A stretch of DNA of 64,000 bases from Effrenium voratum (lineage: Eukaryota > Sar > Dinophyceae > Suessiales > Symbiodiniaceae). A program made the translations under genes and the position numbers. Below, one piece after another: positions 1 to 64,000 of this stretch. The notes beneath the pieces are model-generated. The model was not told the origin of the DNA. It was given only the letters and a program-made list of their open reading frames with translations, and did no database searches. Position 1 is the first letter of the stretch; every line of letters begins with the position of its first letter. The stretch lies in contig CAUJNA010001857.1 of NCBI GenBank assembly GCA_963377175.1, positions 587,795-651,794 on the forward strand, written 5' to 3'.

Positions 1-458
1 TTTTCTCAGTATCAATTGGGGTATCCCCAAACTTCCACCCAGAGCGGTGTTAACGCAATACATATGTGTGTATATAAATATATGTATGTATGCTAGCCAT
101 TGTAGAAACGGCATGTACCTCATTTTCCTTTGGATAGCGGCTTCGGTGTCAAAGCCATTTCTCCGAAATGAGCTTCACAGCATGTCCTCGCCTTCCCAAG
201 GGGCCCAGTCGCCAGGAAATTTTCCCCCTGTGTGGTTTCCTTTGTTGGGAAGAGGTCCCCTTCAAAATCATCAAAAAAGTGAATATTTTTCCCATCGTAA
301 TCCACTGGGCTTCTGAGCTTCACTGTTGGCATGTGTTTGAGTCTGTTTGTCTTTTTCATTTTCATTTGTAGTGGGCTGCCATTTGTTTAGCTACCGTACC
401 AAGAGTTTAAAAGCGAGTACAAGCCGCGAAAAATCGTCTTGGCGCGCGAATCCGCGAG

Positions 459-524
459 GAGCACTTGGATCACGCCCATTGGAGCGAATGGCAAGTGGAC
501 TTCGACAGGCGCGTGGCGAGTAAG
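459..524 (+). CDS. candidate exon, unrecognised protein
   Basis: A GC-rich island in AT-richer surroundings reads EHLDHAHWSEWQVDFDRRVA followed by SK and a GT (GTTTGC). The frame is open further 5' (IRE before it) and the acceptor could be the GCGAG just upstream. Residue composition is protein-like, with no family recognised. Confidence 0.35.
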
Positions 525-1248
525 GTTTGCCAGGCGAGTGCCCTTTTCGGGCTGGTCTTTTTGTCTGACCGGAACACTGCCAATGCTGATGGGTTCATTT
601 TTGGGGCACCTAATCAGAGGGTGGTTCCTTGCGTAAGGACTTTGTTTTTGAAGGCTCCTTGCGGATTCATCCGAGGTTGACCTGAACCTGGTGAAGTGGC
701 CTACCTATACCCTCAAACTACCCTTCAAATTGCAGCCAAAACGATGGTTGGCGATTTCCCCTTTTTATGAGCAGTTGGAGGGTCCAGGTACCCAAAACAA
801 ACAATTAAAAGGGCAGATATCCACACCTAATTTTCTAGGGTTAGTCTGTCCCATCTTGGCTTAAGCCCCCCCAAACCCCATACCTGGAATTGCTCCTGAC
901 CGAGCATGTGATGGAGTCTTCCGGACCGCTCCGAACAATGACCAGTTTCTCTTTTGTTTCCCTTTACTGGGTCCATTTGCCTACCTTTGTCCCAGGATCT
1001 TGAGAGCAAGCCCTGCCCCCGCAAAAAGAGCAAGCCTGACATGTTGGCTTATCAAGACACATCCAGTGCACGGGATCCATCAAGATCTGGCGCTGCTACA
1101 GCGCTCTTCGAGCCCACTCAAATCGAACAGGCTGCGAGGTCTCCGGCAAGTTCAAAAGCCCCATCGGGCTTCAAGCGGAGATCGCCGCAAAGCCCGCGGT
1201 CTCTGCAGTGAAAGGCCTCATGGAAAGAAGTCAAGCGTGCTGCGACAG

Positions 1249-1360
1249 ACGGATGCCGAGATCAACAAGAAGGTCGCAAGGGAAACAGATCCGTGCGAGG
1301 CGTTTGCTCGCCAGTTCTCGGTGGCAGCGGAGGCAGCCCGCCTTGGCTACCTGGAACAGG
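1249..1360 (+). CDS. candidate exon, alanine/glutamate-rich, unrecognised
   Basis: After GCGACAG the frame reads TDAEINKKVARETDPCEAFA and continues to GYLEQ before a GT donor (GTAGAC). Just 5' (about 1,151-1,232) another frame looks equally coding (SPIGLQAEIAAKPAVSAVKG), with no room for an intron between. Either one is spurious, there is a frameshift, or two exons nearly abut. Helical, charged composition; no family recognised. Confidence 0.4.
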
Positions 1361-2277
1361 GTAGACTGAATTTCGCCTATGAAAGAGGGTCAAAACTGGT
1401 GTCAAAGGCAAGAACGCTTTCGAACAAGCCCTCAATGTGTGCCTTTGTGTGTGTGTGTTTGGCTAAATCAAGCCGAACCACCCCGTTTCGTCATTTGGTA
1501 TTTTCAATGTTCACACCCCGTGGGCGCTCAAAACTCAGACAGATGTTTGGTTCTAAATGGTGATGGATGGCTGAAAAAGAGACCTCCCTATCAATCCCAC
1601 GAAGCCCGCGACTGCAACCTAATATGGCCAACATGTACCAACTGGGTGCAACTGGGCTCGTGCAATCCAGAGGCCCACGCCGATAAACACGTGTGGCAAG
1701 AATCTAAAAAGAACAACCCTTCCTCTAGGGTTTTTCCCTGCAGAGAATGGGAAGGGCTCGACTAGGATATCAGGTCGCTGCCTAAGCACATGCCAATATA
1801 TCTTTGAGCGAAAGCTAACATCGGATTCGGGGAATTTTGACTAGTGATTGGCATGAAAAACAGAAGGAAACTGACCATTTAGGGGATAATGGGATCCCAA
1901 ACCATGAAAACCCTGGTTGGTTTTGAGTGGGGGTGGTCTTTGGCATCAGGCCGGATCATTTGGCCGCAGTTGCACCCCCTATTAATCTGGGATTATTGGT
2001 GCGGGGTCAACGGAAACTGAAGGTGAAACGGCGGCATTCTGATGCCAAGCTCCAAGCAAATCACATCCCTTTGAATGCTATACATGGGTTGAGTACCTTC
2101 TTTTGGTGTATTGATTTGATTGCCTTTCTGTTTGGCTGGCTTCTGGTAAACCCGCTGTTGTTCTGCACGGGTCGATACTTTCCGAATTGATTCAACAACA
2201 CAAGGCGTGACTGGCCCAAGTTGCAATTCCATACGGTGCGCGAAATAATCCCTTCCCCCTAGTGCAACCCCCCCCGG

Positions 2278-2324
2278 CCTAATACTAAGCGGGTCCTTCC
2301 GCAAAAACCGGTTTTAGTATTAGG
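2278..2324. repeat. hairpin with 11-bp perfect arms
   Basis: CCTAATACTAA at 2,278 is the exact reverse complement of TTAGTATTAGG ending at 2,324. A related TTTAGCATTAGG lies at about 2,680. It borders the 61-bp tandem array and could be a transposon end. Confidence 0.6.
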
Positions 2325-2363
2325 GGTCCCCGGTTCGGTTTTCGGAAAACCCTGTGTGGAGAG

Positions 2364-2552
2364 AGTAAAGAAAACGTACTCCCGGAGCTCCGGCTCGAAA
2401 GTCGCAACTTTGTAGTACAGCTGTAGCAAAGAAAAAGTACTCCCGGAGCTCCGGCTCGAAAGTCGCAACTTTGTAGTACAGCCGTAGTAAAGAAAACGAG
2501 CTCCCGGAGCTCCGGCTCAAAAGTCGCAACTTTGTAGTACAGCCGTAGTAAA
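2364..2552. repeat. 61-bp tandem repeat, three copies plus partial
   Basis: Unit starts at 2,364, 2,425, 2,486 and 2,547. Each unit has AGTAAAGAAAA, then CTCCCGGAGCTCCGG (a palindromic core), then GTCGCAACTTTGTAGTACAG. 61 is not a multiple of three, so it is unlikely to be coding. Confidence 0.9.
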
Positions 2553-2826
2553 GGTACAAGCTGGATTCGGGCACGGGCGGGAAAATATATACTTTCGAAT
2601 TGGTTTAGCATTGGCTATTCTAAAAGTAGTACTCCCGGATTTGGGATTCTGCAAAATCGGTTTTATTATTAGGGGACTGTTTAGCATTAGGAAGAAGGGA
2701 TTACAAAGCAAGTAGCCCCCCTGCACTTGACCGAATTGACCGTTGGATGTGGCTGAAGGTGCAATTTGTGGCACTCCACAGAATTTACTAGCAAACATCG
2801 CACACACTCATATATATATATATATA

Positions 2827-2827
2827 C

Positions 2828-2917
<90 letters not shown>

Positions 2918-2919
2918 AT
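2827..2919. repeat. (ATCT)n microsatellite flanked by (TA)n
   Basis: About 90 bp of uninterrupted ATCT repeats between two TATATA tracts. Confidence 0.98.
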
Positions 2920-3360
2920 ATATATACATATATATATATGTATTCATCACACACACACGCACACACTCTGAGTAGCACAAATGCAGTTCATGGGGATTGT
3001 GATCAAATACGTAGTTTGAACAGTTCATAGGGTTCAATCACTGCATAGTTAGACTTTGGTTGTCGTTGTCCAAGCTCCGTAGGCGTGCAGAGATGAGGCG
3101 TGGGGCGTGTGGCAACGTCCTCCACATCCACCCCTTGAAGAGTACATTTGCGCTAGTAAGAACAATGGTTGCACCAGCTCATCTTTAGGATCCCCATATT
3201 GTAAAGCAGGTAGTTGTTTGATGTATCCTTCTACCGGAACCCTAGTCAACACCTTGGCAGAGTTGCGTTCTTTGAACCAGACACCCAGTGGTGCCCTTTT
3301 TCTCCTTTTGTTTGTTGAAACCCCGGAGGGGGGGGGGTTCACGCCAAAAGGCTGCGCTTC

Positions 3361-3388
3361 TTTCCCGTGGCCACTGGAGGTCTGGGAT
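3361..3388 (+). repeat. dispersed TTTCCCATGGCCGCTGGAGG family, copy 1
   Basis: TTTCCCGTGGCCACTGGAGG then TCTGGGATG. Other copies at 18,439, 19,506 and 40,808; each is preceded by a G-rich stretch and an AAAGG/AAGCC segment. Confidence 0.5.
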
Positions 3389-3462
3389 GAATTTGGCAGA
3401 TGTTTAAAGAGGTATCCATTGGCTTTGCCCCTGGACTTGGCTAGAAGCACGGGAGACTCGGC

Positions 3463-3464
3463 GG

Positions 3465-3504
<40 letters not shown>

Positions 3505-3507
3505 CAG
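3463..3507. repeat. (GA)n microsatellite
   Basis: GAGAGA tract with one interruption, trailing into AGAG-rich sequence to 3,535. Confidence 0.95.
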
Positions 3508-4535
3508 AGCGATTAGAGAGAGAGCGAGTGACTCATTGAGGGGCGAAGGTGTCCAACCCGAAACGTGGTGGTTTCCTTGTGGTCTTTACATGGCTCAAGA
3601 GTGTGACCGCCAAGGTTCTGTTTTGACTTTTTAGTTTAGTCCATGTTGTTTTTAGCGCCTAGCAATCGTTCGACCTTTTGCTTCGGGGGAAATCAGGCCA
3701 CTTTAAAGGTCAAGCCGTTGTTTCTGGATGGTTTGGGGAAGTGACTCTACTGTACTACTGTTTTTTGCAGGTGTATTCATGTCTTTGATCTGTTTTTGGT
3801 TCGGTTCATTTTCACTCGGGGCTGCAAAAACAACCGGTTGTGCGAATGTACCAGCGGTTGGCCTCTGTGTGACATGTGTGACCAAAGGTGACGCCACGCG
3901 CAAGGATGTCTTTAGAAGCCACGTCCATCGAGAGTTTGGTGTTTCCTTCGGACCCGTCGGACCCGCCCTGCCCCCAGGAATAGCACCTTGGCACGTCACC
4001 AGATGTAAAGCTGCGGGAGGGGGGCCTTGCCATCAAACATGTCGACTCTCGCCCCACATGCCTTACAATGTTTTTGAGGGGGAATGCTTGTTTTTTGTAG
4101 AGGGGCTTTGACCCGAGAGGAGGTCCGGGAAAAGGCCCCTGTGGGCAGAAATTGCTCGCATTAGTTTGCTCCAGGTAAATCCACATTTTGTGGGGTTGAT
4201 TTGGGACAGTTCTAGTCATTGGGGTTAGGTATGAATCCAAACAACATCCACCAGGAACCCTCAAACATTGGTCAAGCTTAAAGCGCAATAGTTGGACAGT
4301 TGCCATGGAAGGGCTTGCCGTCGCCAGCACATTGAGTGGGTATTTTTTACGGAAACCCCTTTTTTGCACGTTGTCAATGGAGTTCTACAGGAAACTTGCG
4401 TGCTCCCCTCATTCAGAGACTTATGGCCATGAAACTTTGCTAACCTTTGAGCTCTTCTTTTGCTTTTCTGTAGACATTTGGGAAGTCCAAGTCCGAACTT
4501 TGAGAAAGCAACTTCGCATGCCCTGTACGTCGCAG

Positions 4536-4601
4536 GCATGCCGAGAGAGTGCCGAGTTCCAGGAGAGATGTGTCCGTGCGATCTCGACACGGAGTGCGGG
4601 G
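4536..4601 (+). CDS. candidate exon, unrecognised
   Basis: Acceptor GTCGCAG|GCA; reads ACRESAEFQERCVRAISTRS then AG, before a possible GA donor. Phase 0 at both ends. No family recognised. Confidence 0.35.
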
Positions 4602-5094
4602 GAGTGACTGCAGTTGGGCTTCAGCGGTTGGGAGCCGCCGCAATGAGCATAAGACAAACCCATTAGAATTAGGTTTAGAGACTCTCTTGTCCAAAATCCA
4701 CCTTTTTGTACCTTTGGTTTTCAGTATGGTTTGATGTTTGCAAGTCCCAACAAGGCAAACCAACCTTTAAAGGTGTTTCCACGCTTGTTTCATGTTCAGC
4801 CTCCCCATGAGCATACCCACCACCCATGAGTCGTTTGGGATGCTGGAGTATGCTGGTGCCTGTTACCTGGACGTTTTTTTGGGGGTGTGACACATGTCCC
4901 GTTGATTTCGAGGCATGCCTCTGTGGGCTAAGGACCTTAGTGTGCGAGACCATGTTGAAGCAAATATTAAAGGTGTGTGTGTGTGTGGGATGAAATCAAC
5001 CAAACTCACCCATCATTAAGGTGTCATGTGTTTTTAGTTATTGTTTTTAATGTTTGTGCGTGCGGAACTTCCTGCATGTTTCCACAACGTTGAG

Positions 5095-5152
5095 TGAGGA
5101 GCTATTCCAGCGCGTCATCGCAGCCTTCCAGTGGAGCAGGCGCGGCGAGAAG
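5095..5152 (+). CDS. candidate exon, unrecognised
   Basis: After GTTGAG the frame reads EELFQRVIAAFQWSRRGEK and ends at a good GT donor (GTGAGG). Amphipathic helix-like composition; probably the same gene as the neighbouring candidates. Confidence 0.45.
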
Positions 5153-5179
5153 GTGAGGAGAAACATTAGTTAGGCCCTA

Positions 5180-5220
5180 CCCCCCCCCCCCCCAACCCAC
5201 CCACCCACCCACCCACTCAC
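5180..5220. repeat. poly-C followed by (CCCA)n
   Basis: About 14 C residues, then CCCA/CCAC repeats. Confidence 0.95.
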
Positions 5221-5424
5221 CCAATTAGGGGACCAGTTCATCAGATTGCATCACAGCTTGGCTCTGAGAAGTTTATTTTTTTGCGCTCGATGCTCTGAGC
5301 CGGTTAAACAATCCCTCCTTGTGTTGTTTTTGGTAGATGACAACTTTAAGTATGTTTGCTCCAAATCTGGGGATATGTGATGCTCTAAAGACCAACTCCG
5401 TGTGGAGCACTGACAACTTTACGG

Positions 5425-5790
5425 TTGCGGCAATTTTACTGTGCTTGTCCAATTAGAAGGGCGCAGCCAGATGCAAAGGATGGTGTGCTAGACTGCACTC
5501 AGTGCACCTTCGGCGCGCAAAACCCCAGAAGCAAGAACGATCTTCCGCAGGAAAACCAGCAGGACGAAGCTTTCCAGCAAGTGCCAATACAGCTTAGTGA
5601 TAATAACACCGAGAAATTGATGCAAACGCCCAGTAAAAGGTCCATGGCCACAAGGAACAACACGCAGAGGCATGCACCCAAGTGGGTGCCTGTGGTCAAG
5701 CTTTGTGAGCTGCTTGGGGCTCGAAGCCTTTGTATGCCGGGTTCCGATCTTTTTCGCATCCGATTTCGGGACCCATATCAAACCCATTGA
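5425..5790 (+). other. 121-codon open frame without recognisable domain
   Basis: An open frame rich in Q, N and K (DLPQENQQDEAFQQVPIQLS and similar). The opposite strand is open over the same stretch with a hydrophobic reading, so neither can be preferred. It may be exon, retroposed fragment or chance. Confidence 0.15.
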
Positions 5791-7346
5791 ACGGATCACA
5801 CAACGCAATGGTCCAGCGACTGCCGCCTAGAAATCCCTTTCGGTTTGGGGGGATCCCCACCCAAAAGGGTGCCCTTTGTTTGCCCCAGCTGGCCACCCTT
5901 CCCCTCTAAAGTTTGTTTCGTTTCATTTGGTTTGGTTCGGTTTGGTTCGGTCTGGTTCGGTTTGGTTCCGTTTGTTTGTTTTTCATTGATCAAGAGTCAA
6001 GACATTAGAACCCCCCTCCCCTTCCCCAGAAAGGTCGGATGTACACCTTTCTAAGAACTCCTTCATAGCTTCCTTCCAATCCCTGGGGGGGTGGAGTTAA
6101 AAAAGGAAAAGACGCGTTCAGGGGCCAGGGGCCCCAAAACTTAGGAACTGAACCATATGTGGCCTGGGGAAAAACAAACTCCAGGGCGGCCCTGACATGT
6201 TGCCGTCTAAAGGGAAGCGCATGTTCAGGCCTTATTTTGGGATGCCTTTCAGAGAGCCAAACGAAGGCCCACCATTGTTTGGGGTTTTTGCTAGGTTGAA
6301 AGACAACCAGTGTCTGGTTCCTTGGAAAAAACCAACAGGAGGCTGTTTGATCCCATGCGTTTGGACATGTTTCAGGGGGGCTTGGCCCCCCTTTTGGGGT
6401 AAGGATGGCCCGTCTTGCAGGATGTGGGGCAATCAGCTCTGAACTTCCCACAAGAGAACAGGGACATGTCTCCATGTTCTGTTGCGGGAAGCGTAAATGT
6501 TCACCAAAGGCCAATATTTTCGCATATTGAGGTTCACAATTTCTGGACCATCAAAACATAGTTGCCCGATCCTGTGACCAGGAAACCCACCAGTTTCGGG
6601 GTGTCTCTATTTGAGCGTTGAATAGGGCGTCCCAAGAATAGTTTCCCGAAAAGAAAATTAAACAACCCTCACCAAACGCAGATTTTGAGCCCTGTGCAAG
6701 TTTGGGGACTCGCCACTTCGTGTGCCTTCCCAGGCAATGCCTCTACCGCTAGCAGGGCTCCCATGGAGGCCCGGGAGTTCAGCCAGTCCCCAACAAGTAC
6801 CCAACAACCCAACGACTGCATTTTCCCAGGGGCTATAAACTATAAACAGCAAGGGTTGGGGGGCGCTGGAATATGTATATATATATATTATAATGCCAAC
6901 ACAATGCGGAGAAGTATTAGCTATTCGCCCTTGTTTTTTTGGGAAATGGGCCTTTAGCAGATATTTGACGCTGACTCTTGTTGACTAGCACTGCACCGGC
7001 AAAATATTGGTTTGTCACCTCAAAGTGTGGCAGTGTCCTTTTGAAGGGGACGACAGCAAAGGGGCTGCCCCGGAGGCAACCCGGACATGTTGACAAAACC
7101 TGCTGGCATTTCGGTTGATTTGGCGCAAGGTTCCAACCGACTGAGTACCCCGAATCCCACGTTCAGCCACTTTGATCCCTTGCAATGCTCCGAAGAACCC
7201 TCCCCAAAGGATACTTGTACATGCAAGTGTTATTGCTTTGGAACATACCTAGAAAGAAGCAAACCCCGCCCCCTCTTTTTTCCAGGACCATACCAGCAGG
7301 ACCGCAAACTTGTTCACCGATGGTTGTCTTGCCTTTGCGCGCGCAG

Positions 7347-7453
7347 GACGATACCTCGGTATCCAATCTGAACCTCAAGCTGGCGCCGGGGCGCTTGGGG
7401 ATGCAATCGCGGCGAAACAAGGACAATTCAAAACACAGATGGATCCAGGCAAA
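7347..7453 (+). CDS. candidate exon, unrecognised
   Basis: Acceptor GCGCAG|GA in phase 1, then RYLGIQSEPQAGAGALGDAI continuing to KTQMDPGK, and a GT (GTATAG). The Ala/Gly/Gln composition and an acceptor like the PROPPIN ones support a real exon. A second frame is also open here. Confidence 0.4.
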
Positions 7454-7694
7454 GTATAGTGACGTCACGTTCCGGGGGGGGGGGGGCACGACGTGCAGGC
7501 TTGTGCAAGGAATTCAATCATACATTGAAATTAATATAGACACCACTCCTGTTCGATGTTGACATGGTTCATTCAAAAGTTGAATGTAAGAATTTAAAGG
7601 CCCCTTCTTCTCTTTGTGACCCTTTAAAACTCACGCCAAAGGGGGTACCGTCTCCAAATAAAAGAACCCCATAACTCCACCTAGCGTGTTTTGG

Positions 7695-7935
7695 TTTGTG
7701 GTCTCATAAGTTAGTGAGTGTAAGTTGAGTGAATGAGAGCAAGTATGCGGAAGCTAGTGAGTGTATGTTGAGCGAGTGAACGAAAGTACGCAAAAACTCA
7801 GCGAGTGAGAGCAAGTATGTACACGTTGGTGAGTGTAAGTTGAGTAAGTGAGAATACGTATGTGTAAGCTGAGTGAGTGAGAGTGAGAGTGGTTGAAAGT
7901 CAGTGAGGGTAAGTCAAGTAAGTGAGAGTAAGAAT
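7695..7935. repeat. degenerate GTGAGTGTAAGTTGAG array
   Basis: The core GTGAGTGTAAGTTGAG and variants (GAGTGAGAGCAAGTATG) recur irregularly here, then resume at 8,205-8,265 after about 270 bp of unrelated sequence. Confidence 0.75.
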
Positions 7936-8204
7936 GGGGCACCCTCGCATGGTTCCCATACGTGGCCTAAACATTCTCTTGTGGCCCAAGTATGTGAACA
8001 GTTAACAATTTGTGGTTGTGGGCGAAGGCCCAAATTGTTAGCTGTTTTTCGCCCGCCCGCCCACCCCTGAAACTTGAGAGTTGCTTGGCTGCAGCCCACG
8101 TGCTGCCAGGGTTCCTGGGGCATGGAGGGCTCTGCTCCCTGGGTGGGCAGCATCCCTAGCCACGCGACCATTGGGGAATAAAGAGCATGCTTGGACACAT
8201 GGAT

Positions 8205-8265
8205 AATGTTGTGTAAGTTAGTGATTGTAAGTTCAGCGAGCGAGAGTGAGTATGTATAAGTATGG
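8205..8265. repeat. displaced piece of the GTGAGTGTAAG array
   Basis: TAAGTTAGTGATTGTAAGTT and GAGCGAGAGTGAGTATG match the array ending at 7,935. Confidence 0.6.
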
Positions 8266-8754
8266 GTAAGTCAGATTTGTCGTAATGTCTATATACCTTT
8301 ACAATCATCTCAGTAGAGCCACTAGTCATTGGGTTTTGGTTGCCGCCCAAGTTGGTTGAAGTTCCCTTGGAACGCCCTCTTTCAGTTAATGTTTACCCAT
8401 TGTTCCGCTCAAGCGTGCCAGAAAGATTTGGTCTACAAGTTCGCACAGGTTGAATTAGGTCATGGTTCGCATGGCTTATGACGCGAACTTGCGCGATAAG
8501 AAGTTGGGCAACGTGTTTTTCTCCCGGGCCATAATTGTCTCTGTTCTGATCAGCATGGCATCGTTCGAGGGTTTTTGGATATGTTTGAGGATTCCGTTCA
8601 AGGGAACCAGTCGCCTGGCTCAGCTTGTTATTTCCAACCGGCCATTCAACCTGCTTAGATGTGTGACCAATCTTGTTGAAACAGCCTCCTGCCGGTTTCC
8701 TTGGGCCAGCGTTTGGCTGTTTCCTCACGCCTAGTTTGCACCCGACCCTGGCAG

Positions 8755-8833
8755 GTCCATGACGCGAGCAACCAGGTCCCTGGCGTAGATTCTTTTCGTC
8801 TCACGAGCACGCGACATCTCGCGACTCTTGGCG
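8755..8833 (+). CDS. candidate exon, weak
   Basis: After CTGGCAG|GTC the frame reads VHDASNQVPGVDSFRLTSTR then HLATLG. The GC content rises locally and the acceptor is good; the 3' border is unclear. Confidence 0.25.
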
Positions 8834-11800
8834 GCTGGCCCCATGCGGTTTGACCGGTGCACGATCGAAGCACAACTGTGAATCAAGCCTCACATGCGAG
8901 TCACGGGGGGAAACCTGCCCTTGGGACAAAGCTCATTTTTACAAGCAGTCAATTCTCATGCATCAGGAAAGAAAATGTTAGACATGTGTTACGGGCACGG
9001 CCGTTTGTTCCATCTGACTTGAGATCAAAGTTTGATTGCGCCGGGCGCAGGAGATCGCAGGCGCGTCTTTCATGCGATTCGATCGAACCTTTTGAGATCC
9101 AAGGAAGTTTTTCTGTAGCTGGTGAGCAGCGTGCGAAATGGCCAGGAAGTAAACCAGGCTATTAGCAGTTGTTGGTGTTCATTGGTACCTAACTACCTGT
9201 GATACCTGTCGCGTCAATCAGGCCCAAAAAGTGTAGTCACACGGAAAATCCTGCAGCAGTTCGTAGTTCGTAGGTAGTTTGTGAATGTTCTGGGAACCCT
9301 GAAGGGATTCTAGCAAACGGGTTCCAGCTTGCACCAAAGGACAATCATTTGGTATACGCATCCGAAAGCAACCCAGTAAACCCATTCCTGGGTCCCGGGA
9401 GTGGTTTGGGCGTGGACAATGTCGGGACATCATTTTGGGGATTTGTATCCAAGCATTCAGGATATTTGCGTCATGGCAATATCGTCTGCGTGGAATTGGG
9501 CCGATGCCGTAGAGTTGATCTGCCGAAGAGCGACTTGGCTGACTCACGTCTGATCCTACCGGCTTTGGGCTTGGCCGAATTTGTGGATTTCAGTCTAGCC
9601 ACTTTTGAGGACACTCTATTCTGCATGAGACTTCATAGCCATCCAAAGACCTCCTCAACTGGAATTCATTCCGCATGTCTGTATTTGTTCTCTGGGCATG
9701 TTCTTTGGGTTGCTACGCAAACTCCAGGGAAGCCAGCGTGTCTCTCATGTTGGTCCCATACTCCCTCCCAGGTTCGGTTTCATAGGAAGCTGCATCTTCT
9801 GCCATGGTCAGGGACCCGCCAGAGACGCCCCAAAAAAGGCACCCGAAAGATCCTTATTCGTGAAGGGGTCTTGGACTATAGGATCATATGGGATCTTAGG
9901 AAAGCCAAGGGCCCGCTTCGGCGAGAGCAGCCAACTCGAACCTTCGTGAGCCGAACACCCGTGCCTCGGAACGGCGGGGCCCGGGGGTTCCGCAAGCCGT
10001 TCCAGGGACGAACGCATCATGGGTCGCTTGGGATCAACGTTGGGAACCATCTTACGACTTTGGTGTTGGACATTAACGTGTTTTCTCCAAAATGTACTTT
10101 TGGGCCTCGGTCGGAAATCGTTTTGAACCTTCAGCAAAGATTATGAGTGTAAACGCTTTGCACTGCCCGCCTCTGCCGCTGGCAAGAAACGACGTTCATG
10201 CCCATGCGTGGTGGCACTCAAGGACCCGTAGTCCAAGGAAAAGGGGGCTGGGGCAAGGTGACCTTCCAAGCCACAGCTGCATGGCTTGGCTGTAGCCGAG
10301 AGTACATCGATGCGTGGCTAGCGCCGAGATCCCGATGATCTAAAGAGGGGTCTGACCGGTTCCCCAGGCCGTGGCAAATTTTGAGGACGCCGCGTTACGT
10401 AGTGAAGTCAACAAGTCAGCAAGTAGTGAGTGAGGAATTCCCAAATGGTTGGCCCTGACTTGGGCTCAGAAACACAAGTGTGCATCTAAGTTGGTTCATG
10501 CTGTACTTGCTTAGATACGCTCCGTTTCTCCAGTGCCAAGGTCCTGCAAGGTCGGTTTCCCTTTCCAAAGAAGTTAGATCCGACCCCGAGACCTGTCCGA
10601 TCAGACACGGTTCATGGGTGCTGGGGCCTTTGTTTTCCGCTTACAGCGCTCATTTGTCAATTCTCGTCGATTTGCACAGCTCCCGCAATTCCTGCTCCAC
10701 GTACGAGGTTGGTAAGTCATGCAAACCGACTGCACCTGTCGGCAGTTTCGCCAGACACTTGTGCGGAACTCCCTGGGCACTTCCAGGGTTCCCACTCAAT
10801 CTCCCCTTTTCTTTGTGGGAGAGATGTTGGGAACCCTGTTTCCTACCAGAGAATGGGCTGTCCTTAGCGAAATTCAGTAGATTATTTTCCGAGTCGGCTT
10901 ACACCGAAATAATCATCTCCTACTGACATATTTTATCCGTCAGCGACACCAAATACGGAAACGGGCGCACCAACTGATACTAGTTTCTTTGTGACACTTC
11001 TTTCCACGGGACAACCCTGAATTCTTCTCGAGCTCTTTCCCAGCCAGCCTTGAGGAAAGATCACGGCGGTTTTTGCTGGCCAGGGCGGGCCATGATGTCA
11101 AGCCGCAAGCCCTGAATAGTTCCTGGTAAAAACCCAGCGAGAGCAACCACCGACGCGTAGCGACATGCGGGAAAGCCGGGCTCCATGATGAGGGTTATTT
11201 ACTTCGAGACTCATGAATTTGAGGGTTCATCCGGAGGACCGCATCAATGAGAGGAATCACCTTGAAATTCGCGGTTTCCAGCAAATGTCCTGCTCTTGCT
11301 TCAGCTGAATGATCGATTGCTCTCAGCTGCGTTGCCCTGCCTTTGACTTGGCTCTTCAACGAGTACAGCACCTTGAACAGGGACAGAGTTGCCAATGTTT
11401 CCCCTTTCGGCGGTTTTGGGCACCACATGTCGGTTGCCATGAAGTGACTTTCCTTTCGGTGGGGTGATCTGCAATGGGGACGTATCGGATAAATTAATTG
11501 CTTTGACATTCGTCTCCGACGAGTGGCCCACCCTGCCTGCATTTGTGAGGATGAGTTGCAAGGAATTTCCGGGCTTCGTTGACCCAGAACCCTTCTTGCT
11601 GTGTCAGTAAAATAACGATGCATGATATTTGTGATGTATGTACATATATACCCACGTGCTTGCATGCATATATAGCTATGTATGATATGCAGATCAATAG
11701 ATACATTGATATGAATGTGTGTGTGTGTGCGTGTGTCGAAACTGAGGGGACCAAATGAAGCAGGTGCGTTCTTGTTCCCCAGAAAAGGCGCAGTTGCCCC

Positions 11801-14260
11801 TCCTTCTCCCAACAGGGAAACCTTTGACTTAGACCTTTTCCCGTCCAAAAACATCAAGCCTTTTTCACTGGCCAAATATTTTGATCGGTGTTCGAAGAAG
11901 AACCTGACTTGAACGAAAAGCAATCCTTTTCACTTGCTAGGTCATCGTGTTTTCGTTCAGAGAAAACATTCACTCCTGTCTTTGCTTTCTGGCTATTTGC
12001 GATGGACGAAAGCTGGCAGGGACTGGCAGGTGGCAGTACCACCATTCAAAGAGCAACCAATCAGTTGGGAATTTCCACGCACCAGGCAGTTTAGCAGCTG
12101 AAGCCAGAATAGAAGTGGGGCTCTTTTTTTGTACATCCCCTTGGACCGGGAATTGGTCAGGAAGAGCTAAGAGTTTGAAAGTGTGTGCCTTTGGGACGCA
12201 AAGAGACTCCCTGTAGGCCGGAAAGTGGAGTCCTGATTGTTCAGTCATATCCATGTGAGAGAATCGCTTAAGTGATAAGCTACTTGGGGATGCTACCATT
12301 CTTCGCATGGTCATGCAAGGCTAGTGTGTAAAATGAGTTGACATGGCATGTTCACTAAGTAGGGGCGTAGGTTTTGGTTTGGGGGAAAGTGAGTGTCAAA
12401 CATTGTGACTCAGAAGAACAGCAAGAGGGGCTTTTGCATGACTCCGATTGCCTGAAGCCGGGCTGAAGAGTTGCAGATGATATGCAAAAGGTCGAGACTT
12501 GCTTTGCACCACAAGCTCAGACCCACAGTGCCGTTCGACACGTTGCCTGGGGGGAGTGTACCAACATGTATTTTAGAGGTTCTGTTGGGTGGAAATACAT
12601 GTATTTTGAACTGGTTTCGGTTTGGTTTTCATAGGGTAGAGTTAAGTTGTGGTTTTTCTGTACCCCAGATGACACAGGTCCAGTGTCCTTGGCCAGTTTG
12701 GTTAAACGAGCTCGCCCATGAGCCCTTGTGGTTATTGTAATTGGTGCAAAACAGGGTTTGTGGTTTGTGGCTTCTGGTTGAAAAATATTCATGGGCACAT
12801 TTTTCCCCCAAACGGCACCTAGTGTTTTCTGCCTTTCTAGCTTCGGGATATCACGAATGGAAAGCTGACGCGCAACCTGCCAGTGAACATGAAGTTGCCT
12901 TCTGCATGCAACTCTTTGCTCCTTTGGCAGTTCCTACAGATGATAAGAACCATAGGGCAGACGTGGGCAGACCATTGCCCTTGTCCAGGGCTATTACCCC
13001 ACAATGGACTCCTTTCAGCGGAAGCCTTTTGTTTCACACCAGTGATTTGCGAGGTTGGAGTTGGGTATTTGGACCCGCGGGTCCTATGAGCGTGGGGTGC
13101 CATGAAAAACCCCTGGACAATGACCAGCACCTCTGAACGACTGGTTTTTGGACGCTTGGGGGGTGGACATGCAAAAAGGGGTCCTTGGGAGGTTCTCAAA
13201 TTGTTTGTTCACTTTGTTCCCCCTCCGAGCGGTCCGCAAAGAGCCCAAAAAGTTTGAATGCTGAGATTCGAGGACAATATCTGTCCAGTGCTCCTCCAGC
13301 GAGTGCCCAGTGCTAGTAGGCTCGCTCCCCTGCGCGCTTGCTCAAGCTCACGAGTCAGAGCTGCCGAAGGTGCCAGCTATGGGCTGCTAGTTGGTTCCAA
13401 TGTGTGGTTGACGAATCAACCAAAGGACATGCCTTTTTCTGACCTGCAACGAGTGGTTGGATCTTTGCCCCCATGCTGGGCACGTCGGGCTTCATACCTG
13501 GCAGACAAAATCAGTTGTAATCAGTTTGGACTGGTTGGCCAATCTGAAGTCATCAGAATGAGCATGAGAGTCATGTTTAAGGTTGCTCCTCCAAGCAGTG
13601 ATCCCAAAATCAAAGTTTGAAGGGTTGGGTCCGACCGCGTACGAGACGGCCAAGAACCGCAACCCAGCGCCATGCCAGTTGTCCCCAAGAAAAGGCCGCC
13701 GCCTGAGGTGGTTCCATGTCAGCAGCGCCGCACAGCAATCATGGTAACCTAAGCCCCTCAGTAAGACCTGTGTAAGGGGCTGTGCCAAGGCGCTTGTTGT
13801 TTTTGGTGGGGTTCAATATCATTCAAAAGCAACCAATCTTTCTCTGTACCCTGAGGCTTGATCATTCTTCAGAGGCAATCCACGTTGTCTCGTTCAATTT
13901 CCGGATACAGGTGTCTTTCTTCCAGAGAACCCGCCTGAGGTTTGGGAAGCGATGTCCAAACCGCATTAAGAACATTGGTTGCGTTTCCTGTGGTTTGATA
14001 GAGGTAACATAGTTCTACCTTGTGGCTTGCCTGGAAGCATTGGGTATATTGTTCATGCCTCCAGCTTGTGACAGACATTCGGTTTCTGTCTTGAATGGAA
14101 GTGTAAAGGGCCTTTAGGGACATGTGTCCCGCACGTAGTTATTCCCTTCGGCTGTCTCGCTTAGTGGAGCCAAAAGGGTTTGCAGTGCAGGTGTTGAGCC
14201 AGAACCATCGCAGGCAGAGCCACTTTGCTCATAGTTCACAGGTAATATCAACATCATTAA

Positions 14261-14299
14261 AGGGGCTGTGCAAAGGCAGTCTGCAAGATCGTTACCTTA
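14261..14299 (+). repeat. dispersed repeat AGGGGCTGTGCAAAGGCAGT, copy 1
   Basis: A second copy at 18,991-19,026 differs at a few positions and ends with the same CCGCAAGATC/CTGCAAGATC. Confidence 0.5.
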
Positions 14300-14908
14300 G
14301 GGATAGGCGCGTCATGGTACAGATAGATCTGCAGCCATGGGGAAGCAAAGAATGACCCATGGGGTTTGATTGGGTGTTCACTTCTCACGTCAGAAAGGAA
14401 TCTCACCAAAACAAAAACAGACGCCTGAGCAAAGACAACAACCTGAAATTCGTGTTCCCCCACCAAACATCCTGAGCTCACGGGAAGACCCCAAGAATGC
14501 CAATACCCCGCCTTATGCAACGACCATGTTTTTAACCCCTTCTACTGTGGAAATTGACGGAGGGAGGTGGGTCTGACACGTTTTTTTTCTCTCGCCTGTT
14601 GGCTTCCCTGTTGGGGGGGAGGGAGGATCATGCTTTTGTAGCGACTGCACGCAAAGGTTCCTTTGTCGGGGTTCCTAATTTCAGGTTCTGTACCCAGGTT
14701 CACTTTGATTGGTGGAACTTTGGGTTTCAGGGTTATACAAGAGTCTTAGGGAAAAACCAACAAGGTTTCCCAGCTCTCCCTTTCACCAATTTTGGCCAAA
14801 TGTTTGACTTGGCTATCCTTTCTTGGCCAAAACGGCACGATCCAACGGGGGACGAATCCTTTGAGAACCCAAGGGCTGCAATCGCTTGCTTTTTGTGTCC
14901 GGCCTTTC

Positions 14909-15157
14909 GGGGGTGTGTCTCCAAATAGGTGGACCCCTAAAGTTCAATTTCCGATGGACCCTAAAACAGTACCCACAAGGCATGCATGCCCATACGATGC
15001 CGCCAGGATCACTCAGTACTTTGCGCGCAGGAGGCCGGACTTTGAGGTCTCCTCCATCTCAAAATGTTTTGTTTTTGCAGGCTACCCTTTTTGGGTTGGT
15101 TCAAAGGGCAAGGGAAAACCGCCCATTTTGTGCGTCCCCCATTTCCAAGACACCCCC
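14909..15157. mobile_element. MITE-like element with GGGTGTGTCT termini
   Basis: The left end GGGGGTGTGTCTCCAAAT and the right end ATTTCCAAGACACCCCC are imperfect inverted repeats 250 bp apart. Related ends recur in the window (see 23,206; 38,891; 53,804). No coding capacity. Confidence 0.45.
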
Positions 15158-15689
15158 AACTAGGGGTCCGAAAAAGTGGTGAACATGTGTCCCTTTGGCC
15201 TTGCAAATAGCAAAGACGGGACGTCCACTTTGTTCCGAACCTCATGTTAGGGTAGACGGAATATGGAATCAGACAATGCGGACAATACGATGTTCATGTA
15301 CCCTTGGGCCAAGATCCGAGGTTCCGTCAAAGTATCATGATGTTTTTCCATGGTCCATTTTGGGCTCGGGCCATGGCGAGAAAAGCTCTTCTATTTTCCC
15401 CACAAAAGTCAGGCGGCCGAGTTGTCCCATGTCCTCTTGGATACAAGGGAACGCGCGGCTCAAAGTGTTTTTGGTTTTGTCATTCTCGGTGGGTTCTGTT
15501 TACGGTTTGGAGGGGCTAAGAAATGTCTCTTTCCCTTGCCAGCATACCTTGGATTGGGATTTAGAAGTCCCCTTACGAGCGTTACGCTTTATTCCAGTCT
15601 GGGTCGAATTGGCCACGAGGCAACCCATATCCGCAAGTGGTGGTCTTGCGCGCTTTTTCTGACCGAACTGGGTGGGGGCTGCGGGCTAG

Positions 15690-15774
15690 GCGCCTGAACT
15701 TCTACATGGACCACTACCGGTTCCTCTACAAGTTCCGCCGCGAGCACTTCGATCGCCGGAAGTACCAGGATTTC
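15690..15774 (+). CDS. candidate exon, aromatic/basic, unrecognised
   Basis: Acceptor GGCTAG|G, phase 2, then RLNFYMDHYRFLYKFRREHF and DRRKYQDF, ending at a GA (GAAAAA). Third positions are almost all C or G, unlike the flanks, which strongly suggests coding sequence. The protein family was not recognised. Confidence 0.55.
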
Positions 15775-16569
15775 GAAAAATGTTGCAACCCACGGCTTTC
15801 GCTGTCTTTTGTTCTTTTCTTGTTCTTTTTCTTTTTTTGATTTTGGGTGGGGTGGGGTTGGAGGGCTGGGTGTTGCAATCCTCAACCACTAAGCCGCTTG
15901 AAAGAAGGGGGTCCATATTGTCATTAAGAAGGGGGACAATGCTCGCACTACGCGGATCCATATTGTTACTCAACCGGGGGTCCACCCTGCCTCCCTGCTT
16001 TATAAGGAACTGTGCCTTAAGACAAGGGAGACCTTAGGACATCAATCTTCCAGGTACTGTGCCTTCAGCTTGGTTTCCCTTCAAAGCGACAAAACAAAGT
16101 GCCCTCAAAAAAGGACAGGTGCTGTATGGGTTTGTCCTTTTGGGTTGTTTTGCAGGGAACAAAGAGTTCCCTTATTTTGAGACGAGACAATAAAATTGGG
16201 AGGAAGGGTATATGAATCCATCCGCTGCAATAAGATCATAGCACCAGGACACTCAACGTCACCCTTCAGTGGCTGAGCCAGAACTCTTCCTTTTCTAACG
16301 TAAAAGTTGTTGAGTTTCCCTCGACGAGTTTAACATGTTTTAGCAACCATCCTTTCTTGTATATCTGGATGCTTGGTGTTCTTTGGAAACCATTCTTACT
16401 CGATTTCCGCAAAGGACACTAGTACTAAAGGGATTTTTTCTTGAAGGGAAACCTATCGCTTGTGCAGATGAGGGGTATCGTAATAACAAAAAAACATAGT
16501 TTCCCCACCGCCCCACATACCGCAAAAAAGCATCCAGCACAATCAATCCTTAAACATGTACACAGGTAC

Positions 16570-16585
16570 AGGGGCCAGGGCACCC
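16570..16585 (-). repeat. GGGTGCCNNGGCCCC motif outside the retroelement
   Basis: On the minus strand GGGTGCCCTGGCCCCT, the same 2-nt spacer variant as site 8. The only clear occurrence found outside the retroelement. Confidence 0.55.
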
Positions 16586-17011
16586 AACTTGAGTTCTATT
16601 GGATTGGTCTTTAATCCTTGGCTTTTGTGAAAATGATTATTTCCCTTATTAGCCTGCAAAAAGTTTAAAACAACAAAGTGGGCAGGGGCTAGGTGAATGT
16701 TCCTTGGGGATGCCTTTGCGGGGTAAGCTGGGCGATGCATCTGTCAGATTGTTTGCTTCTTACCCCCGAATCAACTGGCACCTGACCCTTTTTTGGGCTC
16801 CTTTGACAATTTGATCAAGAGCCCCAGCCGAAAGCGTTCCCTAAACCAAGCCCTGAATCGCAATATTCTTTAATTAGCTGGATCCAGTGTAAGGCCCGTT
16901 GCATGGGTCCCAACAAGTGGGTACCTTTCGCATCCCAAACCGCATTGTTCTGGAGCGAGCAGAATTCGTGAACCCATAGGAATGGGAGGGACCTCTTGGA
17001 TTGTCCCGAAG

Positions 17012-17062
17012 GAGCCCCTCTACGTGAAGGACTACAGCACCCCGGAGTTCCGCGAACCCGGC
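17012..17062 (+). CDS. candidate exon, unrecognised
   Basis: 51 nt reading EPLYVKDYSTPEFREPG between CCGAAG and a strong GT donor (GTGAGC), with C/G-ending codons throughout. It lies 1.2 kb after the previous aromatic exon and probably belongs to the same gene. Confidence 0.55.
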
Positions 17063-17697
17063 GTGAGCTTTTGAGACACATGGGAATTGGCCAGTGCACA
17101 GTCACCGGTGACCAGGGCCATTCAGGATCAGCACGGGTCATGACCTTCCCATAGCTTCGAGTGTCCACCCCAAAGCGAGCTGCCAGGGACACACTAGCCA
17201 AGGGAAAGGGGCACCCAGCGCGCAGCCTCCCAGTACCACAGTTCCCCCGGGATAGTGGCTTGGGGATAGTGGAAACCGTGGACCATTACCCCACCCCTGC
17301 GTACTTCTTGTTTCCGAGATGTGGTAGATATCCTTTTTCCCATGTAAGCATTTTATAGAGCATACCTCAAAGGAAAGTGTGTACCAAGCGACTATTAACT
17401 TGTTCGAAACTGGTTAATGCAAATTGATCCACTTCACTCATAGGTTGCACCTATATGACTTGGAAGCTGAGCACAGGGTTCCAGCCCTGGGGTTGCCAGG
17501 ATCGCTCAGTTCAGGGCCACCTCAACATACTGCATGCTTCACCGGCAAAGCCAGTCGCAAAGCCAAAGTGCCCGCCTGGGGGTTTCCTTATTTTAACGCC
17601 ACTGTCAGGGCGTGGTGCTGTCACGGTCGCACCAATGTGCACGGATAAGGAAGAAGAGCGGTGGCCAGACAGTGACGCTTGGACTTTTGCCTTGCAG

Positions 17698-17748
17698 AAG
17701 GACCTAAACAATCCTTGCCTCAGGGAGCTCGCCTTGAGCACTCGCCAA
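17698..17748 (+). CDS. candidate exon, unrecognised
   Basis: CCTTGCAG|AAG opens KDLNNPCLRELALSTRQ, ending in phase 0 at GT (GTTTGT). It follows the 17.0-kb candidate on the same strand. Confidence 0.4.
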
Positions 17749-18438
17749 GTTTGTGTGGTCGGGCTCGGGAGGATTATTCTTTGGCTTCCCTTGAAAAGAG
17801 ACTCAAAAGGAACCCAGAAGTGGGGTATCCCGAAATAAGATTCAGTTACTAAGGATCGGTTTATTGAGTCTCATGTTCAGCAGGATAGTGCCCGATGACT
17901 GGACCCATTTGATTGGCATGGCCGGTTTCCAGTTTGGTCTCCCTTGAACCCCCACCCAAAACAGGGTTGACTTCAGGTGATTGCAAGGATGGACCAGCCC
18001 CCAAAAGGGAAAACAAGAAAAGAACGAACGGTTCATCCTACCAATATCTTCATTCTGGGCGCATCATGAGTTAGTTTCTCAAAATCGGGAACCCGTAAGA
18101 TGGCTTGATTCCTTTTGGATTCCCATTGAAACCATCCAACATGTCCGCCGTTTTTGAGAAACCCATATATTTGATTTCAGCCCCCCCCCCCCAAAAAAAA
18201 AAAAGAAAAGAAAGGCAAAACAAGCAAGAGTGAGACTAATTGGAATTTCTTGTTCACCCTTGGGATTGCAATCGATGTTCCATCTCGACTCGTTTTCGCC
18301 AGGCTTTCCCGGCTTTTGGCCCGGAAAGTTTGGATATCCGCACAGCCAGGACAGGGTCTTACGGGTTGTTCCCAATGATTTGCGAGCCTGTGTTGTCCGC
18401 TTTCGTTTAGGGGGCTCCCCTTTCAGAGGGTGCCAATG

Positions 18439-18465
18439 TTTTCCCATGGCGGCTGGCGGTCTTGG
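18439..18465 (+). repeat. dispersed TTTCCCATGGCCGCTGGAGG family, copy 2
   Basis: TTTTCCCATGGCGGCTGGCG then GTCTTGG; two to three differences from the consensus. Confidence 0.5.
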
Positions 18466-18990
18466 GGGGGTTTGATACCAAAGTGGGATTCCATCCCCAT
18501 GACTGCTTGATCACTTGGGGCGTTCTCTTGGTATCACAGAAGCCGGCTCCGGTTGGTTCCGCTGACAGCGGCCAACACAAACGATAAACGGCTGCAAATA
18601 GGAAATGAGTATGTTGCAATCCCCAAAAGGAGTAGTACCCTTAAAGCAACAACCCCGAATGGGAAACTGGCCCCAAGACGGTAAAACATGAAGAAGGTAA
18701 TAAGGGACTGACTGTTTCAACCCAAGACATCTTTTTAATGCAGGCGTGTCAATCGCACTGGAAGAAGTGTTGATCGTATTTAGTTTCATGACATGTCGTT
18801 CAGAACCCGATTTCGGAACCTGGTGAATTGGTTGCAGTTGACTTTTCAGCGGTGAATCGGTTACCGGGAAGAAAAAAAACATGCCTTCCTCGTGATTGAA
18901 GCAGCGACTTTGTGAGGATCAGAGGGAGCAGCCCCTCTTGGAGAGCAGCGGCTGCCTGAGCAGCGAGTCGCAAGTCGAATTTAGGAGCAA

Positions 18991-19026
18991 AGGGGCTGGT
19001 CAAAGGCAATCCGCAAGATCGGGTTA
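18991..19026 (+). repeat. dispersed repeat AGGGGCTGTGCAAAGGCAGT, copy 2
   Basis: AGGGGCTGGTCAAAGGCAAT then CCGCAAGATC, matching 14,261-14,299. Confidence 0.5.
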
Positions 19027-19505
19027 CGAAAGGATTTCGGCCTGAATCGTGGCTTTTCAACACTCCATTTTGAACTGCTCACCTAAGCGGTGGCTTCTGC
19101 CTATGGCCCGCGGTGAACATTCCTAAAGTGGTGACTTCTGGGTTGGTCTCGAACCTCGGAACCCTCAAAATGTGTGAAGGGTACCTTCGCAAAAAAGACC
19201 TTTTACTCTGCGCCATGGTCAAAATGTTAGTGTTCCCCCCATTCTTATAAACAGTTCCACGCCTGCCATGTGTTACCGACCAGGGAGTTGTGACAGGGAC
19301 CTCCAGAGAATTTGGGTGTGTCTCAAAAAAGGGAAGCTCAGAAATTGTGGTTGTGCCTTTGGCTCCCCTTTCAAGCCAACCAGAAAAGGGTACCAATTCC
19401 AAGGAAGACGAGTCCCATTTGCACGCAAAACGCGCCATGCTGGAGCGCGGGGATTTTGGGGTGGTTTCAATTGAACAGTAAGCAAGCAAAAGAAGGGTGC
19501 CGTTC

Positions 19506-19534
19506 TTTTCCAATTGGCCGCTGGGGGGTCTCGG
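19506..19534 (+). repeat. dispersed TTTCCCATGGCCGCTGGAGG family, copy 3
   Basis: TTTTCCAATTGGCCGCTGGG then GGGTCTCGG. Confidence 0.4.
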
Positions 19535-21942
19535 TTAGGCAAATGGCCACTTTCTGTGAAGGAGAATGAATCCCCCGTAAAGTGACAAAGAAGTCATGTT
19601 TGGTCAAAGTTACCAGTTGTCCATGACGGGGGCCTCACTAAATTCTGCCGCAAAAACGGGACTATTTCTTCCAACGCTCTCGGGGAGTCAGGTAATTTTG
19701 ACCCGTGGACCACACATGGACACCCACTTTGGTGGCACAGAGGGCCTGTTCTCCACTATCGTGCAATCGCAACGCATGAATTGGGGTTGCCGATTGGTGG
19801 CATTCTGAAAATTCCATACTTTGGGCTTCTTGTGTTCCCAGACATTGAGTCAAAGGGTGATGCAAGCTCGTCGTTTTGATGTGCGGGGTTGTTGATTTGT
19901 TGCTTCGACTGACTTGTTCAAAGCCCTGGCTTTGGACACGGGAAAATGCTGCAAGGATTGGTCCCACCAGATTCGTGTCGAGAATCCAGGGCTGTTTCCC
20001 ACAACCACGCGTAAATAAGGAATGTGTTTTACTTGGAGTGGCATGTCATGCCGTTGTTTTCCTTGGACGGCGACAACCCCGTTTGCTCTGGCAACTGCAT
20101 TGCTGTTGCCCTGAAAGGTCCACACCCCTAAAGCACAAACCGAAAAAAAGGAGTGCAAAAGAAAGAAAAGCGAGGGATAATGCCAAACTGTCATGTTTGG
20201 CTTGGAGGTACTGGTTTTTAGCCTCAACCACCACATAATGTGTGGATGGGGCTACAGATTTGACCTCTGGCTTTGTGGCCAACTTGATTTAAAGGATACC
20301 CTTGTAAAGCAGGTTATTTTTGGTTGTAACATTTGAGCAACCTGTTCACCGTCTACCTTTGTTTTCGACTGGCTGGAGCCAAGACATGAGTTTCGAGTTT
20401 ACAAACGGTTTCGCCCATCAGGCTTAGCTAACCATGTCAAGTAGCTGATTGATCATCGCCAACAAAGTCCTTTTTGGGACTTTGTAAGGCATGTGTACAC
20501 CCTTGTAATCATCACCTTTGTCTTTGTAAAGAAAAGTGGTAATATCATATTCCCATTTCAGTGGCAGGCTCACCTAAAAGTGGCCAACCTGAAGAAGGAC
20601 TTTCCGTTGGGCTTACCTTGTAGCTCACTGGTTAAGTCTCCGAGGTGTTTCGCGAGGTGAGGCCAAGACGAGCCCCAGGATCATGCCGGGCAAAGCTTGG
20701 CCGGATGAGTGAGTCGTCGATGGCGCAAAAGGCAAATCGCTGAGATGTGCCTTGGCTTGCTACAGAGACCACACAGTCCCAAAGCGGAGAACAGGGGCCA
20801 TTGTGTGATACCCTGTTTGGGGTGGGTTTTAAAGGGAAAAGGGAAAAACCATCCAACAAGTGCACCACATATATGGGGGTTATGCCAACCTTTCAGGGGT
20901 ATGATACTTTTGATGCCTTTGAAGCGAAGCCAACGGTAAAACACAACTGGAGGGTAGTCCCATATCGGAAGGCCCCCCTTTTCAAGTCCCTTATGCTGGA
21001 ACGGACAACTGGGCTCGCAGGTTGGATCATTTGCCAAGATCAACACAGGATCGGGCCAGCAAACTCGTTTGCCACGAGGATCCCTCGTCCTCTGAAGGAA
21101 TTTCGAAAATTCCCAGAAAGCGTGGCACATGTGTTCCATGTTCAAGACTGACGGTGGGCCATTGTCACATTATCATGATGTCGTTATTTAATAGGACCCC
21201 TTTCTTACAAACTCCAAGTCAAATGCTCTGACCCTGGCACACACCAGACAAGACGGGCATGTCCTGCTTCTGTTGTTTGGCGTGCCGTCGCTTCCTACCA
21301 GACTTGGGTCATGTCCACCTTGTCAAGCATTGTTATTGAAGCCACCGTTCTGGATGTATGGTGGAATTCCCTTGCAGCTTCCTTTGTGGGAAATGGGTAG
21401 TTACTCGTCGTTGAGCTGTTGAGGTATGTGTTGGATCGACATTGTCATGACTAGCACATGCTATTCTTCCTGGCAGCCAAAGGCCAAAATAGAATGCTAC
21501 AGACACTGCAGCAAAATAATGCTTAGGATATGGGATGTTACTTGCTGTAGCAGTTGGACGTGTGGGCAACTCTGCTTCGGGCATATGCTAACATGTTTGC
21601 CGAAAAGGGCGGAACAAGCCCCAAGCCCACACCCCCAGGTTGTATGTCCTAACGAGTCACAAAAACAAGCCGGGTATTTGAAGCGAGGACTGTCACAGCC
21701 ACACGGTATTATGGGGTTCGGGCAAACGTAGTGACCCACGGACGGTGGATGGATGTTGAAGCCAAAAGCGGGGAACCGGTGCAGCAGACGCCTTTGTCAC
21801 GTGTTGATTCTGCCGAAGTTAGTCTAAGAGCCAGGGCCCCCTACAATTGGCCCATTTGGTGGCTTTGAGCATCACAGTTTCGGCCAATTTGAAGCCTGCG
21901 GTTTGGTGATGTTTAACCGTGCAGTATAGGAAGCCGGCTAGC

Positions 21943-21999
21943 ATGAGTCAACCCTTGCGCCGGCCTGACGCGGAACATGCGAGGAACAGCGGCAGGAGG
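21943..21999 (+). CDS. possible first exon of the PROPPIN gene (very tentative)
   Basis: An ATG opens a GC-rich, coding-like stretch reading MSQPLRRPDAEHARNSGRR. It is followed by possible GG/GA donors, and AG dinucleotides upstream could accept a spliced leader. It lies 2.1 kb before the first recognisable PROPPIN exon on the same strand. An alternative is the short ATG stretch near 23,761 that reads MGGLWNQ and ends at a GT donor in phase 0. Neither is supported by family similarity. Confidence 0.15.
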
Positions 22000-23205
22000 T
22001 CTTTGCTCATCTTCTGTTTGAAGCCCAGCAGCACAATACGAGAAGTGTTTTTCAGTGTTTTGGTGTTGGGATCAAGCAAATTAGGAAAGCAATTATTTGG
22101 CAAATGAGGCATGCAGTACAAGCACAAACGGCGTTCACCTCGCAAACATAGACAGGAAGCGGATATGATTGACTGCATGTGTGGCATGTTTACATATTTT
22201 GATGGCAGCGGTGTGCATACTCTGAGAATTGTCCAACTCTCGAAGTGCCTTAAGCCACGTTGCAGGAGATAAGCAAGCGCATCCAAAGATCGAGCCAAGC
22301 AAAAAACCAAGCAGCATTGGGCACGGGTTTTTCACCGCGCCCATTGTCCGGCAGCCCTATGCAGAGCTGAGGCAGTTTGTATTGCGGGCGAGCGCGCTTG
22401 GGTTCCCTATTTCCCCCATGTTGTCCTTTGGTGACTTTAAACCTCACCTTCTTGGCAAATTTAAGTTCAACTTCCTTAAAGTTGTCCAGTGCTTGAGGGG
22501 AAATATAGGGAGCCGTGGGCGGGGTAGGGTGGGGCGGGGGTTCGTGCGGCCTGCCTGACCCCCGCTTTCGGCGTGCGTGGGCTTTCCTGATTGGATTGCC
22601 CAAGAAAAGTCTGAGCCATAGCGAGGGATTGCTCCACAAGGCAAGCGCTAGTGTTGGAGAACATCGTCGACCTTCTTTGGGTACTAGCAGGCAACTAGCT
22701 TATTGCAAGCAAGCGGATGGAAAGGCCCCTAAAACTTGTAGCAGTTTCCTCTTAAAGGCTTCTTCCAAGGGTTCGGGAAAAGGACCACTTGTACTCCCTA
22801 TATGTTAAAATGATACGGGTGGGTGTGTTTGCAAACGGCCGGGTCCCCGGAATGAGTGGTTCCATCTGCTTTCCTTTTCAAGCCACTCTGAAAAAGGCTA
22901 ACATCAAAAAGAGGCACAGCCCTGAGTCACTGACAACATCATAGGCAGTTAAGTGTTGGTTTGGCAAGGACAGGGATGATATGATAAGTCGAGTTTCGCA
23001 GAAAACCAGGGCTGAAGACCACCGATCTTTTTTTTCAGATGTTTGGGAAACATTCGTTGGATCCTTTTCTATCTTGGGGATATTTCGGCTTTTTGGGGCC
23101 CTGTGACTGGACTCGCCTCGCCGATGTCTGCAGGCAGCCACATGCAGGCCGAATGTCGATGGACCTTCAAGCCAATCCGGCTGAGCCCTCAATCGCCGGT
23201 TTCCC

Positions 23206-23281
23206 CACGCGGGGTGTTGCTTTGGTTTACTGTTAAACCAAACCCAAAACGGGTACCCTCAACAAAAACGAGACACCCGTG
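23206..23281. mobile_element. MITE-like hairpin, GGGTGT family
   Basis: CACGCGGGGTGTTG at left and CAACAAAAACGAGACACCCGTG at right, with an inner TTTGGTTTA/TAAACCAAA stem. Confidence 0.45.
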
Positions 23282-24076
23282 ACCCATGTTTATCAGAATC
23301 AGCCCAATGGTTGGATTGGTATCCGGAAACCAAAAGCAAAAGGACATCCCCCAGGTGTGTCAGAGTCCGCCCCATTGTGGAAAAATCCAAATGAGAAACA
23401 AGGAACTATAGGGTAAACCGATGTTACCCAAGATGATGGTCGCTGGCTTGGAAATTATGTGTTGTTTTTTGTCCCCGGTTTTGTGAGATTTTGTGATTGG
23501 CTCAGGGAGGGTTCTTGAGAATTAGGGGTGTTGGTAGACCAGTGCAGGAATGATCTTTGTAAGTTGTAAGTCTATGTATTTGTGTGGCTTTGCAAGGTTT
23601 GAGGTGTAGGGTAGATCGACTGATATGGTAGGGGGGGCGCAGCTCGTTTGTTCTGTTGACCCACGCAGCAAGCACAGAACAAGCGTTGTTGGTTTCTGCT
23701 TGCCTCAGTATCTTTGACCTCTGATACCCTATTATACGGGCCAAAGTTATTAGAATGGGGTCATGGGGGGACTATGGAACCAGGTCCGGTACATGTACAT
23801 GTGTGTGTGTGTGTCTAATTGTTTTGCCCCTTACATTACTCGTTGCGTAGCCCATCGCGGGATCACTATGGGCTTTGCAGGGGATGCACAAGTGCAAAGT
23901 TACTATCCACATGGTTGCTTGGAGCCCGAAAAGACTGACCAAACCACAACGGTAGAAACTTGGGATTACACCGTGCTGTTTCTTTTCTAGGGTCAAATGT
24001 CTATCCTTGAACCTACTCGTATCAATTTGGCTTGACACCCAAGCAGAGACTCATTGCCTTTCGATCTTCCTGCGAG

Positions 24077-24109
24077 GTTAATGAAATCCTGTACGTGAGC
24101 TTCAATCAG
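24077..24109 (+). CDS. PROPPIN exon 1 (first recognisable)
   Basis: Reads [11 protein letters not shown] after a GCGAG acceptor; matches the blade-1 strand preceding the SFNQD motif of WIPI/ATG18 proteins. CAGGAC is present at both this exon end and the next exon start, so the exact cut can slide by three bases without changing the protein. Confidence 0.75.
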
Positions 24110-27100
24110 GACCTTCGGAGGGCCTTCGAAGCGATTCGCTTGATCCAGCCGCTGGAACCTGGAACCCTCCCGAACCCTTTCCTACAACTGCTCCATGGAC
24201 GCCCCAGCACCTTTGGAACCATCCGGATTGCAGAGTTCTTCCCACTGGCGAGCTTTGGCATCGAACCCTTCCACAGGCTGTAAATGGATGTGGGGCTACG
24301 AAGCTTGCCAAGCTTTCTCAGAGTACGTCAAAGTTTGCCTCACTTCCCGAGGTCCTGTGCTTGATACTTGTTGGGAAGGCCACTTTAGTGGCTAACGGAT
24401 GCTTTGGGGACTTGTGGTGGCCCATCCACTCCAATGGCCTCCCAGAAACCCAGTGCTGTCTTTTTTGGGAGGGGTGTCCCTGTAAATTCAACCTAAGCCC
24501 AGAGTGCCACGGACACTGGACCTAAGCCTCCAACTCCCCGCCACAGGACTACACCTGCTTCGTTTGCGGCACCGAGAGCGGCTTCCGAGTTTACAGTACG
24601 GACCGGTTCAACTCTCGCGGGTTTTCGGGTGGAGACAAACGGAAGACGCAATATGTATGTCACGTTCGTCCAGGTCTACGGAGACCAAGTATGGAGCAGA
24701 GTCAGAAAGTACAAGGTTCTAATGACATTTTGGCCTTTCGGTGTCTGGTTTGGTTTCCTTGTTAGCACGGCCCCCAAATGGTTATCCTTTCATTACCTGG
24801 TCTTTCGGGGAAGTGAGAGAATCAATATGCTACTCCTCGAAAGCCAAACTTTGAGGAGTCTGGCCGGCCTGTTTTGGACAGCAACCCGAGTTTTTCGCGC
24901 AATCAGCCGATGAGGGCTCCCCTGTTTCAACTACAAGCGGGGGTGGGCGGGGGTTGGTTTCCCCCAGTGAAATGGCAGGAAACCTCTCCTTCTAGAGAAT
25001 TATTCATAACCTGCTGTTGGTATCACAGAAGCGGGCGATTCCCACAACCCGTTCTCATACTCCCTGGAAAGTTGGCTTTCATACAAAACAATGAACCAAT
25101 TCTATTCGACCGCTGTCTTTCTTGCCACAAAGCAGGCCCGACTCGGTCCACTTTGTCCATCATACAGAAGCTACTTTGGGGGATGTGTCAAAAAATGGAT
25201 TTGGGGGAGCTTGCAAGGAGAACATGAGACCAATTGGCGGCCCCAACTTCTTACAACCTCGACTTCTAAGAAGTCCAAACGGCAGTCTTCCAAAAAGACA
25301 TTCCTCTGCAGATGACGGGGGTGTTGGTTTCCATGCCAATCTGCCTGGCTCACATAGTGGTAAGAAGAGATCACCATGTTTTGGCTAATTACTTTACTAG
25401 GAGGTCCATTTCTTATTTCCGGTGTTGTTTTATTTTTGCAGCATTTTACACACTGCCAAGTTTGCAGGGAGTACCACCCTGGTTGGGCCAGTGGAAAGCA
25501 AACGGGCGCCAGGACCCTTTCCATCTCACCTTCCGGAGAGACTTCGAGGCAGGGCAGGGTGTGTGGCTAGAGCGTTTATGCAGGTAGCTGGCACCTGGCG
25601 GCTCGCAGAATTATTGTGCGATGTTTGAGACCAACTCTCGGCAAGATCTGACCGGCTTCCGAGTTCGGATTGAGTCAAGCCAAGAGGTGGCCACGAATGG
25701 GTTTTCTCCAGATTTTGCGTTTGGTAGGCGAGAACATACTCTGAGAATATATATATATATATGCTTCTTTGTGTACCCCACATGTGGGCCAAGACCATGG
25801 TCGAACACCCTTTATATTGAGGTTAGGGATGCACGAGATTCAACAAATCGTAGGGATGGAAACGGACCTCCATTTGTTTTTTTGTTACAAGCGGACCCTA
25901 GCCCCCTGCAAAGGAACACCAACAGGAGGTGGTTTAGGTCAAAGTGGCTTTTAAATCGGCTTTTTCATGTTGAATCAGGTGGCCCGGCCCTGTCGCACCA
26001 ACCCAAGCAAGTCTCAGAGGCCCGTTTGGTGAAGGGGAATGCATCTGTTGTATCCTGGAATCCCTGGTAAATACGGCAACAAAGCCCATTCTGTGGTACC
26101 CATTTTCCCCCAGACCTCCTGTGGGTGCGATTGAGTCTATTGTTGGAACAGAGATGTTCTTTTTGCCATGTTTGGTACAATATGTTTTCCCTTCAGTGCC
26201 AGACACCCAGTGCCCTTTGTTCGACTTTTTTTGGGCGAGGGTGCTAAAAAGCGCCACTCAATAGGATGGCAGCGGCCTCGGCGTGGTTTGCATGCTGGCC
26301 CGGGGCCCCAGAACGCGTAGGTTGACCGCTGTCGAAGAAGTGATCCTGAGCTGTCTCTGTTAGAGGGACCTCCCTTCGCGGAGTTGGTGTCCAAGGCAAG
26401 AGGAAACCAACTTGTTTATTTATTTTTTTGGGGGGAGGGGGGAAGGGAGGGTCCTCTAGTTTCGAGACCCACCCACGTGTCAAAGAGCAGGTGGGGTGCC
26501 CTTCTTTGAAACTGACTGAAAACAGAATTCTACCCTTCCCCTTGCCATAATTGATTCCTCTTTGGGTAACCCCTTTCAATATGATTTTCCTCTGGATGTT
26601 ACCCTACCTGGATGTTCTAAGTTTGGTTATAACCCCTTTTTCAGCCTCCCATCTGTATCAATATTTAACTTAACCCTGTTCCACGTGGGTTACCCGGACT
26701 TAAAATTTGCTACTTGGCCGAACACTTGCCATGGGTGCTAAGCAACACAAGTTGTTTCAATTTCACGTAGAGAAAACCGAAAAGGGCATGAGCTGCTTTA
26801 AAAGCTGTCCAAACCCCCAGTTCGGCACTCAGGGATTGACCCCAAACTAAGCCATCCCTTGTGGTGTCCTTTATGTTCTTGGGGTGGCTTCCGGCTTCAT
26901 TCCAGGAATGCTTCTTGAAAAACCACCCAAAACCAAAGGACAATGGCTAGTTTGACAGAATGGTTCAAAAGAATTGGGACCCTCGCCCCACTTGAAACCG
27001 TGCCCCTCTTCAGCCATTGTTGCCTACCTTCCCTTCAACATGCCTCACGTGCAAATGGTGAGGCTTCTGCGCTATGCCAGTGTTCAATCTTCCGGTGTGG

Positions 27101-30100
27101 CAGTCATCACCAACATCATGGCTGTCGGGCAAGCATGTGCACCACCTGAACATTCGCAACTCAGTGTCTGCTAGCGGTGCACAGCGAGAGAGTGTCGCTG
27201 TGCGCGTCATTTCGTGCGTTGCCCTTTTCTGGAGCAAGCTTTGACTCCCAGCTTGCTACGCTCTCTGATGCTATTTGGTCACTTTGCTTTGGTGCTCTCT
27301 CAGCAGAACACCTCAAACTAGCACACCCTGAATCTTTTGCTTGTCACATCGCACCGGGTCGAGTTGGGCATACTGTGCACCAGCCGGGTCATGCATCGGG
27401 TTTCGTGCCCGCGTCCAATGCAGCGTCTTGGTGTGTTGCGGGCGAAATGAAGTTTCGCGTTCGCGCACCAGGGTCTTATACATGCAAAGTCGAAAATGGA
27501 TTTGTGCTGTCCCAGCACGTTGAAGCCCACCATGGGGAACCGCCCCCTAGAAAAGTAAGTTCACTCCCGAAACAGGGTTATTTCCCCTTGAATGAACCTA
27601 GTTTATGGGCCTTTCTTACTTGCGATTTCTTTTAACCTGAATTTACACTGTGCAAATATGGATCGGCATCAACGAGAAATAGTCATGGGGACCAGGGGGG
27701 CGGGGGGGCGCAGAGCTGAGGCAAGTTACAGGGTGGTCTGCACCTCCGGTTCTAAGCCAACGGCGCTCTTTCTCATCATACCAGAAAAGAGCAACTCTCC
27801 ACTTCAATCTGCATCCCTGGTGGGTTTCCTTTGAGGGTTGCCGCCGTCTACATGCATTTGTATGTCCGAGGCTTTGAGTAGCTTGCCATCATGTACCATG
27901 GCCGGAACTGGTAAAGGGGATAGCGGGGGGTACAGATTCTGAATTGCAGAAACGTCCCGAGATGCTGATCATGATTGGAGAGGGCTTCCCATCCCAAATC
28001 ATTACCTCTCTAATGGCTGCGGGATTCTGCCAGGGTTGAGCACTTCAACCCCTCGCTAAAACATGGCGCACTACCACCACCGACGGCCGTTTGGTTTTTC
28101 AAAGGCGACGGGAAAACTTGGGAAATGGCGCTAGCTGGAATGATTGCACCCTTTTTTATTTTTCTTTTTTTTTTTCGGATGACAAGAAGGGAAGCCTCCG
28201 GGAGCTTCACCCTCGATTCGAAGCTCTGAGTTCCGCACCAACATCCTGGCCTTCTCCGGCGGCGGCAAGAACCCGCGCTTCCAGCCCCACAAGGCCGTCA
28301 CGGAGGGTGGAACTCCCGTTCTATTTCCCCCCAGTTCCTTTGTGGGCGGCTTTGAACATCGACTTTTTTGATTGCTACGAAATGAGTCTTGCCGTTGGGT
28401 CATGTTGAAAGGGAGTCCTGGGACCGAAGGGCACCCATGGCTTTCCCCCCGACATGGGCTTCAGTTTCCTTGGTCAACTTGCTGCAAAGCAGCGCTTGTC
28501 CGTTTTGGGTTTGTGTGATTAGCCATGATTCATTTCATCATCAGGGATGTCGCGGTAGTGACTGACCTGTGATGTTTGGCTCAAGTTTGCGGGTCCGTCG
28601 CGCCTCGGATGAGCGTCGCCGGGTCCCCGCTTCGATCACCTTCGTGTCGGTGGAGAAAGAGACATCGGCCCGGGGCAGATTGGTGGGGTCCGCCCGTGCG
28701 GTTCATCGTCGACCAAGGTTGCGGGTACTTGTTTACTTGTTTTGGTATTTCCCTTTTGGTTGTTGTTCTCTGGTGTGTGGGAAACCCTGATCTTTGGGAC
28801 CGGGGATTGGTTTGCTTTTGGGGAACCTTTCTTTTGTGGCTTGTTTACCCCAACTTACCCATTGCCTGGGCACAGGCTCGTGCCCGAATCACAGTTTGCT
28901 TCATCAGATGTCTTAAGATTCAACCCCACAGGTTGGCGTTCTTTTTAGGTCTGTTGGTTGTAGTTATTCAAGGTGTCCCTTTGGTCTTCCGCAAAAGGAC
29001 AACATCAAGAGAAGGCGTATGAAGGCGTACTCACCAGTTTCGGCGTGCTCGGAACCATTTGCTTTGCGAGTTTCTGACATATTGACTCTTTCCAGGGGCA
29101 CAATATGACAGATGCGCGCCCTATTTCTCGTAGGTGGGCCATTGACTGCATGGCATGACTGCCTCTCGGAGGTGTGCCACAGAATCCGCGCCGCGCATCC
29201 GCGTTATCACCCGAGCCACAAGCATTGCGCTCACATTGGCAATGAATGACTGACGCGCTACACAAAGATGGGCTGTGTAAATATTAGACCATCGGAAGCC
29301 AGCATTTTGCATCTCATTGCTTCGGAGACCTTTGGAGACCTGTGATGTGCGGAAAATCACAGGGATCCCCGCGTTCCCCTTTCACCTTTTGAGAAAGCCG
29401 GGTTCGAGTGAGCTTCCTTTTGGTGGGTGATGTTCTCGGGGTGGAAATAAAGGGATTCCAGCTTCACGCCGCAAACCTGGCCTGGGTGGAGTTTTCCTGT
29501 TCAGCCACTGTTTTGGAGAGCAAGTGCGGCGCACTCACCAAATCCAGTACGTTTGATTTCCCTCATGCTGTTGGACCATCGTTCATTTCGGAATCAGCCG
29601 TTTCCGTTGGGTTCTGGGCGGCTTTCTGGAAAGACAAATATGTTGTGTTCAGAATATGGAAGTCAATTCCTCCTGGAGTTGATATTGACCGTGGCGATGT
29701 CCATCTGCGTCGATGAATCTTGTTGGAAATGTTTGCCCTGCGTTTGCATCGCCAGACTCTTGAAACGCGTTCGCCGTTCATTTCATTAGTGACACAGGCG
29801 CCCTTCGCCCTCTGCTGCATTGTGAGAAATGGCTGTGCGAAAGCCACGTGAGGCGAGACGCAAAGCCTTTAGAAGGAAACCCTGGCAATTAGCCCATAAA
29901 CAGGACACAAGCATGTATAAGCCCAGGGGGTGCCCCAATGTCCAGAGTCGAAATCCTTGAGGTGGTGCTCTGGGACGACCGCCACACCCGGGTCATGGCC
30001 GAGTTGAGCTTCAAGACGCCAGTAAAGTCCGTCAAGCCCGACGCCCAGAGATCCCAGACGTCCAGGTGGCGAATTCGCCCTTTCAACTTCTGGGAAGGGT

Positions 30101-33100
30101 GGGCTCCTTTAAAGTCAACCACAGTGGGGGCCTGGGGGATTTGAAGGGCGGAGTCCAGACAGGTGCCGAACCTGGCCCAGTATGAATTGTGGTCGCAAGC
30201 CCCGCTTTTCCCTTGGAAATCCACTGCCCCATGTGTTGTATGCGTCTTAGGGTCATACACCCTCTGGTGGATCTAAACGAACACCGGAATCCCATTTTTG
30301 CCACAAACCCAAAATATACGAACGATAAGACGCATATATTTGCTGGGCCCACCTTACGGAAAAATATAGCAATGGCAAACGAACAGTTTAGATTTGTTTG
30401 GCCTATCCACTCAGGAAGTGAGGTTATGATCATAAGAGAGCCATGTAATGTGTTAGCCTTATATTTCCCTCGCTAGAATCCGGCGGAGACAAAGAGGGCC
30501 GTAGATCTGGCTCAAGCAGTTGGAGGCTTCTTATTCGGGAACCCGGTCCGACTAAAGATGATCTTGCAAAACGATGCCAGAAGAGAAACATGTGATGTGA
30601 AGGCCCTGGATCCGTCTCTTTGGATCCAAAGGGAAGTCTAAAGTTGCAAGGACCTGAAAGTTATTGCTTCTAAACAAAATACTGCTTAAACTGCTGACCT
30701 TGGCAGATAGCACGGTCCTTCAGTCAACTTGAGTTTTTGTTCCAAGCTCAAGACTGCAGCGCCAGGCTACCCAATGAATGGATCTGCGAAGTTCTTTGCT
30801 ATCAGGGGCTTGCAAAACCGAATTTATCCAAATCAAAAGTTGATCAACTTGCTCGTGGCTTCAATGAACTGCCTCCTTTGGATGTCCACCAAAAACGGAA
30901 TTGAGGAACCCCGCACACTGAACGTGTACTCAGATTGGTGGTTGGCGTTCCCCGGTTCAAGAACATGCTTCAGGTGGGATATGGAGGTGCGGACTCTTTT
31001 GGTACCCTCTTGTGGCGGGTGTGCCCCTACTGCGGCTGGGGTTGGTACTATCTTACATTGCCCGTCTCAATGAAGATGGTGGCATAAGAGAGTTGATAGT
31101 TAACACATGTTAATACCTATGTTTAGGGCCAAATGTTGACCAAGAAGGCCCCCTGTGCCTGGAAAGAAATGCGATCGGCTTGTCTCAAAAACCGAATGGG
31201 GCCCGGAATGGTTGGTGCTCTTTTAATTCATTTCCCTGTAGGGGTCCCTCAGAAAAGATCCCCTGACCGCACCAATCTCTTGGCCAACTTACCATGCCAA
31301 GACCGGACACTTGTGCCCAGGATTACATCTCTCAGGTTGAAACATCAATTCCTCCACAAAGGCTTAAACGCAAGGGCTTGGGGCCTGGGGTTAATATTTA
31401 AGGATTCCCAGTTGTTTGGGCGCAGAAATCCTCCTTTTCCTTCCCAGACCTTTGGACCTTTGGACCCCAATCCCATTGCCAGACTTAGCTGAGTCGACGT
31501 TTGGTCCCGTCTTGTATCTTTGCCCTTTGAAGCCTGCTGGAAGTCAAGATATAAATCCTAGGTTGCAGGCTGAACGTTGGCCAAGTGAGCCACAATCAAA
31601 GCCTGGGCAGATGAAGAGCAAGGCCCAGCCCCAGCCATAAAGAGTTGCGGCCGCCCTTTGGTTCTTTACTTTATTGTAGGGTACGTAGGGCATTTGAATA
31701 CCAGGTTTGGATTGTGGCTCAGCCCACGTTTCTTCCGGAGGCCATCTTCCGAGCCACGATGCCTTGTGTCAGCTGCGTTTCGAAGCGCAGGCTCCGGCGT
31801 GATCTCGTGGTGGTGGCCACCATCAACAAGGCGCTCGAACGCAAAGGAGCCCAAGTAGACCAGCTGTGAGCAGCTCTAAAATCCCCCCTTTACATCCCGA
31901 GCAAGCGTGGTGTCATAACAAGGCCACGAGTAAGTAAAGCCCTGCACGGCGTAAGCCAGCGTAAGCCGGCGTAAGCACCTTTTGGGGAAACATGCTGGGT
32001 AAGCGCCCTTGTAGGCTTTTTTCGGTAAGCTTTGTAAGCATGCTCGGAAGAGTTGTTTCACACATATTAACCAGGCTCCCGCCTGCTGCCGCCGACCCTC
32101 GGCGCATTAAGGGAAAAGTCACAAGGACCGGTCCTGAAACACGTCCGCAAACCCAGGGACCACTTATAAGATCCTCTACGACCACAAACAAGGATTAACG
32201 GAAAAGTCAGAAATAGGGCAGCTAGTCCGTTAATTACCGCTTGGGCCGGCTTGCGCCCAAGTCACTTCGAGTTGGCCCGGGAGCAGTCGCCTCTCCCGGG
32301 GTCGCCCTGAAACTGGCCCTCCCGAAGTTGACCAGAAACAAGGATTAACGGAAAAGTCAGAAATAGGGCAGCTAGTCCGTTAATTACCGCTTGGGCCGGC
32401 TTGCGCCCAAGTCACTTCGAGTTGGCCGGGAGCAGTCGCCTCTCCCGGGGTCGCCCTGAAACTGGCCCTCCCGAAGTTGCCCTGGACCGGTCGCCGGCAG
32501 GGACCGGGACTTGGGACCCTGTCCAGGCTGGTCCCAGTCTGGCGCGGTTTGACTTGACGTATTGGACTCTCTTGCAGAATAGATGGGATCCTCTACTACC
32601 ACAAGGACGTCAACAACCGCACGGGCCGGCTTGGTCGCAGGGTCATGGGTGCCAGTCCGGAAAGGTGTCTGGAGCGGTTTGAGGCAGCACAGCATATTGA
32701 ATTGGGACCCAAGACCAGCGGTCACACCAGGACTCGATCCCGGACCGGTCCCAGGACTGGTCCTGGGACCGGTCCCAGGACCAGTCCCAGGACCGGTCCT
32801 GGGACCAGTCCCACGACCAAACCGCTGCCCAGGACTGGTCCCAGGACTGGTCCTGGCACCAGTCCCAGGACCAAACCCGGGTCCTGGGACTGGTCCTGGG
32901 ACCAGTCCCAGGACCAGTCCCAGGACTGGTCCCAGGACCGGTCCTGGGACTGGTCCCGGGACCGGTCCTGGGACCGGTCCCAGGACTGGTTTTGGCTGAC
33001 TACGTAATCCAAAACAGCAGAACCAGGGTCCCAGGACCAGTCCCAGGACTGGTCCCAGGACTGGTCCCAGGACTGGTCCCAGGACCGGTCCCGGGACCGG

Positions 33101-36100
33101 TCCCGGGACCGGTCCTGGGAATCCACTTTTTGTGGGTTCGGGCGTGTCCCCCAGGGACTATCATTGATTCCAATCACTTCCAGTTGCATCCCACGCCGGT
33201 CCCCTCTGCAGGAGGCTGGAACGGGAGGCAGAGGGTCGGCGGATTATGTGAAACGCGTTGTTATTGCTGGCTTGTGCTGTTTTGACCTAGTCGAGCTTGG
33301 CAACTTGCCCGGAGACTTTGGCTGCGCAGGAAGACGTCCAAGACCGCATGTGCGCACGACTAGAAAACAAAACCAGCAGAACTTGGATTGGCTCATGCCA
33401 GGTGCTGTTGAAATCTGTACTAGGTAGGACAAACAAAGGCTTCTGACTGAATCCGCGGATTTAAACTAAAGAGGCTAGGGCGGGCAAGCTCGCGTAAGCA
33501 GGCGCGTTTCGCGTAAGCTCGCCTGGCTCGGCTGCCCGCTAGCCCTTGCCATAGACGCCGCCGTTTCTTGACCTGCAGTAATTAAGAACAACAACGCCAA
33601 GCCGCTGAAACTCGTGAGGGTAGTGCTTTGTCATCTTCTTCCTAGGAGTCATCCACGTCATCTTGAGCAGTTCTGGCGACCGTGTGAAAAGGACTTCGTG
33701 TAAGCAATTCTTGAGGGGAAACGCCCAAAACACCGACGCGTAAGCGCGCAAGCTTAACATGCTCGCTGACTGCCGCATAAGCTAAAACATGACAAAGCGC
33801 AAGCTCGCACGTAAGCAACCTGATACTTTGGGATTCATGGGATGTTTATAGAGGCGCTCAGCTGGGTGTGCCTTATCATTGGAGATAAGTTGTTGGTTCC
33901 TTGTGATTTCCACTCCCACATTTGCGGGAGGCCATTCTTGGTTGGTTTCCAAGGGGCCTTAGTTGCGTTTGCATGCGCTGGCAACTACGCAGTTCGGCAA
34001 GGAATTCCACATATCGCTGCGGCAGCTCAAATCATGATGCAGCTTGGGTTTCGTCTGGTCACTGAGGCCATTTCATTCCGTTCCTTCCTTTCCATTCCCA
34101 GCTCATTTCATATCATGTCATGTGCATCATTTCATGCAAGCTCATGTTGAATCTATGCCGTGTTTTTGCTGTTGCTTATGTCCTGTACATGTTCATGCTC
34201 ACATGGCCTAAAGTGCAGCTTTAAGCGAGCCAGAAGTGATCAATGATTTATGGAGGGAGGAGGTTCAAAGCTTTGCTGTTGCTTGTCCTCGTTAATTTCC
34301 TTGAACAGGCGAAAAGAGTGCCGAGCCTGCCGAGAACAACACGCAGCCACACAACCATTGGTTGCCAAGAGTTGGCACTTGCGCGTGATGAAGCTTCCCT
34401 TTCTTGGAAGGGAAGTGTATTGTTGGTTTGGCTTGGATGGTTGGCTTGGCTAAAGCTCCAAAGCTTCCTGGGGGCTTCTCCTGCCTTGGGCATCCAAATG
34501 ACAAGTTGGCCTAAGATGATTTCCGACACTTTTTTTGCATGTTTATTGGTTGCTGAGTTTCCGGGCTCTGTTCGTGTTTAGATGGGGGCTGCAAGAAACA
34601 ATGGCCCTGTTTACAGAGGTGAGGCGTCCTTTATTTGGTTTTTGAGCCACATCCCCTCACTTCGGCAGTTTCTAAAGTGTGTTTGTGTTTTTCAGGCAGA
34701 TCAGTTTGGCAGCACCCCTCAATCAAAATCAACTGGGAGTTTCTCCATGGCTCTCATCCTGGAGCGCTTCCCATCTTTTTGGGTAGAGCAATGTTTAGGT
34801 GTGGGTTCTAGAGGTATGGAAGTTATATGAGCAAAGGTCAATATGAACCGTCGTTGTCTGTAGTAACGGGAGTGTCATTGGGCACACTCACCAAACTGCC
34901 ATTAGGGCATAGGGTTACTCACCAAACTCCCCATGTCAGTTGGGAACACAACAAGTACTGACCGTGGCTCCTAACTTCAGTCGTTTCAGAACTGACTTGA
35001 ATCATTGAGGTTTACGCCCAACCCAAGTCACCAGGAAAAATTGGGCTATCCTTATGGCCATCCACTCAATGAGTAATTGGCGCCTGGGCCTGGACTGTGA
35101 GGCTCCCCTGCACCTTTTGAAGCATCGCCAGGTGTGGGCGTACGGATTCAAGACGTTGAGCCTTTTGGACTCCATCGAGACCAGCAGCAACCCCAAGGGC
35201 CTGGGCCCCAGAGACGAAAACCCTCTGGGCTTTTCACAGTCCATGTTTGGCTTCTAATGTTGACCCGGGTCAATCAACTCATCCAAGCAACAAGGGGGTG
35301 TTCCCTCCAAAAGCAAAGAACAAACCCTAAAGCCAGGAGTGTATTCATTTGGGGATCCCCATGAGGTGGACTCAATCCCAGTGACTCATTACCCGCGGTT
35401 CTTCTGTGCAAAATAGTTGAACCCCTGCACTAGGTGTGTGCATATGACTCGAGCCAAGACCCCGAGCAAGCGACCAGCTTCTTATGGGCTCCCGTATCTA
35501 AGGATGGAGGCCCAGCGGGCTTCTTCGGCTCCCAACACAAAGATGAGACGTGACAATGTGCTCGTTCCAAGCTCCGTCACCACGGCACGCACTAACCCTG
35601 AGCGTGTCCATCGCGCCATGGGTGGATCGCATGTACCATGTATGGTACGCGGCAAAACCCTCTAGTTGCCTGCACGAGCGGGCAAGGTGCCCAGGAAGCC
35701 AGGAAGGGGGCTGCAACGTAATTAGATTCTATGTTGGTATGTGGAGTCTCCATGACCCTTGACATCAGGGGTATGACCCCTTTCTTTTGGGCAATGGCAA
35801 TGACCCCATTTTTGAGGGCCATGGAGATTCCAGGTATGAGTTTTAATAGGGGACCTCAGAGGGTGGACATCAGAGTTCGGTTGAGTTCCAACTCTTAAAA
35901 TTCATGGCAATGCGTCTGTGTCCACCACACCGAGGAGTGGCTAATGGGGTTCAGCCCATGAAGCCCAGGCTTGTGCTGCCTCTCCGCTGGAGAGAGGGTG
36001 GTACTTTGCTGCCCTGGCATGCAGCAGGCGAGCGATTGGGAGGGAGCATGGCGAGCCAAACCCAGACCTCCAGTGCCCTGTTGCCCTGTTGCCCTGTTGC

Positions 36101-39100
36101 CCTTGTTTTGGAGGAGGCTTCCCTTCAAAATCAAATCCCCGTAAAAGGAAGCCCAAATCAAATCCAGCGGGTGTCGTTTGTTTTGTCAAAAGGAAATGGT
36201 CATAATGCAGTCTTACATTTGGCACGTCTCCAGAAAAAGATTAAGGGTGAAAATATACAATGTGTGTTTTAGTGGCGCTGCCCCCAAAGCCTGCCATCAG
36301 AGCTTGGAATCAACCCCAAGGATTCAACCAAAAAGTGCCTCGCTCCTCAGGTTTGTGGGCTTCAAGCTCATCCAGCATCTCTATGTGTGGTAAATAGAGC
36401 AAAGGGTAGCTTCCACTGGGCAAAAGGCTGTTGGTCTCCAGTGTAGGCATGTCCCGTTCTCGGCTACCCCATAAGTTGATGCCAGCGAACCAGCAGTTTG
36501 GGGGACGCGTTGTAAGACAACCCTCAAGTTGCCACCGACCTTTTATTTTTCCCGTTTTGGTCCATGGTTAGTCAAGGTCCCAAAAGTGAGCCTGTCTTAG
36601 GGCAAAGCGGCCCGGTCTCGACGAAGCGAAGCGCAGGGCAGCGTGCTGGTCGCTTTTTACTCCAACGGCTTCGGCGACCCCGCGGCTGCTTGGCCGATTT
36701 CGGCAGTTTTAAATTGCAACGGGGCTTGAAGGTTGAGTGTCTCACAGGCTTGGAGATCTCTCAGGACTGAGGCAAGTGTTTGAAATTGCAGAGGTGTTTT
36801 TGTTCAATTCCATGGGTTCCTCCATGTCATTGGTTTCCATTAAGTTTGCCTCTCCAAAGCGTCCCAAACTTAAGTTTGAGACAGGAAGCAGCCAAAGGGG
36901 GCTGGGCCCCAGGTTTCCAGTCCCATGCCTTGCGGAACTTGCGATTTTAGTCGGCTCATGGTGGGTCAGAGTCACTTCCTTTAGACTTTTTCAGGTCTGC
37001 CCAAAGCAGAGAGAAGGAAGGCCCAACCCGCGCCCCGGACGTGCCCTTTCGCTCGCTCGCTCGAGCCCGAGTTCCGAGGCGCCGGGAGAACGAGAACGCA
37101 CGATGATCATTACTGCCCACGACGCTTCGCTGTAAGTTGCTGGGGAAAATTATCAGGGTCCACCAGGAAGAGCCTAAAGGAGCTTGCTTACCAAAAGAAT
37201 TTGCCGAAAGGGGAGACTAAATAATATGAAGCAGAATCTGAGATATGATTTCCACACAACAGATATGGGCCAAGGGCTACAATTTGGCTAGACAAAAGGA
37301 AGGTGGGCGTTCAGACTTGGTGTTGATCGATTGTGGACAGTGACCTCGGGAATCTCTGATGCTAATCAAAAAAAAAAGCAACAAAAGCCGCCTTTTGAGT
37401 TCCACCTTTCGGCCCCTTGACTTAAACACATTGCCATTGCTGACTGACCTTGTCTGACCTGTTTTCCTTTTGGGGTCCTTCTTCCCTTGGAACCAACAAA
37501 GGTTGGAGGCTTCGTTTTCCTTCCACTGGGCCCCTCGTGCCCTCGCACTCACCATCTCTTCCAATATTTTCCGTTGTTGGGTTTTAAGAGAATCTGTCAA
37601 CACTGAACACTCGAAATATGTTTGTTGTTTCCGGGGGGCATAAATGGAAGATGGGGATGCAGCTGTTGCCATTCAGGGACATTTCAATCCTCATCCGACT
37701 GAAATAGACTCTATGCTTCCAAGACCATGCGTGTCCTAGCACTCTGGCCGTCTCTATGGACCATCCTTGGTCCCCGCACCTTGTAAAACCATATAATATG
37801 ACAGCTTTGAGTTACTGCGCCCTTTACAGAAAGCCTTCCGTATATGGCGATTTCAGGGACACTACAAACCTTCACTTGTCAAAGTCAAATCCCACCAAGA
37901 CTACTCTACCGACCCTCGTGCAACTTACGCTCGATCTGGAAACCCTTGCGCAGAGCCAGCAAATAATAGTTATAATGGACTTCCCATCACATGCGCTCAA
38001 AAGTATGATTGTTCCAAATTCAGGCAGGACCAGAATCGATTGCACTCCTCTTGGATATTTGCGTCCGGCGCGTCTAAGCACCCTTCCAATGGGCTGCCCT
38101 GTGTTGGCAAGCTGGTGATCACCCAAGTTGCAGAAGTCTCCCGGGTTGAACTCATACTGTTCCGAATGCCTTTGTCAACTCACTCCGCACTTTATCGGCA
38201 ATCGTCGGCGCGATATCCCGCCTTGGGCACGCGCCCAAAACATCAAACTTGCCTCGCCCATTTGTTGCTTGCCAGGAGACGTTCACTCTCTATTTGTTGA
38301 CTTGACTTGTTGACTACCATCATGTCCACTGCCCTCGTGCTCACCCACCACTACCCCTCCTTGTGGTGTAATTTGGCTCACTTCGTCTGCCCTACTCGCT
38401 GCTCGACCTAGTCCAGTAGTGTTGCCAACCATGCGTGAAGCAAAACAATAGACTTGTTGCTGGGGGCTTACTGTAAGTCTGGCCAAGAATGTAGGATCAG
38501 GAATCCTTTTGCTTCTCCCACAAATCTTCCTTTCAACAGTGCTTGTTTGGCAAATGAGGGGTCTCCAGTCAAAACCGCCTACCAATTAGCAAGATTCCCG
38601 GAAAGCGTGATGATTGTGCATGAGGCTTTCTCAGAACTTTGAGTTGGTAGAGTGTTTGTTCCAGCGAAAGGCCCCCCCAAAAGAAACATACGAGCTTATT
38701 CTGGCCAGTCATGTGGGCAAGTCCGCGAAAGAAAGCAACCGAGAAAACATGCGGAACGCCGCAAGCTGAGGATTCGCCCATTGCCGCAATGGCCCTCGAC
38801 AGCAGCTGCCTTGCTGGCGTGTGATTCGAGAAGTTCGTCGCGGAGCCGGGCCTTTCGAGCACAGTTGTGCTGTGGATTGCTACACATTTTGGGGTGTCAT
38901 TTTTTGAGGGTACCCCATTTTTGGTGGCTTTGAAGGGAAACCAAAAGGAAAACCACCATTTTGGGTACCCCAAGAAAACACCCATTTTGGGGTGTTATAG
39001 GACTATCAACCGTTCCATACTTGAGTCAACCCACTCGTGTGACTGCGAGGAGGTGGAAAGGGAACTGTGCAGGAAAAGGCAGCAAGGCATTGACGCGGGC

Positions 39101-42100
39101 TGGCTCCGCGGACCATTGGCTTTAGTATCGCTTCATCAGGTCGCCTAGCGAAACGCTTTGGGATTGCGCAAGGCTCCAAGACTCGCCCCATAGAAAATTA
39201 CATGGTGTTGATGTCGTAAACTGCCAGGCATCAATGCACATGAACTTCAGGGCAGGGGCGAAGCAAACGCTTGTGTGGGAGGTCGGTTGACCTTCCAAGA
39301 GCATATCTTCAACAGCGTGTGTTTTATAGGTTGCTGAAGTGGGCCTCTAAAAAAGGGCTGTTACATTTGGCTTTCCTTCAAACCAGCCCAAGAAGGGCAT
39401 GTTTTTTACTGGGGGATGGTAGGGACAATCCTGGACCTCTTGACAGCGAAATTAGACAACTGTTGTACTGTGACTAGTGAGGACACCATGCCCATGGTCC
39501 ACATAAGGAGTGTTGACCATGTCCAGCTGTATTCCTTTGGGTTTTTGGTTACCCTAGCTTTGTTTGCGCATCGAACTCAAGGAAGGTTGTACCACTTCTG
39601 GGCCTGGAATTCAATCGACACCAATTTCTGCGGCCATTTATTGATTTGCCTGAAAGCTAAATGCGTTTTTTGGGTGCTTGTCAAAAACCTCCCACAAACT
39701 GTGTAAGGAACATGCCTGCAATACTTGCTTCCTGAGTTCCTGGTTATGCTTCTTGAGGTTGGACCATTTTAGTGGCAAACAAACAGTTTGGTTACCATGT
39801 GTTGGACCATCCACTCAGCAAGTGAGTGGAGATGCCATTTCCGACAGATGATTTGGAGACAGAGCCGCCAGGTTCCTTGCTCGCCACGGCTTCTGAGAAG
39901 GGCACTATCGTCAGAGTCTATGCTGCTCGGCCGGACATCCTCTGAACTGAAGGCATAGCTGATAATTTGAAGTGATTTGCCTAGGAGGCTGACAGGGGTC
40001 GAATAATTGCATTGTTGACTTGTTTATCACCCTCGCCCATCTTTTGACACACTTCCTGAGTTCTTAGCCTGGCTCTTGGACATGTTTGGGGCGCTAAACA
40101 TCAGGCTGTTCAAGAATTAGAATGGGGTGGGGTACTTTGAAACCAGAAACCATGATAATAAAAGAAGAAACAATTGTATTTCGGACCTTTATATACCTGG
40201 AAGTGAAAGCCTGTTCGACGTATCTGATGTTCAATTGGCCAAGCAAGCAACCATTTGAATCATACAAAGGTTTCACCACCAGACTCTGGACCACGCCCCA
40301 CAATGTTAACCCCGGAGTACCAAGCCCCTAATTCTAAACTGCAGCCCGAATTCTAGTGCATGTATCACGCTTTGAAGCCGAATTTCAGGAACCCTACCAA
40401 CCTCCCCCCAAGACAACCTCCAAAGGGTTAGTGATCACTTCTTTTGCCTTATGTCGTCCTTAGAGGGGAAGTAAGGCCAACTTGCGGCCAAAGAACTACT
40501 TGGGGTTGGAGGGGCATCTTGGGAAGGGGTATGCTCTAAAGGGGTCTGGATCTCCACTGGAAGGTATTGGACCTCAAGGGCCGTTGTGAGGTCGACACGT
40601 GTGGTCTGTGCAACCAGTGTCCGGGTCCTGGCCGCTCCCAGGAGACTTGCGGCGACGGGCGCCCGCAGGAGACAAAGCAAGGGGTGCAAGACAGGAACGA
40701 TGGGATCTCCGGCCCCAAGACTAGCTGCATATTTCCCAAACACCCGGTGGTGCACTTTTGTCCTTTTTTTGGAGGGGCTTTAAAGTCAAGCCAAGAAAAG
40801 GATCCCCTTTTTCCCATGGCCGCTGGAGGTCTAGGATGTTTATGCAAGCTCACTGATTCGGAGGTAAAACAAGCGCTTCAGCCCATGATGCAGGTTCTTT
40901 ACTTGGGGATTCCTGAAAAAAGGTACCCAGTAAAGCTAAAAAGTTGCCCTTTCGATTTATACGTTTGTCCCTTGGCGAGCAAGGGACACATGGAGGGAGG
41001 GTGTACCAACTTTGGGCCCTGGAGGTACATATTGCTCTGAAAAGCCCGCACATTGAATTTATCCCAAAGCCAGCCAAAGGGGCTGGTTGTTTTGCTGGTT
41101 CCAGACCGTTTTTTTTAAACCATAGCACTAGGGTTCACCAACCTGCAAGGGGTTTCAACCACTTGGTTGGATTTTTGCCTATGGCAGCTGCTTCAATCGC
41201 TAATTTCTGCCACTGTTGAATCGAACGTGGGCTTCATCCGGAGAGGAGATGAGGCGTGGCATCGACCGGGCAGAGGCCGGACTTTGGACCTTCAGACTTG
41301 GGGTGCTTCGAATTGTTGTCCGTGTTTGAGGCGCAAACCGCTTGCGTGCTTGTTTGTTGTGAGGGGACCCGTGCGGTTAAGGGAAGCCAAAGGAAAACGG
41401 ACCCAATGACCCACTTCGAACTTTGTTTATTTTGCCTGACCCATTAAGAAACCACCCAAAAAAAGGTACCGAGCCTCAAAAAGGATGCGCCCTTCCTGGG
41501 TGTGGGCCATTTCTGTGGCGAACCAATTCTTGGTTTGCAACACTGCTTTTTGGTTTGGTCAATCCACTCCTTTGAAAGTGACTCGTGTGCGGATCTGACC
41601 TTCAGGGGCAGCCAAGGCGATCGATCACCAACCACGCCCTTTGCCTTTGTGAGCAATGATGTGACCCGTTTCCTTCGCAACCCATGTCATGCGTTTTGCT
41701 CTCTGCTTCAGAAGGGTCGGGCTATGCTACCCCAAGCCCCCAGTTGCTTATGAACTCAAGACTGGGTGGCAATTTGCGGCCTGATTTTTGGCTCCGCCAC
41801 TTTCTGTACGGTGGTTAGGACTGGTGGTTTATCAACCTGCAATCATAGGGCTTCATCCATACTGATGCCTGACGCGGAATTTGTCCATCCACGGGGAATC
41901 AAGTCATGGGTACCAAGCTTGCGGAACTTGCGGTTCCCGAATTCTCCCAGATCCATTCGCTCACCTTCGGCGCTACAGGCGCGCCGCGTCGCAGCCCGTG
42001 TGAAGAAAGTCGAACCCAGAAGGGTGTCGATATGGGTATGTCCTTCTGGGTACCCTTTTTGGGTCGGTTGAAGAGGAAACTAAAGGGAACCGCAGATTGT

Positions 42101-45100
42101 AGGGGTTTCCCAATTTCAAAACAAACCCCATATGTGAACAGTGACCGGTGTCCCCTGCCTCAAGGTGAACAAAAACACCAAAGGCTCGCCCATTAAAATT
42201 CACACCCTATTAGCCCCGGATTCATAAACCCGGATCTGATTTCAAACCTGTCAGCCAGGGGGAGTTTTTGGGCTGGGTGACATTCCTTTGCAGAACTTGG
42301 ACTTCCCGGGATAAGATTGAAACGTGGCACACGGGTTCACCGCATTTCCTCTACCAGAAACCCCGGTGTTAAGCATTGGAATCAACTGCTTTGATCCAGA
42401 CACGTAGGGTGGCCTTGCACCTTTTTCAACTTTTTTTGAAGGGGGGTTCCCCCAAACATGTCAAGTGATTACCTTAGTGGTGTGTTAAGTGCGCTGCCTT
42501 TTTTGTTCTCTTCATGCGGGTCTGTCAAACCAGAGTGGTTTCCCTCCGGGTTCCCCTTGAAACACACCCAATAAGGGTACCACCTCCGAACAAGACGCAA
42601 ATTGCGCTCAAGCGAGTGACGTCAGAACTCGCTGCCCGGAACCTGGGACTTCAGACGGTCGGATGGGAGCGCGGAATTCGAGCCAACGACTCGTCCGAGT
42701 CGCGTGGGTGTCTGCGTGGGTTTCGGTAGAATGTCCCTGTGGAACCACTTCAACGTTTGTTTCTGGCGTCTCCTCCAAACATATTTTATATTTTAGGGTG
42801 GGTTATATGGACAAGAGTCAGAACATCTATGTTTAGAGAGCCTCAGTTCGGCCAAGCTTTGGGCAGACAAATACGAACTTCCCTGGTGAGTTGCAACGAA
42901 TTTGCGTGCAGCGGCCCGCAATGGGCTGAGAGGCGAGTTCCTGGCCGCCTCCTCGGATAAGGGCACGGTGCACATCTTCGCCATCCAGCGGCCAGGCGCC
43001 CGCCGCGCGGCTGGATCCCGATAAACCACGGCTGGATCCCGAGTGAACATTTTGAGAGGTTCTCAAGTCACTGTGGTTTCCCAAACAAAAAACATGTTTG
43101 AGGGTAGGATGCCACTTTAATGGACGTTGGGGTGCTCTCAAAATCACTTTACGGGACCGATTCCTATTTGAGAAACACGCGGGGTGTTCCACTTAGCGAA
43201 TCCTTCACGGTTGGTGGAACACCCCCCCTACCAGATTGCTGAATCCGGGGTGAATGTACAACGTTTTGGGGGCCTTCAAGTTGGGATTCCCCAAAAAGCA
43301 GATTCTTTTGGGGATTCCTTAGGTTGCAGGGAGGGAAGGTGGGAGGGTTTCAACACTTCTGTCGCGCTTGCCTGGGGGTCAAGCCCACCCCGCCATGTGC
43401 GCCATTTGGAGGTCATGAACTTTTTAGGCGTGACTGACCCACATTGGGAGTTTTGACCACGGCAGGTGAGCCACAATCAAAACCCAGGTAGTTAACGGTT
43501 CGTTATGGATCATTCCAACCGTAAATAGTTGCGGCCGCCTTTTCATGCTTTACGTTGAATTCATTTGGACATTTTGTGCCAGGCATTGATTGCGACGTGG
43601 GTGTGTCCATATTTGTTTTGATTATTTAAACCCGTGTTTATTTAAGTTGAGGACCTCACGGGGTCTAGCGTTTCGCCAATAAGGGCATGGAAAGTACGCG
43701 CGTGGAAAGATTGAATTATCCCATTGTGGTTGACAGAACGGCTGTCTCCAAGTCCCCTCGCAAGGAATCCATTGGCATGTGCCAACATGTTGGATCCAGT
43801 TGTTTTATGTAAACCATGATCAATGAAGCCACAAAAGGGGGGTCGTCAATCTCCTAATTTTAGTGGTATCGTGGTTTCTGGCTTAATCAGGGAAACCAGA
43901 CACCAAAGGACCCCAAAGTGGCCGTTCAAGGTGGCGCATCTCTTTGTCAAGCTGGGAAGAGGCGCCGCAGTCCCAAGTTGGACCCCATTTCTTTTTGAAC
44001 AACCCCCAAATCATGCATCAAAACTCAAACGAGGCTCTTCAATTGATATTGGAACCGATCTCCCTTACCGGCAGACACTAACCGGGGTTGATGTTCAAAA
44101 AAATCCAGCCCAAGAAATGAGGCCCCAAAAACTTGCCTCCAAGATTCCTGAACGAGGTGAGCCACAAGGAGCTGGGCTGCCGCTTCTCGTGCTTCCTTAC
44201 CAACATCGTCACTCACCGTTCAAACTGCGCATCATCGCAATGGGTGCTCTCGCCAGGCGGGGGATACGACGCCTCCAACTCCAAGTCCAGCCTCCAGAGA
44301 TTGCCCGGGGCCCAACAACTCGACTCGCTCTCTCGCGAGCGAGCACCCAAGGTGATACGCAAGGTCTGGCGTCTTGGAATATGTTTGCAACTTTTGACAT
44401 AGTTAAAGGCATAAAGCCTCTGCAGCAGGCCAAAAGGAAACCGCCAGTGTTGGACGTGTCATATTCAGATGTAGTATGTGAGAACCCCAAAGGGAGACTC
44501 TTTTATGGGTGTGGTTTCTTGTGGTTTCTTCATGCATTGGTCTAGCAGCTGGTCAAGGGTTTGTTAATGTTGAAACGCATGTGGAAACATGAACTGTGTT
44601 TGAAATGCTTGATCATAATGGCATGTGCCATTTTGGCTCAAGCTTTGCTCTGGGTTCCTAGAACCCAATTTGTGTGAAAAAAAATGTGTTTGGACACTTT
44701 CGAACTAACCCCGATCAAGCAATGGCTTCCTCGGCAACCTCGGCCACCTCCTTTGAGCTGATTGAGGACCAGACGCTCACCGTGGAGGAGGTTGAAATGG
44801 CCAGCCAGGAGGCCCAGGAAATTCGCACACGCGAGGCGGCAGTGGCGGCCGGCCTGGTTTTGGACGAGCCCGAGGCCCCCCCGTCGGCTTCGGCTACCGA
44901 CGTGATGAAGGACCTCTCCAGTGCACTGGAGCGTCTCCGTGTGGCGTTTGCCACACCGACTTCCGGCTTGGGTGCCCCTGGCCCCGCCGAGGAGGAGGAC
45001 AAGGACATGGAAGATGCGGACGTCACGGAGCGGGCCACTCCACCGGAGGAGGCACAGACACCACCCACGAAGAGGCTGAGGGGTTTCGTGGCGGCTTCCC

Positions 45101-48100
45101 AGAAGACCACGGCTCATGTGAACAAACCGGTCTCCTTGGTGCCGGTTGAGGGCCGACCCGGTTACTTCAAGCTGGTGGACCTCCCAGACCTCTTCCCGGT
45201 CCTTCCGGCATCGGCGGCCACTTTGCTGAGGGACGTCACGGTGGAGGAGGCGGTCTCCCTGTTCCACAAGTTTGTCGGGAAGAATCTCACGGAGGACCTG
45301 GTGATTCGTATCCTGGAGGCCTATGTCCCGATGAAGATCCAGATCCGGCAGGAGGAGGTCTGGGCCTCGCAGTTCCAGCGGAACAAGGCGTGCATTGGCA
45401 CCCAGCAAATGCACAGGCTCGATGCAGGCCATTCCGATTACAAGTTCATGTGCAAGGCATGCGGCACGGGGTGGCCAGAGGCAGCCAAGCAGTGCTGGGT
45501 CTGCCCAGGCAAGGAGTTCGTCCCCTTCCAGGCACCCTCGGCCACCTATGAGGCGGACGGCATCACCTACAACCTGCTCATCGTGGAGGGCAAGCCGACC
45601 TGGATCCAACAGCGGGAAGGGGGAAGCCTGGGTGCCGCTGGCCCCGGTGGTACCCGGGCACAGGCAGACCGCAACCTGGTGGACGGCACGGTGCTGGGGA
45701 GAGCTCCTCCGAAAACGGACACGGCAGAGGAGATCACCATGGCAGACGTGGTCCCGCTCAACGCGGGCCGGAAGTACATCAACAAGCACTTCCCCAAGGA
45801 GACGAAGCATGTGTTTTGGGCCTCCGTGGAGTGTGGCTTGGTCTTGCCCAGCATCAGCGCCTGGGAGTGGGCAAGAAGAAGTTCAAGACCACCGGGGGCT
45901 ATATGTGCAGATTTTGCAAGGGCTTCTGGAGGGCGAGCCGCGGGGGGGACCAGGCTGCTCCAGATCACGGGGTGGCACAAAGACAAGGCCACATGCTTGC
46001 AGCTGGTGATGGACGAGCCCCCGGAGCAGCTATATAATCAGTGGATCCGTGACAGGATGGAGTTCTACAAGAGGGTGGAGCCGACGGAGCCTCCCAGGGA
46101 CGAGCGGCTAGTCCTGGGCGACGCGAGCACCCCCCGCATGCGCTTCAGCTCCTCGAATGGCCTGGGGGATGTCTCCACTGCCTTGTGGTCGGTCATTTTG
46201 AGCAACCCGGAGAAGTCGGGGCTGGCGGCCATCCACTCGGTGGCAAAGGAGGCGATCTTGAAGGGTGAGAGCCGCTAGGTCGTGTCTCACAGCTCTTTTG
46301 GATGTGGAGTCGTGTGATCTCTTCCCGCCGGGACTTGGGTGCCTTTGGCCCCGTCTCGGGTGGGGGGAGGAGTAAGGGTGTCTTCTTTTGGGTTCTTCTT
46401 TCACCATTGTTTCCCCCCTGTTCAACACGTCACGACAGCCGGATTGCCTCGATCTGGAGGCCACATGCATTGGCTGCCCCAAGGACAGTGGCTGCGGCTG
46501 ACTCTTGGTTTCCTTGAGGTCCCCTTGGGGTTTTTGGGGAATCCCCCGCCTGGTTGGTCTCCCCCCTCCGTGCTTTTGGGGATTTCCGGGGGTTGACTTT
46601 TGGTCCTGTCGGGCTGCGTGTGGCCTGCCTGCTCCATCTGCACTCGGCATTCTGCGCGTTTGGAACATGCATGCATTGTGTCGCGGTTGGGTCCCGGCCG
46701 TTCGATAGGAGGCTCGAACCCCCCTTTTCCTCATGGCTAGGGTTTCTACAAAGTTTCTTTTGCGCCCGCCTTACACACGTCTTTGGGACCGCATTCCAAG
46801 GGTCCTATGGGACACATTGGCGGATGAGTCCTTCTCCCCGAGACAGACGGACGGGGCTGTTGGTCCTGATGTGCCTGCGCCATGGCACGGAGGAGGAGGG
46901 GAGGAAGCTGGGCGGGGAGCCGGCAGTCCGCTTCGCCCAGCTCCTGGAACTCTCGGGTATTCCGGTAGGGCAAGACGACCAAGTGGTCCCGACGGACTAC
47001 TTCAACGGCCTGGTGGCGTCGGCGGCGGGCAGGCTTCCCCAGCCTCTGTCCGCGGCGGACCTGGCCGACCTATGGGATAGCCTATGGTTCCTCCTCATGG
47101 CGACTGCGGATGGCAAGCCGAGCGAGAACTTTTCCCCGCCAGGACCAACTGAGGTGGTTCTCACGAGATGACCCACCCCCACTCCAACAACCGGAGCTTC
47201 TGAAGTGGAGGCACTGGCGGCCGGGGAAAATCAGGGAAATGGAGCCCACGACCCAGCGAGCGCTGGAACTCCATATGCGCGGGAAATGGGCGGAACGGCT
47301 CCTTGCCCACTTCGCCCCTTTTGCGGAGCACATCGCATACATGCAGGACATCCTGGGGGAGGACTTCCGCAAGGAGGCATTGGACCTCTTGGGGGACAGT
47401 AGGTTCCGGACACTCAGGCAACATTGCCTGGTCTACGAGAGTCTCCGGAAGAGAGGCTTCACAGTGATTCCATGGCAGGAACGACATGTCCGCTCTCTCC
47501 TTAACCAGCTCGCCGAAGAGGAGGTCACCCCGTGCAAGTTACGGCAGGTGTGGAACACCCTCAAGTGGTTTTCCAAGACCTTCGGGTTGCTGAAGATAGA
47601 CGAGCTCCATCGCCTCAAGTCCAAGAAGAGCTCATTGGAAGAGGCGCTCACGGACACGGTCACCAGGCCACAGCGCAAGGCGGTGGTCCCCAGCAAAGAG
47701 GTCATATGGGCTCTGGAGGAGGGGGCCGGCTACGATCGCCTGGGTGCCACCGGCCCCGGTACGCAGGAGGCCCCGGGGAGGAGCAGACACGAGGTGCTGG
47801 ACGCTTTCATCCTGGGTTTCGCCCGGTTCCAGGTTGGGTGCAGCGCTCGTTTCAATGACCTCCAGCATGTTCACCCCAAGGACCTTATCCACACCAGCAA
47901 CACTGTGGAGCTGAAGGCCTGGCAGACCAAGACGGTCTCAGCAGCACGAATCAACCGCAACCCGGTCCCCTTGATTGCTCCGAAGTACAGCTTCACGGGG
48001 ATCCCCTGGTGGACTACCTGGGTGGCCTCGGTCAGGCGACTGGTATCCGAGGAGGCATTCCAGGACATGGACTACTTGCTCCCGACGGTGAGCAAAGACT

Positions 48101-51100
48101 TTGCAGGGCTGATCCCGAGACCTTCCACACCGGAAAGGGCTCTGAGATGGCTCAAGGATGCTATTCTCCGTCGGGGAGTTACCCCGGGGTTGGTGAAGCC
48201 GCTGACGTGGCACTCATTCCGAGTGTTCATCCCGGACTGCGCTTTCCAGATGGGGATCCCCCGGGAGCGCCGCATGTACCTAGGCAACTGGCTCACGGAG
48301 AGCACAGCAGACGTCTACGTGCGGGAGAAGCGCAACGTGGTTGTGGAGATTTGGGGCCAGGTAGCGCAGAAGGTCCCCAACCTGAACCTCGGGCCAGGCA
48401 GGGAACGCAGGGAGGACTTGAACCACCCGGACTGGGCGGACCCGCTCCCGCCACCAGCAGTGGACATCACGGACGCAGGACCGGACGGCCGCAAGGACCA
48501 AGGCATCCCCCACGGTACCCTCAGGGAGCGCGCCATCGACTCGCTCATGGTCATTGGTGGAACAGGGACCCGAGGACACACCAGTGAAGGTCAAGGACCT
48601 GTTTCCCGCCACCCCGGACCTCCACCTTCGTGTGGTGGCGGCGGTCAAACGCACAGGCAACGCCGGCCAGTCCAGAATCCACCTGCTGAATGTCGAAGGC
48701 ACGGCTGTGGGGTGCGGGTGGCGACCGGCGGCTTCTAAGATCCAGGAGCTCTCTGTGCTGGATTACATGACGGAGCAGGAGGCCTATGGCAAGTGCGAAC
48801 GTTGCTTCAAGAGGTATGGCTTCCCGGCGGACTGGGCACTGGAGCCTGCGGAGGTCCCCACACTGCAGGAGGACTCGGACTCCTCGGCGGACTCGGGCTC
48901 TGAAACGGATGACTCTGTAGACACCCAGTCGGAGACCGAGGTGGTGGCCCTACCTTTGGCAGCCTAGGTGCCCCCGGCCCTGGCGACCGAGGGGAGGGGA
49001 GGCCCGATCCTTCGGAAATGGCGGGTGTGCCAGACTGTCCTTCGGAAATGGCGCTATCAGTCTGCACACCCGTTCTTCAGTTTTTGAGAGTTTGAGGTGG
49101 GTGGCCCATGGGGCCCACCCAGCCGTTGACATCTGACAGGGGAAGATGAGTCCCTGGCACCAACACACTTTGTTAATGTTGAAACGCATGTGGAAACATG
49201 AACTGTGTTTGAAATGCTTGACCATAATGGCATGTGCCATTTTGGCTCAAGCTTTGCCCTGGGTTCCTAGAACCCAATTTGTGTGAAAAACCCACCCACC
49301 CACACCAAGGTAGGAGGTCATGGCGGCCGCGCCCGCCAAACCACCGGAGGAGGTCCCAGCGGAGTTCAAGGAGGACGTGGCAAAGTTGCAGAAGCCACTG
49401 GCGGCCATCCTGGTGGGCAAGGAAATCCCCTGGGCCATCCAGGCGGCTCTGGGCGCATCGGGATACGTCACGGTGGAAGACCTGGCGGATCGCTGGAACA
49501 CCCCGGCGGCGGCTAGGGACAATGGTCCCCGGGACCTGGGATTCCAGGATGGAGAGAATGGGTTCAACGCCCAGACCTCGGCCTTCACGGCGATGCGCCT
49601 CCTTCAGGCAGTTCGGGTGGCAGCCAACTTGGTCCGGGGGGGCAACCAAGGTGACCACCCGGCGGGCCAGGCGGGCCCGACAAAGGCTCCCTTGGAGGTC
49701 CTGTGTGACAGGCGCCAGCTGGAAGATGCTTACGTGGCCACGCATGGGACCCCGAAGCCGAGGTTGGAGTTCCAAGGTAGTGATGGCTACCTCAAGAAGC
49801 AATGGCGCATGATTGCCAAGGGCGAGCTGGGCTACATCCCGGCAAAACACATCGTGAGCGCGCTCCCGGAAGAAGGGGAACGCCCCTCATCCACCCACAA
49901 GAAGATCACGGTGGACGGCTGGGACAGGGAGGATGAAGAAGAGGTGAGGAGCCACCCTACATCTCGGCGCCAGCTGGAACGATTGCACCTAACCTTCAGG
50001 ACGACGCTCCTGATGTGCACGGCAGCACTGCCACAGTTTGGCAACCTGAGGGTCACCAAGGAGGAGTTGGATGATTGGTATGCCTGGTTCTATGGGGAAG
50101 ACATAGCCGGCAGGAAGCCTCCCCCGAGCGACACCACCTTGCTGTTCGCAGAGCGCAATGCATGGCGCAAGATTCACGAGATGGTGCACCAGGGCACCAC
50201 TCTCTCCGAAGCCCTCTTCTGGCAACGGGAGGTCTATGAGCACCTCGGGCGCCGGAGAAGGGGAAGAGCAAGAGCAAGGCACCCAAGGTGTGGCAGACTC
50301 AGTGGGAGAAGCCCAAGAAGGGGGGAAAAGGGTCCTGGCCCTCGGGGCCGACCCGGTCCAAGCCGAAGGGCAAGGGCGGCAAGGGGAAGTCCCCCAACAC
50401 CCCATCGACCCCATGGCCGGACCACTGGGCTTTCAAGAATCCCAAAGGGGTGGCGTACTGCAGAGATCATCACCTTCACAACAAGTGTTCGGGATCATGC
50501 GGCCGATCCCACAACTGCCCGGTCAGGGGTGTGTGATGCCCCCCCATCGAAGCATGTGCCACAGGCATGCCCACACCTTCCCAAGTGACAGGAGGCCACT
50601 CAGGGTGCCATAGGCCCCGTGGCTTCCTGGTCTCCGTTGGGATCACAGGCCACCAGTGCGAGAGTGCGCACAGCGGGGGAGAGCCAACCCCAGAGCCACA
50701 GCGGAAGGCAGACAGAGCGGGGGAGGCCAGGACGGCCGCAGGTGGGAGGGGATTTCTCCAGGGTGCCACCGGCCCCGGAAGCCCCTCCACCGAAGACGAG
50801 GAGCGGACCCAGCCAGGGCACTCCAGAAGGGCGGAAGCACCCCTTTCCCCCGCACCCACCGAGGCAGTGGGAAGAACCCCCAGAGAGACCCAGAGGTGAG
50901 GATCCGCCCGGCAAGGGGCGTTCCAAGGGCGGGCAGAACCGCCAGGGCAAGCAGCAAGCCCAGGGACAGATGACCGGAGGGTCAGACAAAGGACGGAATC
51001 TCTAGGGGGGGCAAGCCCCACCTTCCCATGGATGCAGGACACCCCGGAGAGGCTCAGACTAAGGTGGACGCCACGTCCGGTGCCGGAGTCGTCAAAGCCG

Positions 51101-54100
51101 TCCCTCATCCTGCTGTACGCTGGGAAGGATGATGCGGGGGCCCTGGATGCTTACCTCCATGCCTACAACCCGGCCTTCTCGGAGTACATTTAAAGAGTGG
51201 AGATCTTGGACAGGACATGCTGGGAGATGAGCCTTACTCTACGATGTGCTCCATGGCCATGGCGGGCAAGGTCGCCTTTGTGGGGCGGCCCCAACTGCAG
51301 GACGTGGAGCATTCTCAGATGGTTCCCCAAACCGGGTGGCCCGCCGCCGGTGAGGGGCAGAGCGGAGCAGACCCTGTGGGGCTTAGAGGACCTGGAGCCC
51401 CGGGACACGGACAACGACAGCGTGCTCATGCTCCGACAGATGTACCTGACCCGCAGGTGGGCTCCTCCTTCTTGGAGCACCCAATGGACCCAATGGAGTG
51501 CAGCAAGAGCCCGAGCGCAGCGATGAGCACCATCTGGGTCACACGGGCCTACATTCAATGGGCGAACGCACTCCACCACTCCCTCATCAAGTTTGACGAG
51601 TGCCGCCTGGGCCAGGTGGTAGTGAAGTCCACGACATTGTCAACGGACCTTCCCCTTCACCATTGGCATGATCTGCGATGCAACCACGGAGCTCACCCCA
51701 GGGGGAAAAGCTCAACTCCAGTGACCTCAGCCGGTATCCAGAGCAGATGATGCAGGGTCTCGCAGCGGCCATCCTTTGCAGAGCGGGACCCGTCCTGGAG
51801 GCACTGAGGCCGGGGGGCATGGTGCCCCAGGCGAACCCAACGACCCCCCGATCCGACAGCTCGGGATCTGGAACAAGGGGTCCCACTCAGGGGCACGGAC
51901 CCACCCCTGGCCTCGCCGGGCATCTGGCCACTCAAGAAGCTCATCCCACGGGCCAGGGTAACTACCCTTCGGCGGATCACTTCAGTGAGCTCATCCGTGG
52001 CACATTCCTGGAGGAGGTCCCCATGGGCATGGTAGAGGGCCCCTTCACCAAGGTGGAGGCAGCATCGCGCTGTGGCTGCGAGATTGAGGACCTTCGTCCC
52101 GGCCCCCTAGCGGGCATCGACGAAGGGGACAAGATCCGCACCATCTACGATGGCTCGGTGGGCGGGGCCAATGACACCATCAGGAACCAGACGGTGGAAA
52201 GGACAACGGCTCCGACGGTGCTGGATGCGGTACAAGCTCTTCATTGGCTACATGCGGCAGCTGCGGAGGGACCTCCCTCTCAGGGTGCCCTGGCCCCGGG
52301 AAGGAGGTCGTCAAACCTCCACCTGGGGGCTGGCTATGGCCGGAGCCGGGCACCAGGTCAAGGCGGACGTCACCAAGGCCCACCGGAGAGTGAAGGTCCT
52401 CAGGAAGGACTGGCGGTTCCAGGTGGCTTCACTGGAGGAAGAATGGTGGGTGAACAAGGTAGGCACATACGGATTGGAACTTCGTCTTTGTGGATGACTT
52501 CCTGTGGCTGCTTCGCAGCGAGGGGGCAGTAAACTTGGCGGTGGCGCTGTTGGCAACACTCCTGGCCTTGGGCACCCCGCTTAGCTGGAAGAAGACACGT
52601 CTGGCGGAGGTCAACACGTGGCTGGGCTTCGTGGTCCACCCGAACATCCCGCAGGTTCTCATGGCCGCCAACAAACACATCCTGGTAATGGAGGTCTTGC
52701 AGACCATGGTGGAAGGGCAGGCGATGCACTCAAAGGACATCGAGAAGGCCCTGGGCCGCATCCAATGGGCAACTGCTGCATGTCCGCTGGCTCAGCCACT
52801 TTGGGCCTGGAAGATGGCCACCACCACGGTGGGGAAACCCCCCAAGGTGGTCAGGATGCTGGCGTTCATGCTGCGGTTCCTCTTCAACACGCCCTTCGTC
52901 CAGTACTCCCCTTACTTGCCGAAGTCCTCTTGGTGGGGTTGCAGCGATGCTAGCGCCTCGGACGAAGGACTGGCATTTGTGGGAGGATGGTGCTCCAACA
53001 AAATGGAGCCGGAAAAGAAGGAGGTGTACTGGTCCACGAGCAGATCCACGTGGAGGAGTATTCAAGAATGGGGATCCCAAGCGGAGGATTGCGGCTTTGG
53101 AAATGCTGGGCACGCTCTTCCTCTGTAACATGATCCTCACGCACCAGGGCCCTCTGTCCTCCCGGGTCCGACTCCCGGTGGGCAGTGACAATCAGGGCAA
53201 CGTCATGGCGATGCTCAACCTTGGATCCAAGAAGCCCTACACCGCGGCGATCCTGATGGAGCTGGTCTTCCTGCTCCACACCCATGGCTGCTCGCTGGCG
53301 GCCAACCACGTGCCCCGGGAATTCAACCAGTGGGCTGATGAGCTGACGCACCCAGATTTCTCTGGGTTCGACCCTTTGCACAGGGTCCCCAAACAGGAAC
53401 TCTGCGAGGAGTTCGTTTTTCTCCCGCGTCTCCTGAATGGAGATGCATTTGATCTTAGCGTGGGCCCACCCATGCTCCCGTGACCGGAGCCGGTGGGTGA
53501 CTCACTTCCCCTGGTGGCAGACCCCCCTGTGGCCTGGGTGCCCCGGGCCCCGGCTCAGGGGCGGGCGCTATCAGTCTGCACACCCGTTCTTCAGTTTTTG
53601 AGAGTTTGAAGTGGGTGGCCCATGGGGCCCACCCAGCCGTTGACATCTGACAGGGGAAGATGAGTCCCTGGCACCAACACATTGCTCGGATAAAAGAGTT
53701 ATCGCGTGCTTGTGTGGTGCCGTTTGGTTAGCTTGCATACACATGTGCCTAGACGGAACCCACTTGTTCCTTCCAGGTTCAACCAATCCCATGGCCCCAT
53801 ACTGGGTGTCTTCAAATAGGATCATGGCAAACGATCTTTTTTCCTTAATTTTTTGGAGCCACCCCAAAACAGGTAATCTTCAAAAAGAGACACACCCAAT
53901 GAAGACGTTTACCAGATGGTTCAACCCTACACTGAGGTCGCGTGTGCTGCCTGTGCCGCTGACAAGTTTTGGGGTTGCGCCGATTTCACATCAGTCAAGC
54001 AGTTGCCACCAATTCGGGTGTACAAGCACAGTAGCGCAAAATAAAGATTCCTTGCCTGGGAATCAGTGTGGAAAGGTTTCTGAGGGTCCGCAGTCAGATC

Positions 54101-57100
54101 ACCATTTGCAGATTCCTCAGTTCAAGCTGTGCATGATTCCATTGGGGAATCAAGGGCTTGGGATCTCGAATTCTTGGGGACTCGAGTTGCTGAATCTCGA
54201 GCAAAGCAATAGCCACGTGCCGAGAATGGCCACGGATCCGCTTACAGGAAGTCACAAGGGATGGTGTTGCTTGAAGTGGTTTATTTGTTTCTTCCCTGAG
54301 AGCCGGCCAAATGGTTTGGAAAGCGTTGACGCACTGATTCTTTCATTCGCCTGACCAAGGCAACCAGGGTTCAAAATCGATTCATGGCCGAAACACAATC
54401 AAGACCTTACACATTCCCAGCATCACGTCTCACAATTGCCGGCTTATGGCGCTCTTTAGGGTAAACCCCAATCAAGGGTAAATCAGGGGCAGACGAGGGT
54501 AAGCGGCCATACATAAGGCGCATAAGTCTCGTATCGATTCCATGGAAGATCTGCCCGGGGAATCTTGGACGTCTTAATTTATAACATTACCTGGCCACTA
54601 GATTCCCAAAAGTGAAGCTAAATGTTAGGAAACATCCAACAATGAAATGTTGTCTTCCTCCTGGTCCAAACTATTCTCACCACATGACCATCTCGCTTCC
54701 CATGTGTCGGCAATGACTGACTGCACTTCTTGAGATTGGGCCAAGTTGAGCGGGCAAAAATAGTTATCCTAGATTGTCGCAACGGCTTTGAGGATCCCAA
54801 CAAATGGCCGTGTCCGGGCCCGTGGGCTTCTCTATAGGCTCTGCATTGGATGCTGGGTCACGACTCTGAGGTTTGTTTTAGAGGTTGTTTGCACGAGTTG
54901 TTTTGATTTTTGGGACGTGTTCACTAGCCAGTTTCGGCCATCGCCAGATCACCGCGCAAGTCCGCCAGGCTTATTTCTCCTCCGAGTGGAGTCTGGCGCA
55001 GTGGGTTGACCCGGTGGATTTGGCGCGGAAGCAACGGGGAACGCACAGGAGTACAATATGGTGGCGCTCTCCTGCAGATGGGTGTGTGTGTGTGCGTGTG
55101 TTTCTTCTGACGGGAATCCTCTTCGTATTGTTTCAAAGGGAACCAGCGTGCGTTCATTTGGGTATGTCTTAAAAAGAGACACCCCAAAAAAATAAGCTCA
55201 GGATAGCTCAGGTGATATCCCCAACAGCATATGGTGCTCTTTTTGGTGCTCGCACCACCCCGCAGCCCTCGCAGAACCTCGTGGAACCCTGGTGCAGCCC
55301 TGGTGGAACCCTGGTGGAACCCTCGTGGCCCTTACCTTAGGGCCGCCCCGGATCACCCCAGAGCCTATCTGGGCTGAGACCCCAAAGCTTTCAGCTGTTG
55401 GGGAAAAATGTGGCATTTCTGCTGGTTCTGCTGGTTCCTTTCAACCACTTGACTCATACTGGGTAGCTGCTCTTGAGGAGAAGGCTCTTTGCTTGGTTGC
55501 CATGTTTGTGGCCGAAATGGCTGGTCTACCTTTTAGAAAATGGTTGCGTCTCTCCCAACCAACTTTTGCAAGGTGTGTATGACTCTGCCCTTTCAGCCTT
55601 AGCCCTTAAAAGAAAGCAAACAAGTTTCCGCAGGGGCACTTCAACCAAACATGTTGTGGTTTTGCCAGACCCCCATGCAACACCCAGTTTGCAGAAGGGT
55701 GTTGCAGGGGTCCCGTGCGGAGGGACCCCGGGCGCACTCAAATATCCTCAAAAATAAGGGGCCCTTTGAATCTTTGGTTGTCTTTATGTGTAGTGGGGGG
55801 GGGTGGGAGGGTGGGGAGTGGCTGCAAAGCGCAAGATTTGTTCTATCAGATCAGGGTTTGAAAGCAGTCGGTTGCCGGTTTGGTTCTCTTCGTGTTTGGT
55901 GGGCTGCAAAGAACCGCCCATGCCTGTACTGTTGTTGGCTATATGTTCAGCCAGTTCGTTGTTGCACAAGCCTGATTGGGAGCAAGTCAGAACCAAACCA
56001 AAAGATGAATCTTCATGAATCGTTAATGAATCTTGCGTTGACCGAAGGTCAATAGTGGTCTTATATATTTTACCCTTGACTGAAATGATGAACGGAACAA
56101 TTATTTGAATCCTGGCTGTCTGGCCAGAAACCAGCCACAAAAATGCCATACTCAGGTTAAGCAGTTCCCTTGTCCTTTGAGGTCCCCAAGTCAGTGATCC
56201 CTTGACAAGCATTGTTTTCCCGAAAGCCAACCCCCAGCCCTTGTACTCAGAAAGGTTTCGCGTCCATGACTACCGCTACATCGCGGCCTTCGGCAACGAC
56301 CCCCACACCGCTCGGAGCCAAGGAGTTTCAAGTCTGAGGGTTTTGCAATGGTACCCTTGGAGGTCTTTGAATGTGAGCCCCATTTTAGCGATGTTAGGCG
56401 TAAAGGCTTTGTGGGAGCAGCCCTTTAATCTTCCTGGCTGATCCTCGCTCCCCGAGTTCCCGGTTGCTTGACTTTTTGGGCGGGTTTGGACCGGTGGTAA
56501 GCAAACTGTTGATTTTGTTGGCGCATCCACTAGTGTGTAAGCAATATTCAGTTGTTTGTTTGCGGTTGTTTTGTTTTTTGCTCTCCGAGCCGGGTTGCCG
56601 CTTGATACGTTGATACTTGTACTCGTAGAGCATTTGTCGAAGCTGCGTGTTCAGTAGAAAGCCCGGATGGCTGCCCCAGGAATTGCCCATGAACGTGGCA
56701 ATTCATTTGGGTCAACGTTTGGGACCATCGGAAGCATCTTTGCCCTTGACTAAAGTGATAGACAAAGACATTGCTTCAACCTAGGTAGCTGTGTTGGTGC
56801 TCTCTTGATCGAGCCGTTAGGAGATGGAGTTCCCCACAAAGGTGCTCGATGTGCCGGTGTTGCATGAAACCAACCTATTGAAAATTGAGGGATTTACTTT
56901 GGGCCCCCTCTTCTGCAAATAGAGAGGACCCCTTTAATAAATGTAAGCAAAACGGAGGTCAGGATCCCGAGTCCAAATCCCTCAAAACCGAGCCCAAACA
57001 GTTCCCGTTACAATCAGGGTTCCATGTAAACTTTGTAAACTTTGGGATTTCCGGATGGGTTCGAACACTTTGGATTCTTGGCCACTGGAGGCACCCCATC

Positions 57101-58029
57101 GGGCCTGGTCCAATTGGGCCCATTTGCTCGTGTCAAACTCTTCTTTTTGTGGCTCCATTTGTTGGCTTTGCCTGAGGTGATCATCGTGTGCGCCAACGGT
57201 TCTTACTACAAGGCCAGCTTTGTGTCGCAAATGGCTTGACACTTTTCTGGGTATTAAATAGGCAAATGGTTTAATCGTTCCCCAAAGGAAACCGAACTTG
57301 GATGGATGATGTTTCTTTTTTCGCACCCTCTCTTTAGCACGCGTGTTTGGTGGGTCATGTTGATTGTGCATGATGTTTTCCACGGAATGGCGATGTTTTG
57401 TTTGCGAGATCCCCGGTGTACCCGGTTCTTGGTAGGTCAGTTAGTCGATTCCATTGAAACCTGCCTGTGGGAAAAACTGGTGCCAGATTCCAGATGGCTC
57501 CATCGGCAGAGAGCAAGGGACAACTAGTGGCAAAAATGGGGCGGGACACCGCACTGTGAACCTGCCCTCCGGGAGATGTCTATGGACAGGCCTTCCAGCG
57601 TCATGGAAAGAGCAATCACAATGCGTGAGATCAACAAGTTCAGGTTGGATGCTCCACATGTCATACCTGACTGATTGGCAGGGTTAATCCGGCAAGAGGT
57701 GTGTAGCCACTTCAAGTATCACAAGGTGTTATAGTGTAGGATTCATTTCGAGTGGTCCTCAAAGAACCTCAAACTAGAACCTCCAACTAGAACCTCCAAA
57801 GCGGTTAAGGCAGGAGCCATGGTCCACATCCCCGCCCGCCCACACACATGCGACAGGCGCGCTTCGACCCAAGCAAGGGTGGAGAGATGATCAGAGAGGA
57901 CTCGGATTCACGCCCCAGTGACCGGCTTGCGGCTTTCTTGGCCCAGATATGCCATCGGAGGCCCCTTTTCTCGCGCACGGGCCATATAACGATGACCATG
58001 CACATATGGCAGTTGATCTCCCTGTAGGG

Positions 58030-58087
<58 letters not shown>

Positions 58088-59117
58088 TATATATATAGTT
58101 GCTGTGGAGGACAACAGCACTGCAACCGTGCGTGCCCTCGAAAGATCCGCAAAGGAGGTTGTGCAAGATGTGTGTTGTTCGCGAAGGATTTAGCTAAAGC
58201 GTCGTGAAGGCATGCTTGTACTCTTACATATTTGCAGACCCCACTCTCTTGTAGACGGGGAGATGTGCAGCAACTTACTTGAATCCTTGATTCCCTGCCT
58301 GTGCTGGGAATGCTGCAGGCCGCAACGTTGGCTGGGCTATATCGGAGCAAGTTTCACGAAAGACAAGCGGAAGCCCATTAATCAGAGAGAGAGAGAGACT
58401 TCTTTCGTTTAATTCAACTCTGCCGCGTGGCAAGCATCCCAGTTTGTGGCTCAAAAGGCGCGCAGTATATGCAAGATAAGCGTGTAGAGCCTAGAGCTAT
58501 CATTTGCGGGGCCCGACATGTTGTGCCTTCTTTTGAAGGGTGTAATTTGCGATTCTATCGCCACACCTTTGTTTGTAGTGTGTGCTCTGGAGCCGTGTTG
58601 CTGCTGCAGCGCAGTAACTGGGACTGTCGCGTACGAACCTTCATCTACCAGGTCCATGGAACTATGACATGTTCAGCTATCACCCATGTCTCGCGTCGCT
58701 TGTTTCTAGGATGTGAAGAAAAACAGGGGAAGACCGATCCATGGGTAAACTTGTAGGAGTGCCAAATTGTCCAGAATGCGTTAGTTTCAGGAACGGAATC
58801 CAGGAGGAATCCAGGAGGAATCCAGGAGGATATGTGTTTGTTTGATGTTTTCAATCCCCGTCTTAGCTCCGAGATGTGTTTTCCAGATATGTTTTTGGGT
58901 TTTGATGGTGTTTTTTTTTGGGGGGGGGGTCCAGATTTAGGGGTGAAGCATCCAAACTCCTGGTTTCCTTTCTGGCTGCCAATTCGCTTGTTCGGACAAA
59001 CGAGATGTTCGCACTGAGGAGTATCACCAATTCGACGACGCCTCGGCCGGTGGCAACGCACGGCCGGCTGTGAACTCAGCCTGGCGTTGGGGTCTGGGTC
59101 GTGCCAGGGGTGTTTGA
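24077..59117 (+). CDS. ATG18: PROPPIN / WIPI (ATG18-family) autophagy WD-repeat protein, about 22 exons, start exon unresolved
   Basis: Seven-bladed beta-propeller protein that in this family binds PI3P and PI(3,5)P2 on phagophore and endosome membranes. Reading the + strand, 22 short exons concatenate to about 360 residues, the usual PROPPIN length. Family landmarks come in the right order: [204 protein letters not shown], stop. The blade-5 lipid-binding motif F/LRRG appears as MRRG. Junction phases agree wherever both borders can be read. Donors are mainly GC or GA, acceptors AG|G. The initiator exon, the ends of exons 3 and 10 and the exon 19/20 junction are unresolved. A 9.1-kb retroelement sits in intron 18. 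The symbol denotes the family only; WIPI3/4-type paralogues cannot be excluded. Confidence 0.88.
24547..24600 (+). CDS. PROPPIN exon 2
   Basis: Acceptor CCACAG|GAC. Encodes [18 protein letters not shown], the classic 'C-x-GTE-x-GFR(I/V)Y' segment of blade 1. It ends in phase 0 before a GA donor (GACCGG); GACC is repeated at the next exon start. Confidence 0.88.
25513..25557 (+). CDS. PROPPIN exon 3
   Basis: Acceptor GCCAG|GAC. Reads [15 protein letters not shown], matching the 'DPFxxxFRRDF' segment after the first blade. The 3' border is ambiguous within GGGCAGGGTGTG. Confidence 0.8.
27950..27967 (+). CDS. PROPPIN exon 4 (micro-exon, tentative)
   Basis: An 18-nt segment after TTGCAG reads KRPEML in phase 0. 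It supplies the 'EML' that precedes FRTNIL in the family (usually VEMLFRxNILA). The downstream border would be a non-standard AT, so this is the weakest internal exon. Confidence 0.4.
28231..28296 (+). CDS. PROPPIN exon 5
   Basis: Acceptor CTGAG|TTC and a GT donor (GTCACG). Encodes 22 residues including [17 protein letters not shown], equivalent to the 'RxNILALVGGGxxPxxPxNK' signature, and ends PHKA in phase 0. Confidence 0.92.
29962..30035 (+). CDS. PROPPIN exon 6
   Basis: Acceptor CTTGAG|GTG. Reads [20 protein letters not shown] then VKSV, matching 'VMIWDDxxxxxxxELxFxxxVxxVR'. It ends with AA of a Lys codon before a GC donor (GCCCGA), and the next exon supplies the final G. Confidence 0.95.
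31583..31660 (+). repeat. dispersed repeat with GTTGCGGCCGCC, copy 1
   Basis: GTGAGCCACAATCAAAGCC, about 40 bp of unlike sequence, then AGAGTTGCGGCCGCC. The second copy lies at 43,466-43,540. Confidence 0.5.
31791..31830 (+). CDS. PROPPIN exon 7
   Basis: Acceptor GCGCAG|G. Completes the split Lys codon, then reads [13 protein letters not shown], the blade-3 'LRRDxIVVVLxxK' strand. GC donor (GCGCTC), phase 0. Confidence 0.93.
32191..32479. repeat. 150-bp tandem duplication containing two hairpins
   Basis: A 139-140 bp block starting AGGATTAACGGAAAAGTCAG at 32,191 is repeated almost exactly at 32,341. Each copy has two stems: CTTGGGC...GCCCAAG and CCCGGGAG...CTCCCGGG. The copies differ by a single indel in the CCCGGGAG stem. 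Confidence 0.95.
32713..33120. repeat. GGTCC/GGACC palindrome-rich array
   Basis: About 400 bp built from GGTCCCAGGACC, GGTCCTGGGACC, GGACCGGTCC and GGACCAGTCC in 6-12 bp steps. It is interrupted at 32,990-33,030 by unrelated sequence. Frames on both strands stay open ([20 protein letters not shown] repeats) as a by-product of the repeat. Very strong hairpin potential. Lies in the intron between PROPPIN exons 7 and 8. Confidence 0.95.
35132..35198 (+). CDS. PROPPIN exon 8
   Basis: Acceptor GCCAG|GTG. Encodes [20 protein letters not shown] followed by PK and one base of a Gly codon; equivalent to 'IxVYxFxxLxLLxxIETxxNPKG'. GC donor (GCCTGG). Confidence 0.95.
35969..36027 (+). CDS. PROPPIN exon 9
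   Basis: Acceptor CCCAG|GC completes the Gly codon of NPKG, then [19 protein letters not shown], corresponding to 'LCALSPxxxxxxLACPGxQxG'. GC donor (GCGAGC), phase 0. Confidence 0.92.
36070..36105 (+). repeat. (TGCCCTGT)n short tandem repeat
   Basis: Four consecutive TGCCCTGT/TGCCCTTG units. Confidence 0.85.
36637..36684 (+). CDS. PROPPIN exon 10 (3' border uncertain)
   Basis: Acceptor GCGCAG|GGC continues in phase from exon 9 ([19 protein letters not shown]), fitting the 'QxGxVxV' strand. Several GC/GA donors lie between 36,667 and 36,685; the phase-0 choice is arbitrary. Confidence 0.7.
37079..37123 (+). CDS. PROPPIN exon 11
   Basis: Reads [15 protein letters not shown], matching the 'xxxxIxAHD' motif of blade 4. 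It ends after HD at a GC donor (GCTTCG). A GTAAGT a few bases further on looks canonical but would put exon 12 out of phase. The start may lie further upstream, because the frame stays open. Confidence 0.8.
38771..38807 (+). CDS. PROPPIN exon 12
   Basis: Acceptor GCTGAG|GAT. Reads [12 protein letters not shown] plus one base, matching 'SxIAxxALNxxG' after the AHD motif. GC donor (GCCTTG), phase 1. Confidence 0.88.
38891..38983. mobile_element. MITE-like hairpin, GGGTGT family
   Basis: GGGGTGTCATTTTTTGAGGG then TACCCC pairs with GGGTACCCCAAGAAAACACC then C. The inner part also pairs (GGTGGCTTT with AAAACCACC). It lies in the intron between PROPPIN exons 12 and 13. Confidence 0.5.
39872..39933 (+). 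CDS. PROPPIN exon 13
   Basis: Acceptor GCCAG|GT. Encodes [20 protein letters not shown], one of the most conserved blade-5 strands (LATASxKGTLIRVF). GA donor (GACATC), phase 0. Confidence 0.95.
40642..40668 (+). CDS. PROPPIN exon 14 (micro-exon)
   Basis: 27 nt after TCCCAG reading ETCGDGRPQ, with a GA donor (GAGACA). It bridges exon 13 and exon 15 in phase 0 and gives the expected 'TGxxxQExRRG' spacing before the lipid-binding motif. Confidence 0.7.
40808..40835 (+). repeat. dispersed TTTCCCATGGCCGCTGGAGG family, copy 4
   Basis: TTTTTCCCATGGCCGCTGGA then GGTCTAGGATG, in the intron after PROPPIN exon 14. Confidence 0.5.
41246..41275 (+). CDS. PROPPIN exon 15 carrying the MRRG lipid-binding motif
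   Basis: 30 nt after [15 protein letters not shown], the 'E(F/L)RRGxxRAEI' signature. The two arginines that contact phosphoinositide head groups in PROPPINs are kept; the usual F/L before them is M. GC donor (GCCGGA), phase 0. Confidence 0.93.
41951..41978 (+). CDS. PROPPIN exon 16
   Basis: 28 nt after [15 protein letters not shown] plus one base of a Gly codon, equivalent to 'IYSLAFSxxxx'. GC donor (GCGCGC). Confidence 0.88.
42933..42995 (+). CDS. PROPPIN exon 17
   Basis: Acceptor TGAGAG|GC completes Gly, then [20 protein letters not shown], the blade-6 '[13 protein letters not shown]' hallmark. It ends in phase 1 at a GC donor (GCGCCC). Confidence 0.96.
43466..43540 (+). repeat. dispersed repeat with GTTGCGGCCGCC, copy 2
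   Basis: GTGAGCCACAATCAAAACCC, then ATAGTTGCGGCCGCC, as at 31.6 kb. Confidence 0.5.
44257..44309 (+). CDS. PROPPIN exon 18 (last before the retroelement)
   Basis: Acceptor CGCCAG|GC. Reads [17 protein letters not shown], matching the 'NxKSSLSxLxG' loop of the family. GC donor (GCCCAA), phase 0. The retroelement begins 250 bp downstream. Confidence 0.88.
44560..44681 (+). repeat. split direct repeat A, copy 1
   Basis: 122 bp starting TTTGTTAATGTTGAAACGCA and ending TTTGTGTGAAAAA. Contains the spliced-leader relic and a GGGTTCCTAGAACCC palindrome. Confidence 0.95.
44627..44642 (+). other. DinoSL (spliced leader) relic, copy 1
   Basis: GCCATTTTGGCTCAAG is identical to the last 16 nt of the 22-nt dinoflagellate spliced leader. 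It lies 79 nt before the ORF1 ATG. Known interpretation of such relics: a trans-spliced mRNA was reverse transcribed and reinserted. Confidence 0.85.
44722..46278 (+). CDS. retroelement ORF1, zinc-finger protein
   Basis: 518 residues from the first ATG after repeat A. The N-terminal third is acidic and low-complexity ([20 protein letters not shown]). Then comes a folded-looking part ([20 protein letters not shown]) and a CX2CX10CX2C finger at residues 244-262 ([18 protein letters not shown]). Around 45,866-45,950 the frame looks shifted: the neighbouring frame encodes [13 protein letters not shown], a second finger half, and the main frame resumes at [14 protein letters not shown]. Two compensating indels are likely. 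Role unknown: probably a nucleic-acid-binding partner in the element's particle, or a Gag-like protein. No homologue could be named. Confidence 0.75.
   Translation: MASSATSATSFELIEDQTLTVEEVEMASQEAQEIRTREAAVAAGLVLDEPEAPPSASATDVMKDLSSALERLRVAFATPTSGLGAPGPAEEEDKDMEDADVTERATPPEEAQTPPTKRLRGFVAASQKTTAHVNKPVSLVPVEGRPGYFKLVDLPDLFPVLPASAATLLRDVTVEEAVSLFHKFVGKNLTEDLVIRILEAYVPMKIQIRQEEVWASQFQRNKACIGTQQMHRLDAGHSDYKFMCKACGTGWPEAAKQCWVCPGKEFVPFQAPSATYEADGITYNLLIVEGKPTWIQQREGGSLGAAGPGGTRAQADRNLVDGTVLGRAPPKTDTAEEITMADVVPLNAGRKYINKHFPKETKHVFWASVECGLVLPSISAWEWARRSSRPPGAICADFARASGGRAAGGTRLLQITGWHKDKATCLQLVMDEPPEQLYNQWIRDRMEFYKRVEPTEPPRDERLVLGDASTPRMRFSSSNGLGDVSTALWSVILSNPEKSGLAAIHSVAKEAILKGESR
44970..44986 (+). 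repeat. GGGTGCCNNNGGCCCCG motif, site 1
   Basis: In ORF1, read in frame as LGAPGPA. Confidence 0.8.
45630..45646 (+). repeat. GGGTGCCNNNGGCCCCG motif, site 2
   Basis: In ORF1, read in frame as LGAAGPG. Confidence 0.8.
46279..46841. other. spacer between ORF1 and the recombinase region
   Basis: About 560 bp of T/C/G-rich sequence with short frames only. It holds one copy of the GGGTGCC...GGCCCCG motif at 46,337. It could carry a promoter or 3' end, but nothing specific can be seen. Confidence 0.4.
46337..46353 (+). repeat. GGGTGCCNNNGGCCCCG motif, site 3
   Basis: In the spacer after ORF1. Confidence 0.8.
46842..47171 (+). pseudogene. N-terminal part of recombinase protein, frame-shifted
   Basis: Coding-like frame reading [20 protein letters not shown], then [20 protein letters not shown] and [20 protein letters not shown], up to a stop at 47,169. 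It overlaps the recombinase frame by 62 bp, so a frameshift near 47,110-47,160 probably separates the two parts of one protein. Confidence 0.6.
47110..48738 (+). CDS. tyrosine recombinase (YR) of the retroelement
   Basis: 542 codons. An N-terminal SAM-like DNA-binding half (about 60-220) is followed by the catalytic half with all conserved residues visible: R247 (CSARFNDL), H368 and R371 (WHSFR), W394 (YLGNW) and nucleophile Y403 (DVYVREKR). This is the R...HxxR...(H/W)...Y set of phage-integrase-type recombinases used by DIRS, PAT and Ngaro elements in place of an integrase. The last 60 codons are out of frame: the true C-terminus continues in the next frame from about 48,556. The CDS contains an in-frame LGATGPG from the dispersed GGGTGCC motif (47,742). 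Catalytically plausible if expressed. Confidence 0.88.
   Translation: MASRARTFPRQDQLRWFSRDDPPPLQQPELLKWRHWRPGKIREMEPTTQRALELHMRGKWAERLLAHFAPFAEHIAYMQDILGEDFRKEALDLLGDSRFRTLRQHCLVYESLRKRGFTVIPWQERHVRSLLNQLAEEEVTPCKLRQVWNTLKWFSKTFGLLKIDELHRLKSKKSSLEEALTDTVTRPQRKAVVPSKEVIWALEEGAGYDRLGATGPGTQEAPGRSRHEVLDAFILGFARFQVGCSARFNDLQHVHPKDLIHTSNTVELKAWQTKTVSAARINRNPVPLIAPKYSFTGIPWWTTWVASVRRLVSEEAFQDMDYLLPTVSKDFAGLIPRPSTPERALRWLKDAILRRGVTPGLVKPLTWHSFRVFIPDCAFQMGIPRERRMYLGNWLTESTADVYVREKRNVVVEIWGQVAQKVPNLNLGPGRERREDLNHPDWADPLPPPAVDITDAGPDGRKDQGIPHGTLRERAIDSLMVIGGTGTRGHTSEGQGPVSRHPGPPPSCGGGGQTHRQRRPVQNPPAECRRHGCGVRVATGGF
47742..47758 (+). repeat. GGGTGCCNNNGGCCCCG motif, site 4
   Basis: In the recombinase CDS, read in frame as LGATGPG. 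Confidence 0.8.
48556..48967 (+). pseudogene. C-terminal domain of the recombinase protein, shifted frame
   Basis: Continues the recombinase after a frameshift near 48,550-48,556 (about four extra bases would explain it). Reads [34 protein letters not shown] and [20 protein letters not shown], then an acidic Asp/Ser tail and TAG. The GCGWRP...YGKCxRCF pattern looks like a small Cys-containing fold. The stop codon lies inside a GGGTGCC-type motif. Confidence 0.65.
48966..48982 (+). repeat. GGGTGCCNNNGGCCCCG motif, site 5 (two mismatches)
   Basis: AGGTGCCCCCGGCCCTG overlapping the recombinase stop codon. Confidence 0.6.
49008..49053. repeat. TCCTTCGGAAATGGCG direct repeat (two copies, 30-bp spacing)
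   Basis: Copies at 49,008 and 49,038. The second overlaps the first bases of repeat B1; absent before B2. Confidence 0.85.
49051..49167 (+). repeat. split direct repeat B, copy 1
   Basis: 117 bp from GCGCTATCAGTCTGCACACC to GGCACCAACACA. Contains the near-palindrome TGGGTGGCCCATGGGGCCCA. Directly abuts A2. Confidence 0.95.
49169..49290 (+). repeat. split direct repeat A, copy 2
   Basis: 122 bp, 120 identical to copy 1. Followed by a CCCACC repeat and the Gag ATG at 49,320. Confidence 0.95.
49236..49251 (+). other. DinoSL (spliced leader) relic, copy 2
   Basis: The same 16-nt match as copy 1, 68 nt before the Gag ATG. Confidence 0.85.
49320..50245 (+). CDS. Gag-like protein of the retroelement, 5' part
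   Basis: Opens [20 protein letters not shown]. Alpha-helical, charged, about 308 residues with [12 protein letters not shown] near the end. Beyond 50,245 the same frame turns into an arginine-rich artefact, while the next frame carries a basic linker and zinc knuckle, so a frameshift is inferred there. Likely forms the particle that packages element RNA. Assigned as Gag by position before RT and by the knuckle, not by sequence family. Confidence 0.65.
50246..50536 (+). pseudogene. Gag C-terminal part with zinc knuckle, shifted frame
   Basis: Reads [20 protein letters not shown], a Lys/Gly-rich linker, [20 protein letters not shown], then C...C...H...C ([11 protein letters not shown]) and a stop at 50,534. 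The Cys/His spacing resembles a nucleic-acid-binding knuckle. Confidence 0.7.
50603..50619 (+). repeat. GGGTGCCNNNGGCCCCG motif, site 6
   Basis: Downstream of the Gag knuckle stop. Confidence 0.8.
50761..50777 (+). repeat. GGGTGCCNNNGGCCCCG motif, site 7
   Basis: In the Gag-Pol linker; same ACC spacer as site 4. Confidence 0.8.
51031..51680 (+). pseudogene. degraded N-terminal region of Pol
   Basis: Short coding-like pieces in different frames: [20 protein letters not shown] then YNPAFSEYI and stop (51,191), [20 protein letters not shown] then [20 protein letters not shown], and [20 protein letters not shown]. Several frameshifts separate them. This is the usual place for the domain preceding RT in such elements; no protease signature is seen. 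Confidence 0.5.
51960..52502 (+). pseudogene. reverse transcriptase, fingers to motif C, frame-shifted and deleted
   Basis: Begins [20 protein letters not shown], then [20 protein letters not shown] (a DIRS-like RT fingers segment) and [11 protein letters not shown]. After a frameshift near 52,265-52,300 motif A reads [12 protein letters not shown] (catalytic Asp codon at 52,366). After a second break motif C reads [11 protein letters not shown] (Asp-Asp at 52,493-52,498). Only 42 codons separate the motif A and C aspartates, against roughly 70 or more in working RTs, so motif B is deleted. This copy cannot make active RT. Confidence 0.8.
52283..52298 (+). repeat. GGGTGCCNNGGCCCCG motif, site 8 (2-nt spacer)
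   Basis: At or near a frameshift in RT; the shorter spacer changes the frame. Confidence 0.75.
52490..53100 (+). CDS. RT thumb/connection, leading into RNase H
   Basis: A single open frame after motif [21 protein letters not shown] (RT motif D/E region, GxPLxxxKT-like), then the connection helices and a new start [20 protein letters not shown]. That last segment resembles the first RNase H strand (xxDASxxGxG). The frame ends at 53,128, but the natural sequence leaves it near 53,070. Confidence 0.75.
53070..53483 (+). CDS. RNase H-like C-terminal domain of the retroelement Pol
   Basis: Frame continuing after a shift: [80 protein letters not shown]. These are the LE...D-N-QG...HVPREFNxWAD signatures of the RNase H that DIRS-type elements carry. 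Acidic residues: E in ALEML, D in SDNQG, D in WADELTH. Stop TGA at 53,481. Confidence 0.8.
   Translation, partial: GDPKRRIAALEMLGTLFLCNMILTHQGPLSSRVRLPVGSDNQGNVMAMLNLGSKKPYTAAILMELVFLLHTHGCSLAANHVPREFNQWADELTHPDFSGFDPLHRVPKQELCEEFVFLPRLLNGDAFDLSVGPPMLP
53536..53552 (+). repeat. GGGTGCCNNNGGCCCCG motif, site 9
   Basis: Between the Pol stop and repeat B2. Confidence 0.8.
53565..53681 (+). repeat. split direct repeat B, copy 2 (right end of element)
   Basis: 117 bp, 116 identical to copy 1; taken as the right end because similarity stops at CAACACA. Confidence 0.95.
53804..53897. mobile_element. MITE-like hairpin, GGGTGT family
   Basis: GGGTGTCTTCAAATAGG at left, AATCTTCAAAAAGAGACACA then CCC at right; inverted. 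It sits about 120 bp beyond the right end of the retroelement. Confidence 0.45.
54969..55004 (+). CDS. PROPPIN exon 19 (first after the retroelement)
   Basis: Acceptor CGCCAG|GCT. Reads [12 protein letters not shown], the conserved 'YFSSEWSFAQF' strand, in phase 0 with exon 18. The frame stays open beyond TGG, so the end may lie slightly downstream of the GT used here. Confidence 0.93.
56251..56309 (+). CDS. PROPPIN exon 20
   Basis: After [24 protein letters not shown], matching 'xxxxSICAFGxDxNT' of blade 7. The 5' border does not agree in phase with the simplest end of exon 19, so one border is shifted or a micro-exon is missed. GC donor (GCTCGG), phase 0. Confidence 0.88.
57177..57221 (+). 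CDS. PROPPIN exon 21
   Basis: Acceptor [23 protein letters not shown], the 'VIVxCADGSYYxxxF' strand that closes the propeller. GT donor (GTGTCG). Confidence 0.95.
58026..58100. repeat. (AT)n microsatellite
   Basis: About 70 bp of TATATA interrupted by CATA/GTATAC steps, able to fold back on itself. Confidence 0.95.
58799..58831 (+). repeat. GGAATCCAGGA short tandem repeat
   Basis: Three adjacent copies of GAATCCAGGAG, some 180 bp before the last PROPPIN exon. Confidence 0.85.
59005..59117 (+). CDS. PROPPIN last exon with stop codon
   Basis: After an ACGAG acceptor the frame reads [12 protein letters not shown], then a 24-residue basic tail, and stops at TGA 59,115. The EEYHxF element matches the C-terminal 'xxEYHxFL' of the family. 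The 'DPxxGGE' that normally precedes it was not found and may be a missed micro-exon between 57.2 and 59.0 kb, or lost. Confidence 0.75.
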
Positions 59118-60369
59118 TTCTTAGCAAAAAATGACCGAAAGGAATGGAACATTTTGGCGCCAAAGGAATGGGCGATAAACCTTTTGATGAATGGTGGCTA
59201 TGAGTTTCAAAGCTTGTTCAACTGAATGGCCGTTTTACCACATGCCCATGAGCACATGAGCAAATTTGAGGTGTCCAAGAACCTGCCAGTTAACGATGTT
59301 GACCCCGAGTCGCAAACCATGTGGTCACAGCCAGGGTTATGCACCATTGGTCTTATTGTTCCGCTTGTTTGGTTCTTTTCATTGGTTGTCAAGGGCTTGG
59401 ATCATCGTAAGAGTAGGAACCGCTCATACCATGATGTTGTTTTTCCATTCCACCCTGGGATTACACCCTCTATAAAGTCACCCCCCGAAGGCTTGCAGCT
59501 GAAACCATGTTGGACTAGGTTCCCTATTCCCTAGCCTGTATTCCCAGGACCAGGATGTAGTAGACCACCCCTCAACCTTAAGAAGGGGTTGAGAAGAACA
59601 ACCAACTTCCCTCTACTTGGTGGCTTGGATTGGTACTTTGGAGGTTAGGCGGGTGGTGTCCCATTTGCCCTCAACAAGGTAACGTGAGACAAGGTTCTAG
59701 TGCCTATGAATTGCAATAGAGAACTCAAAAGTGGTTGGTGGACATTTTTCCCCAACTAAATGTGTCCCTCAAAGGGTCCCCAATCCAACTAAAATTCATA
59801 CCCCGTATGCGTGCTTACTCAGGCATGGTCATCAACCCTGGGAATTCACACAAGCCATATGGTTCCTAAGGGATCCATGAACATGAACCACCCCTATAAT
59901 AGGAGGTTTGATTGTTGGTTGGAGGGTAGTGAGGATGGAATAAACCCTATGAAGACTGGAATCAGTCGCCTACCAACTGGTGCAGAAGCTGCATAACTAA
60001 ATAATCGATCTCGCAACCCGAGGCGATCGCCCATGAAGGTGGGCGAGGCGTGGATTCGGATGCTGAAAATCCGAAGTGCGTCAGACCGGTGAACCCTGCG
60101 TGCCCAAATCAGTAGACGAACATATGTTCAGACTCAGTTTCATATTTGCATGAGGCGTCAACCCTGAAGTGTAACGTGACATAATTCTAGATTTTTGAAC
60201 AGCCGAGATATGAAGCAGAGTCAATTTCTATGTGTAGATTTGGGTAGGGATTTCACCCATGTAGGTGCTCTTGAGGATCGAGGATAGGAAAGGTGCCCGT
60301 AAATTTGGGAGCATTCCAACTTATTTCCTGCCTATCGAACTAGCAAGTTCTTCAACGTGATGGAACTGC

Positions 60370-60401
60370 TCCCCCCCACCCCCACCCCCACCCAAAAAAA
60401 A
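60370..60401. repeat. C-rich (CCCA)n with poly-A
   Basis: CCCCCCCACCCCCACCCCCA then a run of A. Confidence 0.9.
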
Positions 60402-60464
60402 CAACACAAAGGCGCACCAATCCCAGGGTCTGTTGAACAACAGTAACAGCCACAGCAACAGCAA

Positions 60465-60495
60465 CAGCAAGAAGAAGAAGAAGAAGAAGAAGAGA
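60465..60495 (+). repeat. (AAG)n microsatellite
   Basis: Eight AAG units preceded by CAACAG/CAGCAA repeats. Confidence 0.95.
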
Positions 60496-61000
60496 TGAGG
60501 GGTCCAAAGCAATGGGCGCCGTCACAGCTGTGCAGGTGAAGATTCCACCGGTGCAAGCGGACCGGGTTTCAGGGTGGCAGGGCTGCGGGCATCTTGCAGT
60601 TGCGGATACCCACATTTGGCTCTTGATGTCTTTTGAACTCTAAAGTTTCTATGACGCCACAAAAGGGATTGAACATGGGAGAGATGGGAAATTGCCAGAC
60701 CGAGGCCGTTGAGTTTTGTTTCCATTCCCCCTTTCAACAAGCAAGAAGTTGTCACATTTTGCAGGGGGTCGGATCCGTGTGAGTTCAGCTTGCGATTCCG
60801 ATTCGCTCCGTGATTCCTCCTTTTTGATTTCCGGGTTTGGAATTATTCTTGGATGTTCGGCCAAGTTAGTGATTAGCGACCTGGCTTGTAACTACCCACT
60901 GACAAGGTTATCTCCACTCAGGGATACTTATAAGTGGGTTATAGCCCGGGTACCAACAACTTGCTAAGTTAGCCGAACACCCAACTAACAGGTCGCGGGT

Positions 61001-61087
61001 TCGCTTCGGTCCTAGTTGCTGGCTCGCTTCGGTCCTAGTTTTCATCTCGCTTCGGTCCTAGTTTCCTTACTCGCTTCGGTCCTAGTT
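61001..61087 (+). repeat. TCGCTTCGGTCCTAGTT array, four copies
   Basis: Copies at 61,001, 61,024, 61,047 and 61,071 with 6-7 bp variable spacers. Confidence 0.95.
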
Positions 61088-61104
61088 TCTTCGCCGTTGA
61101 CTAT

Positions 61105-61551
61105 GGTGTTTGAGAGGCAACATCCTTGTCGACCCCACCCCACCCGGCATGTCTTGTTGTTAGGTGTTTGAGAGGCAGCATCCTTGTCGACCCCACCCCG
61201 CCCGGCATGTCTTGTTGTTAGGTGTTTGAGAGGCAACATCCTTGTCGACCCCACCCCGCCCGGCATGTCTTGTTGTTAGGTGTTTGAGAGGCAACATCCT
61301 TGTCGACCCCACCCCGCCCGGCATGTCTTGTTGTTAGGTGTTTGAGAGGCAACATCCTTGTCGACCCCACCCCGCCCGGCATGTCTTGCTGTTAGGTGTT
61401 TGAGAGGCAACATCCTTGTCGACCCCACCCCACCCGGCATGTCTTGTTGTTAGGTGTTTGCGAGGCAACATCCTTGTCGACCCCACCCCACGCGGCATGT
61501 CTTGTTGTTAGGTGTTTGAGAGGCAACACCCTTTGCGTGTGTCCTGTTGTT
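61105..61551. repeat. 58-bp tandem repeat, seven full units plus partial
   Basis: Unit starts 61,105, 61,163, 61,221, 61,279, 61,337, 61,395, 61,453 and 61,511. Each has GTGTTTGAGAGGCAACATCC, TTGTCGACCCCACCCC and GGCATGTCTTGTTGTTAG. Units differ by single bases. The 58-bp period rules out a constant reading frame. Confidence 0.97.
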
Positions 61552-61581
61552 AGTGCTCAAAAAGCTATCTTCCACTGACTG

Positions 61582-61701
61582 CGCCTGAAGTGATCCAAAA
61601 ATTGCGACAGAAGTGATCCGCAAATGCTCAAACTACGACCAAAGTGAGTGGATTTCAGCTGCGACCAAAGTGATCCAAAAACTGCGACCAAAGTGATCCC
61701 C
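61582..61701 (+). repeat. CTGCGACCAAAGTGATCCAA array
   Basis: Four to five degenerate copies of GCGACCAAAGTGATCC (23-bp period in the last copies). Confidence 0.85.
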
Positions 61702-63213
61702 CCGCCCAACTAACATGTTGAAAAGGGGTTCCCAAGATTCTTGCAAATGGTACCCAGACAAAAGCCAGACAAGATGGGTTTAGAGGTGACGTTCAAACCC
61801 CTTCAAACGAGCACATGGCTATGAATCTTGAGTTGGAGCCACCTCCCAAGTTGCTGGTGCCCATTTGCCCTGTAGCGAGCTTGGCGTACCAGGAACCCGA
61901 CGAAAGCGTGGTGTTGTGGCAAACTGAGTTTGAGGGATGCCCATTGAATCCCCATTCAATTTGTTGCGTTGGTCACAGGGATGGACAATGCTATCGCCGT
62001 GTTTGCCACACGTTTTTTGGCTTGTCTCAAAATAGGGGGCCCAAAAGATTGCTTTCCTTTTGGTATCTTTTTGAAACCAAACAACAGGGATACCTCCCAA
62101 AAAGATATCGCCTATGGTCGGGCTTCTCTTTCAAATCAGCCGACCAAAATGAGCGTTTACGGTTTTTCTTTGTATTTTATTTTTTCAAGCAACACTAACT
62201 ACTTTGAATCAAAGCACTTAGGAAAAACGCGAGTACATTAAAAACAAAAAATGCGATTGACCAGTATCCCTCCAGTCAAAAAAAAACAGTTTCTCATTTG
62301 CGGCCTCAGCCCTGCGTTCTTCGTTTTCTCTGCGGGTTTCCCCGCAAAGTGGTACATGCTGTTTGTTTTCTTGCCAGGGCTTTGGTGGTTGCTATTGTTG
62401 TTCACGGCTTGTAACTCATGGAATGTGTTCTACCAGCTTGGATCCGAATTCCGGATTTGAGCGCTTGTGGCCCCCGATCGATAAATGCTGGGCTTCCAAG
62501 ATTCCACACGTGTCCCCGTCCAGAAAGATAGCAAATACCCTGTTGCTTTGTTCTGTACTCCCAGAAATGCCCGTTTCCAACCCAAAACAAGCGATATATA
62601 CAGCAAGATTGTGGGGGGGGGTGTTTTCCAAACATGCACTATGGATTAGGATTGGCCAAAAGATGAAGCCTGAATGTGCTGGGCTCATTTGAAGTCGCAA
62701 ATGAGGTAGGTCAGTTGCTGATCTCTGCTTTGAACCTATTTTTGCTCCGCTTGAGTAGACATTTGTTGAAGGTTTCTTTGGTTTCCTTTTGAGATTCTGT
62801 TCCGGCGGTGGCCAGGTCGGCGCAAGTGCCAAGTGGTTCTTTCTTGCGCCCGACAAACACAACCCCGTCCGGAATCCTCCAATCATTTTGCAGAGTGTCT
62901 CAGTGACTCACAGCTTCACTTGATGTGCCTATTTGACGAGCTCGGAGCTGGCTGTTTGTTGCGCTTGCGGGCTTCCAGAAATGGGGCCCAAATGACGAAC
63001 AACTCCTTTCAAGGATCAGTGGGCGCCTGAAGGTCAGTTTCCCTTTTGGGTCTGGACCATTGAGGCAAACAAAGCCAATCCGCCCGTTCGGAAGTGAGTC
63101 GTCTTTCCTTAGCACTCACGGTTTCGCACATGCTTTTGTTTGCTTGGCGGTGAGAATCCATCTCTTCTGGTGAAGGAGAGGGTGAACCACGATAGCCTGC
63201 GCCCCAGGCAAAT

Positions 63214-63262
63214 CGCTGGGGCGGGGGGGCGGGGGAATGTGGGGGGCAGGGGGGATGGGGCA
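63214..63262. repeat. G-rich tract
   Basis: Runs of GGGGCGGGGG, GGGGGAATG and GGGGGGCAGGGG; potential G-quadruplex. Confidence 0.7.
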
Positions 63263-63325
63263 GCGGGCTGCAGGTTGCGCAGTGGTGCAGGCTGAAGATG
63301 TGAAGCCATGGCTACGTAAACGAGA

Positions 63326-63343
63326 GAGAGAGAGAGGGGGACA
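63326..63343. repeat. (GA)n short microsatellite
   Basis: GAGAGAGAGAGAGAG; a similar tract occurs at 58,386-58,400. Confidence 0.9.
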
Positions 63344-64000
63344 TTCAAATCACTCGTTCGGAGTGTTCACATACTCCCTCGCGGAAAGTTTGGGCCAAGG
63401 GAAATCTAGGTGAGAACGTAGTCACGGGTGAGAGTTTACCACTGAACGTCTCACAACGGTTTTCCACATTTGAAGTCGCAAGTTTTTAATGCAAGTCCTG
63501 AGAGTTTCAATGATGCTTCCGGTTTGTCGACCATATATTAGCCAGTGTAAGAAAGACGAGCAGGCAGGACTATATACCTCCTTGCAGAGGGAACGAACCC
63601 CAGACGACAAAGGTAGGAGTTGATAGTTGGCATTCGTTTGGCTCACGTATCGCTTGAAACAGCTATTGTGAACATCTTATTTTACATGTGTTTAGGGTTC
63701 TCGGTTTCTTCTTTCTTATCGTACACGATTCAGGCATCCTTTATCTTTCCAGGATGTCAAGCCGTTTTGAAACGAGGGTGCCATGCTCTTCTCATTGGGT
63801 TTCCTTGAATTTCGACCGCCTACCAGCCCAGCCTGTCGCCCAGGTGTGCTTTCGGTCTTTACGGCCCTGACCTCCTTGCAGCCGGATTCGAAACGACCGG
63901 TCCGAGAGGCCCAAACTTCCAGAGCCTAGACTCGATGGGAGTTCAAAAAAGTGTAGGCACGGGGAGACGAAATGCCTGAACCTTCATGCTGTAACCATCT

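Follow-up and report, generated by a model that had tools for sequence, protein, structure and literature searches.

A probable tyrosine recombinase retrotransposon with split direct repeats and two coding blocks in fixed order in the dinoflagellate Effrenium voratum

A 64,000-nucleotide stretch of the Effrenium voratum genome (contig CAUJNA010001857.1, positions 587,795 to 651,794; hereafter the window) contains two neighbouring coding blocks, one with an ORF termed ORF1 and a putative tyrosine recombinase (YR) gene, the other with Gag-like, reverse transcriptase (RT) and RNase H (RH) genes, and both blocks are bounded by the same pair of direct repeats, A and B. The locus thereby raises the question of whether it represents one mobile element or two, and of how such a unit would be joined and inserted. 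Because of the layout and the order in which the blocks recur, we consider it very probable that the window holds a degraded copy of one autonomous-type split-direct-repeat YR retrotransposon, A1-[ORF1, YR]-B1A2-[Gag, RT, RH]-B2.

All features of the element lie on the forward strand. It opens with A1 (44560-44681), a left terminal repeat of 122 bp that differs at two positions from A2 (49169-49290; 98.4% identity). ORF1 (44722-46278), whose ATG lies 40 bp past A, is open and is ~1.5 kb shorter than in copy C3237. The YR gene (46730-48967) is broken, with homologues aligning in successive frames that change near 46830-46860, 47138 and 48450-48500, and its catalytic residues are present. It is followed by the internal repeats B1 (49050-49167) and A2, and then by an ORF named Gag by position only (49320-50588; first ATG 29 bp past A). 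The RT and RNase H region (51133-53483) is also broken, being spread over several frames, and lacks about 600 bp and 78 bp relative to copy C3237. The right terminal repeat B2 (53564-53742; 179 bp) matches the B of other copies, and since it ends at 53742 the element spans 44560-53742. Thus the 122-bp A and a shared B do bound both coding blocks, with the gene order originally described, in a copy that has suffered internal deletions and frameshifts. The flanks of the element are single-copy; they matched only themselves in the genome search, which yielded no empty insertion site.

The extent of B required revision. The original prediction gave B as 117 bp and placed it one base before A2; a match of 118 bp (49050-49167 and 53564-53681; one difference, 99% identity) and the single intervening base are indeed seen in the window, but the true B is longer. 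Window B2 runs 61 bp further, to 53742, and in 10/10 other copies fetched a nearly identical 61-bp tail, differing by single-base variants, separates the 118-bp part from A2. B is therefore 179 bp long and B1 abuts A2 directly, the shorter B being the part that survives in both window copies after deletion of the last 60 bp of B1. A separate spacer between B1 and A2 in the other copies was rejected, the sequence there being the end of B. In all other copies with a retrieved left end (9/9), A begins at the identical base. An abutting B1A2 is definitional for split-direct-repeat elements.

The source genome (1.156 Gb) contains many copies of the window family and of a diverged sister family. At most 60 places were scored in any one genome search, out of as many as 3287 candidates. 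Probing with A yielded 714 candidates, 40 of them scored, and probing with B 672, again with 40 scored. Wherever an adjacent part of the element also had a score, the arrangement was that of the element in the window. Chance repeats were rejected, as both probes match across the genome in a recurring arrangement. Comparison of nine copies showed that A1 and A2 evolve in concert (9 differences within copies vs 19.2 between, P = 0.00015); for B1 and B2 the corresponding test was not significant (P = 0.09).

The assignment of the coding regions draws on residues, homologues and profiles. The 433-aa YR core contains R236, K263, H357xxR360, W383 and Y392. Among the aligned sequences the R, K, second R and Y are found in 15/15 and the His in 12/15, being replaced by Tyr in both sister-family YRs and by Pro in relative P0111. 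No Pfam or PDB sequence match was found for YR; a Phage-integrase profile aligned weakly (P = 0.0036, hhalign probability 9%) with Lys, HxxR and Tyr in register. Together, the catalytic residues and this weak profile match suggest a tyrosine recombinase. ORF1 corresponds by homology to the sister-family ORF1 (1159 aa) and has 61 homologues, one of them labelled Effrenium voratum; no Pfam domain was found in it, and nothing in Pfam scored above cut-off for the Gag-like ORF. The RT has the invariant VDD. Pfam gave no match for the family's own RT ORF (copy C3237), while two homologues at ~35% identity matched RVT_1, P0179 above the cut-off (4.3e-7) and P0199 just below it. RNase H was putatively identified by its motif. 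The ORFs scanned contained no Pfam MT or DNMT match (a very divergent methyltransferase domain could escape this search), and the RT ORFs scanned contained no PF00145, i.e. no Dnmt3 domain.

The same plan recurs beyond the window. Seven complete copies measure 8.9-11.6 kb, and 10/10 copies fetched have the order YR-B1A2-Gag; among these ten, N runs interrupt two, the stretch retrieved for one lacks A1, B2 is degenerate in one, and in one a displaced piece of ORF1-YR lies within RT. At the scored places, ORF1 preceded Gag in 19/19 pairs, ORF1 preceded RH in 16/16 and Gag preceded RH in 16/16; these counts cover the scored places that had a scored neighbour, which many others lacked. A YR-B-A-Gag probe favours intact junctions and was not used as an order test. 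The sister family has an identical layout in both copies read, with YR before Gag in 8/8 pairs and before RT in 4/4, and all of its scored right ends (40/40) terminate at B, none continuing into A-ORF1. Its Gag stretches are identical over 522 bp at 40/40 scored places, so that this family looks to have been recently active, and its circles, cDNA and transcripts may therefore be detectable. When 284 proteins were examined (same-strand pieces only), the first block came first in 20/20 that had parts of both, including one from Durusdinium trenchii. No relative was found in the viral sequence collections scanned. Target-site duplications of at least 3 bp were absent in 7/7 copies, the window copy included, and 2-bp matches at the flanks occurred in 2/7. 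The predicted YR-type retroelement with split direct repeats, in which one A...B block holds YR and another Gag/RT/RH, is seen in the window and in other copies; the copies read show both blocks, and a single block bearing all genes is not the majority form among those examined.

The strongest competing explanation is that the family is an ordinary relative of the nematode form of PAT, in which one ancestral rearrangement changed the block order with no bearing on mechanism. The original prediction held that PAT/Ngaro-type elements keep their genes in one block; this is incorrect for nematode-form PAT1 and Kangaroo, where, in the available account, genes also flank B1A2 on both sides (PMC4157794). 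However, the block order in the window family is reversed relative to theirs and its scanned ORFs revealed no MT domain, and we regard such a simple relationship as rather unlikely, if still a serious contender.

It could also be supposed that integration proceeds from a double-stranded circle with two equivalent BA junctions, either of which YR may use, such that two permuted forms coexist. The fixed order is notable because a circle carrying the BA junction twice, in identical form, would be expected to insert in both orders: the internal B1A2 equals the B2-A1 circle junction in sequence, and two SymbioDIRS structures with shuffled integrase/Pol order have been reported from Symbiodinium in the part of that study available (PMC5890265). 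However, permutation was seen in 0/19 pairs of the window family and at 0/40 scored right ends of the sister family, and B preceded 0/23 ORF1 blocks with a scored A. Symmetric integration is highly improbable and was rejected on the order counts in both families.

Equally remote is the originally suggested origin from separate YR and Gag-RT A...B elements that share ends and either fused in tandem as circles or mobilise each other. A and B do bound each block, and in copy C147 a second Gag/RT block stands in tandem with the first, so that two such blocks with the same internal deletion follow one YR block; but the anticipated solo A-YR-B and A-Gag-RT-B units were absent wherever the sequence was readable, B lies just before A in 12/12 Gag blocks with a scored A, and both families have the two blocks together and in a single order. 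Two single A...B units were fetched, C3594 and C326; each extends over the junction, from ORF1 into RH, and derives from the full-length element by internal deletion. Both the order counts and the make-up of these 'solo' units led us to reject the two-circle or two-partner origin. The structures of C147 and of copy C316 (B, then a partial B, then A) indicate that recombination at BA sites sometimes happens.

For a single two-block retrotransposon, the following scheme can be drawn from the arrangement. Both blocks may take their 5' leader or promoter from A and their 3' end, perhaps with a terminator, from B, such that each A...B block would be one expression cassette, and the genomic RNA would be a read-through from A1 to B2. 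After reverse transcription, the internal B1A2 would template the repair and joining of incomplete ends, as in the model put forward for DIRS-type elements, and YR would then insert the joined product. Because every examined copy opens at the same place, YR would be expected to act solely at the B2-A1 junction formed anew or at linear ends, and not at the identical internal B1A2. Such polarity could arise if integration preceded double-stranding of the internal site, or if the product were linear. We tentatively propose, as a reading that is possible though somewhat short of probable, a lineage in which the repeats delimit two expression cassettes and integration is polarised, the internal B1A2 serving purely as a template and not as a recombination site. 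The replication model is testable by counting, since a circular intermediate carrying the same BA junction twice predicts both permutations and no permuted copy was present among those examined in the two families.

Comparison with known systems places the family as follows, within the portions available of the reports cited. Like DIRS1, it has no target-site duplication and, in place of an integrase, a YR, which here is putative (PMC3266345, PMC5633606), and it shares with the DIRS order an RT accompanied by RNase H; the internal repeats of DIRS1 are thought to template end joining (PMC3266345, PMC5633606), but DIRS1 has inverted terminal repeats and internal complementary regions rather than split direct repeats. 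Ngaro resembles it in its split direct repeats, in the lack of MT and, if the putative YR is one, in YR, but is described as A1-[ORFs]-B1A2B2 with its genes in the first block (PMC8547959), whereas here Gag-RT-RH lie between A2 and B2. SymbioDIRS-Dnmt3 from Symbiodinium is likewise a dinoflagellate DIRS-type element with repeats A and B and a separate YR ORF, and its RT is too divergent for Pfam; it differs in being A-coding region-B-A-B according to the figure legend and in having a Dnmt3 domain in Pol, which the window family lacks in the ORFs scanned (PMC5890265). The split direct repeats of PAT, A1...B1A2...B2, are present in both the window and sister families, which differ from nematode-form PAT in block order; no MT of the PAT kind was found in the scanned ORFs. 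An element of this layout had been thought undescribed; no paper with exactly this YR-first two-block form was found in the open-access literature, but two-sided genes do have precedent. PAT1 of Panagrellus redivivus and Kangaroo of Volvox carteri are depicted as A1-[genes]-B1A2-[genes]-B2, with the internal repeats between MT and YR and hence YR split from the RT-bearing part (PMC4157794). There, RT-MT comes first and YR after the repeats (inverted in Kangaroo), whereas in the window family ORF1-YR comes first and Gag-RT-RH second. The result is a new arrangement for YR retrotransposons, in which the nematode PAT plan is circularly permuted.

The original prediction placed two split direct repeats, A and B, around two coding blocks, and its positions were borne out exactly: A lies at 44560-44681 and 49169-49290 (2 differences in 122), the portion of B common to both window copies lies at 49050-49167 and 53564-53681 (1 difference in 118), and a single base separates B1 from A2. 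The predicted gene order was likewise recovered, with ORF1 and the tyrosine recombinase (YR) gene followed by B1A2 and then by a Gag-like ORF and RT-RH. No further match to A or B was found elsewhere within the 64-kb window at E 1e-3. Searched against the genome, a probe for the B1-A2 junction matched end to end only in the window copy, and 22 other matches to its B half lay a few tens of bases ahead of an A. The stretch separating the 118-bp part of B from A is near-identical, with single-base variants, in all ten copies read; the same extra stretch is found 3′ of the window's B2. The right end was readable in 8 other copies, and 7 of these have the stretch there too, the exception being C1065, where B2 is degenerate. 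Because this stretch recurs before A2 and after B2 across copies, B is 179 bp long, B1 adjoins A2 directly, and the B1 of the window lacks 60 bp. With B2 at full length, the whole element of the window spans 44560-53742.

Losses from the window copy were determined with copy C3237 (11,628 bp) as the reference. Approximately 1.5 kb of ORF1 is missing, with 6 shared bases at the break, as are about 600 bp and 78 bp of RT, and YR is read in successive frames that change near 46830-46860, 47138 and 48450-48500. Given the deletions in ORF1, RT and B1 and the YR frame changes, the window copy looks dead. In copy C3645 (L011-L012), a displaced ORF1-YR fragment lies within the RT region, where the window copy lacks the ~600 bp. 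Two tandem arrays are also found in the window: a 58-bp unit at 61105-61533 (7.4 copies, 97% matches) and a G+C-rich array at 32727-33115 (12-bp unit CCAGGACCGGTC, ~32 copies), the latter probably causing the GC rise at 32-34 kb.

The order of the blocks was examined in the source assembly (G000; 1,155,904,702 bases in 3699 contigs; window at C1857:587795-651794). The order [ORF1, YR]-B1A2-[Gag, RT...] was observed in 10 of 10 fetched copies; among these, N runs cut off the right end of C3645 and C3181, the stretch read for C3176 contains no A1, and C1065 has the degenerate B2. For a sample independent of the junction, single-block probes for ORF1 (40 scored of 364 candidates), Gag (40 of 322) and RH (40 of 402) were used, and two matches on one strand no more than 13 kb apart were taken as a pair. 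ORF1 was ahead of Gag in 19/19 pairs and ahead of RH in 16/16, and Gag was ahead of RH in 16/16; these counts cover scored places with a scored neighbour, the many single matches being uninformative either way. A scored A lay just upstream of ORF1 at 23 of 40 places, never with a scored B before it (0/23). At Gag, a scored A was found at 12 of 40 places, with B just before it in all 12, and 3 further places had B and no scored A. Since B is absent before the A of ORF1 and present before the A of Gag, the element in every readable case opens on the left with the ORF1-YR block, and the Gag-RT block follows the internal junction.

Two copies that resembled solo A...B units, C3594 and C326, are deletion derivatives that run from ORF1 into RH between A1 and B2 ends. 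At C147:486950-496500 (L035), one YR block is followed by two tandem Gag/RT blocks sharing one internal deletion; no other scored group contains three B repeats. This array probably arose by recombination at BA sites, indicating that such recombination does occur.

A YR search of the genome revealed numerous additional YR ORFs (of 1626 candidates, 60 places were scored, and 58 of these had no stop), and two copies of a diverged sister family, C152 and C280, were read end to end as ORF1-YR block, B1A2, Gag-RT-RH block and B2. In both, A1 is 114-116 bp, YR is a stop-free 735 aa, B1 is 159-161 bp with A2 directly after it, and RT-RH extends over several frames, followed by B2; ORF1 is a single 1159-aa frame in C280 and broken in C152, and the ORF in the Gag position after A2 is broken in C280. 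Sister ORF1 is homologous to that of the window family (compared with C3237, 53% over the last 172 aa and ~33% in the middle). Among nearby pairs, YR was ahead of Gag in 8/8 and of RT in 4/4 (on 10 distinct contigs), and Gag was ahead of RT in 7/7. Over 522 bp, all 40 scored sister Gag stretches (of 294 candidates) showed 100% identity, which suggests that the family was active recently, in a very recent burst. A further probe fused the sister right end to the left end, so that any permuted or head-to-tail copy would match it over its full length and should rank first. It detected no such copy: in 40/40 scored places (888 candidates) the match ended within a few bases of the B end. In one of these 40 places, C316:15315-15811, a partial B and then an A come after the sister right end, with no ORF1 beyond.

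Named YR relatives include proteins of Durusdinium trenchii and Symbiodinium, those of RT come from Symbiodinium, Polarella and Cladocopium, and one ORF1 relative has an organism name, Effrenium voratum; these names point to a dinoflagellate host. Parts of both blocks are held by 20 of 284 homologous proteins examined, with the ORF1/YR part first in 20/20 once opposite-strand pieces had been dropped. Because these include P0115 (Durusdinium trenchii) and EukProt P0082 (YR then Gag), the block order is probably not private to the Effrenium voratum genome; several of the others look like genomic deletion derivatives.

RT has 105 relatives and an invariant VDD; among the relatives, P0179 reaches the Pfam RVT_1 cut-off and P0199 falls just below it. 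YR had no match in Pfam or PDB; an hhalign comparison with a profile built from seven phage integrases gave P = 0.0036 and a probability of 9%, and brought QTKT, HxxR and the tyrosine into register. In two YR protein alignments, A1 and A3, residues R236, K263, R360, W383 and Y392 are invariant, and the HxxR His occurs in 12/13 and 10/13 sequences, respectively, its position being Tyr in both sister YRs and Pro in P0111. These sister YRs (L036:5195-7399 and L038:5333-7537) read WYSFR versus WHSFR in the window family, with Tyr for the catalytic-type His, and belong to the family that looks recently active. The aligned proteins also share a conserved C-terminal extension past the catalytic domain, with GCGW and CxxCF motifs. 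No known domain was found in ORF1; that of a sister copy has CxxC pairs.

A1 and A2 were more alike within a copy than A repeats taken from different copies, with 9 differences versus 19.2 after shuffling (9 copies, leaving out C147, C1065 and C3176; P = 0.00015), and B1 and B2 showed 9 versus 12.0, a non-significant trend (P = 0.09; 8 copies, leaving out C147, C1065, C3181 and C3645). No target-site duplication of at least 3 bp was found in 7/7 copies, two of which had a 2-bp match. The likeness of A1 to A2 and the lack of a duplication fit the idea of DIRS-type replication outlined in PMC3266345 and PMC5633606, whereby incomplete ends are rebuilt and linked by means of the internal repeats, after which YR integrates the resulting molecule and leaves no duplication. 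A circle would carry two identical BA junctions; because only one opening is seen despite this, YR would use either the junction that has just been formed or a linear form. As the first ATG of each block in the window lies 29-40 bp past an A, A may serve both blocks as leader or promoter, and B could supply the 3′ end of each, which would yield two cassettes and a read-through genomic RNA.

The exact YR-first two-block layout was not found in the open-access papers searched. PAT elements have A1-B1-A2-B2 repeats, and in the nematode form of PAT1 and in Kangaroo, as described in PMC4157794, MT is separated from YR by the internal repeats, so genes flanking B1A2 on both sides were already known. 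SymbioDIRS-Dnmt3 of Symbiodinium is described as A-coding region-B-A-B, in two structures with the integrase/Pol order shuffled (PMC5890265). In both families studied here the YR block leads, and neither MT nor DNMT was found; we therefore regard them as a YR-first, two-block relative within the DIRS order, set apart from PAT proper.
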